Source of the DNA: Deltaproteobacteria bacterium RIFCSPHIGHO2_02_FULL_40_28
GTDB taxonomy: Bacteria; UBA10199; 2-12-FULL-40-28
Direction: 5' to 3'
Length of the DNA stretch: 64,000 bases
Assembly: GCA_001798135.1 (NCBI GenBank)
Contig: MGRJ01000015.1
Span: forward strand, 1 to 64,000
A model generated the notes under the pieces. The model was not told where the DNA came from. It saw only the letters and a program-made list of their open reading frames with translations, and made no database searches. The translations under genes were made by a program, and so were the position numbers. Of this stretch, positions 1-64,000 are shown one piece after another. How positions within the stretch are numbered: the first letter of the stretch is position 1; each line of letters begins with the position of its first letter.

Positions 1-148
1 CATTACCTATCCCCTTAAAGCGGACATCTTTAATTGTTTATGACCAGGACATATCTAATGTTTGTGACAGTTTTAATTCTTTTCCTTGATTAATCTCCCG
101 TTTTATCTTAATTAAAAATTTCAATTTTTTACACAAGGAGAGCAATTC

Positions 149-670
149 ATGCGTTTTATTCAAATTTTTGTTTTAGCTGTAGTTTTAGGCCTTGTTCCCA
201 TGATTTCTACTGGGTTTGCCGCCACTGGCAAGGTAGCCCTGGTTAATCTGCAAAAGGCTTTAAACGATGTTGAGGAAGGCAAAAGAGCCAAAGCTGCGAT
301 TGAAGCCGATATGAACACCAAAAAGAAACAATTAGACAGCATGAAGACCGAATTAAAAACCATAAGAGATGCCATTGAAAAAGATAAGATGGTGCTTTCT
401 AAAGAAGCTCTTCAAACTAAAACTAATGAAATTCAAAATAAATTTTTAGAGCTTCAGAAAAAGGCTATGGAATACGAGCAAGAACTCAAGCAAAAAGAAA
501 CTGCAAGTGTACAAAAAATTCTTTTAGCTTTAAAACAACAGGTAGTTTCATTGGCCAAGCAGCAAGGATATAGCATGGTTTATGAAAATTCTAGTGAAAC
601 AGTACTGTATTCATCTGATGCAGTTGATATTACCCTAGAGCTAATTAAAGCTTATAATTCCCGCAAGTGA
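149..670 (+). CDS. skp: OmpH/Skp-family periplasmic chaperone
   Basis: The 173-residue product starts with a signal peptide (about residues 1-25, ending GFAA) and continues as a Lys/Glu-rich amphipathic helical region (about 45-125), the long coiled-coil tentacles of the Skp/OmpH family. The family holds unfolded outer-membrane proteins in the periplasm and passes them to the BAM complex. The length is normal for the family. An AAGGAG-type ribosome site lies about 8 nt before the ATG, so the start is secure. It is 7 nt upstream of the Trm112-FHA gene and probably heads the operon that runs on to yraN; bamA, its usual neighbour, would lie outside the window. Function is inferred from architecture. 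Confidence 0.85.
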   Translation: MRFIQIFVLAVVLGLVPMISTGFAATGKVALVNLQKALNDVEEGKRAKAAIEADMNTKKKQLDSMKTELKTIRDAIEKDKMVLSKEALQTKTNEIQNKFLELQKKAMEYEQELKQKETASVQKILLALKQQVVSLAKQQGYSMVYENSSETVLYSSDAVDITLELIKAYNSRK

Positions 671-677
671 GGTTAAC

Positions 678-1292
678 ATGGCTCTCCCTCAAGGACTCAT
701 GGAATGGGTTTCTTGTCCACAATGTCAGGGAGAACTTAAGGCCACCAAAGAAGGTGTTCTGTTTTGTGTGGCTTGTAAGTTATGTTTTTCCATTGTTGAT
801 GGCGTGGCAGACTTAAGTCTTTCTAACGCTATTCCCTTAAATCCCGAAGGAAAATTTGTGCAACTTTATCCTTCTGCACTTTTTACTATCGAGTCAGGAG
901 CTACTGGAGGATTATGTTTTCGTCTTGAAAATCAAACTTGCCGTATTGTGGGTAGGGGAGATGAATCTGGGGAAGATTCTAATCAAATGATTCAATTAGA
1001 TGAACATACCTTAGATCTGATTAGTCGCTGTATTTTTCAGGGAAAACATTTTCAGGGGAAACCTTATACTTTTTCTCACTTAAAGCGATTGCCCGATGTT
1101 TTAATGAAAGATGGTGGTATTAATCGTGCTCATGCTTTAATCTATTATTTGGATGGTAAATTAGGCATTCTCGATTTAGTAAGCCGTACTGGCAGTTTTG
1201 TGAATGGACGTGAAGTAGAAGCTAGTTTTCTTAAAGATTCAGATGGAATGAGGTTCGGCAATACCCAAATCAGACTTGCCATTAAAAATTAG
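678..1292 (+). CDS. Trm112-like zinc ribbon fused to FHA domain
   Basis: This 204-residue protein has two recognisable parts. Residues about 10-45 resemble a Trm112/YcaR zinc-ribbon (VSCPQC, then VACKLC, followed by FSIVDGVADL). The C-terminal half reads as a forkhead-associated domain: an IVGRG-like start, an RAHA motif in the place of the usual SR.HA, then NGREV and a GxTQIRL-type final strand. FHA domains bind phosphothreonine peptides. No signal peptide is present, so it is cytoplasmic. It lies between skp and yicC, with gmk and rel downstream. I do not know a described protein with exactly this domain pair; its partner and role are unknown. Confidence 0.7.
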   Translation: MALPQGLMEWVSCPQCQGELKATKEGVLFCVACKLCFSIVDGVADLSLSNAIPLNPEGKFVQLYPSALFTIESGATGGLCFRLENQTCRIVGRGDESGEDSNQMIQLDEHTLDLISRCIFQGKHFQGKPYTFSHLKRLPDVLMKDGGINRAHALIYYLDGKLGILDLVSRTGSFVNGREVEASFLKDSDGMRFGNTQIRLAIKN

Positions 1293-1299
1293 GAAATTT

Positions 1300-2160
1300 A
1301 TGCAGTCGATGACAGGAATTGGAAGGGCCGAATTAAATAAAGGACTTCTCCATTTAGTTTGCGAAATCAAATCCGTTAATCATCGTTTTTTAGAAGTTAA
1401 TGTTAAGTTGCCTTCCAGGTATCAACTCCAGGAAGTTTTTCTCATTAAACAAATTAAGAAAAAAATCAAAAGAGGAAAGGTTGATATTTGGATTGGGGAA
1501 AGTAGTCCAAAAAATAATTTCGAATTTAATAAAAAAGATATCAAAGCCTGCCATCATTTTTTAAAAAAAATTTCCAAAGACCTAGGGCTTAAAGAAGCAA
1601 TTACTTTAACCCATATTCAAAATGGCATTCAATCTTCATTGGTCAAAGATAGGGGATCCCCTCATATCCAAAAATATTTAAAAAACCTACTAGATCAAGC
1701 ACTAACAGCATTGATTGCCATGAGAAAAAAAGAAGGCATCTATCTTAAAAACCAACTTGTTTTATGTTATAAAAATTTAGAATCTTTAAGATTACAAGTG
1801 AGTCTTTTAAAAGAAAAAGTAAATGAAACTCTCCATAAAAAAATCAGTGAAAGAATACAAAAACTTTTAGGGCAGCAAACTTTAGATTCAAATCGTCTTT
1901 TTCAGGAAGTTGTTTTTTTAGTGGATCGCTCTGATGTTTCAGAAGAATTGGTAAGACTGGAAAGTCACCATAACCAGTTAAAAGATATGTTTGGTAAAGT
2001 TGATATATCGGGTAAAAAAATTGATTTTATCATTCAAGAATTAAATCGAGAATGGAATACCATAGGATCTAAAGCCCAAGATTCAGAAGTGGGTAAATTA
2101 GTGATTGAGGCCAAGGGTGAAATTGAAAAAATGAGAGAGCAAGTTCAAAATGTCGAATGA
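1300..2160 (+). CDS. yicC: YicC-family endoribonuclease
   Basis: The protein is about 286 residues. It opens with MQSMTGIGRA, the hallmark YicC N-terminus, and ends with a conserved ELNREWNTIGSKA block plus a C-terminal helix. The ATG at 1300 is preferred over an in-frame ATG at 1276 because the family begins at MxSMTG and an AGGAAA ribosome site sits just ahead. E. coli YicC is an endoribonuclease implicated in sRNA turnover; the activity here is by homology only. It overlaps gmk by 11 nt, an arrangement common in many bacteria, which supports cotranscription and translational coupling. Confidence 0.88.
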   Translation: MQSMTGIGRAELNKGLLHLVCEIKSVNHRFLEVNVKLPSRYQLQEVFLIKQIKKKIKRGKVDIWIGESSPKNNFEFNKKDIKACHHFLKKISKDLGLKEAITLTHIQNGIQSSLVKDRGSPHIQKYLKNLLDQALTALIAMRKKEGIYLKNQLVLCYKNLESLRLQVSLLKEKVNETLHKKISERIQKLLGQQTLDSNRLFQEVVFLVDRSDVSEELVRLESHHNQLKDMFGKVDISGKKIDFIIQELNREWNTIGSKAQDSEVGKLVIEAKGEIEKMREQVQNVE

Positions 2161-2713
2161 TAAAATGGCTCCTTTAATTGTGGTTTCAGGTGCCTCGGGT
2201 TCAGGTAAAACAACTCTTTGTCGTGAAATTTCTAATAAGTTAGGGCTTTACTATGGTGTTTCTCATACAACTCGAGAAAAAAGAGAAGGGGAGAGAGACG
2301 GGGTTGATTATTATTTTATAGATAAGGCTCGCTTTGAAAAAATGGTGAAAGGTCATGAATTTTTAGAATGGGCCTTAGTGTATGATAATCTTTATGGAAC
2401 ATCCAAAGATATGGTTTTTAGCCGTCTTAAAACAAATCAAGGAGTTATTTTGGATGTTGATACCGTTGGTGCAGCCAATATTAAAAAAGCCTATCCAGCT
2501 TCTCGCCTCATTTTTATAGATGTTCCCTCCCTGGGGGAGTTAAAAAAACGCTTAGAAAAAAGAGGAACCGATAGTCCTGCAGTTTGTGAACTTCGTTTAA
2601 AAAAAGCACTTGAAGAAGAAAAGTGTAAGAATCAATACGATCATATTATTTTTAATGATGATTTAAATAAGGCCTACGGGAAGCTCAAGGAGATTATCCT
2701 TGCTGAAACTTGA
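2150..2713 (+). CDS. gmk: Guanylate kinase
   Basis: This 187-residue kinase phosphorylates GMP to GDP with ATP, supplying the guanine nucleotide pool. The P-loop GASGSGKTT lies at about residues 13-21, followed by the GMP-binding segment SHTTREKREGE and GVDYYFID, all typical of Gmk. The length is at the lower end of the family range. The start lies inside the end of yicC, and its own end overlaps the rel start by 14 nt. In many proteobacteria rpoZ sits between gmk and spoT; here gmk runs directly into rel. The Gmk-Rel pairing makes sense because both act on guanine nucleotides. Confidence 0.95.
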   Translation: MSNDKMAPLIVVSGASGSGKTTLCREISNKLGLYYGVSHTTREKREGERDGVDYYFIDKARFEKMVKGHEFLEWALVYDNLYGTSKDMVFSRLKTNQGVILDVDTVGAANIKKAYPASRLIFIDVPSLGELKKRLEKRGTDSPAVCELRLKKALEEEKCKNQYDHIIFNDDLNKAYGKLKEIILAET

Positions 2714-4844
2714 TGATGTCATTTCTAGAATTACTCAATATCAACCCAGGGCTAATGTTGACCTGATTTGCAAGGCCTATGTCTATTCGGCAAAGGCTCA
2801 TGAGGGGCAACTGAGGAAATCTGGGCAACCCTTTGTTGTCCATCCCCTAGAAGTAGCTAGTATTCTTATCGACATGAAGTTGGATGTGCCTTCCATTGCC
2901 GCTGGCATTCTTCATGACACCTTAGAGGATACCAAGGCTACCAAGGATGAATTAGTTGTTCTTTTTGGAAAAGAAATTGCCGAATTGGTTGACGGAGTTA
3001 CCAAGCTTTCCAAACTTCAATTTAATAATCAAGAAGATCGTCAGGCAGAAAATTATCGTAAGATGATCATGGCCATGTCGCGTGATATTCGCGTGATTTT
3101 AGTTAAATTGGCGGATCGTCTTAATAACATGCGTACTCTCCAGTTTATGCCCGAAGAAAAACAAATGCGCATTGCAAGAGAAACCTTAGATATCTATGCT
3201 CCACTGGCTAGTCGTTTGGGAATTGATTGGATTAAAAATCAATTGGAAGATTTAAGCCTGCGTTTTTTAAAGCCTGATATCTATCGGCAGCTCGAGAAAA
3301 AAATAGGAAGATTAAGAAAAAACAAAGAAGCTTATATTGAAAAGGTGATTGAAGCAATCAAACAACATCTAGGAAAAGAAAAAACCGATTTAGTGATCAC
3401 AGGACGTGTAAAACATATCTACGGAATTTATCATAAGATGGAAAGACAAAATATTTCTTTTGAACAAGTTCATGATCTTGTTGCCTTTCGGATTTTAACA
3501 AAAAATGTGGAGGAATGTTATGAGGTTTTAGGCCATCTGCATAGCTTATGGAAACCAGTTCCAGGACGCTTTAAAGATTATATTGGCATGCCTAAATCTA
3601 ACAACTACCAATCGCTTCATACAATTGTGATTTGTCTTGATGGAGAAAGAGTAGAGTTTCAGATTCGTACACATGAGATGCATGAAATAGGTGAGAAGGG
3701 GATTGCTGCTCACTGGAAATATAAAGACGATGGCACTTTGGATATGGAATCTGAAATGACCTTTCAATGGCTTCGTCAATTAGTTGAATGGCAAAACGAA
3801 CTGAAAGATTCCATTGAATTTATGGATACTTTTAAAGTGGATCTTTTTGCCTCAGATATTTATGTTTTTACGCCCAAGGGAGATGTGAGGGCTCTTCCCT
3901 ATGGTTCTACACCAATTGATTTTGCTTATAGTATTCACTCCGAAATAGGCACCCATTGTTTTGGTGCTAAACTTAACGGAAAAATTGTTCCTTTAAGTTA
4001 TAAGCTTCAAAGTGGAGATACCATAGAAATTCAAACTCATCCAAAAAGACTGCCTACCAAAGATTGGCTAAAGATTGCTGTGAGTTCACGTGCCAGGGCC
4101 CAAGTGAGGCAATATTTAAAACAGGAACAAAAGGATAAAAGTCTGATTTTGGGAAAAAATATTTTTGAGGAAGAAGTAGCCAGATATGGCTTGGAGGTTG
4201 ATGAATTACTTAAAAATGAAGCTCTGTGGGAGTATGCCAAGAAAAAAGGGATCACCGGTGAGGCTAATTTATTTGCCTCCATTGCTTATGGAAAAATTTC
4301 TATGGGTGCCCTTTTAAATTATGTGGCCCCTGATAAAAAACCACAAGAGGTTAAGGAAGATGGAATTTTAAGAAAAATTTTCAAGAAGGTTTCTAAAAAA
4401 ACACGAGATTTGGTTTTAATTGATGGCATGGATGAAATTTTAGTGGCATTTGGAAAATGTTGTTCTCCAATTCAGGGTGATCCTATTGTTGGTTTTGTAA
4501 CGCGAGGGCGTGGAGTCATGATTCATCGTACCGAGTGCCCCAAGGCCCCCATTATTGATCCTCAAAGACGCATTCATGTGGCTTGGAATAAAGTAAGTGA
4601 TACAGCAAGAATTGCTAAGCTTAAAATTACCTGCATTAATAAAACAGGGATGTTAGCTGAAATTGCCAAAACTATTTCGGAACGTAAAATTGGCATTACA
4701 AAGGCTCTGGTTCAAACAACTAAGGATGAAAAAGCAATTATTTCTTTGGATGTGGGAGTAAAAAGTTTGATGGAATTAAATCATGTGATGAAGGCTGTTG
4801 AATCTATTGATGGCGTTATTATTATTCAAAGAGAAATTGGATAA
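2700..4844 (+). CDS. rel: Bifunctional (p)ppGpp synthetase/hydrolase (Rel/SpoT)
   Basis: The 714-residue stringent-response enzyme has the full Rel/SpoT order: HD hydrolase (H48, then H72-D73 in HDTLEDT), synthetase, TGS domain (DIYVFTPKGDV) and C-terminal ACT. The synthetase loop contains RFKD at residues 290-293; the RxKD signature marks bifunctional Rel/SpoT enzymes, as opposed to ExDD in synthetase-only RelA. With the HD pair intact, both activities are expected. The start is a TTG at 2700: AAGGAG lies 7 nt ahead, and the next in-frame ATG would remove part of the HD domain. It overlaps gmk by 14 nt and yraN by 1 nt. Confidence 0.95.
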   Translation: MLKLDDVISRITQYQPRANVDLICKAYVYSAKAHEGQLRKSGQPFVVHPLEVASILIDMKLDVPSIAAGILHDTLEDTKATKDELVVLFGKEIAELVDGVTKLSKLQFNNQEDRQAENYRKMIMAMSRDIRVILVKLADRLNNMRTLQFMPEEKQMRIARETLDIYAPLASRLGIDWIKNQLEDLSLRFLKPDIYRQLEKKIGRLRKNKEAYIEKVIEAIKQHLGKEKTDLVITGRVKHIYGIYHKMERQNISFEQVHDLVAFRILTKNVEECYEVLGHLHSLWKPVPGRFKDYIGMPKSNNYQSLHTIVICLDGERVEFQIRTHEMHEIGEKGIAAHWKYKDDGTLDMESEMTFQWLRQLVEWQNELKDSIEFMDTFKVDLFASDIYVFTPKGDVRALPYGSTPIDFAYSIHSEIGTHCFGAKLNGKIVPLSYKLQSGDTIEIQTHPKRLPTKDWLKIAVSSRARAQVRQYLKQEQKDKSLILGKNIFEEEVARYGLEVDELLKNEALWEYAKKKGITGEANLFASIAYGKISMGALLNYVAPDKKPQEVKEDGILRKIFKKVSKKTRDLVLIDGMDEILVAFGKCCSPIQGDPIVGFVTRGRGVMIHRTECPKAPIIDPQRRIHVAWNKVSDTARIAKLKITCINKTGMLAEIAKTISERKIGITKALVQTTKDEKAIISLDVGVKSLMELNHVMKAVESIDGVIIIQREIG

Positions 4845-5221
4845 TGGAAAAAGTAGTTTCTAAAAGGCAGATGGGGAGCCAGGCAGAAAAAATGGCAGCC
4901 CATTTTTTAGAGGGGCAAGGTTTTTCTATTTTGTCGAAAAATTACTCTATTCGCCAAGGAGAAATTGATCTGATTGCTTGCCAGAAAAAAGAACTGCACT
5001 TTGTAGAGGTAAAATTGAGGAACTCTGCAGCTTATGGTAGTGGCAGAGAAGCCGTTGGTTATTTAAAACAAAAAAGAATGGAGAAAACAGCCTACCATTG
5101 GATGATGTGTTACCCTCAATATGAGGAATTTGAAAAATTTTTCTCCGTTGTCGAAATTGATGCCTCTTACAAACCTCAAGCCCAAATTAATTGGATTCCC
5201 AACGCCTTTTCATTACGTTGA
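4844..5221 (+). CDS. yraN: YraN/UPF0102 family nuclease-like protein
   Basis: The 125-residue protein shows the UPF0102 pattern: a GxxxGSQAEKMAAHFLE helix, then QGEIDLIA and HFVEVKLR. The EIDLIA...FVEVK pair matches the D...ExK core of the Holliday-junction-resolvase-like PD-(D/E)XK fold. The biological substrate of the family is not settled. The ATG overlaps the last base of the rel stop codon, so translation is coupled. It appears to be the last gene of the skp-yraN operon; vapBC has its own promoter downstream. Confidence 0.85.
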   Translation: MEKVVSKRQMGSQAEKMAAHFLEGQGFSILSKNYSIRQGEIDLIACQKKELHFVEVKLRNSAAYGSGREAVGYLKQKRMEKTAYHWMMCYPQYEEFEKFFSVVEIDASYKPQAQINWIPNAFSLR

Positions 5222-5260
5222 TAGTGTAGTCATGCTTAAGTGTCCTTCAGGAAAAGGGTC

Positions 5261-5298
5261 TTGACAAATCTTCTCTTTTTCCTTACCATATAGTAAGG
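5261..5298 (+). promoter_or_regulatory. vapBC promoter with palindromic operator
   Basis: A perfect TTGACA -35 (5261-5266) is followed after 17 bp by TACCAT (5284-5289) as a -10. The -10 lies inside an inverted repeat CCTTAC-N6-GTAAGG (5281-5286 and 5293-5298). A third GTAAGG half-site (5312-5317) merges with the AAGGA ribosome site of the antitoxin. This suits autorepression by the AbrB-type antitoxin, as is usual for vapBC. Binding itself is inferred. Confidence 0.65.
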
Positions 5299-5323
5299 AA
5301 TATTAAAAAAAGTAAGGAAACCT

Positions 5324-5572
5324 ATGTCAACCTCCACCTTAACCAGCAAGGGTCAAACCACCATCCCTAAAGACATCAGGGATTTTCTTCAGATTGATTC
5401 AGGGGATCGGATTGATTTTATCATCACCGATGACCAAAACGTGGTGATCAAACCTGCAACCTTAGAGGTGAATCGCTTGAGAGGGATGCTCCATAAGCAT
5501 GCCAATGGGAGGAAGGTTTCAATTGATGACATGAATTGTGCCATTCGGGCCCGCTTTAAAACAAGTTTATGA
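5324..5572 (+). CDS. vapB: AbrB/MazE-type antitoxin (VapB)
   Basis: This 82-residue protein is a swapped-hairpin AbrB DNA-binding domain (TLTSKGQTTIPKDIR, residues about 5-19) with a C-terminal tail (about 50-82) likely to wrap the toxin. It would neutralise the adjacent PIN toxin and repress its own promoter. The start is supported by AAGGAAACCT ahead of the ATG. Its stop overlaps the toxin start (ATGA-type overlap), the standard antitoxin-first arrangement. The pair sits directly after the skp-yraN operon and before a palindromic repeat cluster. Confidence 0.88.
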   Translation: MSTSTLTSKGQTTIPKDIRDFLQIDSGDRIDFIITDDQNVVIKPATLEVNRLRGMLHKHANGRKVSIDDMNCAIRARFKTSL

Positions 5573-5952
5573 TTGGCTTAGACACTAATCTTTTAGTCCG
5601 CTACCTGGTTCAAGATGATCAGGCCCAGAGTCGTCTTGCCACCAAACATATTGAAGGTGGGGATTTATTTTTCATTAATTTGATTGTTTTATGTGAACTT
5701 TCATGGGTGCTTCAAAGCTGTTATGGAATCGAAAGAAAAAGACTATGCGAAGTTTTTGAGAAAATTCTTGCTACTAAACAATTTGTTGTTCAAAACAGTC
5801 ATTTGGCTTGGAATGCGTTGCATGCTTATCAGTCAAGCCCTGCAGACTTTAGTGATTGTTTAATTGGCCACATTAACCAGGCTGCGGAATGCTCCATGAC
5901 ACTTTCTTTTGATAAAAGTTTAAAAAATTTGAATCATTTTCGAGTGCTGTAA
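5569..5952 (+). CDS. vapC: PIN-domain toxin (VapC)
   Basis: The 127-residue protein has PIN-domain acidic residues in order: D5 in IGLDTNLLVR, Glu in LCELSW (about residue 44), Asp in ADFSDCLI (about 98-101) and Asp in LSFDKSL near the C-terminus. PIN toxins are Mg-dependent ribonucleases that often cut tRNA or rRNA; the target is unknown. It is translationally coupled to vapB by a 4-nt overlap. All catalytic positions appear intact, so the toxin is probably active. Confidence 0.88.
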   Translation: MIGLDTNLLVRYLVQDDQAQSRLATKHIEGGDLFFINLIVLCELSWVLQSCYGIERKRLCEVFEKILATKQFVVQNSHLAWNALHAYQSSPADFSDCLIGHINQAAECSMTLSFDKSLKNLNHFRVL

Positions 5953-5981
5953 CTAGGGGTCTGTTGAAGGATGTCATTCCT

Positions 5982-6055
5982 CTGTCATCCCTGCGAAGGC
6001 AGGGATCCATCCCATGAATTAATTCTGGATCCCGCATCAAGTGCGGGATGACAGA
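5982..6055. repeat. Interspersed palindromic repeat cluster, copy 1
   Basis: Two hairpin units lie between convergent vapC and the mutase gene. Unit A (5982-6009) has stem CCCTGC/GCAGGG inside TGTCATCC...GGATCCA. Unit B (6025-6053) has stem CCCGCA/TGCGGG, read as GGATCCCGCA...TGCGGGATGACA. The same units recur near 12.5, 14.3 and 53.4 kb. It looks like a non-coding mobile palindrome family; bases up to 6119 hold nothing else I recognise. Confidence 0.75.
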
Positions 6056-6119
6056 ATTAGGAGTACGGGATGGTAATTGGAACTCAGGTGACAAACAGGA
6101 ATTTAGGATGACAAAAGCC

Positions 6120-7709
6120 TTACAGCACAATATTTTCGCGATATTCACCGAATACTTTTTTTAAGGTATTAGAAATTTCACCTAAGGAAGTGTAGCAACG
6201 TACGGCTTCTAAAATAAAAGGCATTAAATTATCTGGACCAAGGGCGGCTTTTTTAAGACGGGCAAGGGCTTCTTTTACCTTTTGGTTATCACGAGTTTCT
6301 TTTATTTTTTTTAATTTGGCTAATTGTTTGCCTTCTAATTTGGGATCTACTTTTAAAAGTTCTTCGGGAAAATCTTCTTTGATTTGAAATTGATTTACTC
6401 CCACAATAATTAAATCCTTGTTTTCAATTTTTTTCTGATAATCATAGGCTGAATTTTGAATCATTTGTTGTGGAAAACCTTGTTCAATGGCGGCCACAGC
6501 TCCTCCCAGAGAATCAATTTTTTCTATCAAAGCCAAAGCTTCTTTTTCAATGCGATTGGTAAGTTCTTCCACATAATAAGAACCAGCCAGAGGATCTACT
6601 GTATCTGTAACTCCAGTTTCATAGGCTAAAACTTGTTGGGTTCTTAAAGCTAAACGGGCGGAGGGCTCTGTAGGCAGGGCAAGGGCTTCATCCCTCGCGT
6701 TGGTATGAAGACTTTGGGTACCACCAAGAATAGCTGAAAGGGCCTGATAAGCTACACGCACTACATTGTTATCAATCTGTTGAGCTGTAAGGGAACATCC
6801 TGCTGTTTGTGTATGGAAACGCAGTTGGCAAGAACGATCGTCAGCCTGATAACGTTTTTTCATGAGCATAGCCCAAAGCTTACGGGCAGCACGAAACTTG
6901 GCTACTTCTTCAAAAAAATAATTGTGGGCATTAAAGAAAAATGAAAGGCGGGGAGCAAATTCATTAACCAAAAGCCCAGCCTTTATCGCAGCATCAACAT
7001 AGGCTAGTCCATTAGCCAGCGTGAAAGCTACTTCTTCAATGGCAGTAGAGCCTGCTTCACGAATATGATAACCAGAAATGGAAATGGTGTTCCATTTGGG
7101 AACATGTACTTTGCAGAAGGCAAAAATATCTGTGATGAGGCGCATGGAAGGTTTTGTTGGAAACACATAAGTCCCTCTGGCAATGTATTCTTTTAAAATG
7201 TCATTTTGAATCGTTCCTGAAAGTTGAGTGGAAGGAATGTGTTGTTTTTCACCAACTGCAATGTAGAGAGCTAAAAGAATAGAGGCGGTGGCGTTAATCG
7301 TCATGGATGTCGAAACTTTTCCCAAATCAATTTTATCAAATAAAATTTCCATATCTGCCAGAGTATCAATGGCCACTCCTGTTTTTCCTACCTCTCCCTT
7401 AGAATGAGTATCATCTGAATCAAGTCCCATTTGAGTGGGAAGATCAAACGCCACAGAAAGTCCATCACCACCATTGGCAATTAAATTTCTGTAACGCTTG
7501 TTGGATTCTTCGGCCGTACCAAAGCCTGCATATTGTCGCATGGTCCAAAGGCGACCTCGGTACATGGTGGGTTGCACTCCACGTGTGTAAGGGAATTGTC
7601 CTGGAAGCTCTCCATGAGCATTGGTTTGGTTAGTGGCGGTATAAACTTCTTCAACAGGAATGCGAGAAAGAGTTTCAAATTTTTTTCTGGTTTGTTCCTT
7701 GTTAGCCAT
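6120..7709 (-). CDS. Methylmalonyl-CoA mutase catalytic chain, no B12 domain
   Basis: The 529-residue protein covers the TIM-barrel substrate-binding chain of the acyl-CoA mutase family ([39 protein letters not shown]). The residues that distinguish substrates favour methylmalonyl-CoA: Tyr60 in RQYAGF and Arg190 in PSMRL match Tyr89 and Arg207 of the Propionibacterium enzyme, whereas isobutyryl-CoA mutases have Phe and Gln. His215 (SGYH) is also kept. The C-terminal cobalamin-binding domain (DxHxxG) is missing, so a separate small subunit must be encoded elsewhere. The gene lies 24 nt after a ferredoxin-NADP reductase gene. With the carboxylase genes at 12.6-16.4 kb it would complete propionyl-CoA to succinyl-CoA. 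Confidence 0.85.
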
Positions 7710-7733
7710 TGCAGGACATTTTTAAACAGTGCC

Positions 7734-8495
7734 TTACCAGTACTTTTCGCTATGGATATTTCCTGGATGAGAGGGGGCATCTTCGAGATAACCTTTTGTT
7801 TTTAAATCTGTCGTCATGCCCATAATCATTTGAGGGGCTCCACATAAAAATACATGCGTATTTTGTGGGGTTGGTTTAAAACCCCAGGCCGTTTCGATAG
7901 CATCAGATTTCCATATATCCTGTACATGCCCCACTAAACCCTTCCAGGGGATGGGATCATTTTGAGGACGGCTTATAATAGGAAAATAATGCACTTGAGA
8001 TCCAAGTTTACTCAGATGGATAAGCGCCGTGCGATAACCTAAATCTTGGGAAACACGCACACCATGGATGAGGGCAAATTTGCGAGGCATACTTGGATTC
8101 ATGTATTGGGAAAGCATGGAAACAAAAGGGGCAATGCCAGTTCCAGTGCCAAGCATGACAATATTTTGATCTTCTGGAAGAGAATCCATCACGAAATTTC
8201 CAGTTGTTTTAGGACTCATGTAAAGAAAATCTCCAACCTTTAAATCCCAGAGTTTAGGAGTTAACAGACCTTCTTTAACTAGCACAATGTAGAATTCAAT
8301 GTAGTCCCGTATTTTAGGGGGGGATGCAATCGAGTAAGCTCTGCGAACAAGCTTATCTGAAATATTTAATCCCAGGGTGGTAAATTGCCCAGCCTTAAAA
8401 TGAGGAAGATCCCATCCATTGGGAACAATTCGGAAGAGGGATAATTCTGGGCCAAAATCAATTTTTGCTGCAAGTTGGGCGTTGTATTCGGCCAT
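7734..8495 (-). CDS. fpr: Ferredoxin/flavodoxin-NADP+ reductase
   Basis: The 253-residue flavoenzyme has the FAD-binding RRAYSIASPP motif (about residues 51-60) and the nicotinamide-side GTGTGIAPF motif (about 116-124), and ends with an aromatic residue (YW), as in bacterial Fpr enzymes. It would move electrons between NADP(H) and ferredoxin or flavodoxin in the cytoplasm. It is cotranscribed with the mutase gene downstream and divergent from the transhydrogenase operon, so NADPH supply and use are grouped here. A role in keeping cobalamin enzymes reduced is possible but is only an inference from the neighbour. Confidence 0.9.
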   Translation of the reverse strand: MAEYNAQLAAKIDFGPELSLFRIVPNGWDLPHFKAGQFTTLGLNISDKLVRRAYSIASPPKIRDYIEFYIVLVKEGLLTPKLWDLKVGDFLYMSPKTTGNFVMDSLPEDQNIVMLGTGTGIAPFVSMLSQYMNPSMPRKFALIHGVRVSQDLGYRTALIHLSKLGSQVHYFPIISRPQNDPIPWKGLVGHVQDIWKSDAIETAWGFKPTPQNTHVFLCGAPQMIMGMTTDLKTKGYLEDAPSHPGNIHSEKYW

Positions 8496-8604
8496 TATTT
8501 TTTTACTTGTTCTTTTAAAATTTTTAAGCCATGAACCTCCTACCTTGATTTTAGTTGAAGATTCAAGTGTTATTAATTTTTAAAATTTTTGAAAGATCAA
8601 AACA

Positions 8605-9693
8605 ATGAAACTTGAAATTAGAAAAGAAAAGGGTGAAGAAAAAAGGGTGGCTTTAACTCCCGATTCAGCTCAAAAATTAATCAAAAAAGGACATGTTGTG
8701 ATGGTAGAAGCTACGGCTGGAATGGCCGCGGGCTTTTCGGATGCCGATTATCAAAAGGCTGGAGCTAGTCTTGAGATAGCAAACACGGATGTTCGTATAG
8801 CCATTCACACGCCTCCTTTAGAGGAAATAAAGGCGGGTAGTCTTTTAATGGCTGTTATGAACCCCTTGGGAAACCCTGAGCTGGTAAAAAAATTAGCTGC
8901 TACTGGGGTAACAGCGGTGGCTCTTGATCTGATTCCCAGAACAACTCTAGCTCAAAGTATGGATGTGTTAAGCTCTCAAGCCAATTTGGCTGGTTATTGG
9001 GCTGTTGTAGTTGCTGCTTCAAAACTTCCCCGTATTTTTCCCATGATGACAACCGCTGCGGGTACCATTACTCCAGCCAAGGTTCTTATTTTAGGAGCGG
9101 GAGTAGCGGGCCTGCAAGCCGTTGCTACAGCTAAAAGATTAGGTGCTGTGGTTGAAGTGTTTGATGTGAGACGCGTGGTAAAAGAACAGGTGATGTCCTT
9201 GGGTGGAAGATTTATTGAGGTAAGTAGTACCGAGGACGCAGCTGGCGAGGGTGGATATGCCAAGGAGACAAGTGAAGCCTATCAACAACAACAAAAAGAA
9301 CTTATTGCCAAGCATGTAGCCAAGTCAGATGTAGTAATAACAACTGCCTTAATTCCTGGGAAAAAAGCTCCAACTTTAGTGACCAAGGAAATGGTGTATG
9401 CCATGAAGCCTGGATCTGTGATGGTTGATTTGGCTTCTGAACAAGGGGGCAATATTGAGCTTTGTGAGCCCGGAACTGAAGTTGAAATACGAGGAGTTAA
9501 AATTTTAGGTTATCGCAATGTGCCTCGTTTTTTACCCTTTCATGCGAGTCAAATGTTTGGAAAAAATATTGAAAATCTGCTTTCGCACTTGAGTCATAAA
9601 GATGGATCTTTAAAACTTGATTTCAACGATGAAATTACGAAGGGATGTGTTTTGACTCATGAAGGAAAAATTATACACGAAAAATTTAAATAG
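8605..9693 (+). CDS. pntAA: NAD(P) transhydrogenase subunit alpha, part 1
   Basis: The 362-residue soluble domain I binds NAD(H). It opens with the alanine-dehydrogenase/PNT N-terminal motif (RKEKGEEKRVALTP) and carries the Rossmann motif GAGVAGLQA at about residues 171-179. The membrane helices found at the C-terminus of E. coli PntA are encoded by a separate gene 8 nt downstream, as in Rhodospirillum. The enzyme couples hydride transfer from NADH to NADP with proton translocation. The 109-nt gap shared with fpr should hold divergent promoters. Confidence 0.93.
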   Translation: MKLEIRKEKGEEKRVALTPDSAQKLIKKGHVVMVEATAGMAAGFSDADYQKAGASLEIANTDVRIAIHTPPLEEIKAGSLLMAVMNPLGNPELVKKLAATGVTAVALDLIPRTTLAQSMDVLSSQANLAGYWAVVVAASKLPRIFPMMTTAAGTITPAKVLILGAGVAGLQAVATAKRLGAVVEVFDVRRVVKEQVMSLGGRFIEVSSTEDAAGEGGYAKETSEAYQQQQKELIAKHVAKSDVVITTALIPGKKAPTLVTKEMVYAMKPGSVMVDLASEQGGNIELCEPGTEVEIRGVKILGYRNVPRFLPFHASQMFGKNIENLLSHLSHKDGSLKLDFNDEITKGCVLTHEGKIIHEKFK

Positions 9694-9701
9694 GAGAGCC
9701 C

Positions 9702-9992
9702 ATGCCTGAAAAACTTATTTTTGGATTTTATATTTTTACTCTCTCCATTTTTGTGGGTTATCAAATTATATCCAAGGTACCAGCTTTGCTTCATACCCCT
9801 TTAATGTCGGCTACAAATGCAATTTCAGGAATTTCCTTGGTAGCTTCTCTTGTTGTAGCGGGTGGAAAATATGGGCATTTAAGCACCATGTTAGGTACCA
9901 TTGCTGTAGCCAGCGCCACCATCAACGTGGTGGGTGGATTTTTAATTACTGATCGAATGCTTAAGATGTTTAAAAAGGGGCCTAAATCATGA
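9702..9992 (+). CDS. pntAB: NAD(P) transhydrogenase subunit alpha, part 2
   Basis: This 96-residue protein has about three transmembrane helices (residues about 5-22, 35-52 and 60-82) and is the membrane segment of the split alpha subunit. It begins 8 nt after pntAA behind a GGAGAG ribosome site and overlaps pntB by 4 nt. It forms part of the proton channel (domain II) together with the membrane part of PntB. Identification rests on size, topology and its position between pntAA and pntB. Confidence 0.9.
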   Translation: MPEKLIFGFYIFTLSIFVGYQIISKVPALLHTPLMSATNAISGISLVASLVVAGGKYGHLSTMLGTIAVASATINVVGGFLITDRMLKMFKKGPKS

Positions 9993-11377
9993 ATCTGATT
10001 TTATTATCCGTATCTTATTTTCTTGCTTCAGTTCTTTTTGTTTTAGGACTTTCTGGTTTAACCAAACCTAAAACAGCCAGGAGAGGTGTTGGTTTAGCGG
10101 GTGTAGGTATGCTTTTGGCCGTCTTGGCCACTCTTCTTCATCAAGATATTATTACTTATCAGTGGATTATTATTGGACTGATTGTAGGTACCTTGATTGG
10201 TATTCCCATGGGTTTGTGGATTCCCATGACTAAGATGCCCGAGCGAATTGCACTTTCTCATGCCTTTGGCGGCTTGGCAGTAGCGCTGGTAGGTATTGCA
10301 AAATATTGGAGTCATCTTCATGTAGATGGCGAACTTTCTAAATTTTTTATGGGAGCTATTGGTTTTGAAGTAGTTTTGGGGTCGCTTACTTTTACAGGCA
10401 GTCTGATGGCTTTTGGAAAGCTACAAGGTGTTATTTCTGGAAAGCCCATGACTTTTAAAGGACAAAATCAATTCAACTTTTTAATTGTGGTAAGTTCGTT
10501 AGTTCTTTTAGTTTACCTTGTTTTTCATCCTCATCTTTCAACTGCTTTTTTTGTCATGGCTTGTTTGGGTTTTTGTTTGGGAATCTTTTTAGTTTTACCC
10601 ATTGGTGGAGCCGATATGCCGGTTGTGATTTGTCTTTTAAATTCTTATGCAGGCTTGGCTGCAGCAGCTGCTGGTTTTGCGTTAGATAATAATGTTTTGA
10701 TTATTTGTGGAGCACTTGATGGAGGTTCTGGATTTTTGCTTGCTATGTTGATGAGCCGTGCCATGAATCGTTCCTTTAGAAATGTTCTTTTTGGAGCCTT
10801 TGGAGGGGAAGTAGGTGGAGATCAAGTTGCCACTCAAAATAAGCCCATCCTTCAATTTGCACCTGAAGACGTGATGGAATATTTACAGGGCTCGTCTTCT
10901 GTGGTGATTGTACCTGGTTATGGGATGGCAGTGGCTCAGGCGCAGCATGCTGTGAGAGAATTACATGAGCTTTTAGAAAAAAATGGTACAGAAGTTCGTT
11001 ATGCTATTCATCCTGTGGCAGGACGTATGCCAGGCCATATGAATGTTCTTTTAGCAGAAGCCAATATTCCTTATGAAAAATTAATTGAAATGGATGAAAT
11101 TAACCCTGACCTTCCTAAGGTTGATGCCTGTATTGTTTTAGGAGCCAATGATGTTGTAAATCCTTCTGCAAGGGATGATCCTAAAAGTTCTATTTATGGC
11201 ATGCCCATTATTAATGCCGATGCTGCTCGTATGGTTTTTGTAGTAAAAAGATCTATGGCGTCTGGTTTTGCTGGGATTGATAACCCTCTTTTTTATAAAG
11301 ACAATACTCGTATGGTTTTTGGTGATGCAAAGGCTGTTTTGCAAAACATTGTTTCCAAATTAAAAGAGGCAGCATGA
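9989..11377 (+). CDS. pntB: NAD(P) transhydrogenase subunit beta
   Basis: The 462-residue protein has about eight or nine N-terminal transmembrane helices and a C-terminal NADP(H)-binding domain III. The latter shows VPGYGMAVAQAQ, HPVAGRMPGHMNVLL and VLGANDVVNP, all hallmark PntB motifs. With PntAA and PntAB it forms the proton-translocating transhydrogenase of the inner membrane. Start and stop overlap the neighbouring genes by 4 nt each, so the operon is tightly coupled through to the rhodanese gene. Length is normal. Confidence 0.95.
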   Translation: MNLILLSVSYFLASVLFVLGLSGLTKPKTARRGVGLAGVGMLLAVLATLLHQDIITYQWIIIGLIVGTLIGIPMGLWIPMTKMPERIALSHAFGGLAVALVGIAKYWSHLHVDGELSKFFMGAIGFEVVLGSLTFTGSLMAFGKLQGVISGKPMTFKGQNQFNFLIVVSSLVLLVYLVFHPHLSTAFFVMACLGFCLGIFLVLPIGGADMPVVICLLNSYAGLAAAAAGFALDNNVLIICGALDGGSGFLLAMLMSRAMNRSFRNVLFGAFGGEVGGDQVATQNKPILQFAPEDVMEYLQGSSSVVIVPGYGMAVAQAQHAVRELHELLEKNGTEVRYAIHPVAGRMPGHMNVLLAEANIPYEKLIEMDEINPDLPKVDACIVLGANDVVNPSARDDPKSSIYGMPIINADAARMVFVVKRSMASGFAGIDNPLFYKDNTRMVFGDAKAVLQNIVSKLKEAA

Positions 11378-11700
11378 ACGTTAAACAATTGAGTGTAGGA
11401 GAACTTAAGGCACGTTTTGATAAAAAAGAAAATTTTATTTTAGTGGACGTGCGTGAAAAAAATGAATTTGAAATAGCGCGTATTCCCAATTCTAAATTGA
11501 TTCCACTTTCTGAATTTTCAAAAAGAGTTTTGGAGGAGTTAAAACCAGAAATGGATTTAGTTCTTCATTGTCACCATGGGGGACGTTCTCAAAGAGCTTC
11601 TGAATACTTGGTAAGTATGGGTTTTAAAAATGTAGCTAATTTGGCAGGTGGAATTGATGCATGGTCGGTAGAGATTGATAATACTATCCCACGATACTAG
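11374..11700 (+). CDS. Rhodanese-like domain protein
   Basis: The 108-residue single-domain rhodanese has the entry motif VDVREKNEFEIARIPNS and the active-site loop HCHHGGRS with Cys66 as persulfide carrier, followed by LAGGIDAW. It is cytoplasmic and probably a sulfurtransferase or sulfur carrier; the acceptor is unknown. It overlaps pntB by 4 nt, so it is the last gene of the transhydrogenase unit, a coupling whose meaning is not obvious. A large palindromic element begins 3 nt after its stop. Confidence 0.9.
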   Translation: MNVKQLSVGELKARFDKKENFILVDVREKNEFEIARIPNSKLIPLSEFSKRVLEELKPEMDLVLHCHHGGRSQRASEYLVSMGFKNVANLAGGIDAWSVEIDNTIPRY

Positions 11701-11702
11701 TT

Positions 11703-11820
11703 GCGGGTGGCATGGGGAGAACTTTATTTTTTTGTTCCTGCGGAACTCCTCGCCCCAAAGGGCTCGTCAGACAGTCCTCGGAATCAAAAAAATAAAGTTC
11801 TCCCCAATGACAGGACCCGC
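11703..11820. repeat. Long palindromic element with GCGGGT/ACCCGC ends
   Basis: Perfect 21-bp inverted arms (11714-11734 and 11785-11805) enclose a 50-nt loop, and the outer ends read GCGGGT (11703-11708) and ACCCGC (11815-11820). The arms carry a T8 or A7 run, so the transcript could form a very stable hairpin that ends the pnt operon. The outer ends recur in the palindrome at 21006-21077, and AATGACAGGACCCG recurs at about 19947-19960. It is probably a small non-coding repeat family. Confidence 0.7.
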
Positions 11821-11828
11821 TCTTTATT

Positions 11829-11939
11829 ATGAAAAAATCTTACAAAGGCACCTCCGACTACATTGCCTCTGCAGCTTTGATTGAAGTAGTAAATGCCGCT
11901 CTTGTGGTAGAGCGCCCCTTGCTTTTAAAATTCCGGTAG
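11829..11939 (+). pseudogene. MoxR-family AAA ATPase, N-terminal remnant
   Basis: An ATG opens 36 codons that match the very start of MoxR-type AAA+ ATPases (SYKGTSDYIAS...VNAALVVERPLLL). Translation then hits TAG at 11937 exactly where the Walker A GEPGTGKT should follow. The rest of the ATPase (about 250 residues) is gone, because a remnant of the next gene starts 27 nt later. MoxR ATPases of this type are normally paired with a CoxE-like VWA protein, and that partner is what follows. A large deletion explains the arrangement. Confidence 0.75.
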
Positions 11940-11966
11940 GAACTCAAGAATGGCTTGTTTTGATGA

Positions 11967-12450
11967 TCTCCCTTTGGTCATTCGGGGGCGCATCCTAGTG
12001 GAATTCGGATTGGTGGTCCTGGAGGGGGGAGAATGGCCGTTAAGGTAGCTGAAGAGCGTAGATTTCAAAGTTTACGTGAAGATAGAACCTTAGACATACG
12101 GCAATTTAAGGTGGCCTTAAAGAGACTTCGAAAATTAGAGCAGGTCGGAGCTAAAGATCAAATTGCTTTAAGAGAAACCATTGATGCCACTTGTAAGAAT
12201 GCGGGAGAAATTGAACTTATTTTTGAAGCTCCACGTAAAAATCAAACAACATTTTCCTAAAATGGTGTGGCTTAATCCGGAACCTGAAACTTTTTGGGAT
12301 CATGTAACCATTGCTTCCATTCGTAAAGCCATCAAGATGTATTCTTTAACCCTAGAAGGTTTAACTCTTGCCATTAATGATTTACGCAAAGGGGAAGGGA
12401 GTCTTAAGCCTCTAAATTTCTTGACTAAAGCGGAGCAAGCCTTTATCACA
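11967..12450 (+). pseudogene. CoxE-like VWA protein, doubly deleted remnant
   Basis: One frame (11967-12236) reads SPFGHSGAHPSGIRIG, then AVKVAEERRFQSL and IRQFKVALKRLRKLE, matching the region just before the VWA domain of CoxE-like proteins. At about 12237-12247 homology jumps to another frame that reads FPKMVWLNPEPETFWDH and MYSLTLEGLTLAINDL, the C-terminal end of the same family. The N-terminal half and the metal-site VWA core (DxSGS region) are missing. The 3' end runs into the palindromic repeats from about 12456. Two internal deletions plus a frameshift make this non-functional as a VWA protein. Confidence 0.75.
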
Positions 12451-12455
12451 TTCCG

Positions 12456-12640
12456 TCATCCCCACGAAGGTGGTTAACATCTCTTGTCATCCCTGCGAAG
12501 GCAGGGATCCATCTTCAAATTTAAAATGGATTCCCCCGCCTACGCGGGGGCAAGTTTACAAACACGGGAATGACTGAAAGGGGATGGATTCCCGCTGGAG
12601 TTTACCCCTGCGAAGGCAGGGGCGGGAATGACATTGAGGG
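12456..12640. repeat. Interspersed palindromic repeat cluster, copy 2
   Basis: A run of related hairpins: GTCATCCCTGCGAAGGCAGG (about 12485-12504), CCCCCGCC/GCGGGGGC (about 12533-12552) and CCCCTGCGAAGGCAGGGG (about 12606-12623), ending with GGGAATGACA. The units match those at 6.0, 14.3 and 53.4 kb. The cluster ends just before the carboxylase beta start at 12644 and fills the gap left after the decayed gene pair. Confidence 0.75.
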
Positions 12641-12643
12641 GAT

Positions 12644-14188
12644 ATGCAAGAAAAACTAGAACAACTCAAAAAGCGTGAAGCCCAAGCCCTTTTAGGTGGT
12701 GGAGCCGAGCGCATCGAACGCCAACATCAAGCGGGGAAAAAAACAGCTCGTGAAAGAATAGACCTACTCTTGGATCCAGGTAGTTTTGTTGAAATGGATC
12801 GTTTTGTAACCCATAGATGCAATGATTTTGGAATGGAGAAGGCCAAAATTTTAGGTGATGGGGTGGTAACGGGTTATGGCAAAATTGAGGGTCGTTTGGT
12901 TTATGTTTTTGCCCAAGATTTTACCGCCTTTGGTGGGTCCCTGGGAGAAGCTTATGCTCGTAAGATCTGCAAGATTATGGATTTAGCCATTAAAACGGGG
13001 GCACCTGTTGTGGGACTTAATGACTCTGGTGGAGCTAGAATTCAAGAAGGGGTTGTGAGTCTTGCAGGTTATGCAGAAATCTTTTTAAGAAATGTTATTG
13101 GTTCTGGAGTTATTCCTCAAATTTCCTTGATTATGGGGCCTTGTGCGGGAGGGGCTGTTTATTCACCTGCCATGACGGATTTTATTTTGATGGTAGAGCA
13201 TACAGCTCACATGTTTATTACTGGGCCCGATGTTATTAAAACAGTCACTCACGAAGAGGTAACCAAAGAAGATTTAGGAGGGGCCCATACTCATGCCAGT
13301 AAAAGTGGGGTGGCTCATTATGCAGCTAAAAGTGAAGAAGAATGTATTCAGTTAACAAGAGATCTTCTCAGTTTTTGTCCTTCCAATAATCAAGAAATGC
13401 CTCCCATGGTTCCTACAAAAGATCCAATTGATCGTACTTCGTCTCTGCTTAATGATCTTATTCCTGATAATGCCAATAAGCCCTATGATATGAAAAAATT
13501 AATCAAGGAAGTCCTTGATGATGGACATTTTTTAGAAATACATCCCGATTATGCTAAAAATATTTTGATTGGTTTTGGAAGAATTGGTGGTTACTCGGTA
13601 GGACTTGTTGCCAATCAACCAGCCCACCTTGCAGGATGCTTGGATATTGATGCTTCCGTTAAGGCTGCTCGTTTTGTTCGTTTTTGTGATGCTTTTAATA
13701 TTCCTCTGGTTACTTTTGTTGATGTGCCCGGTTTTTTACCAGGAACAGAACAGGAATATGGCGGCATTATTCTTCATGGAGCTAAACTTTTGTATGCTTT
13801 TTGTGAGGCCACAGTTCCAAAGGTAACTGTGATTACTCGTAAGGCCTATGGGGGCGCCTATGATGTGATGAGCTCCAAGCATATTCGAGGCGATGTTAAC
13901 TTTGCCTATCCCTTAGCTGAAATTGCTGTGATGGGCCCTGATGGAGCTGTTAATATTATTTTTAGAAAACACATAGAACAAGCCAGCGATCCTGTTGCTG
14001 AAAAGGCAAAACTGGTGGCTGATTACCGGGATAAATTTGCAAGCCCTTACAAAGCAGCCGAGCTTGGTTATATTGACGAAGTAATTTTGCCTGCCGATAC
14101 ACGCAAAAAAGTGTTTCAAGCTTTAGAGATGCTTCGAAACAAGGTGGATTTTAATCCCAAGAAAAAACACGGAAATATTCCATTATGA
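12644..14188 (+). CDS. pccB: Propionyl-CoA carboxylase beta (carboxyltransferase)
   Basis: The 514-residue carboxyltransferase has both crotonase-fold halves: N-terminal [13 protein letters not shown] and [12 protein letters not shown], and C-terminal [18 protein letters not shown] and YGGAYDVM. The pattern is PccB-like rather than AccD-like. It would transfer CO2 from carboxybiotin to propionyl-CoA, giving methylmalonyl-CoA. Biotin carboxylase and biotin carrier genes follow after a 200-nt repeat cluster, and the mutase lies at 6-7.7 kb. The start ATG has GAGGGGAT ahead of it, right beside the repeat edge. Acetyl-CoA as an extra substrate cannot be excluded. Confidence 0.9.
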
Positions 14189-14195
14189 TAACCAG

Positions 14196-14370
14196 AATCC
14201 GTCATCCCGAGAATAATTTGTCATTCCCGCGAAAGCGGGAATCCATCTTAAATTCAAAGATGGATCCCTGCCGGAGTTTACCCCTGCGAAGGCAGGGGCA
14301 GGGATGACAGATAATGGATCCCGCATCAAGTGCGGGATGACAGAATGGGGCGTGAGGGATGACAGAATGG
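14196..14370. repeat. Interspersed palindromic repeat cluster, copy 3
   Basis: Four or five hairpin units lie between pccB and the biotin carboxylase gene: TTCCCGC/GCGGGAA (about 14224-14240), CCCCTGCGAAGGCAGGGG (about 14281-14298) and GGATCCCGCATCAAGTGCGG (14317-14336), then GGGATGACAGAATGGGG repeated twice. Similar sequences end the 6.0-kb copy (GATGACAGAAT). The cluster splits what should be a carboxylase operon. Confidence 0.75.
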
Positions 14371-14392
14371 GGTGCCCAATTCGGGAATTTTT

Positions 14393-15910
14393 ATGACTAA
14401 GAAGATCAAAAAAATTTTAATAGCCAACCGAGGCGAGATTGCTGTGCGCATCATGCGTACTTGCCGTGATTTAGGAATTAAAACAGTGGCTGTTTTTTCA
14501 GAAGCCGATCGCGTTGCTCTGCATGTTCAAATGGCTGATGAAGCTTATTGTATTGGGCCAGAGGCCTCCTCAGAAAGTTATCTGGTAGCTTCAAAAATTA
14601 TCGAGGTTGCCAAAAAATCGGGCGCCTGTGCCATTCATCCTGGCTATGGTTTTCTTTCTGAGAAAGCTCATTTTTCAAAAGCTTGTGCCGAAAATGGAAT
14701 TATTTTTCTAGGCCCTAAACCTAAATCCATTGAACAAATGGGAGATAAAATTGAAGCCAGAATCGCTGCAGCCAAAGCCAAAGTTCCCATGGTGCCAGGC
14801 ACTCAAGAGCCATTAAAGGATGTGGATGAAGCTAAATCTCTTGCTAAAAGAATGGGATATCCCATTCTTTTAAAAGCCACAGCTGGTGGTGGTGGTAAGG
14901 GAATGAGGGTTGTAGAAAAAGAGGGGGATATTGCATCTGCTTTTGAGCGTGCTTCTTCTGAGGCTTTAAAAGCCTTTGGTGATGGGCAACTCTACATCGA
15001 AAAATATTTGAAAAAAGCCCGCCATATTGAAATTCAAGTGGCCTGCGATATGCATGGCAATAGCATTCATCTTTTTGAGCGTGAATGCTCGCTGCAGCGT
15101 CGTCATCAAAAGGTGATTGAAGAAGCTCCATCTCCTTTTTTAAATCAAGCAACCCGTGATAAAATGACAGAAGCCGCTCTTCGTCTTTGTAAGGACGTAA
15201 ATTATTCAGGAGTGGGGACTATAGAATTTTTAGTTGATGAAGAGCAAAATTTTTATTTTCTAGAAATGAATACAAGACTTCAAGTGGAGCATCCTGTTAC
15301 CGAGATGATTACAGGGGTTGATTTAGTTGAGCTTCAAATTCGTATTGGAGAGGGAGAAAAACTTCCGATTAAACAATCCGATTTAAAAATAAATGGAGCT
15401 GCCGTGGAGTGTCGCTTGTATGCTGAAGATCCTGAAAATAATTTTATGCCTTCTCCTGGAACCATTCATTGGATGACTATTCCAGAAGGCCCGGGGGTAA
15501 GACATGATACCGCTGTTTATCCTGGGGCAGCCATTCCCATTTATTATGATCCCATGATTGCTAAATTGATTACCTGGGGGAGCAATAGAAATCAGGCCAT
15601 TGTCCGCATGCAGAGGGCCATGCAAGAATATGAAATTGGTGGTTTTAAAAATAACATTGGATTTTTAAGAACCATTCTTTTTCATCCAGAATTTCATCGG
15701 GGTAATATTTATACACGTTTCATTGAAGATCATCCCGAATTGATGAAGGTTGAAAAATCTTTGGAGGGATTACCACCAGAAGTTTTAGTTGGGATTGCAG
15801 CTTTTATGAGAGAAGAAAATAAAAATCAAACAAGTGGAGTTCAAACCAAAAGTGAGGCGGTTGTGTCTCCTTGGAAATTAATTGGTTTAACGGGTTCTCT
15901 GCGAAAATAA
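14393..15910 (+). CDS. Biotin carboxylase subunit of acyl-CoA carboxylase
   Basis: The 505-residue ATP-grasp enzyme starts MTKKIKKILIANRGEIAVRI, followed by HPGYGFLSE, the glycine loop KATAGGGGKGMR, RRHQKVIEEAPSP and FLEMNTRLQVEHPVTE. It carboxylates biotin with ATP and bicarbonate. I chose the ATG at 14393 because the family begins close to ILIANRGE; an in-frame ATG at 14372 lies against the repeat edge and adds seven atypical residues. It lacks the biotin domain, which is encoded by the next gene. The subunit could serve both the propionyl-CoA carboxylase and the methylcrotonyl-CoA carboxylase beta at 55-57 kb, which has no alpha subunit nearby; that is an inference. Confidence 0.9.
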   Translation: MTKKIKKILIANRGEIAVRIMRTCRDLGIKTVAVFSEADRVALHVQMADEAYCIGPEASSESYLVASKIIEVAKKSGACAIHPGYGFLSEKAHFSKACAENGIIFLGPKPKSIEQMGDKIEARIAAAKAKVPMVPGTQEPLKDVDEAKSLAKRMGYPILLKATAGGGGKGMRVVEKEGDIASAFERASSEALKAFGDGQLYIEKYLKKARHIEIQVACDMHGNSIHLFERECSLQRRHQKVIEEAPSPFLNQATRDKMTEAALRLCKDVNYSGVGTIEFLVDEEQNFYFLEMNTRLQVEHPVTEMITGVDLVELQIRIGEGEKLPIKQSDLKINGAAVECRLYAEDPENNFMPSPGTIHWMTIPEGPGVRHDTAVYPGAAIPIYYDPMIAKLITWGSNRNQAIVRMQRAMQEYEIGGFKNNIGFLRTILFHPEFHRGNIYTRFIEDHPELMKVEKSLEGLPPEVLVGIAAFMREENKNQTSGVQTKSEAVVSPWKLIGLTGSLRK

Positions 15911-16423
15911 ATGACAAAATATTTTGGAAAAATTGGAAAAGAAGAAATCACTGTTGAAGTAGAGAAGAATGATGACAAACTCATCGTTACTTCTGAAAAG
16001 GCCCGTTTTGAACTTGCTATGAGAAAGGTGGCCCCCTTTCATTATTCAATTTTACATGAAAACAAATCTTTTGACCTTCGGTTTTATGATAATCAAAAAA
16101 TAATCAGTCTTTTTTCCAGGGGAAAAGAAGTGAGTGTAGAAGTAGAAGATATGAAAAGCCGAGCCAGAAAATTGGCTTCTGGTGGAGGTGAAAAAGGAGT
16201 TCATGTTGGAGAGGCTATTTTAGAAGCTCAAATGCCTGGAAAAATTGTGAGTGTAAAAGTAAAAGTGGGGGACGAGGTAGTGTTAGGGCAGGGTGTGGTG
16301 GTAGTTGAGGCCATGAAAATGGAAAATGAAATGACTTCCCCTAAAGATGGTGTTGTAAAGCTAGTGGCTGTTAAAGAAGGTCAGTCTGTTGAAAGCGGAA
16401 CTAAACTCGTAGTAATCGAGTAG
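15911..16423 (+). CDS. Biotin carboxyl carrier protein
   Basis: This 170-residue protein ends with a biotinyl/lipoyl domain (about residues 97-170) carrying VEAMKMENE with Lys136 as the biotinylation site. Residues 1-90 form an N-terminal beta-rich segment like the BT linker domain of acyl-CoA carboxylase alpha chains. The ATG follows the biotin carboxylase stop with no gap, so the two genes together equal one split PccA/MccA alpha chain. It would carry carboxybiotin between the ATP-grasp and carboxyltransferase subunits. Confidence 0.9.
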   Translation: MTKYFGKIGKEEITVEVEKNDDKLIVTSEKARFELAMRKVAPFHYSILHENKSFDLRFYDNQKIISLFSRGKEVSVEVEDMKSRARKLASGGGEKGVHVGEAILEAQMPGKIVSVKVKVGDEVVLGQGVVVVEAMKMENEMTSPKDGVVKLVAVKEGQSVESGTKLVVIE

Positions 16424-16551
16424 GGGCCCATCTGAGGTTTTCTCCCCCCAAAATTATGTTTTAAAGATATCTTCTGGTTACCCCATTCCCTCTATTTTTT
16501 ATTCTATGTAAAAATAATACAATAAAATCAAATACTTAAAAATTGTATAAC

Positions 16552-16568
16552 TTGGCACGCCTCTTGCT
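16552..16568 (+). promoter_or_regulatory. Sigma-54 (-24/-12) promoter
   Basis: TTGGCACG-CCTC-TTGCT matches the RpoN consensus at every key base, with the -24 GG (16554-16555) and -12 GC (16566-16567) exactly 10 nt apart. Transcription should begin near 16579, about 40 nt before the gene at 16620. Such promoters need an enhancer-binding activator; an upstream activator site would be expected in the AT-rich 16440-16530 stretch, but I cannot identify one. Confidence 0.8.
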
Positions 16569-16619
16569 TTATGTGTATATCAAAGGGCGGAAGTAAAATT
16601 TTTTTTTAAGGAGGATTTT

Positions 16620-17657
16620 ATGGCAACTATAGAACTTAAAGAACAGGTAGTCACGGGAAGAGTTGACCCAGGTGTCACTTTTGTTATTCCAAGGCTAGAT
16701 CTCTTTAAAACCCCCAGATATCTTGAACCCCAAGGAACTCGCATTGCCAGTCTTGATGTTTATGTTCAAGATAGAAACAACGATGGCCGTATTGATGCCA
16801 TTGTTGCAGACCCCAATGGGTCTGCAGCTAGAGATCTTGACGGAAACAGAGCTGCTGCTCCAACCTTAACCATTGATGGTCATGCTGAGGATTCTCATTA
16901 TGTGATTGATGGCTATCAAGGTTCTAACTTTGCTATTTCTCAAAAAGCCTGGCTTGTTGGTGGAAATGGCAACGTTGAAGCTTGGGACTTAGCAGGCCGT
17001 GATTTACAAGATACAGTGGCCTTTTATGATGCTCTTGCAGCTTATCAACAAGGGAAACCCGAAACTTTGAATCACTCTGAAAGACTAGCTGCTGATTGCC
17101 GTTATTTTGCAGCCGAAGCCGAGAAAAAAGGTGATCATGAACGTGCTGGTAAATTACTTACTCATGCTAGTGAGTTAGATCAAAAATCAGCTGAATGGGT
17201 TTGTGAACAAGCTGTTAGAAGTGCCAATGAGCCCGAATTAGCTTTGGCCTTGGTAGATGCGGCCGATAAAGCAGGTGTAGAGGTAACATCTCTCTCTGAA
17301 ACAGCTTTAGCTGCTGCAGAAAAAGGTTACTTAAACCTTCGTGATTCTGCCTTGGTTAATTCCAAGTATGGTTATCCCGTAGCCATTGATCGCTATAGCC
17401 AGTATGTAACTGGAATGGCTTTAATTGGTAAGCCTGTAGCAGATGCCATGATTGATACTGAGTTAGCTAAAATTCAGGATCTCCTCTATCGTCGCAATGT
17501 GGCAGGACGCGTTAACAAAGAAGCAGAAATAGCTGCTGTTGCTTCCATCAATGACAAATTGGCTGGCTTTAGTGAGGCCACTGGCATTGAAGTAATAGCC
17601 GATGCCCGGTTACAACGCTTTTCTGATGTTCCCAGTAATATTGCTGGAGACAAATAA
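16620..17657 (+). CDS. Unknown protein with EF-hand-like loop, sigma-54 controlled
   Basis: I do not recognise this 345-residue protein. There is no signal peptide or membrane segment. Residues 51-59 read DRNNDGRID, a textbook Ca-binding loop of the EF-hand/dockerin type, in a beta-rich N-terminal part (about 1-130). The rest (about 130-345) is alanine-rich and helical, with TPR-like spacing in the RLAADCRYFAAEAEKKGDHE region. A strong AAGGAGG ribosome site precedes the ATG and a near-perfect sigma-54 promoter lies upstream, so expression should be high and tightly regulated. It stands alone and is convergent with the acyltransferase gene. Codons look more GC-rich than the neighbours. Confidence 0.8.
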   Translation: MATIELKEQVVTGRVDPGVTFVIPRLDLFKTPRYLEPQGTRIASLDVYVQDRNNDGRIDAIVADPNGSAARDLDGNRAAAPTLTIDGHAEDSHYVIDGYQGSNFAISQKAWLVGGNGNVEAWDLAGRDLQDTVAFYDALAAYQQGKPETLNHSERLAADCRYFAAEAEKKGDHERAGKLLTHASELDQKSAEWVCEQAVRSANEPELALALVDAADKAGVEVTSLSETALAAAEKGYLNLRDSALVNSKYGYPVAIDRYSQYVTGMALIGKPVADAMIDTELAKIQDLLYRRNVAGRVNKEAEIAAVASINDKLAGFSEATGIEVIADARLQRFSDVPSNIAGDK

Positions 17658-17675
17658 GGGTTAAGGGCACACCTG

Positions 17676-18551
17676 TTAAGCGGGAAAGCTGTCTAAGGTG
17701 ATACAGGTTTTAATCAGATAATCCTTTTCTACAAAACGCTGCAATAGCCATTGGGAGAGTGTTTCAGGGGATTGTGGCAGTTGCTTAACAAGAAAACGTC
17801 TCGCATGCAAATGCACCTTTTTTACATCTCCACGTATCCACTGCCAGGTGGTGGGGATGTTTTTACCATAACAAAAAGTCAAATCATAAACCGCCGTTAC
17901 ATGGCCTTTAAGGCCTTCCAATGTTGCCACAAACCCTTTTGTGCGTGGAGTTAAAACATGATTGAGGACGGCTAAACCTTTATTTTTAGCATATTCCTGG
18001 CTGCTCTTGAGTTTTTTTGGTGTGATGCGTGTGCCCTCAACAAACGATACCACCCACAACGGAACCTGATGTTGCCGAAGGTTTTGAAAAACCTTGCGAA
18101 TAGAATGTTTATCCTTCATCCAATCTCTTTTGATAAACAGACAATCAAGAAACCACATTCCCCAACCCACACCAGGCATATATTTAATCGGATCTTTAAC
18201 AAACCATTTGAGATCACCCAATCTTTTTTTGGTGAGGGCAAAATCGAGTAAAACAGGGATGTCGGTTATTTCTTGATGATTAAGGATCACAATTGCATTT
18301 TCTTTTTCTGGAATCGTGTCACCGGAGATGATGATTTCTGTTTTATTGATTTTTCTGGAAAAGATGACACACAGAGCCCACCAAAAATTGGCAATCTCAC
18401 GATTGATACGACGGAAGATTTTAAGTGAAAAAGGCCGTACTACCATGCTGAGCATTTGTGCCAGGTTGCAACCCATGAGGATGGCGAAAAGAATAAACGA
18501 TACAACGATTGATCTTGTTTCGATGATTACATGGGAGTTTAATCCAGACAT
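17676..18551 (-). CDS. PlsC/YihG-like lysophospholipid acyltransferase
   Basis: The 291-residue protein has an N-terminal membrane helix (about residues 14-32) and the acyltransferase motifs NHQEITD (N91-H92-x4-D) and FVEGTR. The segment with PGVGWGMWFLDCLFIKRDW is like the YihG/LCLAT1 branch of 1-acylglycerol-3-phosphate acyltransferases. It probably transfers an acyl chain to a lysophospholipid at the inner membrane; the exact substrate is unknown. It ends 18 nt from the end of the sigma-54 gene on the other strand, with no terminator visible between them. Confidence 0.85.
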   Translation of the reverse strand: MSGLNSHVIIETRSIVVSFILFAILMGCNLAQMLSMVVRPFSLKIFRRINREIANFWWALCVIFSRKINKTEIIISGDTIPEKENAIVILNHQEITDIPVLLDFALTKKRLGDLKWFVKDPIKYMPGVGWGMWFLDCLFIKRDWMKDKHSIRKVFQNLRQHQVPLWVVSFVEGTRITPKKLKSSQEYAKNKGLAVLNHVLTPRTKGFVATLEGLKGHVTAVYDLTFCYGKNIPTTWQWIRGDVKKVHLHARRFLVKQLPQSPETLSQWLLQRFVEKDYLIKTCITLDSFPA

Positions 18552-18609
18552 TGATTACTCATAGCTTCGAGACGCTTCATTGTCCACTGATCTCGCCAAA
18601 TTTTGTTTG

Positions 18610-19875
18610 TCATTTTTGATCTCCCACATTGGTGGGACTTGTTTGACTAAATTGACTTAAAGTTCCTCGAATCAATTTACCTGTAAAAATAGATTTATCT
18701 CCTGCCAAATCCCACGTCCATTCATTTTCAACTTCTTTTTTCGACTTAAAAACAGGATTTGAAAAGCTCATCACGCTGGCATAGCCCCATTTGCCTCGAG
18801 ATTCGTAAGCTAAAAAAGCATGACCAGTTTCGGGTCCATCAGTGTAAATAATGGCTTTGCAATGAAGACGATTATCTTCACACAAAGTTTGAAGCCCTTC
18901 GGTGTATTCGGAACAATCATACACTCCTTCTGCAATAGAATTGGCTACCACTCGGGGAGTTTCCTGATGCTGGTAATCTAGAAAATGTCTGAAGTAGAGA
19001 TGACCTATCCAGGGAATTTTTTCTTTTTCAATTTGACCGGAACGAACAAGAAATTTAACTCGTTGTCTTACAGCTTGAAAATCTTTTGGATTAACCCCAT
19101 TAAAAAGGGCTGCAATATATTGTTTTGATTCCCATACAGAAAAATTTGAATGGCTTAGATAAGAAGCCCAATTATTTTTAAAATCATTGTCCAAAAGAAG
19201 GGCAGTATAAGCTATTAAATCATCAGAAGCTGCAAAACTATCTTTGGGGGATACTTTTTGTCCCAGAGAATTTTGTATTTTCTTTGCAGCAACAAGAGTA
19301 ACAGGATCTAAGTTTTCTGCTTGGGAAGCTTTTTGTGCATGGTCTATTGCTTCTTGTGGTTTTCCACTGTGACTTAAATAAATAGCCAAGCCATAATCTA
19401 AGTAGGGGTTATCAACATCGATACCAGTAAGTTGGGTGATGGCAGTATTTAATCCTTCCCAATTTCCACAATACACTTCAAGCCAGATCAGACGTTCTGA
19501 AAGATAGATTTGGTTTTCGGGTTCTTCTGTAGAATCAGAAATGGCTCGATTAAGAGATCCCCTAGCAGCAAATTTCATACCCCCATGAGCATTTTCAATG
19601 AAGTTTACATACTGGGCTAGGGCAGCATCGTTTAAGGCTTTAGGTTTTTCAATAAAATATTCGTAACTTTGAGTTAAATATTTCCTGGCAGCTTCACTTG
19701 ATATGCCAGAAGAAATAAGAGTTGCCCAATTTTCATCATCTAAAACACTATCGGGTCTAGAAAGTTGCAAGAGATCAGCTTTGGTATTAAGACTAGCTAA
19801 TTCTGCATAAAGAACCGGATCAAGCCGCTGTGCTAGGTGGTCTAAGGTAATAACTTTCGAAGTTACATCTGCCAT
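18610..19875 (-). CDS. Unknown protein, possible transglutaminase-like C-terminus
   Basis: I do not recognise this 421-residue protein as a named family. The middle (about residues 120-200) has TPR-like helices (YLDYGLAIYLSHSGKPQEAIDHA). The C-terminal third contains DCSEYTEGLQTL, then GHAFLAYESRGKWGYAS; a Cys (C321 from this start) followed by a His (H352) in a beta context resembles transglutaminase-like papain-fold proteins, but the third catalytic residue is not obvious. There is no signal peptide. I chose the ATG at 19875 over a GTG at 19884. It is cooriented with the exported protein upstream, 107 nt away. Confidence 0.75.
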   Translation of the reverse strand: MADVTSKVITLDHLAQRLDPVLYAELASLNTKADLLQLSRPDSVLDDENWATLISSGISSEAARKYLTQSYEYFIEKPKALNDAALAQYVNFIENAHGGMKFAARGSLNRAISDSTEEPENQIYLSERLIWLEVYCGNWEGLNTAITQLTGIDVDNPYLDYGLAIYLSHSGKPQEAIDHAQKASQAENLDPVTLVAAKKIQNSLGQKVSPKDSFAASDDLIAYTALLLDNDFKNNWASYLSHSNFSVWESKQYIAALFNGVNPKDFQAVRQRVKFLVRSGQIEKEKIPWIGHLYFRHFLDYQHQETPRVVANSIAEGVYDCSEYTEGLQTLCEDNRLHCKAIIYTDGPETGHAFLAYESRGKWGYASVMSFSNPVFKSKKEVENEWTWDLAGDKSIFTGKLIRGTLSQFSQTSPTNVGDQK

Positions 19876-19982
19876 AGGGTGCACTTAATTCATTACCAGG
19901 CGTAAACGCAATACGCACTGCGTTATAAAAAAATTAAAGGTATCCCGCAATGACAGGACCCGTTTTTATTACAAGTATAAAT

Positions 19983-20417
19983 TTATTTTTCCTGTGGTTT
20001 GGATGTTTCAATATCCGGTGCCACAAGAGGTTTCGGTATACTTGGGTTTTCTTGTGCCTGTTTTTCTTGCTTGATAATAGGTCTTAAAGCCACCCCCTGA
20101 TTAGAGGCAAATTTTTCTTGGAGCCAAAGCTGCTTTCTTTGCTCTCCCAAGGCTTCTAGGGTGGGGTTTAAAGACTGATTGTAAAGCCTAGGTTGAGGAT
20201 ATTCAGGTCGTGTGTAAGTATACCGCGGATAAAAATAATTAAATGAATAAAAAGAGGAGGGGTAATAACCATAACGCAAGGGCACATACCACGAAGGATA
20301 GGGAGAATAGGGTGACCAATAGCTAAAAGTGTAGGTGGTATCGGCAAGGGCTGGGAGAGAGAGTGTTGTTCCCAAACCCAAAACTAAAATAATCACAATG
20401 TATTTAAAAAACTTCAT
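19983..20417 (-). CDS. Exported Tyr/Pro-rich protein of unknown function
   Basis: A signal peptide (about residues 1-25, ending LPALA) precedes a short segment very rich in Tyr, Pro, Ser and Phe (about 26-90), then a charged C-terminal tail with PKPLVAP. The 144-residue protein resembles low-complexity periplasmic or surface proteins found in many genomes, without a recognised family. It is divergent from trmL, and the 121-nt gap should hold promoters for both. The composition and signal sequence suggest a real gene. Confidence 0.65.
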   Translation of the reverse strand: MKFFKYIVIILVLGLGTTLSLPALADTTYTFSYWSPYSPYPSWYVPLRYGYYPSSFYSFNYFYPRYTYTRPEYPQPRLYNQSLNPTLEALGEQRKQLWLQEKFASNQGVALRPIIKQEKQAQENPSIPKPLVAPDIETSKPQEK

Positions 20418-20502
20418 TCCCTTTAATTATCGGCAATGGCAGCTTAAAAGTTGCTAAGGGAATTCATTACCCCAAGCTTAAAAATCTATTAAATTCAAGT
20501 AC

Positions 20503-20530
20503 TTGACAAGGACCTTTTGAGTCATATAAA
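20503..20530 (+). promoter_or_regulatory. trmL promoter close to the start codon
   Basis: TTGACA (20503-20508), a 16-bp spacer and TATAAA (20525-20530). The usual start point (7 nt after the -10) falls at about 20537, only 2 nt before the ATG at 20539, and no Shine-Dalgarno is present. The trmL mRNA is therefore predicted to be practically leaderless. Confidence 0.65.
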
Positions 20531-20538
20531 ACTTCTCC

Positions 20539-21003
20539 ATGCTTTTTAACATTGTTTTGGTAGAACCTCAAATTCCTCCCAATACAGGAAACATTGCAAG
20601 ATTATGTGCAGGTCTTGATGGCAAGCTTCATCTTGTAAAGCCTCTTGGTTTTTCAACAGAGGATCGTTACTTAAAACGTGCAGGCTTAGATTATTGGCCC
20701 CATGTGCAATTGGAGTATCATAATTCTTTAGAAGATTTAAAAGCAATTTACCTTAAATCTCATTTTTTTTATTTCACTACAAAGTCAAATCGCCTGTATA
20801 CACAAGCCAAGTTTCAAGAAGGAGATTTTTTAGTTTTTGGAAGTGAAACAAAGGGGCTTTCAAAAAAAATATTGGAAGAAAATGCAGAGCATACTTTCAC
20901 AATTCCCATGACGGGAAAAATTCGGAGTTTAAATCTTTCAAGTGCTGTGGCCATGGTGGTAGGGGAGGCGCTGAGACAAAATAATTTATTTCATTATTCA
21001 TGA
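20539..21003 (+). CDS. trmL: tRNA (cytidine34/uridine34-2'-O)-methyltransferase TrmL
   Basis: The 154-residue SPOUT enzyme opens with NIVLVEPQIPPNTGNIARLCA and closes with FTIPMTGKIRSLNLSSAVAMVVGEALR, the SAM-binding trefoil-knot motifs of TrmL (YibK). FGSETKGL (motif 2) is also intact. It methylates the ribose at the wobble base of tRNA-Leu isoacceptors. The length is typical. The start is fixed by homology because there is no ribosome site; a promoter -10 sits just 8 nt upstream. A palindromic element follows 2 nt after the stop. Confidence 0.92.
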   Translation: MLFNIVLVEPQIPPNTGNIARLCAGLDGKLHLVKPLGFSTEDRYLKRAGLDYWPHVQLEYHNSLEDLKAIYLKSHFFYFTTKSNRLYTQAKFQEGDFLVFGSETKGLSKKILEENAEHTFTIPMTGKIRSLNLSSAVAMVVGEALRQNNLFHYS

Positions 21004-21005
21004 AG

Positions 21006-21077
21006 AGCGGGTCCTGCCACCAGGAGGTTTCCCGCTGGTGCGCGCCATCGGAAGCCCTCCTCCTGGTGTCACCCGCT
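21006..21077. repeat. Palindromic element with AGCGGGT/ACCCGCT ends
   Basis: Between convergent trmL and the transglycosylase gene lies a 72-bp element with outer ends AGCGGGT (21006-21012) and ACCCGCT (21071-21077) and a perfect 10-bp inner pair CACCAGGAGG (21018-21027)/CCTCCTGGTG (21059-21068). It could act as a two-way terminator. The same outer ends occur at 11703-11820, which suggests one family with variable interiors. Confidence 0.65.
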
Positions 21078-21109
21078 TTCATCAATTACCCTACAGAGTT
21101 ACCGTGATT

Positions 21110-21838
21110 TTATGCAAATCGAATACGACTAGGAGCAGGTGGGTCGAAAACCCCAGCGGTTTGAATGCCCTGTGTGTGTTGTTTCACGGCACGTACATAG
21201 TTTTGAGTTTCTGCAAATGGTGGAATGCCTCCATAACGTTCTACATTAAGAGGCCCGGCATTGTAGGCAGCCAAAGCCAAATCGGTGTTTCCATTAAAAC
21301 GCACCAGCATTTGCTTTAAATACCTGGTTCCACCATCAATGTTTTGTGCGGGATTAAAGGGGTCTCTCACTCCAAGATTTTGAGCTGTTTCAGGCATCAG
21401 TTGCATCATGCCCATGGCACCAGCATTAGAGATGGCTCTTGGATTGTAGTTGGATTCTTGTTTGATCACTCCCGCCACTAAATTGGGATCAACCCCATGC
21501 TTTTGAGCAGAGCGGTCAATCATGTGTTTGTAGTGAGCAAGCTGACGTGGGGTCGGGGCGTTAGAAGGCTGAATCCCTTGCATGTCTTTTTCATTAAGAG
21601 CACCAGTCATAGCTTCTGGAGGATTTTCTGCTTCTTTTTGGGCCTTAGCCATTTCTGCGGGTGTTTGTTTCCAGTAAAGTGGTTGCCCCGCCATGCTATT
21701 GGGCGCTTCGAAACCCCTAGCAAATTTTTGTTTGTCTTCTAAAAGAGCATCAAAAGAATTTTTAGACGAAGAACTTGTTTTGGTACTTGTTTTTTCACCA
21801 CCAACTATTCCTCTTTTTTGGTCATTTGTAATCTTCAT
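21110..21838 (-). CDS. Lytic transglycosylase (SLT domain)
   Basis: The C-terminal half of this 242-residue protein is a soluble-lytic-transglycosylase domain: [14 protein letters not shown] with the catalytic Glu, [13 protein letters not shown], then ALAAYNAGP. It cleaves the MurNAc-GlcNAc bond of peptidoglycan. The N-terminal 100 residues are charged and probably disordered ([15 protein letters not shown]), with no clear signal peptide. This layout resembles flagellar or secretion-associated transglycosylases, whose export route is not Sec. No flagellar genes are near, so the exact role is open. Confidence 0.85.
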
Positions 21839-21986
21839 AAACCCAACCTATTTTATCATAAATTACGTCAGTTGCCATTATCGGGTTTGGTACCTGCCAA
21901 AGGTGCGAAAAGAATGAATTATTTTTTAACCCCTAAATATTTTAAAAAAATAAGTAAATTCAATTAGTTATGTAGTATAATGGTTC

Positions 21987-22015
21987 TTGATTTTCTAGAT
22001 CCCTAGAGCTAAACT
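21987..22015 (+). promoter_or_regulatory. Probable yjbQ operon promoter
   Basis: TTGATT (21987-21992), a 17-bp spacer and TAAACT (22010-22015). The predicted start point near 22022 lies about 3 nt before the ATG at 22025, again with no Shine-Dalgarno. The match to consensus is only moderate. Confidence 0.4.
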
Positions 22016-22024
22016 TATATCTTA

Positions 22025-22462
22025 ATGCCTTCTTACCTTCTTACCGCCTATCTCAACACAAGCAAGGAAGTTGACATCTTGAATGCAACTCATGATGTTA
22101 AAAGAGCACATCGAGAATCTAAAATCGTTAATGGACTGTTAACGGTTTATCTTCCTGGAAGCTGTGCTGGGGTAAAAGTTTTAGAAAACGAACCTGAGGT
22201 GCAAAAAAAATTTCTAAATCTTATTTCTTCTTTTACTCCAAATTCAACAGAAGCTCGTCCAAAAAGACGCTCAAATACGGGGCATGATGCTGCTCATTTA
22301 AGAGCGGCTCTTCTTTCTAATTCTGTAGGAATTCCCATTAAAGACGGGAAACTTCTTTTAGGGCCTTGGCAAGAAGTTGTGTTGTACGATTTTGATGATC
22401 GGATTGGAAGACGTGATTTTCACATTTTGGTTATGGGGGATGAGGCTGAACAAAAAAAATAA
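22025..22462 (+). CDS. yjbQ: YjbQ/UPF0047 family protein
   Basis: This 145-residue protein keeps the C-terminal YjbQ core: GHDAAHLRAALLSNS, then VGIPIKDGKLLLGPWQEVVLYDFD. The usual HTTA-type motif near the middle of the fold is replaced by LPGSCAG at about residue 46, so the conserved first His of the family is missing. UPF0047 proteins have reported thiamin-phosphate-synthase-like activity whose physiological role is unclear; the missing His makes activity here doubtful. It stands first in the run yjbQ-phoH-pgpH-ybeY-lnt-prfB and ends 1 nt before phoH. Confidence 0.82.
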   Translation: MPSYLLTAYLNTSKEVDILNATHDVKRAHRESKIVNGLLTVYLPGSCAGVKVLENEPEVQKKFLNLISSFTPNSTEARPKRRSNTGHDAAHLRAALLSNSVGIPIKDGKLLLGPWQEVVLYDFDDRIGRRDFHILVMGDEAEQKK

Positions 22463-22463
22463 T

Positions 22464-23438
22464 ATGGACAAAACTAAAAAAAGTGCGCTTTCACATAAAA
22501 CCCTTCATTTTTATGATAATCGTTTAACTCAAAGTCTTTATGGTCCTCATGAAAGTCACTTAAAAATCATAGAAAAAAAGATTCCTGTGATTTTAAGAGC
22601 AAGGGGCAACGAAATAAATATTTCAGGAGAATCTGAAGCAATTGACCAAGCTTTTAAGATTTTAAATAAACTCTACACTTTAGCAGAGAGAGGACAAAAT
22701 TTAACGGAGGTTGATATCGAACGTACCATCCATCTTTCCAATGATATTTCTCATGATGGAGAAGAAGCCAAAGAAGATAAAATTATTATTCCAGGAAGGA
22801 ATAAAGTTATTTACCCTCATACCTTAGGTCAAAGAGAGTATGTTAAAACTTTGCTTCACCATGATATTACTTTTGGCTTAGGCCCAGCGGGTACAGGCAA
22901 AACCTACCTTGCCATGGCTATTGGAGTGCATTTAATTTTAAAAGGACAGGTTAAACGTATTGTGCTAACAAGGCCCGCGGTAGAGGCAGGAGAGAGGTTG
23001 GGATTTTTACCAGGAGATTTAGCTGAGAAAGTAAATCCCTATTTACGGCCACTTTATGATGCCTTAAATGATATGCTCGATTTTGAAAGAACTCAACGTA
23101 TGTTAGATCGCAACGAAATTGAAGTAGCTCCCTTGGCTTTTATGCGGGGACGCACCCTTAATGAGTGTTTTGTTATTTTAGATGAAGCTCAAAATTGTAC
23201 CCATGAACAAATGAAAATGTTTTTAACTCGTATTGGGCAACAATCGAAAGCTGTTGTTACGGGAGATATGACTCAAACGGATTTACCCTTGGGCCTGAAA
23301 CCTGGATTAAAACATGCCGTTAAAATTTTGCAAGACATACCGGGCATTGGTGTTTGTTATTTAACCGAGAAGGATGTAGTGAGGCATCCCTTGGTTCAAC
23401 AAATTATTAAGGCTTACGAACAGCATGAAGAAAAGTAG
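22464..23438 (+). CDS. phoH: PhoH-like ATPase
   Basis: The 324-residue protein has a Walker A motif GPAGTGKTYLA, then LTRPAVEAGERLGFLPGDL and the Walker B-like VILDEAQNCT, followed by GDMTQ: the PhoH superfamily-1-like ATPase fold. An N-terminal KH-like segment (about residues 30-90) is also typical. I use the ATG at 22464; the frame stays open upstream but would overlap yjbQ with non-conserved residues. PhoH genes next to ybeY and pgpH form a widespread RNA-metabolism cluster. It overlaps pgpH by 14 nt. Confidence 0.92.
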   Translation: MDKTKKSALSHKTLHFYDNRLTQSLYGPHESHLKIIEKKIPVILRARGNEINISGESEAIDQAFKILNKLYTLAERGQNLTEVDIERTIHLSNDISHDGEEAKEDKIIIPGRNKVIYPHTLGQREYVKTLLHHDITFGLGPAGTGKTYLAMAIGVHLILKGQVKRIVLTRPAVEAGERLGFLPGDLAEKVNPYLRPLYDALNDMLDFERTQRMLDRNEIEVAPLAFMRGRTLNECFVILDEAQNCTHEQMKMFLTRIGQQSKAVVTGDMTQTDLPLGLKPGLKHAVKILQDIPGIGVCYLTEKDVVRHPLVQQIIKAYEQHEEK

Positions 23439-25878
23439 TTTTATGAAGAAAAAAAATCAACGAATAAAAAAAGAAGCCCCATCTTTTTGGACCAAAGAAA
23501 AAGCTGATTATGCTGTTAATCTTTTCCTCGTTATTCTTTTAGCCTTAGGCATTACTGTTCTTCTTAATTTACACATGGATAGTTTGCCTCAGAATTTACA
23601 GGTAGGATCCATTGCCCCTAAAGATATTAAGGCCGATCAAAATTATGAAATTATTGATGAACAATCGACTCAAAAATTACGTGAACAAGCTGAAGCGAGT
23701 ATTCTCCCTGTTTTTGATTTTGATCCTACAATCGAAATTGATTTAGTAAGTCGTATTAAGGAGTCTTTTACAAAAGGTCGTCAAATTATTTATGATGGAA
23801 CAACAATTAAAGCCAAGGCCGCAGAAAAAGAACAGTTTAAATCTAAACTCAAATCAGAATTTTTAACTGCCTTTGGTTTTAATCTTGATGATGAGAGTTA
23901 TGCTTTGTTTAGAAAATATTCTTTTCATCCTTCGATGGAAAGAACCCTTACTTATTTGCTTCATCGTGCAAGCCAGTTTCCCATTATTCATGCAGTTGAT
24001 GAATTAAATCCCTATGCTGATCGTGGCATTATTTTAAGAAGGTTGTCTTTTGATGAGACCATAGAAGAAGAAGTGATTAAGGATGTAAGCCTTGTTCTTG
24101 ATGTAAATACAGCTAAAAAGAAGATTGAAGAAATTAGCTTATCATCTATCTCAGGCTTTCTTAATTTAGAGCTTCTCGATTCTTCTGTGTTTGATGTTAC
24201 TAAAAATGTTGCGCAAGCACTTGTGAAAGTGAGCATGAATTATAACGGTTTAGAAACCGACATGCGTAAACAACGAGCCAGGGCCAATGTAAAAAATACC
24301 ATCATTAAAGTAAAAAGAGGCGAATCGATTATTCGCAGTGGGGATCGCTTAGAGCCATGGCATTTAACTGTCATTGAGGGTATTCGAAAAGAACTTTTAA
24401 AAACAAATCATATTTATCGTTTTATTGGGCTTTTTCTCTTTGTCAGCTTGGTTTTGTTTATCGTTTTCTTTTATGCACAACGCTATATTCGTCGATTTAA
24501 GCCTAATCGAAAAGATCTTGTTTTTCTTGGATTAACACTCATGATTTCTCTTCTCATTTTAAGAATGGGAGTTTTTATTTCAACAGCAGTTAGAGATGCT
24601 CTTCCTTTCACTATTGGTACCAATACTCTCTACTACATTATCCCTGTAGCAAGTGGAGCCATGCTGGTTCGCTTTATTCTTAACTCTGAGGCGGCTTTTA
24701 TTTTTTCGGTTGTGATTAGTCTTTTTTCGGGAGTGTATCTCGGCAATAGTTTAGAAATGATGGTTTATTACCTTATTGGCAGTGTTTATGCGGCCCACGT
24801 TGTAGCCAGAGTGGATAGACGTTCTGCCTTATTTCGTGGGGGATTAATGGCTGGGGTGGTCAATGCGATTATCTTATCTAGTTTAAGTCTTATTTCTTCT
24901 GCTGCTGTTTTAAGTCGTGTGGAGATTTCTCTTTTAGCAACTAACATGATTTTTGGCATTTGTGCTGGTTTAATCACTCCCATGCTTGTGCTTATTTTAA
25001 GCCCCATTGCAGAAAGCCTTTTTAATTACACCACAGATATTAAACTTTTAGAATTAGCTAATTTAAGTCACCCCTTACTTAAAGAAATGCTCATTTCTGC
25101 TCCAGGCACTTATCATCATAGCCAAATGGTGGGTGTGTTAGCTGAATCAGGAGCACAAGCGATTGAGGCTAATCCCCTGGTGGCAAGAGTAGGCAGTTAT
25201 TATCATGATATTGGTAAGATGAAAAAAGCACAGTACTTCATTGAAAATCAAAGAGGAGAAAATCCACACGATAAATTAGCTCCTTCTATGAGTGCTTTGA
25301 TTATTGAAGCCCATGTTAAAGATGGCCTAGAAATGGCCAAGCTTCATAAGTTGCCTGGTAAAATTATGGATATGATCCCAGAACATCAAGGAACCAAACT
25401 CATCGGGTATTTTTATAATAAAGCTAAAAAAATGGAGGATCCTGCTTTGAGTGGCAGAGTAGCAGAAGCAGACTATCGTTACATAGGACCCAAGCCTCAA
25501 ACCAAGGAAGCGGGCATTGTGATGTTGGCAGATGCAGTAGAGGCTGCAGTAAGAACCCTGCAGGAAAAATCACCAGCTAAAATACGTACTACAGTTGAAA
25601 AACTGGTAAATCAACATTTTGTAGATGAACAATTAGATGAATGTGATCTTACTTTAAGGGATATTCATCAAATAGCCGATGCCTTTGTTAAAATTTTAAT
25701 TGGCATGTATCATCAGAGAGTTGAATATCCAGAAGGAGCTTTGATTTCTGGTGTGCCCCATGCCCTGGGTGCTCGTATTCATGTTATTCAAGATAAAGTA
25801 AACACAAATGAAAATCGCTCTCACGAACAACCATCCCAAGCGGCGAATATCTCGCCCTTATTTAGAAAAAAAGATTAA
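23425..25878 (+). CDS. pgpH: PgpH-type 7TM-HD c-di-AMP phosphodiesterase
   Basis: The 817-residue membrane protein has one N-terminal helix, a large extracytoplasmic 7TMR-HDED region (about residues 50-320), about seven membrane helices (330-530) and a cytoplasmic HD domain with TYHHSQMV, YYHDIGK and PEHQGTKL. This is the PgpH (YqfF) layout; PgpH hydrolyses cyclic di-AMP. A diadenylate cyclase gene at 45.5-46.5 kb supplies the matching synthase. The alternative start at 23443 would avoid the overlap with phoH. Its end overlaps ybeY by 71 nt. Confidence 0.92.
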   Translation: MKKSSFMKKKNQRIKKEAPSFWTKEKADYAVNLFLVILLALGITVLLNLHMDSLPQNLQVGSIAPKDIKADQNYEIIDEQSTQKLREQAEASILPVFDFDPTIEIDLVSRIKESFTKGRQIIYDGTTIKAKAAEKEQFKSKLKSEFLTAFGFNLDDESYALFRKYSFHPSMERTLTYLLHRASQFPIIHAVDELNPYADRGIILRRLSFDETIEEEVIKDVSLVLDVNTAKKKIEEISLSSISGFLNLELLDSSVFDVTKNVAQALVKVSMNYNGLETDMRKQRARANVKNTIIKVKRGESIIRSGDRLEPWHLTVIEGIRKELLKTNHIYRFIGLFLFVSLVLFIVFFYAQRYIRRFKPNRKDLVFLGLTLMISLLILRMGVFISTAVRDALPFTIGTNTLYYIIPVASGAMLVRFILNSEAAFIFSVVISLFSGVYLGNSLEMMVYYLIGSVYAAHVVARVDRRSALFRGGLMAGVVNAIILSSLSLISSAAVLSRVEISLLATNMIFGICAGLITPMLVLILSPIAESLFNYTTDIKLLELANLSHPLLKEMLISAPGTYHHSQMVGVLAESGAQAIEANPLVARVGSYYHDIGKMKKAQYFIENQRGENPHDKLAPSMSALIIEAHVKDGLEMAKLHKLPGKIMDMIPEHQGTKLIGYFYNKAKKMEDPALSGRVAEADYRYIGPKPQTKEAGIVMLADAVEAAVRTLQEKSPAKIRTTVEKLVNQHFVDEQLDECDLTLRDIHQIADAFVKILIGMYHQRVEYPEGALISGVPHALGARIHVIQDKVNTNENRSHEQPSQAANISPLFRKKD

Positions 25879-26239
25879 AAAGATCATCCAGATTTTGGGT
25901 GATTCAAAGAAAGTTTTAAGTCTTTTATTAACCACGGATAAAAAAATTGCTGCTCTTAATAAAACATTTTTAAAAAAAATTGGTCCAACAGATGTTTTAA
26001 GTTTTCCTTTTAATTCAGATGAAATTTTTGGAGAAATTGTTATTTCTTTGGATACAGCAGCAAAACAAGCTAGGCAATATGGGCTAGGGCTTCATGAACA
26101 ATGTCTTGTTTTAATAATCCATGGCATGCTTCATTTACAGGGATTTGATCACGACACTCAGAAAAAAGAAAAAATAATGCGTCAAAAAGAAAAAATTTTA
26201 ATGCAGGTAATCCTTGGCAAGATAGTCCCTTATTTGTAG
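25808..26239 (+). CDS. ybeY: Endoribonuclease YbeY
   Basis: The 143-residue protein carries the UPF0054 metal motif HGMLHLQGFDH with its three His ligands, and TDVLSFPF upstream. YbeY is a metal-dependent RNase needed for 16S rRNA 3'-end maturation and ribosome quality control. The ATG at 25808 is inside pgpH; no other ATG gives a full-length protein, so the 71-nt overlap is real unless a rarer start codon is used. It sits in the standard phoH-pgpH-ybeY cluster and is followed by lnt. Confidence 0.92.
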   Translation: MKIALTNNHPKRRISRPYLEKKIKKIIQILGDSKKVLSLLLTTDKKIAALNKTFLKKIGPTDVLSFPFNSDEIFGEIVISLDTAAKQARQYGLGLHEQCLVLIIHGMLHLQGFDHDTQKKEKIMRQKEKILMQVILGKIVPYL

Positions 26240-26248
26240 AAAGAAAAA

Positions 26249-27802
26249 ATGAAATCTTTTCGTTTGGCATTTATTTCAGGATTGGTTGGTATTTTTATTT
26301 TTCCAACTGTTCTTTTTGGTTTTAAAATACCTGATCTCGGATTTTTAGCCTGGGTTTTTTTAATACCACTTTTATGGAGGCTTAGCTCATTGGGCTATGG
26401 CAGTATTTTTTCACATTCCTTTCTTTCTTATTTCCTTACTGCCTTAGGTGCTCTTTATTGGATGGTTCCTGCCATGAAAAATTTTGGTGGGTTAAACTTT
26501 TTAGAATCTCTGGGAGTTTTGGTTTTAGCGGCTCTTATTTTAGCCTGCTATTTTTCTTTATCCACTTTTCTTGGATATTTTTTTCATAGAAAAGGGGGGC
26601 AGCCCCTTTATTTAACTCTTCCTGTATTTTGGCTTTTGGCTGATTATGCTAAAACTTATTTTCCTGTAAATGGTTTCCCCTGGCTTAATCCTGCTTATTC
26701 ACAAGGATCTTATCTTCCTCTTTTTCAATGGATTGAGCTTACTGGTGTTTTTGGTCTTACTTTTTTTATTTATTGTATGAATGTTCTTTTCTTTGAATGT
26801 CTTAATGCATGGAAAACCAGGGATAAAAATTTGTTGCTTCATTGTGGCGCTATTTTTTTTGTACTGTTAGTTATTTCAATTTTAGCTAGTGTTGGGTGCC
26901 AGATTTTTCAAGAAAAAAGACAATCAAGCGGAGTTGCTACTATAGGGCTTATTCAAGGAAATATTCCCCAGGATATGAAATGGGATAGTTCGAAAGCCCA
27001 ATCTAATTTTAAAATCTATGCAGATCTTTCATATAAGGCCAGAACTTACGGAGCTGATTTTATTATATGGCCCGAAACAGCCTATCCCTATACGTTAAGT
27101 GTAAATAAATTAGCTTTAAGTCAGTTTGTAGAATCAGACCTGGCAGGTCTCAATGTTCTTTTTGGCGCTGTGAGTATCGAGGGTTTAAGACTTTCAGAGC
27201 AGGGGCCAATTTTTAACTCTGCTTTTTTAATTGATAAAGATTCTCACATTTTGAGTTTTTATCATAAACGTCATTTAGTGCCTTTTGGTGAATATGTTCC
27301 CATGAAAAATTGGCTTTCTTTTGCCAGGCGTTTAACGGTAGCTGTAGGAGATTTTTCAGAAGGCAAGTCGTCTGAGCCCTTACAAAAAGGGGAGGTTTCT
27401 TATGGGGTTCTTATTTGTTACGAGGATTTATTCCCTAATTTGTCCAGGGCATCGGTTCTATCTGGTGCTCATGTTCTTGTAAATTTAACAAATGATGCCT
27501 GGTATGGAAATACTTCTGCCCAATATCAACATGTTGTTTTTTCTCAATTCAGGGCTCTGGAAAATAGACGATATCTTCTTCGTGCAACTAATACTGGTTT
27601 AACTGCTGTGATTAATCCAAGAGGACAAATCGTTGAGCAACTTAAACCCTTTGATAAAAATGTGTTGGTAAAAATGATTTCATTATCAGAAGCAAATACT
27701 CTTTATACTTATCTTGGTTCTGTGATTATTTTATTTTCATTTTTATATGCAGGTTACTGCATCTTTCAAATTTTTTTACCCAGAAAGGATTCTCATGTCT
27801 AA
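26249..27802 (+). CDS. lnt: Apolipoprotein N-acyltransferase
   Basis: The 517-residue enzyme has about six N-terminal membrane helices and a periplasmic nitrilase-fold domain (about residues 220-490). The catalytic triad is visible as E276 (WPET), K340 (YHKRH) and C390 (LICYEDLFP). It adds the third acyl chain to lipoproteins, a hallmark of organisms with an outer membrane. In proteobacteria it commonly lies near ybeY, as it does here. It overlaps prfB by 8 nt. Confidence 0.94.
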   Translation: MKSFRLAFISGLVGIFIFPTVLFGFKIPDLGFLAWVFLIPLLWRLSSLGYGSIFSHSFLSYFLTALGALYWMVPAMKNFGGLNFLESLGVLVLAALILACYFSLSTFLGYFFHRKGGQPLYLTLPVFWLLADYAKTYFPVNGFPWLNPAYSQGSYLPLFQWIELTGVFGLTFFIYCMNVLFFECLNAWKTRDKNLLLHCGAIFFVLLVISILASVGCQIFQEKRQSSGVATIGLIQGNIPQDMKWDSSKAQSNFKIYADLSYKARTYGADFIIWPETAYPYTLSVNKLALSQFVESDLAGLNVLFGAVSIEGLRLSEQGPIFNSAFLIDKDSHILSFYHKRHLVPFGEYVPMKNWLSFARRLTVAVGDFSEGKSSEPLQKGEVSYGVLICYEDLFPNLSRASVLSGAHVLVNLTNDAWYGNTSAQYQHVVFSQFRALENRRYLLRATNTGLTAVINPRGQIVEQLKPFDKNVLVKMISLSEANTLYTYLGSVIILFSFLYAGYCIFQIFLPRKDSHV

Positions 27803-28884
27803 AGAATTAAAAGAAATGTTGGAGGGACTTAAAAATAAACGCGACGAACTACGGAGGTCTCTTTGACATCGATTCTAAAATAAACAAGGTTTCCAAACTA
27901 GAATTATTGAGTACCGAATCTCATTTTTGGGATGATTCCAGAGAAGCTAAAAAAGTTTTGAAAGAAATGGAAGGATTTAAGCTTCTTTTAAATACATGGA
28001 ACCAAGTAACAACAGCTGTTTCTGATAGTGAGATTTTGCTTGAATTTCTTCAGCACAATCCGGAAGAAGTGAGTGAGTTAGAAGTAAAAGAAGGACTAGA
28101 TAGGGCAAAGACTATTCTGGATCAACTGGAGTTTCAAAAAATGCTTTCTGGCCGGGATGATCATTGCGGGGCTTTTCTACAAATTAATGCGGGGGCTGGT
28201 GGAACAGAATCTTGTGATTGGGTTTCCATTTTACTTCGGATGTATTTACGTTTTTGTGAACAAAGTGGTTACAAGGCTGATATCATTGATGAGACAGAAG
28301 GGGATGGCGCGGGCTATCGTTCGGTGACTGTTTCCATTACTGGTCGTTATGTCTATGGATATCTTAAAGCCGAAAATGGTGTTCATCGTTTGGTACGTAT
28401 TTCTCCTTTTGATGCTAATAAACGTCGCCACACTTCATTTGCTTCTATTTATGTTTATCCTGATATCAATGAAGAAATTGATATTGAGGTGAATGAGGGG
28501 GATATCAAAATGGATACCTACCGTGCAGGTGGAGCGGGTGGGCAGAAGGTAAATAAAACAAATTCAGCAGTGAGGTTAACGCATATTCCTACTGGTATTA
28601 TAGTTGCTTGTCAAAACGAACGTTCACAACATCAAAATAAAGCAGTTGCTTTGAAGATACTCAAAGCGAAACTTTATAATGCAGAGATGGAGAAAAAACT
28701 GAAAGCGAAAGAAGCCATTGAAGCCTCTAAAAAAGATATTGCCTGGGGATCTCAAATTCGTTCTTATGTGCTCCATCCTTATCAAATGGTAAAGGATCAT
28801 AGAACTAATTATGAGACAGGGAATACAGAAGCTGTTCTTAATGGAGAGTTACACCCATTTATGAGAAGTTTTCTTCTTAAATAG
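27795..28884 (+). CDS. prfB: Peptide chain release factor 2, programmed +1 frameshift
   Basis: RF2 terminates translation at UGA and UAA. The zero-frame start at 27795 gives 23 codons ending CTT TGA (27861-27866); the rest of the protein continues in the +1 frame from GAC at 27865, reading [13 protein letters not shown] on to the C-terminus. Recognition and catalysis motifs are intact: SPFD (the RF2 tripeptide) and [12 protein letters not shown] (GGQ, peptidyl-tRNA hydrolysis). The joined product is about 362 residues, normal for RF2. The first part overlaps lnt by 8 nt; the 3' end overlaps the convergent gene at 28877 by 8 nt. Confidence 0.95.
27853..27866 (+). promoter_or_regulatory. prfB programmed frameshift signal
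   Basis: An internal Shine-Dalgarno-like GGAGG (27853-27857), a 3-nt spacer (TCT), the slippery codon CTT (27861-27863), then TGA followed by C. Motif order and spacing equal those of E. coli prfB, where low RF2 lets the ribosome slip +1 at CUU and make more RF2. This is autoregulation by RF2 level. Confidence 0.95.
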
Positions 28885-29761
28885 TGTAAGGTGAACAGGA
28901 AGCACTTCTTAACAGATCATGATGCCTGGCCATGGTGTTTTTATCAAAAACTGATAAGCCCCAGGTAATTTTAGGTTTTTCATTCTTTTTGATGGTTGTT
29001 GCAGTAGTAATTTCGGAATGGATTCTTTTAACAGCAATTTCAGCTTGTCCTTTGGATGTATGAGGTAGTAAGGCAGCAAGCCCTCCATCTGCCATTCGGC
29101 ACCAAATGTCTCCTGAGCGGATAATGGGTCGAATTGTGAGAGCGATTTTTTCTAAAATTTTGTTTCTTTTTTCAAAACTAATTTCAGTAGGAATATTCAT
29201 AATCAAGCAGGCTAGTTTGGTATTATAACGCATGGCTTTTCGTACTTCGCGATCTAAAAGTGTTTCGAAATGGTTTGAAGAATAAAAAAGTGTTTCTTGG
29301 TCAAGAATGGCATTTTTTTTCATTTGCCGATTTTCTTCTTCCAGGTTCATCAATCGTATGCGCATATTTGTTTTTCTGTTTTCTTCGTCAATCACTAGCT
29401 CCATCACTTCTGGCAGTTCATCTAACCAATGTTGATCTTTATTAAGGTAATAGTTAGCTCCAGCCTTAAGACAAGAAACACCAATACGTTCATGATGGGG
29501 TTTGTTCATCAAAATGAGGATTAGATTTTTTTTAACTGCTTTTAAACGGATGGTTGATTCCAAAATAGAAATATTTAAAGCAGAACAATCGAGAATTAAA
29601 AGATGATAATCACATACCGAAACTTCCTTGATCGTTTTTTCAAAACTTGCAGCGTACGAGATGATAGTATCAGCCCAATGACGTTTTGTTTTTAATGTTT
29701 GCTCAAGCAATTTTAAATCGCTTTTGTTCCCTGCAAAAAAGATTTTTCGGTTATGATTCAT
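28877..29761 (-). CDS. Receiver-like domain plus degenerate GGDEF
   Basis: Residues 1-120 form a CheY-like receiver fold with the phospho-acceptor candidate Asp in LLILDCS and a KxG...YYLNKD end. A short linker helix leads to a GGDEF-type fold (about 150-280). Where active cyclases have RxGGDEF this protein has [12 protein letters not shown], so the signature is lost and diguanylate cyclase activity is unlikely. It could bind nucleotide or act as a phosphorylation-dependent adaptor. No sensor kinase is adjacent. The 294-residue gene is convergent with prfB. Confidence 0.75.
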
Positions 29762-29847
29762 AAAAGAATGAATTCCTTATAGCAACACCTATGCCTTTTA
29801 AATTGCAATGAAAAAAAATTACGCAGAGCGTTATAAATTGGGGTTTG

Positions 29848-30759
29848 TTAGAGGATAGGGTCTAGGGTGAGTTGGCCTGTACCTGAAATAACAATATCAT
29901 TAAGGATGGCTGTATCATTAATGATGGTGCTTGGGATTTGAAGGGAAACACTAGAACGTTTGGCGAGATCAAGACTTTCCATGAGAAGGGCGTTTAAATC
30001 TGGTTCGACAAGTTTTATTCCTTGCATCAGATAATCTTCTTGTTCTCCCTGAGTTTGCATAGAGATTCCACTGCTTAAATCTTTGCAAATTGCAAAATGG
30101 TTTTCTTTATTGTCTTGATTAAAAACTATTTTAAAGGCGCCCATGATATCTGGTTCACTTTCTTCGTTGGTATAGGATGATTGAAGCATGTAGGAAAGTT
30201 CTCCCTTAAATTCAGGGATTTCAATCTCTAAGTGACAATCGGCAAGCGGATTAAGAAGAAGTGATCCCCAGTTTTTTACTTCATATTCAGCTTCAATTTC
30301 TTTTGTTTTTTTATGTTCATCTATATCAAGAGGAAGTAAAAATTTTACACGATATTCAATTTCCATATAAGGTTCTGATAATAAACTTAGATCGGCAGCC
30401 GGGTTATTAAGCAAACTTTCATGAAAGCTTACCGTAACAGTTAAATCTAATTCTAATTCATGAGTCGGCACTCCTTGGGTACTTTCATCTTCGCTTTCTT
30501 CTCCAAAAAAAGCCTGATCAGTCTGCGCTTCGGTATTATCAATATCATCATCAGCCAAGGTGCCTGTGAAAGGGAGAGAGGGATTTTTTTCAAAATCAGT
30601 AGCCTTGATTTCTTGATCTAAACCTAAATCTGATGGGGTGATAACAGGTTCAATAAAGTCAACAGAAGGAGGAGGCAGCTCTTGAGATAAAGCATTGGAA
30701 TTATTAATAAAAAATAAAACTAAACTCGTAATAAGGACAAACAAGTGCATAAGGATCAA
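29848..30759 (-). CDS. Exported protein of unknown function
   Basis: The 303-residue protein has a signal peptide (residues about 1-24, hydrophobic LFVLITSLVLFFI, cleavage near NALSQ). The mature part is acidic and low in Cys; the second half shows alternating hydrophobic beta-strand patterns (LELDLTVTVSFHES, MEIEYRVKFLLPLD), suggesting a beta-sandwich in the periplasm or at the outer membrane. I do not recognise the family. It is divergent from the pur operon with a 96-nt gap. It is probably real given its length and signal sequence. Confidence 0.7.
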   Translation of the reverse strand: MILMHLFVLITSLVLFFINNSNALSQELPPPSVDFIEPVITPSDLGLDQEIKATDFEKNPSLPFTGTLADDDIDNTEAQTDQAFFGEESEDESTQGVPTHELELDLTVTVSFHESLLNNPAADLSLLSEPYMEIEYRVKFLLPLDIDEHKKTKEIEAEYEVKNWGSLLLNPLADCHLEIEIPEFKGELSYMLQSSYTNEESEPDIMGAFKIVFNQDNKENHFAICKDLSSGISMQTQGEQEDYLMQGIKLVEPDLNALLMESLDLAKRSSVSLQIPSTIINDTAILNDIVISGTGQLTLDPIL

Positions 30760-30855
30760 ACCTCAATTTATTAGAATATCATGATTTAACTTAAACAACA
30801 ATCCCTCGGAAAACATTGTGTTTTTTAGGCAAGATGTGTATTGTCTATCTCCTTT

Positions 30856-32148
30856 ATGATTCCACGATATACACGCTCCATGATGAGCCAAATTTGGGAA
30901 CCAGAAAACAGGTTCACAATCTGGCTTGAAATTGAAATCTTAGCCCTGGAAGCTCTTGTAAACAAAGGGGAGATGAGTAGAGATGTGGTGCGTTCTATTC
31001 GTACCAAGGCCAAGTTTAATATCGAACGTATTGAGACTCTAGAAAAAGAATTAAAACATGATGTGATTGCTTTTTTAACTTGTGTTGCCGAATTTGTTGG
31101 ACCCGATTCCCGTTTTATTCATAAGGGCCTTACCTCTTCTGATATTTTAGATACTGCTTTTGCCGTACAATTAAAACAAGCCGGAGATCTTTTAATTCAA
31201 GATATCGATAGTCTCATGTCTATTTTGAAACTACGAGCTTATGAATTTAAAGACACGGTGATGGTAGGGCGTTCTCATGGTATTCATGGGGAGCCAGTTA
31301 CTTTTGGATTAAAGTTAGCTCTTTGGTATGAAGAGATGAAACGCAATCGTGAGCGTTTGCTTGCTGCTAGTACAGATGTTGCAGTTGGCAAGCTGTCTGG
31401 AGCGATGGGCACTTTTGCTCATAACGATCCTTTCATCGAAAAATATGTTTGTGAAAAATTAGGATTAAAACCGGATCCAATTTCTACTCAAGTTGTTCAA
31501 AGAGATAGGCATGCTCACTTTTTTCAAACTTTATCTTTGGTGGGGGCCTCTCTTGATAAAATTGCAACAGAGATTAGACATTTGCAAAGAACAGAAGTTT
31601 ATGAGGTAGAAGAATATTTTTCTCCTGGTCAAAAAGGATCTTCTGCCATGCCTCATAAGCGTAATCCTGTATTAAGTGAAAACATATCGGGGCTTTCTCG
31701 TTTACTTCGAGGGTATGCGCTTTCTGCTATAGAAAATGTGGCTCTCTGGCATGAGAGAGATATTTCACATAGCTCGGTAGAGAGAGTCATTGGTCCTGAT
31801 GCGACCATTGTTCTTGATTTTATGTTGGATCGTAGTTGTGGGATTATTTCCAAATTACTAGTTTATCCAGAAAACATGAAAACCAATTTGGGTGAAATGA
31901 AAGGTCTTATTTATTCACAAAGGGTGCTCTTAGCACTGATAGATGCTGGCATGAGCAGAGAAGATGCTTATAAAGTAGTACAAAAAAGTGCTATGAAAGT
32001 TTGGGAGCAAGATGCTGATTTTTTAAGTGAACTTAAAAAAGATGACAAGATAAGCCGTTATTTAAATGCACAAGATTTAAATCCTCTTTTTGATGTGAAG
32101 TATTATTTGCGTCATGTTGATACTCTATTTAAAAGAATTTTTATTTAA
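30856..32148 (+). CDS. purB: Adenylosuccinate lyase
   Basis: The 430-residue enzyme catalyses two fumarate-releasing steps of purine synthesis (SAICAR to AICAR, adenylosuccinate to AMP). The signature GSSAMPHKRNP is present, along with TSSDILDTA and VGRSHGIHGEP. The family begins MIPRYTR, so the ATG at 30856 is the start rather than a TTG at 30841. A weak promoter (TTGTGT at 30816, TATTGT at 30839-30844) would leave only about 5 nt of leader. It heads the cluster purB-C-S-Q-L-F. Confidence 0.95.
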   Translation: MIPRYTRSMMSQIWEPENRFTIWLEIEILALEALVNKGEMSRDVVRSIRTKAKFNIERIETLEKELKHDVIAFLTCVAEFVGPDSRFIHKGLTSSDILDTAFAVQLKQAGDLLIQDIDSLMSILKLRAYEFKDTVMVGRSHGIHGEPVTFGLKLALWYEEMKRNRERLLAASTDVAVGKLSGAMGTFAHNDPFIEKYVCEKLGLKPDPISTQVVQRDRHAHFFQTLSLVGASLDKIATEIRHLQRTEVYEVEEYFSPGQKGSSAMPHKRNPVLSENISGLSRLLRGYALSAIENVALWHERDISHSSVERVIGPDATIVLDFMLDRSCGIISKLLVYPENMKTNLGEMKGLIYSQRVLLALIDAGMSREDAYKVVQKSAMKVWEQDADFLSELKKDDKISRYLNAQDLNPLFDVKYYLRHVDTLFKRIFI

Positions 32149-32155
32149 AGGACAT

Positions 32156-32869
32156 ATGAATAAAAAAGAAAAAATCTACGAAGGTAAGGCCAAAATTATT
32201 TATGCAACAGATGATCCAGATTTGATGATTGCTTATTTTAAAGATGATGCTACGGCCTTTAACAACAAGAAAAAAGGGGTTATAGCCGACAAGGGCATTA
32301 TTAATAATGCTATTTCTTCAAAACTTTTTCAAATTTTAACTGAGCAAAAAATTCCAAATCATTTTATAAAACATTTAAATGAAAGAGAAATGTTAATCAA
32401 AAAATTGAAAATGCTTCCCCTAGAAGTGATTGTCCGTAATATTGTTGCTGGAAGCTTAGCCAAAAGAATGGGGATGTCTGAAGGGGATAAACTTAAAAGA
32501 CCCGTTTTAGAATTTTGTTATAAAAGTGATGCTTTGGATGACCCCTTCATTAATGAAGATCATATTTTGGTTTTTGATTTATGTAAAGATCAAGAGCTGA
32601 TCAATATTAAAAATCAGGCCTTACGCATTAATGATATTTTAGTTTCTTTCTTTGATGTTCAAGGAATTCGTCTAGTGGATTTTAAATTGGAATTTGGTCT
32701 TTTTAAAGGGGATGTGTACTTGGGGGATGAAATTACACCTGATAGTTGTCGCTTGTGGGATAAAAAAACTAATGAAAAATTAGATAAAGACCGCTTTAGA
32801 CGTGATATGGGAGGGGTTGAAGAAGCCTATCAAACTGTTCTTAATCGTTTAGTAAAGCAAGCCTCATGA
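32156..32869 (+). CDS. purC: SAICAR synthase (PurC)
   Basis: The 237-residue enzyme ligates aspartate to CAIR with ATP. Motifs are intact: YEGKAKIIYAT, FKDDATAFN, EVIVRNIVAGSLAKR and LVDFKLEFG. I chose the ATG at 32156, which has AAAGGA in front and matches the family start; an upstream in-frame ATG overlaps purB. It is followed by purS with a 4-nt overlap. Length is normal for the short bacterial type. Confidence 0.95.
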   Translation: MNKKEKIYEGKAKIIYATDDPDLMIAYFKDDATAFNNKKKGVIADKGIINNAISSKLFQILTEQKIPNHFIKHLNEREMLIKKLKMLPLEVIVRNIVAGSLAKRMGMSEGDKLKRPVLEFCYKSDALDDPFINEDHILVFDLCKDQELINIKNQALRINDILVSFFDVQGIRLVDFKLEFGLFKGDVYLGDEITPDSCRLWDKKTNEKLDKDRFRRDMGGVEEAYQTVLNRLVKQAS

Positions 32870-33108
32870 AAGCAAAAGTGATGGTTACATTAAAAGAAGG
32901 GGTTCTTGATCCGCAAGGTCAGGCCATTGAAGGGGCATTGCGTTCTTTGGGTTATGAAGAATTTAAAAATGTAAGACAGGGAAAATTTTTTGAGTTAACG
33001 ATTCAAGGTTTGAATAAGGGGTGTGCAGAAAAAAAATTAGGTGAAATTTGTCAAAAACTTCTTTCCAATACGGTAATTGAAAATTACCGCTTTGAAATAC
33101 TCGATTGA
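32866..33108 (+). CDS. purS: FGAM synthase subunit PurS
   Basis: An 80-residue subunit of formylglycinamidine ribonucleotide synthase. It has the PurS pattern [24 protein letters not shown] and ends in a C-terminal strand. It bridges PurQ and PurL in the three-component complex used by organisms with short PurL. It overlaps purC by 4 nt and ends 4 nt before purQ. Confidence 0.95.
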
Positions 33109-33112
33109 TTGC

Positions 33113-33766
33113 ATGAAAATTGCCATTATTGTTTTCCCAGGTTCTAATTGTGATGCCGATTGCCATGATGTGGTATCTCGGGTGTATGGCCATAGTGCCA
33201 CTTATGTTTGGCATAAAGAAACTTCTCTTGCAGGCTTTGATGGAGTTATTCTGCCCGGTGGTTTTTCTTACGGTGATTATTTGAGGACAGGTGCTATTGC
33301 AAAATTTTCTCCCATCATGCGTGAGGTTATTTCTTTTGCCAACAAGGGTAGGCTTGTTTTGGGTATTTGTAATGGATTCCAGATTTTAGTGGAATCGGGC
33401 CTTTTGCCAGGAGTTCTTATTCGTAATAAAAATTTACGTTTTATTTGTGATTGGGTAAATTTAAAAACGGTGAATGTTCAAATTCCTTTTACCCAAAAAA
33501 TGTCCCAAGACCAAATTTTAAAACTTCCTATTGCTCATATGGAAGGCAATTACTACGCCGATGAAGCTACTTTAAAAAATCTTTGGGATAAAAATCAGGT
33601 TGTTTTTCAATATGTGGATAATCCCAATGGTTCACTTCAAAACATTGCTGGCATTTGTAATGAGACAGGTAATGTTTTAGGCATGATGCCTCACCCAGAA
33701 AGAGCTTCTGAGGAAGTGTTGGGTGGAACTGATGGACATTTTTTATTTAATTCATTTTTAAAATGA
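33113..33766 (+). CDS. purQ: FGAM synthase subunit PurQ (glutaminase)
   Basis: The 217-residue class-I glutamine amidotransferase has the nucleophile elbow LGICNGFQ (Cys), [10 protein letters not shown], and the His-Glu pair in MPHPERA. It supplies ammonia from glutamine to PurL. The start is the ATG at 33113 ([14 protein letters not shown]), the normal PurQ N-terminus. It overlaps purL by 4 nt. Confidence 0.95.
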
Positions 33767-36012
33767 CAACACAAATCACTCCAGAAATAATTCGCCAACA
33801 TAATTTAAGTGCTGATGAATATCAGATGATTTTGAAACATTTGGGACGCACACCCAACTTGGTAGAGTTGGGTATATTTTCAGTGATGTGGTCTGAACAT
33901 TGTAGTTATAAAAGTTCGCGTGTTCATCTTAAAAATTTTCCAACAAAAGCTCCCTGGGTGCTGCAAGGTCCAGGGGAAAATGCTGGTATTGTGGATATTG
34001 GAGATCATGAGGCTCTTGTTTTTAAAATGGAATCTCATAACCATCCTTCCTTTATTGAACCTTATCAAGGTGCAGCCACAGGAGTAGGTGGCATTTTGCG
34101 TGATGTTTTCACCATGGGAGCACGCCCCATTGCTCTTTTAAATTCTCTTCATTTTGGAGAAGTAAATCATCCTAAAACACCTTTTTTAGTTTCTGGTGTT
34201 GTCTCGGGTATTGCAGGTTATGGCAATTGTATGGGCATTCCTACTGTGGGTGGACAGGTGAGCTTTCATGCAAGTTATAATGGAAATATTCTTGTAAATG
34301 CCATGACGGTTGGTCTTGTTGATCATGATAAAATATTTAAGGGAGTAGCAGCTGGAGTAGGAAACCCAGTTATTTATGTGGGTTCTAAAACAGGACGTGA
34401 TGGGATTCATGGAGCTACCATGGCTTCAGATTCTTTTGATGAAAGCTCTGAACAAAAACGGCCTACGGTTCAAGTGGGAGATCCTTTTACCGAGAAGCGT
34501 CTTTTAGAGGCTTGTCTTGAGTTGATGCAAGAGAATGCCATTATTGGTATTCAGGATATGGGGGCAGCAGGACTTACTAGTTCTTCTTTCGAGATGGCAG
34601 GACGTGGTGGAACCGGACTTGATTTGAATTTAGATAACATACCCCTTCGAGAAGAGGGGATGACTCCTTATGAAATGATGCTTTCAGAATCTCAAGAACG
34701 CATGTTGATGACTGTAAAAAAAGGCTCTGAAAATATTGTTTCTCAAATTTTTTCTAAATGGGATTTAGATGCTCATGTTGTTGGGGTGGTTACAAACACG
34801 GGGAGTGTGCGTGGGTTTTTTAAAGGAGAAAAAGTTTTTGATTTACCTACTACCCCTATTGCCGATGGAGCACCCAAGTACACACGTCCTTATCATTTGG
34901 CAGAGCCTTCGGCCATTTTTAATTTGGCAACTCATCCAATCAATCGTAATTTTAATCAGTCTTTGTGCAATCTTCTTCAAAGTCCTAATTTATGTTCTAA
35001 AAAATGGGTTTATCGTCAATATGATCACCATGTGATGACGGGGACCATTGTAGAGCCAGGATCAGATGCAGCTGTGGTGAGAATTCGTCATTCTCAAAAA
35101 GCTGTTGCCATGTCTTGTGATGTGAATAGTCGCTATTGTTTTTTAGATCCGTATATTGGGGCTGCTCATGCAGTAGCTGAATGTGGGCGTAATTTAATTT
35201 GTTCGGGGGCTAGGCCTTTGGCTGTTACAGATTGTCTTAATTTTGGCAATCCAGAAAACCCAGAGGTTATGGCCCAGTTTGAAAGAGCTGTTGCTGGAAT
35301 TTCTAAAGCCTGTACGGTTTTATCAATGCCGGTAGTCAGTGGAAATGTTAGTTTTTATAATGAAACTAATGGTTCTTCTATTTTCCCAACGCCAACTATT
35401 GGAGCTGTGGGTTTAATCTCCAAGGGTGGAAGAGTTTTAAAACAGTTTTTTCAAAAAGAAGGGGATCTTATCTTACTTTTAGGTTCTCCAAAAAGCACTC
35501 TTTCTGGTTCAGAATATTTAGCTACTCTTTATGGAAAAGAAATAGGGCCGCTTCCTTCCCTTGATTTGGATTATGAAAAAAAACTTTGGGAAGTGCTTCT
35601 AAAACTCATTCAAGATAAAAGGGGATTGATAAATTCTGCTCATGATTTATCTGATGGAGGGTTAGCTATTGCCCTGGCCGAATGTTGTTTTGGAAAAGAA
35701 GAACTGGGAGCAAAGGTTACTTTAAAAGAAAATATTTGTATGAATGCGCGCATGGATGAGTTTTTATTTGGTGAAGGAGCCAGCCGAATTATTGTAAGTA
35801 TAGAGCCTCAGTTCTTAGATGAGGTGTTGGAGGAGACAAAACAAAAAGGAATAGATGTTTTAATTTTAGGTTCTGTTATAAAAGAAAAATTAATGATTTC
35901 TATCGAAAAAGAAAGTTTAATTGCTTGTACCATTCAAGACTTAAAGAATTACTATAATAATGGATTTGAAGTGTCTGTTTTTAAAAAAGGAATTGATAAG
36001 AAAATAAATTAA
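33763..36012 (+). CDS. purL: FGAM synthase subunit PurL (small form)
   Basis: At 749 residues this is the small PurL that needs separate PurS and PurQ, in agreement with its neighbours. It converts FGAR to FGAM with ATP. Visible motifs include [43 protein letters not shown] and the second-half [10 protein letters not shown]. Domain order and length are typical. Confidence 0.95.
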
Positions 36013-36014
36013 TT

Positions 36015-37382
36015 ATGTGTGGAATAATTGGTATTTTTAATCAGCCCGAGGCTGCAACCCTTGCTTATCTTGGTTTGTATGCTCTTCAGCACAGAGGGCA
36101 AGAAACGGGGGGGATTGTTACTTCCCATGAGGGGCAGCTTCATACTTTTAATGGTATGGGTTATGTGGCTGATATTTTTTCGGGGGATGTTTTAAGTCGT
36201 TTGCCAGGGAATAATGCTATTGGGCATGTAAGATATTCTACTTCAGGAGATTCCAACATTAGAAATTGCCAGCCTTTTACGATTAATTATTCTAGGGGTT
36301 ATCTCTCCGTTGCTCATAATGGAAATATTGTCAATGCAGCAAGGCTTCGAGCCGAATTTGAAGCTCATGGGGCTATTTTTCAATCGACCATGGATACCGA
36401 AGTTATTTTGCATTTACTGGCTGCTTCTAAAAAAGATGATTTAGTAGATCGACTCAAAGATGTTTTGCCTCAATTAAAAGGCGCTTACTGTCTTGTTTTT
36501 TTAACCGAATCACGCATGATTGCTGTACGTGATCCCCATGGTTTTCGTCCCTTAGTTCTAGGGAAAAAAGCAGATGGCTATATTATAGCCAGTGAAACTT
36601 CAGCTCTTGATTTGATTGAAGCCAAGTATGTACGTGCTCTTTTACCTGGAGAAATTGTGGTGTTTGATCAAAAAGGAATGAGTTCGTATCAATTAAATGG
36701 TGCAAAAAAGAAAGCTCATTGCATCTTCGAATATGTTTATTTTGCAAGGCCTGATAGCATTGTTTTTGATCGCAACGTTTATGAAATTAGAAAAGGCTTT
36801 GGGCGCATGTTGGCCAAAGAGCATCCCATCGAAGCTGATATGGTGGTGCCTGTTCCCGATTCGGGTGTACCCGCAGCTATTGGTTATTCAGAAGAATCGG
36901 GTCTTCCTTTCCAAATGGGATTAGTGAGAAATCACTATGTAGGTAGAACTTTCATCGAGCCCGAACAAGCCATTCGTCATTTTGGAGTTAAGGTCAAAAT
37001 CAACCCCGTGAAAGACCTGATGGTAGGTAAAAGAATTATTCTGATTGATGATTCCATTGTGAGAGGAACCACCAGCAAAAAAATTATTAAAATGGTTCGC
37101 GATGCAGGAGCCAGCGAGGTGCATATGCGTATTTCTTCTCCTCCAACGGGGTGGCCTTGTTTTTACGGTATTGATACACCAACACGCAAAGAACTCATTG
37201 CCTCACAAAAATCTGTTAAGGAAATTTGTGAGTTTATTGGTGCTGATAGTTTATCTTATCTTTCACAAGAATCCCTTTATTGGTTTGAAAAACAAAAACC
37301 AGGTGAATGGTTTTGTGACGCTTGTTTTACAGGTAATTATCCAGAGGGGGATGAAGAAATCCAAAAGGCTATCCAGGTTTAA
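36015..37382 (+). CDS. purF: Amidophosphoribosyltransferase
   Basis: The 455-residue enzyme commits PRPP to purine synthesis. MCGIIGIF gives Cys2 as N-terminal nucleophile after Met removal, with no long propeptide. The C-terminal PRTase domain has the PRPP loop LIDDSIVRGTT and, further on, SSPPTGWPCFYGID. Two late Cys (WFCDACF) may ligate an Fe-S cluster together with upstream Cys, as in Bacillus PurF. It starts 2 nt after purL and ends the pur cluster. Confidence 0.95.
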   Translation: MCGIIGIFNQPEAATLAYLGLYALQHRGQETGGIVTSHEGQLHTFNGMGYVADIFSGDVLSRLPGNNAIGHVRYSTSGDSNIRNCQPFTINYSRGYLSVAHNGNIVNAARLRAEFEAHGAIFQSTMDTEVILHLLAASKKDDLVDRLKDVLPQLKGAYCLVFLTESRMIAVRDPHGFRPLVLGKKADGYIIASETSALDLIEAKYVRALLPGEIVVFDQKGMSSYQLNGAKKKAHCIFEYVYFARPDSIVFDRNVYEIRKGFGRMLAKEHPIEADMVVPVPDSGVPAAIGYSEESGLPFQMGLVRNHYVGRTFIEPEQAIRHFGVKVKINPVKDLMVGKRIILIDDSIVRGTTSKKIIKMVRDAGASEVHMRISSPPTGWPCFYGIDTPTRKELIASQKSVKEICEFIGADSLSYLSQESLYWFEKQKPGEWFCDACFTGNYPEGDEEIQKAIQV

Positions 37383-37656
37383 AAAGCCCGATCTTCTTTT
37401 TGAGGCACCGTTAAATTTTTCATCCTTTCCTTGGCTTCTTCATCTTTGGCATTAATTTTTTTGAGAAATCGGTGTGTATACATCCGCATGCATTATATAT
37501 CTAAAAAACGAGGTTGGAAGAGTTTGTGTTTTCTTAAGAAAACGTGAATCAGTCGTTATTTTGTAATAATTAGTTTATATTTTATTATTAATGACAATTT
37601 AAAATTGTCTTATTTTTATAATAATAAACCTTGAATTAGTTTATTATAAATATATA
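37383..37656. other. AT-rich intergenic region before the AbiE-like operon
   Basis: A 274-nt non-coding stretch, much more AT-rich than the genes on both sides, separates the pur cluster from an accessory module. It holds three perfect or near-perfect palindromes: GTTTTCTTAAGAAAAC (37528-37543), GACAATTT-A-AAATTGTC (37593-37609) and ATAATAAAC-N9-GTTTATTAT (37621-37647). I see no gene in it. Confidence 0.7.
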
Positions 37657-37658
37657 AT
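37593..37658 (+). promoter_or_regulatory. abiE promoter and operator palindromes
   Basis: TTGAAT (37631-37636), a 16-bp spacer and TATAAT (37653-37658). The -35 lies in the 9-nt loop of the inverted repeat ATAATAAAC/GTTTATTAT (37621-37629, 37639-37647), and a second palindrome (37593-37609) lies about 20 nt upstream. AbiEi antitoxins are known to repress by binding inverted repeats at their promoter. Start point near 37665, just before the ATG at 37666. Confidence 0.6.
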
Positions 37659-39309
37659 GTCAATTATGGATGGTCATAAACAACAAAAATTAAACTTTTT
37701 ATTAAATAATTTACCCCCAGGTTGTGTTGTTGTTCAATCATGGCTAAGTAAAAATGATATATATCGGCAACTTGTGGAAGTATATTGTAAATCTGGCTGG
37801 CTGCAAAAGATAGGGCATGGGGCCTATGTTCGTCCAGGTGATGCCATTTTCTGGACCGGTGGCATTTATGCCATTCAGAAACAGTTAGAACTCCCAATAC
37901 ATGTTGGTGGCAGTACAGCATTACAGAGGCAGGGCTTAGCTCATTTTCTACCCTTAGGTGGAGGAGGATCTATTTTCCTCTTGGGACAACCACCTGTCAA
38001 ATTACCCAGATGGTTTAGAGAATATGATTGGAATGTAAAAATTCATTATTCAGCACTTCAACTTTTTAATCCTGCAATGGAAGCTGGTCTGACACAAGAA
38101 AATATTGGTCAATATACGATTACACTATCATCGCCTGAACGAGCGATCATGGAAGTGCTTCATTTTATACCTAAGGAAGAATCTCTCGAAAATGCAAAAT
38201 ATCTGATGGAAGGCTTAACTACCTTAAGGCCCAACTTTATCCAAAAATTACTGGAAAAATGTCGATCCGTAGAAGTGAAACGTCTTTTTCTATTTCTCGC
38301 TGAGGAATGCAAGCACGACTGGGTTAATGATCTAGACATAAGTCGCATAGATCTGGGCAAGGGAAAACGGGTTATTTTTCAACAAGGACGACTCGATCCG
38401 ATCTATAGCATTACGGTACCCAACAAACCATTTGTTGATTCCCGGCGCCAGATGCAGAACCTGCAAAATAGACGAAAAAAATCTCCCGCAGTCCGTTTGA
38501 TGTGTCCTGAACAAGGAACACAACTAACCTATGGCAAAGAACATGGTTGTTTTGGATCCATGCTCTATTTGGCCTTTGAGAGTGGATATCTTCCGGTCCT
38601 TGATCATCTTTTAAAGGAGTTTAAGATCGAGCAAAGGGGCTCAAAAGATTTTCAGAAGAGACTAAAAGAAAATTGGTTACCACATGTGCCGGGAAATAAT
38701 CTTAATGAGATAAATAAAAGAGCAAACAACACATTTGCCGCCTTAATTGAGCTTATGGTTGCTCAGCATCTCAAAGAGAATGGAGCCAAAATTGTTAATC
38801 TTGAAGCATGGAAACAGAAAAATTCTCGAATAAAAGTTCCTGATATTCATTATCAAAACAGCATTAAGAACCATTGGAATGCCGAAATAAAATATATCGA
38901 CCAATCCCCTGAATGGCAGGAAAATGTTGTAACCCAGTTGAAAACGGGAAAGCCTAAGGGAAGATGGTTTGGTGATGGGGAATTTATAAACTACTATTTT
39001 GGCAGAATTGCAGAAGCGAGTAAGCAGCTTGAATCACATCCATACGAAACAAGACAAGTGTGGCTTGTTTTTCATGCTAGGGCAAATTTTGAAAGGACTA
39101 TATTCGAGGAAAACTATCTTAAAAAACCGCCCCACTGGTTTGAGAATACAGAGGAACAAAAAAAAATTTTGGAAATGTTCGGTACAGACATTGCCAAAAC
39201 TACCCCATCAGAGTGGCTCAAAAAAGTTCCACAAATCATTTTGGCAACATTCAATTCATGGTCGCTTGAAAAGATAAAACGATATAAGACAAAAGATCTA
39301 ATTACATGA
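37657..39309 (+). CDS. AbiEi-type antitoxin fused to PD-(D/E)XK-like nuclease module
   Basis: Residues about 1-255 (550 total) form a complete AbiEi-type antitoxin: N-terminal winged-helix segment with GWLQKIGHGAYVRP, IHVGGSTALQRQGLAHFL, LSSPERAIMEVL, closing with SITVPNKPF. A linker (256-350) leads to an extra module: helix with E365 (LIELMVAQHL), D396 (VPDIHY), then E410-x-K412 (AEIKYI) and a later strand VWLVFHAR. This order and spacing match the PD-(D/E)XK nuclease core; the assignment is mine, from motif only. The gene overlaps the AbiEii toxin gene by 4 nt. A start at 37666 (three residues shorter) fits the promoter better. Plain AbiEi proteins are roughly half this length, so the fusion is unusual. 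Confidence 0.75.
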   Translation: MSIMDGHKQQKLNFLLNNLPPGCVVVQSWLSKNDIYRQLVEVYCKSGWLQKIGHGAYVRPGDAIFWTGGIYAIQKQLELPIHVGGSTALQRQGLAHFLPLGGGGSIFLLGQPPVKLPRWFREYDWNVKIHYSALQLFNPAMEAGLTQENIGQYTITLSSPERAIMEVLHFIPKEESLENAKYLMEGLTTLRPNFIQKLLEKCRSVEVKRLFLFLAEECKHDWVNDLDISRIDLGKGKRVIFQQGRLDPIYSITVPNKPFVDSRRQMQNLQNRRKKSPAVRLMCPEQGTQLTYGKEHGCFGSMLYLAFESGYLPVLDHLLKEFKIEQRGSKDFQKRLKENWLPHVPGNNLNEINKRANNTFAALIELMVAQHLKENGAKIVNLEAWKQKNSRIKVPDIHYQNSIKNHWNAEIKYIDQSPEWQENVVTQLKTGKPKGRWFGDGEFINYYFGRIAEASKQLESHPYETRQVWLVFHARANFERTIFEENYLKKPPHWFENTEEQKKILEMFGTDIAKTTPSEWLKKVPQIILATFNSWSLEKIKRYKTKDLIT

Positions 39310-40217
39310 CGTATAAAAAATATTTCGATCAAGCGAAGTTATTGCTTCGGGTTTTACCACATGTTGCAAAAGAAGATTGCTTTGCCCTGAAGGGCGGGAC
39401 AGCAATCAACCTTTTTGTAAGAGAAATGTCACGACTTTCAATTGATATTGATCTTGCGTATCTTCCAGTTGAAGAGAGGGCAGAATCATTAAAAAATATG
39501 GGGCAGGCTTTGGATCGTATTACCAAAGAAATAAATTTTCTTTACAAAGTAACTCCTCAAAAGACAACAGAGCAGCTAATCACATTTACTTCCAAGCTTC
39601 TTATTACCTCAAAAGAGGGCATTGTTAAAATTGAACCCAATACTGTATTCCGTGGTAGCGTATTTCCTGCCGAAAGACGCAATCTGGTCAAAACTGCCGA
39701 GGACAAGTTTGAACTATCAACGACCGTTAAAATACTTTCAGTGGCTGATCTCTACGGAAGTAAGCTTTGTGCGGCACTTGACCGTCAGCATCCTCGTGAC
39801 CTTTTTGATGCAATGATGCTTCTTAAAAATGAGGGGATTAATGAAAAGATACGAAAAGCATTCGTTATTTACCTAGCAGGACATAATCGTCCTACGCATG
39901 AATTGCTTGATCCAAATTTTAAAGATATTGAACAAGAATATGAAAGTGATTTTCGTGGCATGGTGGAAACAGATGTGTCTTGTGAGGATCTTATTCAATG
40001 TCAAAAAAACCTGCCCAGCATAATCAGGAAGAAACTTTCAAAAGACGAAAAAAATTTTCTTATGGACCTCAGCGAAGGGCACCCGAGATGGAGTTTATTG
40101 GGTATTAATGGAGTCGCAAAACTTCCTGCCCTTGAATGGAAACTTCGGAATATTAACAAAATGGATTCAACGAAACGCATGGAACAGTTACACAAACTTA
40201 CTACCATTTTGGAGTAA
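39306..40217 (+). CDS. AbiEii/AbiGii-family nucleotidyltransferase toxin
   Basis: The 303-residue protein has the DNA-polymerase-beta-like nucleotidyltransferase signature of AbiEii: FALKGGTAINLF (G30-G31) and the metal site SIDIDL (D47, D49), plus DLYGSKLCAALDRQHPRDLFDA, the conserved second motif. AbiEii toxins are nucleotidyltransferases and relatives modify tRNA; the substrate here is unknown. All core residues are intact. It is translationally coupled to the antitoxin-fusion gene by an ATGA overlap. It is followed after 94 nt by a second toxin-antitoxin pair with its own promoter. Confidence 0.88.
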   Translation: MTYKKYFDQAKLLLRVLPHVAKEDCFALKGGTAINLFVREMSRLSIDIDLAYLPVEERAESLKNMGQALDRITKEINFLYKVTPQKTTEQLITFTSKLLITSKEGIVKIEPNTVFRGSVFPAERRNLVKTAEDKFELSTTVKILSVADLYGSKLCAALDRQHPRDLFDAMMLLKNEGINEKIRKAFVIYLAGHNRPTHELLDPNFKDIEQEYESDFRGMVETDVSCEDLIQCQKNLPSIIRKKLSKDEKNFLMDLSEGHPRWSLLGINGVAKLPALEWKLRNINKMDSTKRMEQLHKLTTILE

Positions 40218-40275
40218 ATATACCTGGTCCTTCGCGATAAGGATGTACCCATCTGCGGTGGAAAATAACACCCTC

Positions 40276-40305
40276 TTGACAAACCAGACCAGACCAGACT
40301 ATAAT
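40276..40305 (+). promoter_or_regulatory. Consensus promoter of phd/PIN pair, leaderless
   Basis: A perfect TTGACA (40276-40281) and perfect TATAAT (40300-40305) are 18 bp apart, and the spacer contains ACCAG three times in tandem (about 40283-40297). The expected start point, 7 nt after the -10, is the A of the ATG at 40312. The tandem repeats are a plausible antitoxin operator. Confidence 0.75.
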
Positions 40306-40311
40306 TAATCT

Positions 40312-40545
40312 ATGAAAATGTTGAATATCTCACAAGCCAAAGCCCAACTTTCCTCGGTCATTGAACAAGTTTTAACCAAGGGGGAAGCCTTTCTCATTGG
40401 CAAGGCTGGCAAACCGGTAGCTAAAATCATTCGTTACGAACCAGCGCGTAAAAACAACCGTTTGGGTTTGTTTGCCGGGAAAATTAAAATTGCCAAAAAC
40501 TTCGATGAATGGCCAAATGATATTGGTGAATCTTTAGGACTATGA
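40312..40545 (+). CDS. Phd/YefM-family antitoxin
   Basis: The 77-residue antitoxin reads NISQAKAQLSSVIEQVLTKGEAFLIGKAGKPVAKI, the Phd/YefM DNA-binding fold, followed by a short toxin-binding tail with FDEWPNDIGESLGL. It neutralises the PIN toxin encoded 4 nt inside its end and should repress its own consensus promoter. No ribosome site is present; the ATG coincides with the expected transcript start. An ATG two codons later is an alternative start. Confidence 0.9.
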   Translation: MKMLNISQAKAQLSSVIEQVLTKGEAFLIGKAGKPVAKIIRYEPARKNNRLGLFAGKIKIAKNFDEWPNDIGESLGL

Positions 40546-40919
40546 AGCTCCTTCTCGACACCCATGTATTACTTTGGGCTCTTTCATCAAAACATGACTT
40601 ATCAACACTCGTTAGAGAAGCTTTAGAATCTGACAGCAATGTTATTTTTGTAAGCTTAGCATCCCTTTGGGAACTCAAAATCAAAGAAGGTTTGGGCAAG
40701 GTGCATTTACCTAAGAATTTTTACAGCTCTCTGGAGCCAGCAGGGTATGAATTACTTCCTATTCAACTGGGTCACATTGAAGGAATAGGAAAATTACCAC
40801 CCCATCACCGCGATCCTTTCGATCGCTTGCTTATTGCCCAAGCCAAGGCAGAACAACTTCTCTTGGCTACACGAGACGAAAACATTAAAAAATACGATGT
40901 GAATATTTTGTGGGCTTAA
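40542..40919 (+). CDS. vapC: PIN-domain toxin (VapC type)
   Basis: The 125-residue toxin shows LLLDTHVLLW (first Asp), SLWELKIK (Glu), RDPFDRLLIAQA (Asp) and LLATRDENI (last Asp), a complete acidic PIN site. This subgroup (HHRDPFDRLLIAQA) usually pairs with Phd-type antitoxins, as here. It is a predicted ribonuclease with unknown target. It lies beside the AbiE-like operon, so two toxin-antitoxin pairs are stacked between purF and topA. Confidence 0.9.
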   Translation: MKLLLDTHVLLWALSSKHDLSTLVREALESDSNVIFVSLASLWELKIKEGLGKVHLPKNFYSSLEPAGYELLPIQLGHIEGIGKLPPHHRDPFDRLLIAQAKAEQLLLATRDENIKKYDVNILWA

Positions 40920-40958
40920 GACTTGCTGTAGGCTATACTTCAAATCTTGTATTAAATT

Positions 40959-43499
40959 ATGAAAAATAATGCTCTCGTTATTGTTGAATCGCCTACCAAA
41001 GCTAAAACCATTAGGAAATTTTTGCCAAAAAATTTTAAGGTTTTGGCCAGCATGGGACATGTGCGTGATTTGCCTCAATCAGCCTCCGAAATCCCGGCAA
41101 GTCTTAAAAAAGAAGCCTGGGCTAAAATAGGTGTGAATGTTGAACAAAATTTTGAACCTCTTTATGTAGTTCCCAAGGGAAAATCTAAAATCATTAAAGA
41201 ACTTAAAGATGAACTGAAAGAGGCGAGTGAACTCTATCTCGCCACAGACGAAGACCGCGAAGGTGAAAGTATCTCGTGGCATTTAATCCAGCTTTTAAAG
41301 CCCAAAATTCCCATCAAGCGCATGGTGTTTCATGAAATTACCAAAGAAGCCATTACTGAGGCTTTGGATCATTGCAGAGATTTAAATACGGGGCTTGTGC
41401 AGGCTCAAGAAACCAGACGTATTTTAGACCGTTTAGTTGGATATTCTCTTTCTCCTCTTTTGTGGAAAAAAATTGCTTATGGTTTATCGGCGGGGCGTGT
41501 TCAATCAGCAGGTTTGCGTTTGATTGTTGATCGTGAAAGAGCCAGGCGCGCCTTTAAAAAAGCAATTTATTGGGATTTAAAAGCATTGCTTTCAAAAAGC
41601 TCTTCTTCTTTTGAAGCTCATCTGGCAGCCATTCAGGGTAAAAGAATTGCCAGTGGAAAAGACTTTGATGAAAAAACAGGTCGTCTTGCAACTGATGCTT
41701 ACTTGATTGATGAAAAAAAGGCCCACGAATTACTGGAAAGTTTAAAGAAGGCTCAGTGGAAAATAGGTTCTGTTGAAGAAAAACTTGTTACAAATAAACC
41801 TCTCCCTCCTTTTATTACTTCTACCTTGCAACAAGAGGCTAATCGTAAATTAGGTCTCTCCGCTCGTGATACAATGCGTGTTGCTCAAAGGCTTTATGAA
41901 GAAGGTTTAATTACCTACATGAGAACAGATTCACCTTTTCTTTCTGGGGAAGGATTATCGGGAGCAAGAAGCAATATTGTTTCTCTTTTTGGAGAAGAAT
42001 ATTTAAGCCCCGAGCCAAGACAATACATTTCAAAATCAAAAATGGCTCAGGAAGCTCACGAAGCCATTCGTCCTGCAGGCTCTCCCTTTATTCATCCTAA
42101 GGACACTGGATTAACAGGAAGAGAATTTGATCTTTATGACTTAATCTGGAAACGCACTGTGGCCAGCCAAATGACAGATGCAAAAAAGAATCAAATGAGA
42201 GTAGAAATCAAAGCAGGGGATTGTCTTTTTGTTGCCAATGGTTCCCGTATTGTTTTTCCTGGTTTCTTACGAGCCTACGTTGAAGGGAGTGATGATCCAG
42301 AAGCAGCTCTTGAAAATCGCGATGTCATTTTACCTCCCTTGAAAACAGATGATGTGGTTACACTTTCTAACCTGGATCCAGAAAAACATGAAACCCAACC
42401 ACCAGCCCGTTATACAGAAGCAAGCCTGGTGCAAGCCTTAGAGGCAGAAGGGATTGGCCGTCCTTCTACTTATGCAAGCATTATCGATACAGTGATCAAT
42501 CGTGGATATGTAAAAAAAATTGGAAAGGCCTTGGTGCCTACTTTTACTGGCATAGGGGTGGTTCAATTTTTAGAAAAACATTTTTCTAATTTAGTTGATT
42601 ATAAATTTACTTCCCAAATGGAAGAAGCTTTGGATGAAATTGCCGATGGGAAAAGGGAATATTTACCTTACTTGAAAGATTTTTATCTGGCTAAAGATGG
42701 GCTTCAAACTCAAATTACAAAAAAAGAAAAAAGTATTGATGCTAAAAGTTCCAGGAAAGTTGATTTTGATTTGGCGAGTGATTTAGAAATTCGCATTGGC
42801 CGCTATGGACCTTACTTGGTAAAAAGCGGAAGCGATGACGAAGAAAATACCCACGTTTCTTTGCCAGAAGATTTACCTCCTGCCGACTTAGATGCTGTAA
42901 AGATTGCAGAGCTTATTGAGAATTATCAAAAAGGACCCACCTCTTTAGGCCTTGATCCTCAAACCAGTAAACAAATTTATGTTTTAACCGGCCGCTTTGG
43001 CCCCTATGTTCAATTAGGAGAGGTTACAGAAAACGAGCCAAAACCAAAAAGAGCTTCTATTCCAAAAGGGATGGATTTTAAAACGATCACTCTAGGAGAG
43101 GCTATCTCTTTACTGAGTTTTCCAAGGCAACTAGGAACTCATCCACAATCTGGAAAACCCATTTTAGCTAATTTTGGACGCTTTGGCCCCTATGTTCAAT
43201 GTGGGGATGATTTTAGATCCATCAAAAAAGAAGATAATGTTTTAACCATTACCTTGGAACGGGCGCTAGAATTACTGGCTCAAGAAAAAAAGGCTGGCAG
43301 AGGCAAGAAAGTTATTAAAGAACTGGGACAAGATCAGGGAGGTGCCAAAGTAACCATTTACAGTGGCATGTACGGACCCTATGTTAAAAGAGGGGCAACC
43401 AACGTTTCACTTCCCAAGGATGTAAAAGCCGAAGATTTTACCTTGGAGCAGGCGATAGCCCTTCTTTCTACAAAGAAAAGCAAGAAAAAGAAATCATGA
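40959..43499 (+). CDS. topA: DNA topoisomerase I
   Basis: The 846-residue type IA topoisomerase relaxes negative supercoils. It has TOPRIM at the start (ALVIVESPTKAKTI, then DEDREGESI), and catalytic Y320 in ITYMRTDS. After residue 600 there are no zinc ribbons; instead four repeats with (R/M)(F/Y)GPY motifs appear (RYGPYLVKSG, RFGPYVQLGE, RFGPYVQCGD, MYGPYVKRGA), the C-terminal repeat form seen in many bacteria. The gene ends in a basic tail and overlaps hemC by 4 nt. Confidence 0.95.
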   Translation: MKNNALVIVESPTKAKTIRKFLPKNFKVLASMGHVRDLPQSASEIPASLKKEAWAKIGVNVEQNFEPLYVVPKGKSKIIKELKDELKEASELYLATDEDREGESISWHLIQLLKPKIPIKRMVFHEITKEAITEALDHCRDLNTGLVQAQETRRILDRLVGYSLSPLLWKKIAYGLSAGRVQSAGLRLIVDRERARRAFKKAIYWDLKALLSKSSSSFEAHLAAIQGKRIASGKDFDEKTGRLATDAYLIDEKKAHELLESLKKAQWKIGSVEEKLVTNKPLPPFITSTLQQEANRKLGLSARDTMRVAQRLYEEGLITYMRTDSPFLSGEGLSGARSNIVSLFGEEYLSPEPRQYISKSKMAQEAHEAIRPAGSPFIHPKDTGLTGREFDLYDLIWKRTVASQMTDAKKNQMRVEIKAGDCLFVANGSRIVFPGFLRAYVEGSDDPEAALENRDVILPPLKTDDVVTLSNLDPEKHETQPPARYTEASLVQALEAEGIGRPSTYASIIDTVINRGYVKKIGKALVPTFTGIGVVQFLEKHFSNLVDYKFTSQMEEALDEIADGKREYLPYLKDFYLAKDGLQTQITKKEKSIDAKSSRKVDFDLASDLEIRIGRYGPYLVKSGSDDEENTHVSLPEDLPPADLDAVKIAELIENYQKGPTSLGLDPQTSKQIYVLTGRFGPYVQLGEVTENEPKPKRASIPKGMDFKTITLGEAISLLSFPRQLGTHPQSGKPILANFGRFGPYVQCGDDFRSIKKEDNVLTITLERALELLAQEKKAGRGKKVIKELGQDQGGAKVTIYSGMYGPYVKRGATNVSLPKDVKAEDFTLEQAIALLSTKKSKKKKS

Positions 43500-44401
43500 A
43501 AAAAATCCGCATTGGAACTCGTGGCTCCAAACTGGCCCTTTGGCAGGCTCATCATGTGGCGCGTTTGCTCAAGGCGTCTTGCCTTGATTGTGAATGCGAA
43601 ATTGTGGTGATTAAAACCTCAGGTGATTTAATTAACGATAAAGCTTTAACTCATCTGGGTGGCAAGGGTTTATTTGTACGTGAAATTGAAGAAGCGCTTC
43701 TTTCTCAAAAAATTGATATAGCTGTGCATAGTGTAAAAGATCTACCCTATCAATTGCCTCCAGGACTTCATTTGTCTTGTATTTTAGAGCGAGAAGATCC
43801 TCATGATGTTCTGATTGCACAAAAAGGATTAACCTTAAATACACTTCCTGCTAAAGCTAGAGTGGGAAGTGCGAGTCCTAGAAGAATTTGCCAGTTAAAG
43901 CTTGTTAGAAACGACCTCAATTATGTTTTACTTCGTGGCAATGTTGATACACGTATTCAAAAATTAAAAGAAGGACATTATGGAGCCATTATTTTAGCCA
44001 AGGCTGCTCTTAAAAGGATGGGCTATGAAAATCTAGATTATGAAACACTCAAAATTATTCCCTGTGCAGGGCAGGGGGCTATTGGAATTGAAGTAAAAAA
44101 CGATGTTTTAAAAAAATATTTAAAACCCATCAATCATTTGAAAACCTTTGAAGAAGTAAATCTTGAAAGGGAGTTTTTAAAAAGTGTAAAAGCCACTTGC
44201 CAATCACCCTTGGGATGTTTTGTAGAAAAAAGAGAAAATCAATTTCACTTAAAGCTATTTTTATCAGACTTAGAAAATAAAAATGTGCTTTGTGAAAATT
44301 ATTCATTATCTTTAGCAGGAGCTGCAAAAGAAGTGGGGCATATAGCCATGCAGATTTTAAAAAATAAATGGGTCCAAAATTTATTTAGTGCCTGTGATTA
44401 A
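43496..44401 (+). CDS. hemC: Hydroxymethylbilane synthase (porphobilinogen deaminase)
   Basis: The 301-residue enzyme polymerises four porphobilinogens in heme synthesis. It starts IRIGTRGSKLALWQA, has VHSVKDLP, GSASPRR and LRGNVDTR, and the dipyrromethane cofactor Cys is C235 in ATCQSPLG. It overlaps topA by 4 nt and the convergent lipase gene by 21 nt. Heme supply fits with the cytochrome c maturation genes at 50.7-53 kb. No other heme genes are in the window. Confidence 0.95.
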   Translation: MKKIRIGTRGSKLALWQAHHVARLLKASCLDCECEIVVIKTSGDLINDKALTHLGGKGLFVREIEEALLSQKIDIAVHSVKDLPYQLPPGLHLSCILEREDPHDVLIAQKGLTLNTLPAKARVGSASPRRICQLKLVRNDLNYVLLRGNVDTRIQKLKEGHYGAIILAKAALKRMGYENLDYETLKIIPCAGQGAIGIEVKNDVLKKYLKPINHLKTFEEVNLEREFLKSVKATCQSPLGCFVEKRENQFHLKLFLSDLENKNVLCENYSLSLAGAAKEVGHIAMQILKNKWVQNLFSACD

Positions 44402-45220
44402 TCGAAGTTTGTTTGGTTGGGTTGTAAGCGTTTTTTTAAATCTTTCTCGTGATCTAATTTCGAGTGAAAGAGGCATGTTGTCGTTTAAGGCGTGTTTAAT
44501 AATGTGATAAACGCTTTTTTTAATGAGAAACTCCGAATGAGTAACCCCGTCCATTTCTACATTTTTTACATTAGATGCTTCTTCTAAGACAGCAACAGGA
44601 TAGGGACAAACTCTGTCTGCTTTGGAATAAATAGAATACAATTTTACTTTAGCTGGAAATGGTCCTAGTTTGAGCCTGCGAATAAAAGGAGACATGGGAG
44701 TCATTTGGCGTACGCTCTTTAAAAGAAGAGCAATGGGAGTAAAGGCAGCCAAGAGGGCCCAAGGACTTCCATTATGAGGTGTTCCCATTGTAATGAGAAG
44801 TTTTACTCTTTGATCCCCACCTAATCTTTTAATATAATAACGACCAATAAGCCCTCCCTTAGAATGAGAAATAATAGAAAGCTTTCCGCGAAATTGATAT
44901 TTTTTGTAAAGCCTTTCAATTTTTTGGTCAACATGTGAAGCTAGGCTTTCAATGGCTTCTGTATTAAACGTATCAAAAAGTCCCCCCAAGTTAATGCTAA
45001 AAACAGTGTAGCCATCATTGTAGAGTCTTTTTTCTAGAATAGAGAAGGTTCGACGGGTAGCCCCGAATCCGTAGAGTAATAGAACAGGATTTTTACTGCG
45101 GAAAAGTTTGGATTTTTTTTCGACCTGATTGCCTCTTAAGGTGAGGGCAACAATAGTTCCCCAATTCTTGGTTCGACGAGTCAAACGTCTTAAAACCCTC
45201 TTAATTGTTGGCAGTGGCAT
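44381..45220 (-). CDS. Alpha/beta-hydrolase, lipase/PGAP1-like
   Basis: The 279-residue hydrolase has an oxyanion-side LLLYGFGATRRTF, a nucleophile elbow SHSKGG (Ser), then TMGTPHNGSPW, Asp in YSKADRVCPYP and His in DGVTHSEF, forming a complete Ser-Asp-His triad. This pattern resembles triacylglycerol lipases and PGAP1-like acylhydrolases. No signal peptide is clear; the N-terminus is strongly basic. The substrate is unknown. The 3' end overlaps hemC on the other strand. Confidence 0.8.
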   Translation of the reverse strand: MPLPTIKRVLRRLTRRTKNWGTIVALTLRGNQVEKKSKLFRSKNPVLLLYGFGATRRTFSILEKRLYNDGYTVFSINLGGLFDTFNTEAIESLASHVDQKIERLYKKYQFRGKLSIISHSKGGLIGRYYIKRLGGDQRVKLLITMGTPHNGSPWALLAAFTPIALLLKSVRQMTPMSPFIRRLKLGPFPAKVKLYSIYSKADRVCPYPVAVLEEASNVKNVEMDGVTHSEFLIKKSVYHIIKHALNDNMPLSLEIRSRERFKKTLTTQPNKLRLITGTK

Positions 45221-45225
45221 AATTT

Positions 45226-45465
45226 TTAGTAAGAGTCGTTTGTTTCGACTGATTCGCTTGAATTTTCTTTGTGTTTTTCTGGGGTTTCTTGGATTTCTGG
45301 AATGGGATTTTCAAGCAATAAGGTTAAATCTACTGCCTGTGCATTTTCGGTAGAATCAGGAAGATCACTCACAAATTTTTGGAAATCTTCTTTTTTAATA
45401 AGCCCCAAATTGATGGACCGTTGATAGATTCTTTTGTCAAAAAGTTTTGTGTCTTTGTTTTTCAT
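45226..45465 (-). CDS. Small hypothetical protein
   Basis: I do not recognise this protein of about 79 residues. It starts with a basic segment (KNKDTKLFDKRIYQRSINLG), has a short amphipathic part (KKEDFQKFVSDLPDSTENAQ) and ends in an acidic tail. The ATG at 45465 leaves a 22-nt gap after the diadenylate cyclase gene; a TTG at 45507 would add 14 residues. Its place between cyclase and lipase in one direction suggests cotranscription with the cyclase. Confidence 0.5.
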   Translation of the reverse strand: MKNKDTKLFDKRIYQRSINLGLIKKEDFQKFVSDLPDSTENAQAVDLTLLLENPIPEIQETPEKHKENSSESVETNDSY

Positions 45466-45487
45466 AAAATTTGGTTTGGATTCGGAA

Positions 45488-46456
45488 TTATCGGGAAGGT
45501 TTCTCAATACTCATGATCACCTTGCCATTGCGGAAAATCCGCACATCGCCTGTGGATTCAGAAATAACAATAGCAATAGCACTTGTCAATGCCGTAATAC
45601 CCGCAGCTGCAATGTGTCTTGCCCCTAAGCCACGTGGAATTTCAGACTCATCTGTTGCAGCTCCTAGGTAGCGTCCTGCAGAAATAAGTTCCCCATCACC
45701 TGAAATAACAAAAGCTCCATCAAGAGCCGAAAATTCAAAGAGGGTATCTTTTAAGGTAGGATTTAAAAGATTGCGTTCTTCTTCACTATATCCCTTAAAA
45801 GGATTAATGATCATTTGTTTAGACAGTTGCATCACACGTTCTTCGTCACCTAAAACAAAAATGGTACCTACTGGTTTGCCTTCGCGTCCTTTATTAGAAA
45901 GTTCGATGGCTAAATTTAAGGTGTGTTCAAATACAGCAGGTTTTACTGTTTCAGGAATATCGGCAAAATCAGTTCCTGTTAAAATTTCTGATTCTTTGTC
46001 GATTTCAAAAGCAAGGACAATATCAAGAAGCCCCTGTTCACTTTTGCCACCTAAAAAAACAATGGTATCGGTAGGATTTACTAATTTAGCTGAAATAGCC
46101 AGGATAACAGAAATTTTAATCATGCCCATACGCCCCAGCTTAAGAGAGGGGAGGGTTAACACACCCTTGGGAGTAACCTTTCCTGTCCAAACCATGTCTT
46201 CCTTTTTAGTTACTAAAATCAGGTTTAAATCTTTAGGAAGATTTTCAGGGATAAGACTATCGTCTACGGCATCGCAATACACCAAAAGATTTTTTGCTTT
46301 AATACCACGTGCTGCATTAAGTGCAGCTTTGATGAGGGCTCTGTTTTGTACTTTAGCTGCACGAGCTAAATCCCAAGTTGGTTTTTTCTTTTGTTTTTTA
46401 GTTTCTTGTTTGGGCTCGCTGCTTATTAATTCTTTATCGCTTGTGAGAAGTTTCAT
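45488..46456 (-). CDS. Diadenylate cyclase, DacZ-like (c-di-AMP synthase)
   Basis: Residues about 235-315 (322 total) form a DisA_N/DAC domain: LDGAFVIS (D246-G247-A248), LISAGRYLGA, GLGARHIAAAG (R280-H281) and VISESTGDVRIF. This domain makes cyclic di-AMP from two ATP. The N-terminal 200 residues form an alpha/beta domain (LLVYCDAVDD, TIVFLGGK), an architecture like archaeal DacZ rather than membrane CdaA or DNA-binding DisA. The usual RHR motif reads RHI here. The PgpH-type phosphodiesterase at 23.4 kb would degrade the product. It is divergent from dsbD. Confidence 0.85.
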   Translation of the reverse strand: MKLLTSDKELISSEPKQETKKQKKKPTWDLARAAKVQNRALIKAALNAARGIKAKNLLVYCDAVDDSLIPENLPKDLNLILVTKKEDMVWTGKVTPKGVLTLPSLKLGRMGMIKISVILAISAKLVNPTDTIVFLGGKSEQGLLDIVLAFEIDKESEILTGTDFADIPETVKPAVFEHTLNLAIELSNKGREGKPVGTIFVLGDEERVMQLSKQMIINPFKGYSEEERNLLNPTLKDTLFEFSALDGAFVISGDGELISAGRYLGAATDESEIPRGLGARHIAAAGITALTSAIAIVISESTGDVRIFRNGKVIMSIEKPSR

Positions 46457-46520
46457 CGTTTTTCCTTTAAAAGATATATTATAACAAAAACAGCTAGAAA
46501 TTCCAAGACTTATATGCTTT

Positions 46521-46526
46521 TATAAT
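46521..46526 (+). promoter_or_regulatory. dsbD -10 box next to the start codon
   Basis: A perfect TATAAT (46521-46526) ends only 4 nt before the ATG at 46531, with no Shine-Dalgarno. The -35 is not recognisable. On the other strand TATAAT (within 46476-46484) serves the cyclase gene, which does have AAAGGAAAAACG ahead of its ATG. Confidence 0.5.
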
Positions 46527-46530
46527 AAAG

Positions 46531-48102
46531 ATGAATCAAAAAAGTTTAACCCTTTTTTTAGGACTCACCTTGGGTCTTTTTTTTATCGGAGAGGCCCGTG
46601 CTTTAGAATACGGAGGAGTGCCTGAAAATCCCTTTCATCTGATTTTAGATGACTCAGCAAGAGAGGCCAGTCCTCAATTTGAGGTGGTGGCCTTGATTCA
46701 AATCCCGGAGCATTTTTATCTTTATCAAGAAGAAACTAAAATTGTTTTTGAAGATCATGATCATTTTGAAATTGTGGAAGTGATCAAACCCAAGCCTGTG
46801 ATGAAGGATGATCCTTTTTTTCAAAGAATAGTACCCGTGTATTATCATGAAGTGCTTTTGAAGCTCATTGTGAAACCTAAAGCAATAAAATTTCCTGAAC
46901 AATTTAAGGGGGAAATTTTTTACCAAGGATGCTCGGATAAACTTTGTTATCGTCCAATAAAGGTTCCTTTTTCTATTCCCCTGCTCATTCATTCTGATTC
47001 TACCTTGGCTCCCACCACTTTAACTTGGAATGAAAAAATTGATTCGCCTCATTATGAAAGTCTTTTAAAAGAAGGAATTGGTATTGCTATTCTCATTAGT
47101 TTTTTAGGAGGTTTACTTACAACCTTTACACCCTGTGTTTGGCCTTTAATTCCCATTATTCTGGGTGTGATTGGAATTAAAAATCATCATGGCATTTGGA
47201 ATAATCTCAAATTATCTCTCATTTTAACCAGTGGGATGGCCATGATGTTTTCTGTTTTAGGAATGATGGCTGCTCTTTTAGGCAAGGGCTTGGGATTTAT
47301 ATTTCAAAATCTTATTTTCCTTGTTTTTTTGGAATTAGTTTTAGTGGCCATGGCTGTTTCTTTAATGGGCCTATTTGAATTTAATATTCCTGCATCGATA
47401 CAAAATAAATTAGCTAAAATTACTGGACGTGGACTCATTGGAGTTTTTTTAGTGGGAGCTAGTCTTGGGATTATGGCTGCACCCTGTGTAGGTCCTATTG
47501 TGGGTCCTTTGTTGGTTTATGTGGCAACAACGGGAGATGTGGTGCGTGGTTTTATTCTCCTTGTAAGCTATGCTTTGGGTTTAGGATTTCTTTTTTTAGT
47601 TTTAGGTTCTTCTTATGGCTACTTACACATTCGACTTAAATCAGGACCTTGGATGGTCTATGTTAAAAAGGCCATTGGGGTTCTCATGTTGATTGTGGCT
47701 ATTTATTATGGAAATACTCTTTTAAAACAATTTCAACCCCCGCCTTCTTCCAACTCAATTTGGATGACTTCAATTAATGAGGCTCTTGAATCTGCAAAAA
47801 AACAAGGAAAGCCTCTCTTGATTGATTTTTATGCCGAGTGGTGTATCCCTTGTTTAGAGTTAGAGCACCAAGTTTGGAAGTCTTCAGTGATCATGAATGA
47901 ACTTTCTCAGAAATGGGTTTCACTCAAAATTGATTGTACAAAAAATAATCTCCAGTGTCAGGAGGCAACTCAAAAATATAAAGTCATTGGCTGGCCCTCT
48001 GTTATTTTTTTGGATGAGCATCAAAATGAGGTAGATCGATTGGTAGGCCTGGTAGTAACCAAAGAAAAAATGCTTGAACGCTTAAGGAAAATTAAATTGT
48101 AA
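46531..48102 (+). CDS. dsbD: Thiol:disulfide interchange protein DsbD
   Basis: The 523-residue protein has a signal peptide (about 1-24), an N-terminal periplasmic DsbD-alpha domain with the Cys pair in YQGCSDKLCYRP, a membrane domain of about eight helices with Cys in FTPCVWP and AAPCVGP, and a C-terminal thioredoxin domain with WCIPC (C438/C441). It carries electrons from cytoplasmic thioredoxin to the periplasm. That supports cytochrome c maturation and disulfide isomerisation, and fits with the ccm genes 2.6 kb downstream. It overlaps the sensor kinase gene by 1 nt. Confidence 0.93.
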   Translation: MNQKSLTLFLGLTLGLFFIGEARALEYGGVPENPFHLILDDSAREASPQFEVVALIQIPEHFYLYQEETKIVFEDHDHFEIVEVIKPKPVMKDDPFFQRIVPVYYHEVLLKLIVKPKAIKFPEQFKGEIFYQGCSDKLCYRPIKVPFSIPLLIHSDSTLAPTTLTWNEKIDSPHYESLLKEGIGIAILISFLGGLLTTFTPCVWPLIPIILGVIGIKNHHGIWNNLKLSLILTSGMAMMFSVLGMMAALLGKGLGFIFQNLIFLVFLELVLVAMAVSLMGLFEFNIPASIQNKLAKITGRGLIGVFLVGASLGIMAAPCVGPIVGPLLVYVATTGDVVRGFILLVSYALGLGFLFLVLGSSYGYLHIRLKSGPWMVYVKKAIGVLMLIVAIYYGNTLLKQFQPPPSSNSIWMTSINEALESAKKQGKPLLIDFYAEWCIPCLELEHQVWKSSVIMNELSQKWVSLKIDCTKNNLQCQEATQKYKVIGWPSVIFLDEHQNEVDRLVGLVVTKEKMLERLRKIKL

Positions 48103-50087
48103 TGAGTCAAACATCTATAAAAAAAGCCGGTTTAGAAGTGAAGCTTGGTGCTTTAAGACAAGCTCTTTTGCAAGAGATGAAACTTCCAGATTTTCGTGGA
48201 CGTCATCTCTTTATTGCTAAATTGAGGCTCATTATTTTTATTCTTTGTTGGATGATGTTTATCGTTTTTTTTCCAAAAATATGGGTTTTATCTCCCTATG
48301 TTCCTTTGATTTTTAATGTAGGGTTTTTCATTACCTCCCTTTGTTATTTAAATATTATTCGTGAAAAATACGTTATTTTCATGGGCATCTTGGAAGTTTT
48401 AGCTGATGTGATCAGTCAAACTTCTATTCTCTATCTCTTGGGGCCAGATACAGCTGTAGCCTTTGTGTTTTATGGTTTGTACGTTATTGGAGCCGGGAGT
48501 TTTTTTGGATATCTGGTTTCACTTTTGTCTGCAACAGCAGCCCTGGTTTCTTATTGTGGTCTTTTGTTTTTAATGAATACAGGAATTGTTGCTCCTTTTA
48601 ATTATCCAACCGTAGCTTCTTATCTTTTTCGCATCGAAGGTTTTGGTTATATTTTTAATCTTATTTTTCTTCCCATAGCGCTTGGTGTTGTTGTTTATGC
48701 CTCTAAGATTGCTTATTACTTTTCTAAAATCAAAGAAAGAGCACTCGAAACAAGAAATGTGCAGCTTTTAGCTCTTAATCGTATCGGATCTACTATTCGT
48801 CGTGCTTTAAATCTTCAATCAGTTATCGATCAGGTTTTAAAGGGTGTGATTCAAGGTTTAGGATTTGATGTTTGTTTTTTGGCTCTTCTTTCCAAAGAAG
48901 AAAAGGTAATTCATTTTTATGTTCCTCAAGCAAATGCCCTGACCGAACGAATAGAAGAAATCTGGGGAAGAAAACTTTCTGATCTCCATTTACCTCTTAA
49001 ATCAACAAATAACTCGGCTTATCAATCCATTCTTAAAAATCGAGTGATTATTCGTAATGAGATGGTTGAGCTTACGATTGGTTTAGTGCCTCCCATTGAT
49101 CAAGAAAGAACAAAAAAGGTACAAAAAGAAATTGGTTTTAAAAAATTTGTAGTTACTCCTCTTGTTGCCGAGCGAAAGGTTGTGGGAGCTTTAATTGGAG
49201 CAAGTAGGAAGGCCTATGTAGAAGAAAGTGTTATTGATACTCTTGATAATTTTGCCAATCAGGCGGCTCTTGCTTTGGAATCAGCTCAACTTTTTGAAGA
49301 ATTACAGCAAAAAAACAAGCAATTGGAAGAAGCAAATAAAATTAAATCTGATTTTTTGGCCATTATGAGTCATGAATTAAGAACCCCACTAACAGCTATT
49401 ATTGGGTATTCTGAAATTTTATTGGATAATGTTTTAGGGGAGTTAAGGATAGAACAAAAAGACTCGCTCAGTGAGGTTTTAAAGAATGCTGAAAACCTGC
49501 TTCAACTCATTAATAGTATCCTTGATTTAGCCAAAGTAGAAGCGGGAAAAATGGAGTTAAACCTGGAATCTTTTCCTATTGGAGAGGTTATTACCGAAGT
49601 TTATCAGACAGTAACACCCTTAGTTGGCAGAAAAAAACAGGAACTTTCTATTGTGATCCCAGAAGGTTTGCCATCACTTGAAGCTGATCCACGTAAACTA
49701 AGACAAATCTTGCTAAATCTTGTAGGAAATGCCATTAAGTTTACACCCGATCGCGGTAAGATTGAGGTTAAAGTAGATTATTCGAAAGATTCTACTTTTT
49801 GGTTGGAAGAGTTTTCCTACAAGCCCGAAGCTTATGAGAATCGGGGGCTTTTTAAAATTACGGTTGCAGATAATGGTATTGGTATCAAGGAGGAGCATTT
49901 AAGCAGCATATTTGATATTTTCCAACAGGTTGATTCCACCTTTACCCGTAGATATCAAGGAACAGGGTTAGGTTTGGCACTCACGAAACAATTGGTCGAG
50001 CTTCATCAAGGAGTGATTGCTGTTGAAAGTAAGGTAGGGCAGGGTTCACTCTTTAAATTTCTTCTTCCATCTAGGCCGACCTCTTAA
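48102..50087 (+). CDS. Membrane sensor histidine kinase with GAF domain
   Basis: The 661-residue kinase has about six membrane helices (residues about 40-215), a GAF domain (about 230-395), a short coiled coil, HisKA with the phospho-acceptor H424 in MSHELRTPLTAIIGY, and HATPase_c (about 530-655) with NLVGNAIKFTP, DNGIGI and GTGLGLAL. No response regulator is adjacent; it may pair with the receiver protein at 28.9-29.8 kb or with one outside the window. The start overlaps the dsbD stop, so the two are coupled; a redox signal is conceivable but only inferred. Confidence 0.92.
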   Translation: MSQTSIKKAGLEVKLGALRQALLQEMKLPDFRGRHLFIAKLRLIIFILCWMMFIVFFPKIWVLSPYVPLIFNVGFFITSLCYLNIIREKYVIFMGILEVLADVISQTSILYLLGPDTAVAFVFYGLYVIGAGSFFGYLVSLLSATAALVSYCGLLFLMNTGIVAPFNYPTVASYLFRIEGFGYIFNLIFLPIALGVVVYASKIAYYFSKIKERALETRNVQLLALNRIGSTIRRALNLQSVIDQVLKGVIQGLGFDVCFLALLSKEEKVIHFYVPQANALTERIEEIWGRKLSDLHLPLKSTNNSAYQSILKNRVIIRNEMVELTIGLVPPIDQERTKKVQKEIGFKKFVVTPLVAERKVVGALIGASRKAYVEESVIDTLDNFANQAALALESAQLFEELQQKNKQLEEANKIKSDFLAIMSHELRTPLTAIIGYSEILLDNVLGELRIEQKDSLSEVLKNAENLLQLINSILDLAKVEAGKMELNLESFPIGEVITEVYQTVTPLVGRKKQELSIVIPEGLPSLEADPRKLRQILLNLVGNAIKFTPDRGKIEVKVDYSKDSTFWLEEFSYKPEAYENRGLFKITVADNGIGIKEEHLSSIFDIFQQVDSTFTRRYQGTGLGLALTKQLVELHQGVIAVESKVGQGSLFKFLLPSRPTS

Positions 50088-50123
50088 ATTTTACCCCAAG
50101 GCATTAAGAAAGGGTTTCCAGAA

Positions 50124-50603
50124 ATGATAGAACGTTTCCCATTTACCCCAGAGGGGATTGAAAAAGTTAAAAAAGAGCTTAGTTTTTTAAAAGCAATTGA
50201 CAGGCCGAGAATTGTTGACGAATTAGAAACTGCCAGGGCTCATGGAGATTTAAGTGAAAATGCTGAGTATCATGCTGCTAAGGAGAAACTTGGGCATGTG
50301 ATGGGTCGTATTGAATATTTAGAGAATGTGGTTTCCAAAGCTGAAATTATTGATCCTAAATCAATGAAGGGAAGTGCCAAGGTTATGTTTGGAGCTATTG
50401 TAAAGCTTCTCGATTTAGATGACGATTCCCAGGTTACTTACCAAATTGTAGGTGAATTAGAGTCAGATGTAGGAAAAGGAAAAGTCTCAGTTAAATCTCC
50501 CATTGCAAGGTCATTGATAGGAAAGTTTAAAGAAGATACTGTGATTGTTAAGGCTCCCAAGGGTAAAAAAGAGTACGAAATCATCGAAGTGATCTATGAG
50601 TAA
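50124..50603 (+). CDS. greA: Transcription elongation factor GreA
   Basis: The 159-residue protein has the N-terminal coiled coil (LETARAHGDLSENAEYHAAKEK, with the acidic tip) and the C-terminal FKBP-like domain (SPIARSLIGKFKED). GreA restarts backtracked RNA polymerase by stimulating transcript cleavage. The length is standard. It sits 36 nt after the kinase gene; a hairpin region follows. Confidence 0.95.
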   Translation: MIERFPFTPEGIEKVKKELSFLKAIDRPRIVDELETARAHGDLSENAEYHAAKEKLGHVMGRIEYLENVVSKAEIIDPKSMKGSAKVMFGAIVKLLDLDDDSQVTYQIVGELESDVGKGKVSVKSPIARSLIGKFKEDTVIVKAPKGKKEYEIIEVIYE

Positions 50604-50612
50604 AAAAAAAGA

Positions 50613-50642
50613 CCTTCCGCCCGCCTATGGCGGGCTAGAAGG
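50613..50642. terminator. GC-rich hairpin with T-tract on the minus strand
   Basis: CCTTCCGCCCGCC-TAT-GGCGGGCTAGAAGG forms a strong stem with a one-base bulge. The run of nine A at 50602-50610 reads as a U-tract only on the minus strand. Genes on both sides are on the plus strand, so as a terminator it would stop antisense transcription. The stem GCCCGCC/GGCGGGC also resembles the dispersed palindromes. Confidence 0.5.
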
Positions 50643-50650
50643 CCTAAAAA

Positions 50651-50687
50651 GGGGGTCAGTCAGCTCTTTCGAGCTCACCCTTATTTT
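50651..50687 (+). terminator. Possible greA terminator
   Basis: AGCTC-TTTC-GAGCT with an outer GGG/CCC pair is followed by TTATTTT. The stem is short and interrupted, so the prediction is weak, but the place between greA and ccmE and the U-rich tail fit a factor-independent terminator. Confidence 0.4.
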
Positions 50688-50734
50688 CGGCAAATAATTT
50701 AAGAGGTTGCGTGGTTTTTTAACAGAAAAACTAT

Positions 50735-51127
50735 ATGAGAAAAAAAATTTTACAACTTGTTGGAATTCTTGGTTTATTTTTTATTATTATTTGGCTTGTT
50801 TCAGGCATTTTTAAAGATTCTCTTCAATACTATGTGACGGTTAGTGAACTTTATGGAGGTAAGGAAAAATATCAAAAAAAGGTTATTAAAGTTGCAGGCA
50901 AGGCTTCTCATATCCAAAAAACAGAAACCCCATTTGGGCTTGTTTATTCTTTTGATGTGACTGAAAGTAAACACGTACTCAAAGTTTCTTATGATGGTTT
51001 AGCTCCCGATACTTTTCGGGAAGGTTCTGATGTGGTGGTTACTGGATTGTGGGAAGGAGACGATATTTTTAAGGCCAGAGAAATACTCGCCAAATGTGCT
51101 TCGAAGTATGAAGCTAAAATTCAATAG
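50735..51127 (+). CDS. ccmE: Cytochrome c maturation protein CcmE, CXXXY type
   Basis: The 130-residue heme chaperone has one N-terminal membrane helix (about 6-25) and an OB-fold domain (YYVTVSEL, VAGKASHIQK, VSYDGLAPDTFREGSDVVVTG). The usual heme-binding His of the HxxxY motif is replaced: C121-A-S-K-Y125. A CXXXY-type CcmE is known from archaea and sulfate-reducing Deltaproteobacteria and binds heme through the Cys. The gene leads ccmE-A-B-C-D. CcmF, CcmG and CcmH are not in the window. Confidence 0.93.
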   Translation: MRKKILQLVGILGLFFIIIWLVSGIFKDSLQYYVTVSELYGGKEKYQKKVIKVAGKASHIQKTETPFGLVYSFDVTESKHVLKVSYDGLAPDTFREGSDVVVTGLWEGDDIFKAREILAKCASKYEAKIQ

Positions 51128-51739
51128 ATGATGAATGCATGGAAATTGAAAATTTTATCTCTTTCTTTTCAATACGATTCTCATCATATTTTTTCAAATC
51201 TTTCTTGGGAAATCTTGAATGGGTCTTTATTAGTTTTAAAAGGAAGTAATGGGATAGGAAAATCAACCCTTTTAAAGCTGATTGCTGGGCTTTTAAAACC
51301 TAGTGATGGTTTTGTTTCTTTTGATTCCTATCAGCCTAAACTTGCTTATTATTCTGGTCTGCCGGGTCTTTACCTGGACCTAACAGCTTTGGACAATCTT
51401 AATTATTTTAGTTCTCTTGAAAACAAAGCCCCGGAGTATTTAAAACAAATAATAACGGATTTTAATCTGGGTGCTTTTTTTGAACGCCCTATTCGTCATC
51501 TTTCCCAAGGTGAGAAGGCCAGATGTGCTTTGGCTTCCTTGTTTCTTTCTGATGCTGATTTTTTTATTTTAGACGAACCCTTAAATACCCTCGATGTTTC
51601 CTTTAGAAAAAAATTTATAGGTTACTTGCAAGAACAAGTAAGCCAACAAAAAACAATTTTAATGACCACACATTCTCTTGAAGGTTTGGATGGGATTTCT
51701 TGCTTTCAATTGACCAACAGTGGAATTACAAAATGTTAA
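51128..51739 (+). CDS. ccmA: Heme exporter ATP-binding protein CcmA
   Basis: The 203-residue ABC ATPase has Walker A GSNGIGKSTLLKLIAG, signature LSQGEKAR and Walker B FFILDEPLNTLD, then the H-loop MTTHS. CcmAB with CcmC releases holo-CcmE using ATP. The start ATG follows the ccmE stop directly. Its end overlaps ccmB by 7 nt. Confidence 0.93.
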   Translation: MMNAWKLKILSLSFQYDSHHIFSNLSWEILNGSLLVLKGSNGIGKSTLLKLIAGLLKPSDGFVSFDSYQPKLAYYSGLPGLYLDLTALDNLNYFSSLENKAPEYLKQIITDFNLGAFFERPIRHLSQGEKARCALASLFLSDADFFILDEPLNTLDVSFRKKFIGYLQEQVSQQKTILMTTHSLEGLDGISCFQLTNSGITKC

Positions 51740-52395
51740 CCCTTAAAATTTTTAAAAATGAGCTTAATCTTTTTTTAAAAAATACATCTGCCTTTTTAAG
51801 TCTTTGTTTTGTGGGTTTTCTTTTGATTTTTATTGTTAATCTTTGTCTCCGCAATGTTTTTGGAAATAAAGAAGGCACTCTTTTTCCATTAACCTGGCTG
51901 GCTCTTTTTTTTGGAGGCTTAATGAGGGTGCAACGATCATTTGAGCCTGAGTCTGAAGGGGATATTTTAAATTATTTCAAAATGAGACCTCAAATGCTCA
52001 GGCCCCTTTTTATGGCTAAAAATCTCATGAATGTATTGTGTCTTCTGGTTTATGCGCTTTTTATTGAAATTTTTATTGTGGTTCTTTTTAATCTTTCTCT
52101 TTCTTTTTATTCCTACCTTTGGGTATTTTTGCTCTCTTTTGGTGGTATCGTTGGATTTTCAACCCTCGGGACTTTTTTTTCAGTATTAACTAGAGAGCAT
52201 ACGCAAAGGGACCTTTTACTTCCCTTGATTCTCTATCCCTTGCTTAGCCCTATTTTGATTGCTTCGGTTCAATCAGCAGAATTGGTAGGTGGAGACATTA
52301 TTTTTAATGGGATGTGGATTCGTTTTTTAATTTTGATTGATTTAATTTACCTGGTTGTCTGTTATGGTTTGTTTGGATCGCAACTTTTGGAGTAA
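51733..52395 (+). CDS. ccmB: Heme exporter permease CcmB
   Basis: The 220-residue membrane protein has about six helices and the N-terminal pattern LKIFKNELNLFLKN, typical of CcmB. It is the permease partner of CcmA. I chose the ATG at 51733 because it matches the family N-terminus; a TTG at 51700 would lengthen it by 11 residues inside ccmA. It is followed 3 nt later by ccmC. Confidence 0.9.
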   Translation: MLTLKIFKNELNLFLKNTSAFLSLCFVGFLLIFIVNLCLRNVFGNKEGTLFPLTWLALFFGGLMRVQRSFEPESEGDILNYFKMRPQMLRPLFMAKNLMNVLCLLVYALFIEIFIVVLFNLSLSFYSYLWVFLLSFGGIVGFSTLGTFFSVLTREHTQRDLLLPLILYPLLSPILIASVQSAELVGGDIIFNGMWIRFLILIDLIYLVVCYGLFGSQLLE

Positions 52396-52398
52396 AAC

Positions 52399-53043
52399 AT
52401 GAAAAATATTTTTCTATTGTTGTTTTATTTTTTTATTTGTTTTTGTTTTTACCTCATTTTTTTCTATGCTCCCATTGAAGCAACCCAGGGGGTGGTGCAA
52501 AAGATTTTTTATTTTCACGTAGCCTCGGCCTTTGCCATGTACCTTGGTTTTGGGCTTTCTGCTTTATTTGCCATTGGCTATCTTTTAAAACGAAACATTT
52601 CTTGGGATATTCACTCTCATACAGGGGCTGGGGTTGGGCTTGTTTTTGCCAGTATGGTTCTCTTATCTGGCCCTCTTTGGGCTAAACCCATTTGGGGCAC
52701 TTGGTGGACTTGGGATCCAAGACTCACCACCACTCTTTTGATTTGGCTTATTTTTGCATCCTCACTTTTAGTGAGAGACTTTTTTTATGATCAAGGAAAA
52801 GGGAAAGTCTTAGCAGCCCTGATTACTCTTTTTGGTCTTATTGATATGCCTCTTATTTTTTTATCGGTTAAATTATGGAGAGGTATCCATCCTTCGGTCT
52901 TAGGACAAAAAAATAGTATGCCAATTGAAATGCGAATAACACTGATTGTTTCTATTTTTGGAATTTTTTTTCTTTTTGCTTTGCTTTATTATTTTACTTA
53001 CCGAATTTACTCTTTAGAACAGCATTTAAGGGGAAAAAGATGA
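52399..53043 (+). CDS. ccmC: Heme handling protein CcmC
   Basis: The 214-residue membrane protein has six helices and the tryptophan-rich heme-binding motif WGTWWTWDPRLTTTLL between helices 3 and 4, with flanking His residues (YFHVASAFAMY, WRGIHPSVL). CcmC delivers heme to CcmE. The stop overlaps the start of a tiny downstream gene of CcmD type by 4 nt. Confidence 0.94.
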   Translation: MKNIFLLLFYFFICFCFYLIFFYAPIEATQGVVQKIFYFHVASAFAMYLGFGLSALFAIGYLLKRNISWDIHSHTGAGVGLVFASMVLLSGPLWAKPIWGTWWTWDPRLTTTLLIWLIFASSLLVRDFFYDQGKGKVLAALITLFGLIDMPLIFLSVKLWRGIHPSVLGQKNSMPIEMRITLIVSIFGIFFLFALLYYFTYRIYSLEQHLRGKR

Positions 53044-53156
53044 TGAATAACTATTTTATTTTTGCCTATCTGGTTTTTTGGTTAGTCCCAACTCTTTACC
53101 TACTAAGGATCTCAAAGAAACTAGAGAGGTTAGAGAAATCAAACCCAGAAGAATAA
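53040..53156 (+). CDS. ccmD: CcmD-like small membrane protein
   Basis: A 38-residue gene starts in the ccmC stop (ATGATGAAT, preceded by GGGGAAAAAG). The product has one helix (FIFAYLVFWLVPTLYLL) and a charged C-terminal tail (RISKKLERLEK), the pattern of CcmD, which helps release heme-loaded CcmE. Identification rests on size, topology and place directly after ccmC. It overlaps, on the other strand, the 3' end of the gene at 53056. Confidence 0.7.
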   Translation: MMNNYFIFAYLVFWLVPTLYLLRISKKLERLEKSNPEE

Positions 53157-53409
53157 TGGCTCCCATATGGAAAATGTGGGGGATAAAACCAATAAGAAGT
53201 CCTAAGCCAGTTAGAAACGTTGCGACAGTGGTGAGAACAAGTGCTTTAAAGTAAGCGTCTGCCAAGGCAGATGGAACCTTGGCTTTGATGAGAAGCCAAA
53301 GAAGCAAAGGGGTGGTGAGCATGGCCCAGTGAGGATGGATTTTAAATTTAAAGTAACCCAAAAGAAAAGTGGCACATAACCAAATTAAATAGAAAAGATA
53401 TCTTTTCAT
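53056..53409 (-). CDS. Hypothetical four-helix membrane protein
   Basis: The 117-residue product has four hydrophobic segments (about 4-19, 27-41, 53-74 and 78-98). I do not recognise the family. Its last 33 codons overlap the ccmD-like gene on the opposite strand, so either the real end is shared or one of the two is not expressed. The 5' end lies next to repeat cluster 4. Cautious call. Confidence 0.5.
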   Translation of the reverse strand: MKRYLFYLIWLCATFLLGYFKFKIHPHWAMLTTPLLLWLLIKAKVPSALADAYFKALVLTTVATFLTGLGLLIGFIPHIFHMGAIILLGLISLTSLVSLRSLVGKELGLTKKPDRQK

Positions 53410-53423
53410 CTTTGAATATAAAA

Positions 53424-53505
53424 ATGGATCCCCGCCTGAGTTTATTCTCGCGCCAGCCAGAGGCTGGTCCGCCTTTGGCGGAAAGGTAGGGACGGGGATG
53501 ACAAA
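53424..53505. repeat. Interspersed palindromic repeat cluster, copy 4
   Basis: It opens ATGGATCCCCGCCTGAGTTT and ends GGGACGGGGATGACAAAAG, the same outer ends as the clusters at 12.5 and 14.3 kb, with an interior hairpin CCAGCC-AGA-GGCTGG (about 53453-53467) and CCGCCTTTGGCGG (53470-53482). The ATG inside the terminal GATGACA can be mistaken for the start of the next gene. Confidence 0.7.
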
Positions 53506-53515
53506 AGTTTATACA

Positions 53516-53779
53516 ATGCAAAAATTGTTAACTCAAATTAAAAATACCCAGAAGGCGAGGCGTTTCTTTATTGCGCTTATTGGGGGTACGGTTCTTCTTA
53601 TTGGTATTGCCATGATTGTTTTGCCAGGGCCTGCCTTGGTGGTTATTCCACTGGGGCTCGCTGTTTTAGCATCAGAATTTGTTTGGGCCAAAAAGGTTTT
53701 GGGACATTTTAAAAAAGGCCATCAAAAAATCAGGAAAATGCTTGGTAAACCTTTGAAACATTACAAAGAGTGCCCGTAG
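53516..53779 (+). CDS. PGPGW-family small membrane protein
   Basis: The 87-residue protein has two helices (about 18-55) containing GTVLLIGIAMIVLPGPALVV and LGLAVLASEFVWA, the core of the putative PGPGW transmembrane family, then a basic tail. Function is unknown. The ATG at 53516 is preferred; an in-frame ATG at 53498 is part of the repeat end. The 3' end overlaps the HMG-CoA lyase gene (50 nt, convergent). Confidence 0.75.
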   Translation: MQKLLTQIKNTQKARRFFIALIGGTVLLIGIAMIVLPGPALVVIPLGLAVLASEFVWAKKVLGHFKKGHQKIRKMLGKPLKHYKECP

Positions 53780-54662
53780 TTTCAGTGCCAAAGACTGTTA
53801 AAAGTTTTTCTAAATCAACCCCGGTTTCAAATCCCTCTTTGTTTAAAAAATAAACTAAATCTTCGGTGGCCAGGTTTCCTGTAGCACCTGGGGCATAAGG
53901 ACATCCGCCTAAACCACCAATGCTTGAATCGAAAGTTGTGATCCCATAATTTAAGCCCTCGGCAATAGAGGCTAGGGCACATCCATAGGTATCATGGCAA
54001 TGCATCGCAATACGGTTTAGATTAAGATAGGTTTGAGGCAGGAGAGATAAAAGAGATTTCCATGTTTTTGGTGTTCCTACTCCCAAAGTATCACCCAAAG
54101 AATATTGAGCAATGGGAAGATCTTTTAGTTTTTCTAGAATATCGAGAGTAACGCTTGGATCTAGAGGGCCCTGATAAGGACAAGCAATCACTGTGGAAAT
54201 ATAAAGCCTGATTTTTACTTTTTTTTCATCATTGGTCAAATCTGTCCAATGAGGTAAAAAAGAATAGCCCTGTTGCTTTAAATCATCAAAACAACTTCGA
54301 ATAATTTGCAGACTCTCATTTAAGTTCATCCCAATATTTTTTTCATTAAAAGTTTTACTGGCTGCTGTAAAAAAAGCTATTTTTTGTACCCCTTGTTCTA
54401 GGGCTAGCTTTAAACCTTTTTGATTGGGCACTAAGTACCACAGAGACAGATCGCTTCCCTTGAAGTAGGTTGCAATATCCTTGGTATGGGCCATGGAAGG
54501 AAGCTTGTCTGGCCTCACAAAACTCCCTCCCTCAATTTCATGTAATCCAGATGAGGCAAGAGCCTTGATTAATTTTACATGCTGTCCAAAAGTAAGAGTG
54601 TGAGAGACATTTTGTAATCCATCACGAGGTCCAACCTCAACAATTGATATATTTTTATTCAT
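53730..54662 (-). CDS. mvaB: Hydroxymethylglutaryl-CoA lyase
   Basis: The 310-residue TIM-barrel enzyme cleaves HMG-CoA to acetoacetate and acetyl-CoA, the last step of leucine breakdown. VEVGPRDGLQN opens the barrel, MHCHDTYG gives metal-binding His residues, and GGLGGCPYAPGATGN holds the catalytic Cys loop. It is the last gene of a three-gene operon with hydratase and carboxylase and overlaps the former by 8 nt. Confidence 0.93.
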   Translation of the reverse strand: MNKNISIVEVGPRDGLQNVSHTLTFGQHVKLIKALASSGLHEIEGGSFVRPDKLPSMAHTKDIATYFKGSDLSLWYLVPNQKGLKLALEQGVQKIAFFTAASKTFNEKNIGMNLNESLQIIRSCFDDLKQQGYSFLPHWTDLTNDEKKVKIRLYISTVIACPYQGPLDPSVTLDILEKLKDLPIAQYSLGDTLGVGTPKTWKSLLSLLPQTYLNLNRIAMHCHDTYGCALASIAEGLNYGITTFDSSIGGLGGCPYAPGATGNLATEDLVYFLNKEGFETGVDLEKLLTVFGTETTGTLCNVSKVYQAFS

Positions 54663-55449
54663 TATATTTCAACCATTTAGGATGCCTTTTTTCAAGGAAA
54701 GCACTAACTCCTTCAATAGCCTCGGGATGAGAGCGCACTTGGGCTAAAAATTCAGCTGATTTTTCAAGACGTCTCGAAGTATTTAAGGCAGAAAGAGTAA
54801 AAATCAGTTCTTTGGCTTTTAGCTCGGCATGAGGGGATAATTTTAAGAGTTCACTTAAAAGTTCTTCACTTCGTTTTTGAAGGGCTTGTTGTGAATCGCA
54901 TACTTCATGGATAAGTCCAATGTCGTATGCTTTTTTGGTATCAAAACGCATGGCTGTAAGAAAAAGAGAACGGGCGTGGGATAAACCAATTTTATCGATC
55001 ACAAAGGGGCTAATGACAGCAGGAATTAAACCAAGCCTAGCCTCCGTAAATCCAAAAAGGGTGTCTTTGCTGGCTAAGGCATAATCTGCAATTGAAATAA
55101 GCCCCATGCCGCCACCTAAGGCTGCACCATGGGCAGCTACTACAACTGTTTTAGGACAAGAATTAAGCAGGGCAAGCATGGCTGAAAAGGTTTGTGCATC
55201 TTTCAGATTTTGTTCATAAGAATAGCTGGCTGTTTTTTTTATCCAGTTTAAATCTGCCCCTGCAGAAAAACATTCTCCATTTCCCGAGAGAAAAATAACA
55301 CGAACATTTTTTTCTAAAGCTTCTTTTTGAAATACATCCGTGAGTTCTTGAATGATTTGTTCATTAAAGGCATTTTTTACTTGAGGCCGATTAAGGGTAA
55401 TTTTTAAAAGACCTGTGCTTGATTCTAATTGAAGGGTTTTGTAACTCAT
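54655..55449 (-). CDS. liuC: Enoyl-CoA hydratase, probable methylglutaconyl-CoA hydratase
   Basis: The 264-residue crotonase has VIFLSGNGECFSAGADLNWIKK (oxyanion hole) and AAHGAALGGGMGL. On sequence alone it is a general enoyl-CoA hydratase; the place between MCC beta and HMG-CoA lyase points to 3-methylglutaconyl-CoA hydratase. It overlaps both neighbours by a few nucleotides. Confidence 0.88.
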   Translation of the reverse strand: MSYKTLQLESSTGLLKITLNRPQVKNAFNEQIIQELTDVFQKEALEKNVRVIFLSGNGECFSAGADLNWIKKTASYSYEQNLKDAQTFSAMLALLNSCPKTVVVAAHGAALGGGMGLISIADYALASKDTLFGFTEARLGLIPAVISPFVIDKIGLSHARSLFLTAMRFDTKKAYDIGLIHEVCDSQQALQKRSEELLSELLKLSPHAELKAKELIFTLSALNTSRRLEKSAEFLAQVRSHPEAIEGVSAFLEKRHPKWLKYNE

Positions 55450-57065
55450 TACATTCTAAAGACTCCAAAAGGGCCATGAAAGCTTTTTTGCCCATGGCTT
55501 ACAGCATCTAAAGATAAACCCAAAACAGAACGTGTTTTACGTGGATCGATAATCCCATCATCCCAAAGCCTTGCTGTGCTAAAATAAGGAGAACCTTGTT
55601 TTTCGTAAATTTTTAAAATAGGTTCTCTGATTTCATGAATTTCTTTTTCTGAAATGATTTTTTGTTTGGCTTTTAATTGCTCTAGCTTAACCATAGAAAG
55701 TACAGTTGCTGCTTGTTCACCTCCCATGACTGAAATTCTGGCATTGGGCCATGTAAAAAGAAAACGGGGTTGGTAGGCCCTACCGCACATGCCATAATTA
55801 CCAGCACCAAAACTTCCTCCCATAATGATGGTAAATTTAGGCACTTTTGTTGTTGCCACTGCCGTCACTAACTTGGCACCATTTTTTGCAATGCCTTCTG
55901 ATTCGTATTTTTTGCCAACCATAAATCCTGTAATATTTTGTAAGAAAACCAGGGGAATTTTTCTTTGATTACACAGTTCAATAAAATGAGTTCCCTTTAA
56001 GGCACTTTCAGAAAACAAAACTCCATTATTTGCAATAATACCCACCTCATAACCATAAATACTTCCAAAACCACAAACCAGGGTAGTACCATAAAGAGCC
56101 TTAAACTCATGAAAATCTGAATCATCTAAGAGGCGCGCTAAGATTTCACGACTATCAAAAGAAGTTTTTAAATCTGTAGGAAGAATTCCTAAAATTTCGT
56201 TTTCTGGATAGTGGGGTTCTTTAAAATTTGTTTTTCGAATTAAAAGTTTTTGGGCCCCATTGCCTAAATGCACCACAATTTCTCTAACCATGAGAAGGGC
56301 ATGTTGGTCGTTATGAGCATAGTGATCGGCCACTCCACTTTGACGACAATGGACATCGGCCCCGCCTAATTCTTCAGCTGTAACATTTTCGCCCGTTGCT
56401 GCTTTAACCAGCGGTGGGCCTCCTAAAAAGATGGTCCCCTGATTTTTAACAATAATGGTTTCATCACTCATGGCTGGAACATAGGCCCCGCCTGCTGTGC
56501 AAGATCCCAACACAACGGCAATTTGAGGGATGCCAAGCCCCGAAAGCCTGGCCTGGTTATAAAAAATGCGTCCAAAGTGATCACGATCGGGAAAGACTTC
56601 AGCTTGAAGGGGAAGAAAGGCACCACCACTATCAACCAAGTAGATACAGGGGAGATTATTTTCCATTGCAATTTCCTGTGCACGCAAATGTTTTTTGACA
56701 GTTATGGGAAAATAAGTGCCACCTTTTACTGTGGCATCATTGGCAATAATCATCACCGTTTTGCCTTCTACTTGGCCAATGCCTGTAACAAGGCCAGCTG
56801 CGGGAGCTTGATTTTCATAAAGGTCAAGGGCAGCCAGATGAGAAAGTTCTAAAAAAGAAGAATCAGAATCAAGAAGATGAGCAATTCTTTCTCGTGCTAA
56901 AAGTTTGCCTCTTTGTTTATGGCGGTTTTTATGTTCAAGCCCGCCTCCCTCAGAGGCTGTTTGGATTTTTGATTCTAGTTCTTTAATCAGACCTAAATTG
57001 TGCTGGGTATTTTTTTGAAATTGCGGAGAAGAAGATAAAATTTTACTCTCAAGGTGCATAGGCAT
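55449..57065 (-). CDS. liuB: Methylcrotonyl-CoA carboxylase beta subunit
   Basis: The 538-residue carboxyltransferase has MCC-type features: [53 protein letters not shown] and, in the second half, [22 protein letters not shown] with [16 protein letters not shown]. It carboxylates 3-methylcrotonyl-CoA in leucine or isovalerate breakdown. No biotin-bearing alpha subunit or isovaleryl-CoA dehydrogenase is nearby; the biotin carboxylase and carrier pair at 14.4-16.4 kb might serve it. It is divergent from brnTA. Confidence 0.92.
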
Positions 57066-57085
57066 GATTTATCTAAAAAAAGGGG

Positions 57086-57114
57086 TTGATGCAAGATAAA
57101 ATATAAACTATAAT
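57086..57114 (+). promoter_or_regulatory. brnT promoter, nearly leaderless
   Basis: TTGATG (57086-57091), a 17-bp spacer and TATAAT (57109-57114). The predicted start near 57121 leaves about 3 nt before the ATG at 57124, with no Shine-Dalgarno; the second gene, brnA, does have GGAGAGGAAAC ahead of its ATG. Confidence 0.65.
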
Positions 57115-57123
57115 GTAACAACA

Positions 57124-57411
57124 ATGTTGTTTGAATGGGATCCTGTTAAGGCTGATATAAATATAAAAAAACATGGCATCTCTTTTGAGATAGCGCAAAC
57201 AATTTTTGATGATCCGTTTCACTTATCGATATTAGATTCAATGAGACATCATGAAGAAAGATGGGTTACCATTGGTCAAAGTGTTGATGCTCATGTTCTT
57301 GTTGTTGTTCATTTATACCGTCTCATTAAAGATGATTGTGAATGGATTCGTATTATTTCAGCAAGACAAGCAACCCGAAAGGAGAGGAAACAATATGAAA
57401 AAAGAATATAA
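57124..57411 (+). CDS. brnT: BrnT-family ribonuclease toxin
   Basis: The 95-residue protein follows the BrnT pattern throughout: FEWDPVKADINIKKHGISFEIA, DDPFHLSILDS, EERWVTIGQS and IRIISARQATRKERKQYEK. BrnT is a RelE-fold ribonuclease whose conserved basic and aromatic residues (last motif) appear intact. The toxin gene comes first, as usual for this type. It overlaps brnA by 17 nt. Confidence 0.92.
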   Translation: MLFEWDPVKADINIKKHGISFEIAQTIFDDPFHLSILDSMRHHEERWVTIGQSVDAHVLVVVHLYRLIKDDCEWIRIISARQATRKERKQYEKRI

Positions 57412-57604
57412 TTTTTCAAGAGCGGTTAAAGGTAAGTTTTATCGTCGCAACAAAGTTCAAAAAACAATTAGGTTAGACAAAGATGTCCTTGATTTTTATC
57501 AAAAAATGGCAAGAGAAAATGGTATCCCATACCAGACTCTTATTAATCTATCGCTCAGAAAATTTTTAGCGGAAGAAGCTCAGATTATTATAACGGCTCA
57601 TTAA
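57395..57604 (+). CDS. brnA: BrnA-family antitoxin
   Basis: The 69-residue antitoxin starts at the ATG at 57395 (MKKEYNFSRAVKGKFYR), behind a clear GGAGAGG ribosome site. It has the ribbon-helix-helix signature KTIRLDKDVLDFYQ and GIPYQTLINLSLRKFL. It binds BrnT and represses the operon. An open frame reading further upstream is only the overlap with brnT. Confidence 0.9.
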   Translation: MKKEYNFSRAVKGKFYRRNKVQKTIRLDKDVLDFYQKMARENGIPYQTLINLSLRKFLAEEAQIIITAH

Positions 57605-57661
57605 ATTAGCATAAATATTATTGATTCAACACCACTTCTGAGATAACTCTTTAAAATTCAA

Positions 57662-60067
57662 ATGAATAAAAATAAGATCTTCCGCCTTCTCACTCACTAT
57701 TGGTTTTTATCTGCCGTTTTTATTGTCTTAAGTGTTTTGTCCTATCCTCGGGCCATTAAATTAATGGGTAATATTAGTACTGATATTTCTAAGCTTCTTC
57801 CCGATGATCATCCTACTGTTACCTTAGGTCAGGAAATGAAACAGAAATTTAAAAAGAAGGGGGGAGGGGATCTTGTTGTTATTATTGATTCGCCAAATCC
57901 GGAAAATAACAAAAAATTAATGCTCGATTTAGTTCAAAAGTTTCAGTCGGAACCTTTTATTGAAAATGTTTTATATACCAAGGAAGGCTTTGATTTTTTT
58001 TCTAATCATAAACTGTTGTATATTGATAAAGATGATCTGCAAGAAATCAAAGATCGCATTTCACGTAAAATTCAACGGGAAAAACTCAAAGGCCTGTACA
58101 TTGATTTTGGTTCGGATAGTGCTGGGCAAGATCCCCTGAAATTTGAAGATCTTTTTGAGAAATATCGTGCCGAATATATTAGGGGAGTTAAAAATAAATA
58201 TTTTACCAACGAAAACGAAACTGTTTATGTTTTAAAACTTTATCCCAAAAATCAAGATGCCTCTCTTTCTTATTATAAGAAATTTTATGGCATGGTGAAT
58301 GACATCATGCGTGCGTATCCTGTTTCTGGTTATGGGGATTCCATTCGCATCAGTTATGCGGGTTCTATTCGCACGCGTATTGACGAATATAATACTCTCA
58401 TTTCAGATTTAACTCGTGCGGGCATTATTTCTCTTATGTGTATTTTGCTTTCTCTTTTTATTTATTTTCAAAATATAGCCTCGGTTATTCTTGTTTTTAT
58501 TCCTTTGGTTTTGGGAATTTTAGGTGGATTTTCTATTTGTTCATTTTTTATTTCCAATCTCAATGTGGTTACTTCTTTTTTATTTTCCATTCTTTTTGGC
58601 CTTGGTGTGGACATAGGTATTCATATGCTTGATCGCTATCAGATGGAAAGAATCGCTGGGATTGATCAAAAAACAGCCATCTCTCATATTATTTTTAAAA
58701 CAGGGCGTTCTTCTGCCACAGCTGTTTTAACAACAGTGGGCACGTTTTTTATTCTTCTTTTTAATGATTTTAGGGGTTTTTCTGAGTTTGGATGGATTGC
58801 CGGCATTGGTCTTTTGATTACTTTAATTTCATATCTTCTTTTTTTCCCTGCTCTTATTATTTTATTTGAAAAACTAAAACTTATAAAACACAAACCAAAA
58901 AAAATATGGGGACGTTTGGCCCTGACGCGTTTTTTCAAAAAAATTCCTGCTTATAAGGGTATTGTTGTTTCTTGTTTGTGTCTTTTTGTCATCTCTCTTT
59001 TCCTTTTTCCTTATATTGGTTTTGAATGGAATTACCGTCTGTTGAAAATGCATATCCCAGAAACAGAAGAAGCAAGAGCAAGATTACGAGAGGTAAGTGG
59101 GAGGGTTAATAGCCCTGCCTTCATTGTTATTCAAAATGAAGAAGAAGCAATGCGATTATCTCAAGAGTTTAAAAACAGGAAGCAAGATCCCAACTCTGTT
59201 ATTGATACTTATCGTTCGGTCTATGATTTATATCCCAAGGATCAAAAGGATAAGATGACTATTTTACAAGAAATTGATCGTCTTCTTTCAGATGATGCTC
59301 TCAATGTTTTAAAAGGTAAGGATCGGCAATTAAAAATTGATTTTCAACAAGCCATTCGAAATACAAAATTTGTTAAAGAAGAGGAGATCCCAACAAATAT
59401 TAAAGAAGCTTTCTATGGTTTGGGTGCCTATAAAAATGAACAGGTTTCCTTTATTTATCCTAAGCCTAATTTGGAATTAGATGATGGGCGTAATGCGATA
59501 AGTTTTTTTAAAGAAGCCCATGAACTTGATGTGGGAGGACAAACCTTTCGTGCTTCTTCAGATGCCATGATTTTTGCAGATGTTCTTTTAACCCTTTTTA
59601 GAGACAGTAGATTCACTATGATTTTGAGTTTTTTGATCGTAGGCTTGTTGGTTTATTTTGATTTTATGAATTGGAAACGTGCCCTTGTTGTTATGCTTGT
59701 TTTAAGCTTTGGCATGTTTACGATGGTGGCTACTATGGTTTTATTTGGATGGAAGTTTAATTTTTATAATATGATCGCCATCCCCGTTGTTTTAGGAATG
59801 GGAGAAGATAATAGCGTGCATATTTATCATCGCTATCTAGAAAAGAAACAAACTTCCGTCGTGGAGGCTTTAACTACTACCGGTTCTGCAGCTTTTATGG
59901 CTTCTTTAACCACACTTTTTGGCTATCTTGGACTTTCGTTTTGTCATCACCCAGGCTTACGTTCTATGGGCAATAGTGTTTTAATTGGTATTGTCACTTG
60001 CTTAGCTGCCTCTCTTATTTTGCTTCCTGCAATTTTGGAATGGGGCAAAGATAGAAAAACTATTTAA
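57662..60067 (+). CDS. RND/MMPL-family transporter
   Basis: The 801-residue membrane protein has the RND/MMPL plan: TM1 (about 13-32), a large periplasmic loop (about 35-230), TM2-6 (about 235-405), TM7 (about 420-445), a second loop, then TM8-12 (about 650-795). The repeats share the pattern LFGLGVDIGIHMLDRYQ and VLGMGEDNSVHIYHRY with acidic residues in the helices. It is related to hopanoid and lipid exporters, but the substrate is unknown and no membrane-fusion or outer-membrane partner is adjacent. It follows brnTA. Confidence 0.85.
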   Translation: MNKNKIFRLLTHYWFLSAVFIVLSVLSYPRAIKLMGNISTDISKLLPDDHPTVTLGQEMKQKFKKKGGGDLVVIIDSPNPENNKKLMLDLVQKFQSEPFIENVLYTKEGFDFFSNHKLLYIDKDDLQEIKDRISRKIQREKLKGLYIDFGSDSAGQDPLKFEDLFEKYRAEYIRGVKNKYFTNENETVYVLKLYPKNQDASLSYYKKFYGMVNDIMRAYPVSGYGDSIRISYAGSIRTRIDEYNTLISDLTRAGIISLMCILLSLFIYFQNIASVILVFIPLVLGILGGFSICSFFISNLNVVTSFLFSILFGLGVDIGIHMLDRYQMERIAGIDQKTAISHIIFKTGRSSATAVLTTVGTFFILLFNDFRGFSEFGWIAGIGLLITLISYLLFFPALIILFEKLKLIKHKPKKIWGRLALTRFFKKIPAYKGIVVSCLCLFVISLFLFPYIGFEWNYRLLKMHIPETEEARARLREVSGRVNSPAFIVIQNEEEAMRLSQEFKNRKQDPNSVIDTYRSVYDLYPKDQKDKMTILQEIDRLLSDDALNVLKGKDRQLKIDFQQAIRNTKFVKEEEIPTNIKEAFYGLGAYKNEQVSFIYPKPNLELDDGRNAISFFKEAHELDVGGQTFRASSDAMIFADVLLTLFRDSRFTMILSFLIVGLLVYFDFMNWKRALVVMLVLSFGMFTMVATMVLFGWKFNFYNMIAIPVVLGMGEDNSVHIYHRYLEKKQTSVVEALTTTGSAAFMASLTTLFGYLGLSFCHHPGLRSMGNSVLIGIVTCLAASLILLPAILEWGKDRKTI

Positions 60068-61266
60068 ATTTTTTGTCCATCAATCAAAACCAAATCAGCT
60101 TGTAGGGCTAAAAAAGGATTCTCAAAAGGATCTTTTGATAAAGCCCTATATCCAACCAAACTGGCTGATTTATTTATTTCTAATGAGCCCAACTGATTTT
60201 CTAAGTGAAGAGCATAAGCCCCATGCAGAGTAGCCATGGTGATTAAAGAAACCAGGCTAACCCGCGGGTGTGTTTTCTGGGCTAATTTTAATTCACCCAG
60301 GAAATTAAGTTCTGTATTACTAGCTAAAGAATCTGTTCCTAAGGCAATAATTTTTCCTTCTTGAAGATATTCAAAAAGAGGAAAGGGGCGATGACCAAAA
60401 AAACGATGGGATCCAGGGCAATGAATGAGGGACAATTTATTTTTTTTGATTAGATCATGATCTGTTTTTGTCAGATAATTCCCGTGGACAAGGGTTAAAC
60501 GAGAAATATCGAGTTTATTTTTGCTCAGATAATCCAGGGCACTTAAAGCGTGGTGTTTTATGGGTTGATTTTTTTCGTTTATCAAATCAACCAGGGAACC
60601 TCCTGATTCAGAAAAATAAAGGAATTCACTTTCACTTTCTGCAATATGACAAGACAGGGGTGGATTTTGCCTGAAAATTTTATCTAACACATCAGGATGA
60701 ACAGCATGAACCGAATGAGGACTTGGGTGAATGCTTATTTTTGATGAATTTTTTTCATGCTCTTTTTTTTTCTTCAGAGATCTGTCCAAAATATCTTTGG
60801 CTATCTCTGGTATGACGCCAATAATTTCAGGAAAAAGTTTTCCCTTGAAACCAGAATGAAGCACAGGTGCCCAATCGATATTAAAACTAATATGATCTCC
60901 AATAGCTACCACTCCTTGTTTTTTTAAATTTTCAATGCCTTTTTTAATGCCTTGGTGAATTTTTTCTAAAGAGAGAGAATTTTTTTTTAGAAGGAGTTTA
61001 CGGATCCAGTCTGTAAAAAAAGAAGGGTGGTTTGTTTCACATTGAGGAATTACAGGCCCAAGGGCTGTTAGTTCTAAGTGAGAGTGGGCATTAATAAAAC
61101 CTGGAAAAATACTTAAGTGAGAAACATCGATGGCTTTTCTTTTTTTTTCTGCAGAGAGATCATTAAGAGAACCCAGATTAACAATACGTTCTTTTTCTAT
61201 TTCAATAAATCCAGGCGAGAAGATGGGGCCTGTTATGGTAACAATGTCATGGGCAATATAAAGCAT
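60064..61266 (-). CDS. Amidohydrolase, probable aminodeoxyfutalosine deaminase
   Basis: The 400-residue metal-dependent hydrolase has NAHSHLELTALG (HxH), CHIAESESEF, LVHGNYLT and LGTDSLASN, a complete amidohydrolase/deaminase metal site. It is directly downstream of mqnC and mqnA (overlap 1 nt with mqnC), the usual place for the deaminase that converts 6-amino-6-deoxyfutalosine to futalosine or acts on a close derivative. The assignment to that step rests mainly on the operon. Confidence 0.75.
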   Translation of the reverse strand: MLYIAHDIVTITGPIFSPGFIEIEKERIVNLGSLNDLSAEKKRKAIDVSHLSIFPGFINAHSHLELTALGPVIPQCETNHPSFFTDWIRKLLLKKNSLSLEKIHQGIKKGIENLKKQGVVAIGDHISFNIDWAPVLHSGFKGKLFPEIIGVIPEIAKDILDRSLKKKKEHEKNSSKISIHPSPHSVHAVHPDVLDKIFRQNPPLSCHIAESESEFLYFSESGGSLVDLINEKNQPIKHHALSALDYLSKNKLDISRLTLVHGNYLTKTDHDLIKKNKLSLIHCPGSHRFFGHRPFPLFEYLQEGKIIALGTDSLASNTELNFLGELKLAQKTHPRVSLVSLITMATLHGAYALHLENQLGSLEINKSASLVGYRALSKDPFENPFLALQADLVLIDGQKI

Positions 61267-62351
61267 TAATTCAGCAAGGTGTTATAAAAAGTATCTCTTT
61301 CAAAGGGAGTATAACCTGATTCTAAAATAATTTTGGCCATGGTTTCTTTTTCTAAACTGATTTCTTGGGATCTTCCAGCAAGCCGAACTACATTTTCTTC
61401 GATTAAAAAACTTCCTAAATCATCAGCCCCAAAATGAAGCCCAATTTGTGCCACCTTTACCCCTTGAGTTAAAAGTGAAACCTGAAGATGATCAAAATTA
61501 TCAAGGTAGATACGAGAAAGGGCCAACATTTTAAGGTATTCGAAAGTATTGGCCAGATTGACTTGATGATTTCTTTTAATACGGGGGTGAAGTGCTGTGT
61601 TTTCAGGTTGAAAAGTCCAGGGGATAAAAGATAAAAAACCATGGGTTTTATCTTGAATGCTTCGCAAACGCTCTAAATGTTCTATACGATCTTCCCAAGA
61701 TTCAACATGCCCCATCATCATGGTTGCTGTACTTCGAATGCCAACACGATGCGAGGTTTCCATAATTTCTAACCATTGTCTAGAATTACACTTACCGATC
61801 ACTATTTGATCCCTGATATGATCTACAAGAATTTCGGCACCTCCTCCAGGCATAGATCCCAAGCCCGCTTTTTTAAGGCTAGAAAGCGCCTCCTCATAGC
61901 TTACACCACTTTTTTGGGATACATGATGAATTTCAGGAGGAGAAAAGGCATGAATATGAAGGGTGGAAAATTTGTTTTTAATATGAGAAATGAGAGCAAT
62001 ATAATAATCAAGATTATGTTGGGGATGCAGCCCTCCTTGCATGAGAATTCTGGTTCCCCCAAGTTTTAAAGTTTCTTCAATTTTTTGATCGATGGCTTCA
62101 AAAGAAAGATCATAACTTTCTTTATGTTTATGGGGTCTGTAAAAAGCACAAAAAGAACAGCGTGCTGCACAAACATTGGTGTAGTTGATATTGCGGTCGA
62201 TTAAAAAAGCTATTTTTTTTCCGTTTTTTTGAATGGATTTTTCACGAGCCAAACGTCCCAGTTCATGAAAATCTCCTTGATGAGCCAACAGAAGAGCCTC
62301 AGAGGTATTGATTCTCTCTCCATTTTCAATTTTTTGATAAAGAGTTTTCAT
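61266..62351 (-). CDS. mqnC: Cyclic dehypoxanthinyl futalosine synthase
   Basis: The 361-residue radical-SAM enzyme has CAARCSFCAF (the CxxxCxxC cluster site), RNINYTN ahead of it, QGGLHPQHNLDYY, AGLGSMPGGGAEIL and FGADDLGSFLIEENVV. The EENVV end distinguishes MqnC from MqnE. It makes the spiro ring in the futalosine route to menaquinone. Start and stop overlap the neighbouring genes, so it is coupled with mqnA and the deaminase. Confidence 0.92.
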   Translation of the reverse strand: MKTLYQKIENGERINTSEALLLAHQGDFHELGRLAREKSIQKNGKKIAFLIDRNINYTNVCAARCSFCAFYRPHKHKESYDLSFEAIDQKIEETLKLGGTRILMQGGLHPQHNLDYYIALISHIKNKFSTLHIHAFSPPEIHHVSQKSGVSYEEALSSLKKAGLGSMPGGGAEILVDHIRDQIVIGKCNSRQWLEIMETSHRVGIRSTATMMMGHVESWEDRIEHLERLRSIQDKTHGFLSFIPWTFQPENTALHPRIKRNHQVNLANTFEYLKMLALSRIYLDNFDHLQVSLLTQGVKVAQIGLHFGADDLGSFLIEENVVRLAGRSQEISLEKETMAKIILESGYTPFERDTFYNTLLN

Positions 62352-63070
62352 AAGCGGATCAAACCCAATTCAAAACAGTATTTTTGAAAAAGGTTGATAG
62401 CCTCAAGACTTGTTTCGACCATTTCGTACCTCATGCACTTTGTCAAGTAATGCAGAGCTTGTGCAGAAGGGAGTATTTTTTGCTCCCGACATAATAGATC
62501 TAGGTTTTGCATTCCCTTTTTTCTCGCTTCAATAATTTTTTGGAGAATGTCTTTTGAGGGGGGGGTGCGTGCAACCCAGAAAGCATAGATAAAAGGCAAG
62601 CCCGTCCATTCTGACCATACCTGTCCTAAATCAATCACAACCCTATCTTGACGAGGAAGATTAAAAGCCTTGTCTCCAATTTCTAGATAAGCAGCATGAG
62701 GAGAATGGGTGAGTTGAAGTTCCTCCAAAGGCTGATCCCAATAAAATCTATAAATTACTTTAAATAATGCTATTGAAGTAATTGATTCTGAAGTAAATTT
62801 TATTGATTTTATGTTTGATGGATGACCTAGTTTTTGAGGATAACTTACCATCACACTTTCAACTGGGCCCATCGATTGAATCAGGCCTAGCTCAAAAAGT
62901 GGAATGAGATTTTTGTGTTTTAAATAACTTAAAGTTGGAAGAAGGGCTAAATCAATTTCTCCAGCAAAAATTTTTTTTTCTAATGTTGAAGGGGGTAAAA
63001 GAACAAAGGGTAGCTCCAAGTAAGCATGGAGGGGAAGTGCATTAAGATAGGGAACAAGTCCAAGCTTCAT
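62348..63070 (-). CDS. mqnA: Chorismate dehydratase
   Basis: The 240-residue protein has the periplasmic-binding-like fold of MqnA: GLVPYLNALPLHAYLE at the start, VSYPQKLG, then LQLTHSPHAAYLEIGDKA and VIDLGQVWSEWTGLPFIYAFW. It converts chorismate to 3-enolpyruvylbenzoate, the first step of the futalosine route. It overlaps mqnC and the upstream exported-protein gene by 4 nt each. Confidence 0.92.
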   Translation of the reverse strand: MKLGLVPYLNALPLHAYLELPFVLLPPSTLEKKIFAGEIDLALLPTLSYLKHKNLIPLFELGLIQSMGPVESVMVSYPQKLGHPSNIKSIKFTSESITSIALFKVIYRFYWDQPLEELQLTHSPHAAYLEIGDKAFNLPRQDRVVIDLGQVWSEWTGLPFIYAFWVARTPPSKDILQKIIEARKKGMQNLDLLCREQKILPSAQALHYLTKCMRYEMVETSLEAINLFQKYCFELGLIRL

Positions 63071-63663
63071 CTTCGTGGCTCAACAGGCTGGCCATTAACG
63101 ATGGGAAGAAAGGCTTCCTCATTTTCGATGGTGCAGGTACCATAATTTTTTTGAGAATCATCCCTTTTAATATCCACCACGATTCCCCGGTCCCAAAGAA
63201 CAAAATAATCTCCAATCGTACATTTTTTTTTGGTGACTTTTCTGTGAATAGTAGGCCAATTGGTTTGAGGATCCATAATTTGGTTTTCTATTTTATTTTC
63301 CTGGATGTCTTCTCTGGTATAAAGCCATACCTGTTCATAATCAACAAATACAGGATGATGTTCGGTTCCATAAAAAGGATCACCTTTGGCTAATTTAGCC
63401 ATCCATTCATTAAAACCACGTTCTATGCGACCCGCCCGAATGGCCTCTTGTTGTTCTTTTGTCAGAGCTTCAAATTGTCTTTGGTCATCAGGTGAAAGGG
63501 AAGAGAGACGATAATTCGAACCACTTGAAGTATGAACCATCCCACTTGATGTGTTTTCTACGTCTTTATCTTTTTTTTTCTTCTTAGCCATTGCCATGGG
63601 AGAAGCAAGAATTAAGGTGAGAGAGGTAAGAAGAAAAAGCAAATACCAAGTTTTACTTTTCAT
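63067..63663 (-). CDS. Exported protein of unknown function
   Basis: A signal peptide (about 1-26, LLFLLTSLTLILASPMAMA) precedes a Lys/Ser-rich linker. Residues 60-90 read SPDDQRQFEALTKEQQEAI and a C-terminal part has several aromatic residues (YEQVWLYTREDIQ, FVLWDRGIVVDIK) and two Cys. I do not recognise the family. It overlaps mqnA by 4 nt, so it is in the menaquinone operon by position, but a link to that pathway is not evident. Confidence 0.7.
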   Translation of the reverse strand: MKSKTWYLLFLLTSLTLILASPMAMAKKKKKDKDVENTSSGMVHTSSGSNYRLSSLSPDDQRQFEALTKEQQEAIRAGRIERGFNEWMAKLAKGDPFYGTEHHPVFVDYEQVWLYTREDIQENKIENQIMDPQTNWPTIHRKVTKKKCTIGDYFVLWDRGIVVDIKRDDSQKNYGTCTIENEEAFLPIVNGQPVEPRR

Positions 63664-63672
63664 AAAAAGAGT

Positions 63673-64000
63673 TTACACACTTTCTGCTAAAATTTCAACG
63701 ATATCCTGGGAACGCATGGCATCAGATTTTGTATCGTTGATGGCATCGGTAATCATGATTTTACAGAAGGGGCAAGCGGTGGCTGCAACCGTTGCTTTGG
63801 TTTCTTTTAAATCAGCAAGGCGCATATGATTAACTCTTTTTCCTGTTTTTTCTTCCATCCACATTCGGCCTCCTCCTGCACCGCAACAACGTCCCATGGA
63901 TTTAGAAAGTTCTGCCTCAACTACTTCTACACCTGGAATTGATTTTAAAATTTCTCTTGGAGCATCATAAACCTCATTATAACGGCCCAAGTAACAGGAG
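63673..64000 (-). CDS. CCG-domain Fe-S oxidoreductase, 3' end only
   Basis: The reading frame is open to the window edge, so the gene is truncated at its 5' end. The visible C-terminal 109 residues include SCYLGRYNEVYDAPRE, GRCCGAGGGRMWMEE and TACPFC, that is a cysteine-rich CCG domain as in HdrD/GlcF-type (Fe-S)-binding proteins. Such proteins bind Fe-S clusters and take part in electron transfer to quinones or disulfides. The Gly at 63987 follows TTG, which is not the true start. Confidence 0.85.
   Translation of the reverse strand, partial: SCYLGRYNEVYDAPREILKSIPGVEVVEAELSKSMGRCCGAGGGRMWMEEKTGKRVNHMRLADLKETKATVAATACPFCKIMITDAINDTKSDAMRSQDIVEILAESV

Follow-up and report, generated by a model that had tools for sequence, protein, structure and literature searches.

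We describe a type IV AbiE operon whose antitoxin, AbiEi, is extended by a long C-terminal tail carrying the motif order of a PD-(D/E)XK nuclease and is followed directly by the nucleotidyltransferase toxin AbiEii. The AbiEi-tail/AbiEii pair is real and unusual, the role of the added part being putative. Our leading reading, held tentatively and at somewhat less than even confidence, is that a PD-(D/E)XK-like nuclease gene was fused to abiEi and that the tail serves as a second effector. The operon lies in a 64,000-nucleotide stretch (the window) of contig MGRJ01000015.1 from Deltaproteobacteria bacterium RIFCSPHIGHO2_02_FULL_40_28, where purF flanks its two genes at one end and topA, with a Phd/PIN toxin-antitoxin pair, at the other. 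Its features, in window positions, are the following.

37593..37609, no strand assigned: AT-rich promoter/operator region with the palindrome GACAATTTaAAATTGTC (weak evidence)
37657-39309, plus strand: AbiEi-tail gene, a single ORF of 550 aa
37657..38427, plus strand: AbiEi_3 antitoxin/repressor part, residues 1-257 (AbiEi_3_N winged helix and AbiEi_3 C-terminal domain)
38428..38703, plus strand: linker and N-terminal part of the tail, residues 258-349 (weak resemblance to the free-standing protein L105, described below)
38704..39156, plus strand: PD-(D/E)XK-like core, residues 350-500 (motif seen directly; E, D, ExKYI and EAxKQL identical in L105)
39157..39309, plus strand: C-terminal end of the tail, residues 501-550 (stop codon overlaps the abiEii start)
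39306-40217, plus strand: AbiEii nucleotidyltransferase toxin gene, 303 aa (assigned by Pfam, PADLOC and motifs)

The abiEii start codon lies within the stop codon of the AbiEi-tail gene (ATGA, a 4-nt overlap), and a sigma-70-like site at 37631-37658 is located upstream of and at the start of the latter gene. Palindromes with 8-bp arms, comparable to that at 37593-37609, also arise in approximately 10% of shuffles, so the evidence for an operator at this position is weak. The second toxin-antitoxin pair, which directly follows the abiE operon, consists of a Phd/YefM antitoxin and a PIN-domain toxin (40312-40919); a promoter-like site at 40276-40305 matches TTGACA-18-TATAAT perfectly. Further along the window, a minus-strand gene (45491-46456) encodes a DisA-like DAC (di-adenylate cyclase) domain and a DacZ_P sensor-like domain.

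Both AbiE components are readily recognizable. In AbiEi, the Pfam domains AbiEi_3_N (residues 9-100; 6e-30) and AbiEi_3 (residues 106-255; 3e-47) both score above the cut-off, and the PADLOC AbiEi model is matched end to end (residues 8-257; 5e-84); the protein thus has the N-terminal wHTH and the C-terminal antitoxin domain of type IV AbiE antitoxins. AbiEii matches the Pfam AbiEii profile (2e-36) and, over its full length, the PADLOC AbiEii model (4e-113), and its nucleotidyltransferase motifs, KGGTAIN, RLSIDIDL, KIEPN and KLCAALDRQHPRDLFD, are intact in an alignment with eight relatives, so that the toxin, with its conserved motifs, stands directly downstream of the antitoxin as in type IV AbiE. 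In an AbiE system studied previously, AbiEi is a repressor of the operon that binds inverted repeats and needs no more than its C-terminal domain to neutralise the toxin; AbiEii is a GTP-binding nucleotidyltransferase with bacteriostatic toxicity (PMC3985639). As judged from sequence, the features underlying AbiE repression, neutralisation and toxicity are present in the AbiEi and AbiEii parts described here.

The original prediction had read the antitoxin gene as a complete AbiEi region followed in frame by extra residues, and this description holds: the 550-aa product comprises an AbiEi_3 part (residues 1-257) and a 293-residue tail. The tail frame runs for 295 codons without a stop, with a GC content of 0.38 and a GC3 of 0.35, near those of the neighbouring genes, and is genuine coding sequence. 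Two adjacent genes might have been merged by a sequencing or assembly error, given that the genome (2.16 Mb) is a draft of 31 contigs; however, the joint lies within one uninterrupted frame, a second start accompanied by a ribosome site is not evident there by eye, and the assembly has ratings of 100% for completeness and 0.03% for contamination, which leaves such an artefact a very slim chance.

The tail appears to be peculiar to this lineage. It is lacking from the AbiEi proteins of the 80 best genomic relatives (approximately 40-57% identical; the 80 best loci among the matches listed, one AbiEi motif being required) and from those of eight viral, six plasmid and three same-phylum relatives, all of which extend by at most 13 residues past the conserved AbiEi end; where both genes were found, abiEii generally begins directly at that end. 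Because the full 550-aa protein served as the confirmation query in the genomic scan, any relative with a tail would be expected at the top of the ranking. Furthermore, no plasmid record covers 80% of the 550-aa protein. The three same-phylum relatives are the other AbiEi_3 genes that turned up among the 46 genomes of this phylum. Since AbiEi stops at this point in the relatives checked, the most plausible reading of the tail is that it was inserted between abiEi and abiEii in this lineage and became fused to abiEi. Among the relatives and genomes searched, the fusion was found in one genome only, as would be expected if a neighbouring gene had been joined to abiEi by chance in a single lineage and were carried as a passenger, possibly inactive and sharing no function with AbiE. 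The uninterrupted frame and normal codon use argue against this possibility, as does the conservation of the predicted catalytic residues described below; we consider such a passenger fusion possible but unlikely.

Within the tail, the residues named in the original prediction are correctly numbered, with E365 in FAALIELM, D396 in VPDIHY and E410 and K412 in AEIKYI; these are followed by EASKQL (Q457) and by the strand VWLVFHA, the beginning of the downstream VWLVFHAR. E, D and ExK follow one another in the order, and at the distances, typical of the PD-(D/E)XK superfamily. Crude secondary-structure propensities place a helix at E365, a strand at D396 and a helix-strand after ExK, and score the ExK segment itself as helical in the window sequence, a pattern that fits a PD-(D/E)XK core in part. 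The tail (residues 258-550) has no credible match in Pfam, including any of its PD-(D/E)XK families, or in NCBIfam, PADLOC, PHROGs or PDB sequences, and its likeness to the superfamily is one of motif. Single-sequence AlphaFold2 prediction, run without homologues, yielded pLDDT values too low for interpretation (36.5 for the tail and 41.6 for the core). We accordingly term the tail PD-(D/E)XK-like and do not file it as a superfamily member.

How much weight the motif can bear depends on how often it arises. A strict version, E-x(20-45)-PD[ILVFY]-x(8-20)-hExKh, was chosen after the fact. It is uncommon, with 3 of the 624 long frames in the loci containing it (approximately 0.4% per 300 residues); the motif alone is not proof. 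A loose version occurs in approximately 4% of 300-aa stretches. Together with the lack of any family match and of a predicted fold, the latter frequency would be consistent with the tail being some other domain, with E, D and ExK present by chance or for another purpose. Against this interpretation, the same four residues, with identical DI-x12-ExKYI spacing, recur in an independent relative, and we regard a non-nuclease tail as unlikely. Such exact conservation in an independent protein is, on sequence grounds, stronger evidence than the motif itself.

This relative, L105, was the one convincing match in a search of approximately 1650 genomes with the tail.

L105:1291-2256 (genome G1223): free-standing protein of 322 aa, encoded between hemL and a TPR-protein gene

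The genome belongs to another phylum, and the match has an E value of 1.6e-5 for that genome. The alignment covers 202 residues at 24% identity and scores 45.8 bits, compared with 29.3 bits for the best of 2000 shuffles of the L105 sequence. Identity is highest at the predicted catalytic blocks, namely, LIExMxAxxLxxNGxxIxNLEA around E365, D396-I, ExKYI and IxEAxKQL (Q457), the last including the shared EAxKQL helix; the proline of 'PD' is not kept. All four of the residues proposed as catalytic (E365, D396, E410 and K412) are identical in L105, so that E, D and (D/E)xK are found in order and conserved, in a comparison of two sequences, the tail and its single relative. At 24% identity, we estimate that four given positions would be conserved by chance with a probability of roughly 0.3%, assuming independent positions. 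The predicted nuclease module is thus supported by the motif and by one relative: the proposed architecture of AbiEi, extra module and AbiEii stands, as does the retention of E, D, E and K in the sole relative; no profile of a named family matches the tail. No AbiE partner is present in the L105 locus, L105 being a separate gene and the tail being fused to an antitoxin. Taken together, the two sequences suggest a small unnamed family of putative nucleases that is recognised by no profile library.

Searches for further members returned nothing real. This was the outcome of tblastn searches of plasmids and phages with the full tail and the core (up to E=10) and with L105 as the query, and of peptide-pattern scans of the genome and viral contigs, in two of which the alignments were supplemented with short fragments of the tail and L105 to steer the patterns. 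The viral DNA patterns PD/ExK and D-x12-ExKYIG yielded 21 candidate loci, none of them related. The genome sets searched with the tail comprised 46 genomes of its own phylum and sets of 398, 8, 395, 338 and 345 genomes centred on other phyla; an empty result in such a set, which contains no known positive, is weak. The weak candidates rejected on inspection were L101 (ClpB-like), L103 (Rhs-like and lacking the D), L104 and L106 (both with stop codons) and H42 (intergenic, with stops). A fragment in genome G1323 (L123/L126) resembles the first 100 residues of L105; as its similarity is confined to this N-terminal part, L123 was not accepted as a relative of the tail.

We propose that a free-standing PD-(D/E)XK-like nuclease gene entered between abiEi and abiEii and was fused in frame to the antitoxin gene. 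The AbiEi part would still repress the operon and neutralise AbiEii, as in other AbiE systems, whereas the tail, a presumed metal-dependent nuclease, would serve as a second effector that the antitoxin part keeps silent or close to DNA and that acts once the AbiE balance is upset, for instance, by phage infection. The gene pair may then combine two harmful activities rather than one, which, we infer, would place two effector activities behind one antitoxin. Alternatively, the tail might be a nuclease-like aid to neutralisation, trimming the nucleotides that the AbiEii-type transferase would add to tRNA ends or cutting abiEii mRNA. The module indeed sits on the antitoxin and not on the toxin, and the lengthening of tRNA acceptor stems by MenT enzymes (PMC10435456), relatives of AbiEii, would offer an RNA end that an antitoxin-linked nuclease could trim back. 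However, in the previously studied system the AbiEi C-terminal domain suffices to neutralise the toxin (PMC3985639), and L105 stands free of any AbiE partner in its locus; we regard such an aid as quite improbable. Among the roles considered, a second-effector nuclease appears most likely, neutralisation less so, and a passenger fusion is also possible; retention of the four predicted catalytic residues relative to a protein only 24% identical speaks against the last. The fullest version of the second-effector reading, a composite AbiE in which one polypeptide would combine repression and neutralisation with the activity of an undescribed PD-(D/E)XK nuclease family, one antitoxin thus governing the two effector chemistries of nucleotidyl transfer and nucleic-acid cleavage, is fairly unlikely. 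If the tail is active, this much-studied class of defence toxin-antitoxins would gain a second chemistry, with E365, D396, E410 and K412 as a named set of residues for testing.

Our searches of the open-licence literature did not turn up any AbiEi antitoxin that carries a nuclease tail and lies beside AbiEii. The closest known systems are the type IV AbiE systems of the AbiEi_3/DUF2893 branch (PF17194 and PF11459, with AbiEii, PF08843), which both proteins resemble over their full domains and with which they share gene order, overlapping coding sequences and intact toxin motifs; the difference lies in the 293 additional residues of the antitoxin, the relatives checked stopping at the AbiEi end. 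A second comparison is provided by AbiEi_4-DUF559 proteins, such as that encoded on an actinobacterial (Tsukamurella) plasmid (L133:940-1806; WP_068740572.1), in which AbiEi_4 (7e-8) and DUF559 (4e-11) occur in one chain without an AbiEii gene. It was retrieved with a consensus query. Its DUF559/REase_MTES_1575 domain is one that we take to be PD-(D/E)XK-like. The AbiEi-tail protein matches neither AbiEi_4 nor DUF559 in Pfam, and hhalign detected no similarity between the tail alignment and the L133 C-terminus (probability 0.1%). The two kinds of protein therefore differ in AbiEi family, in nuclease family and in the presence of an adjoining AbiEii, yet both join an N-terminal AbiEi-type DNA-binding domain to a C-terminal nuclease-like domain, an arrangement within one chain for which there is thus precedent.
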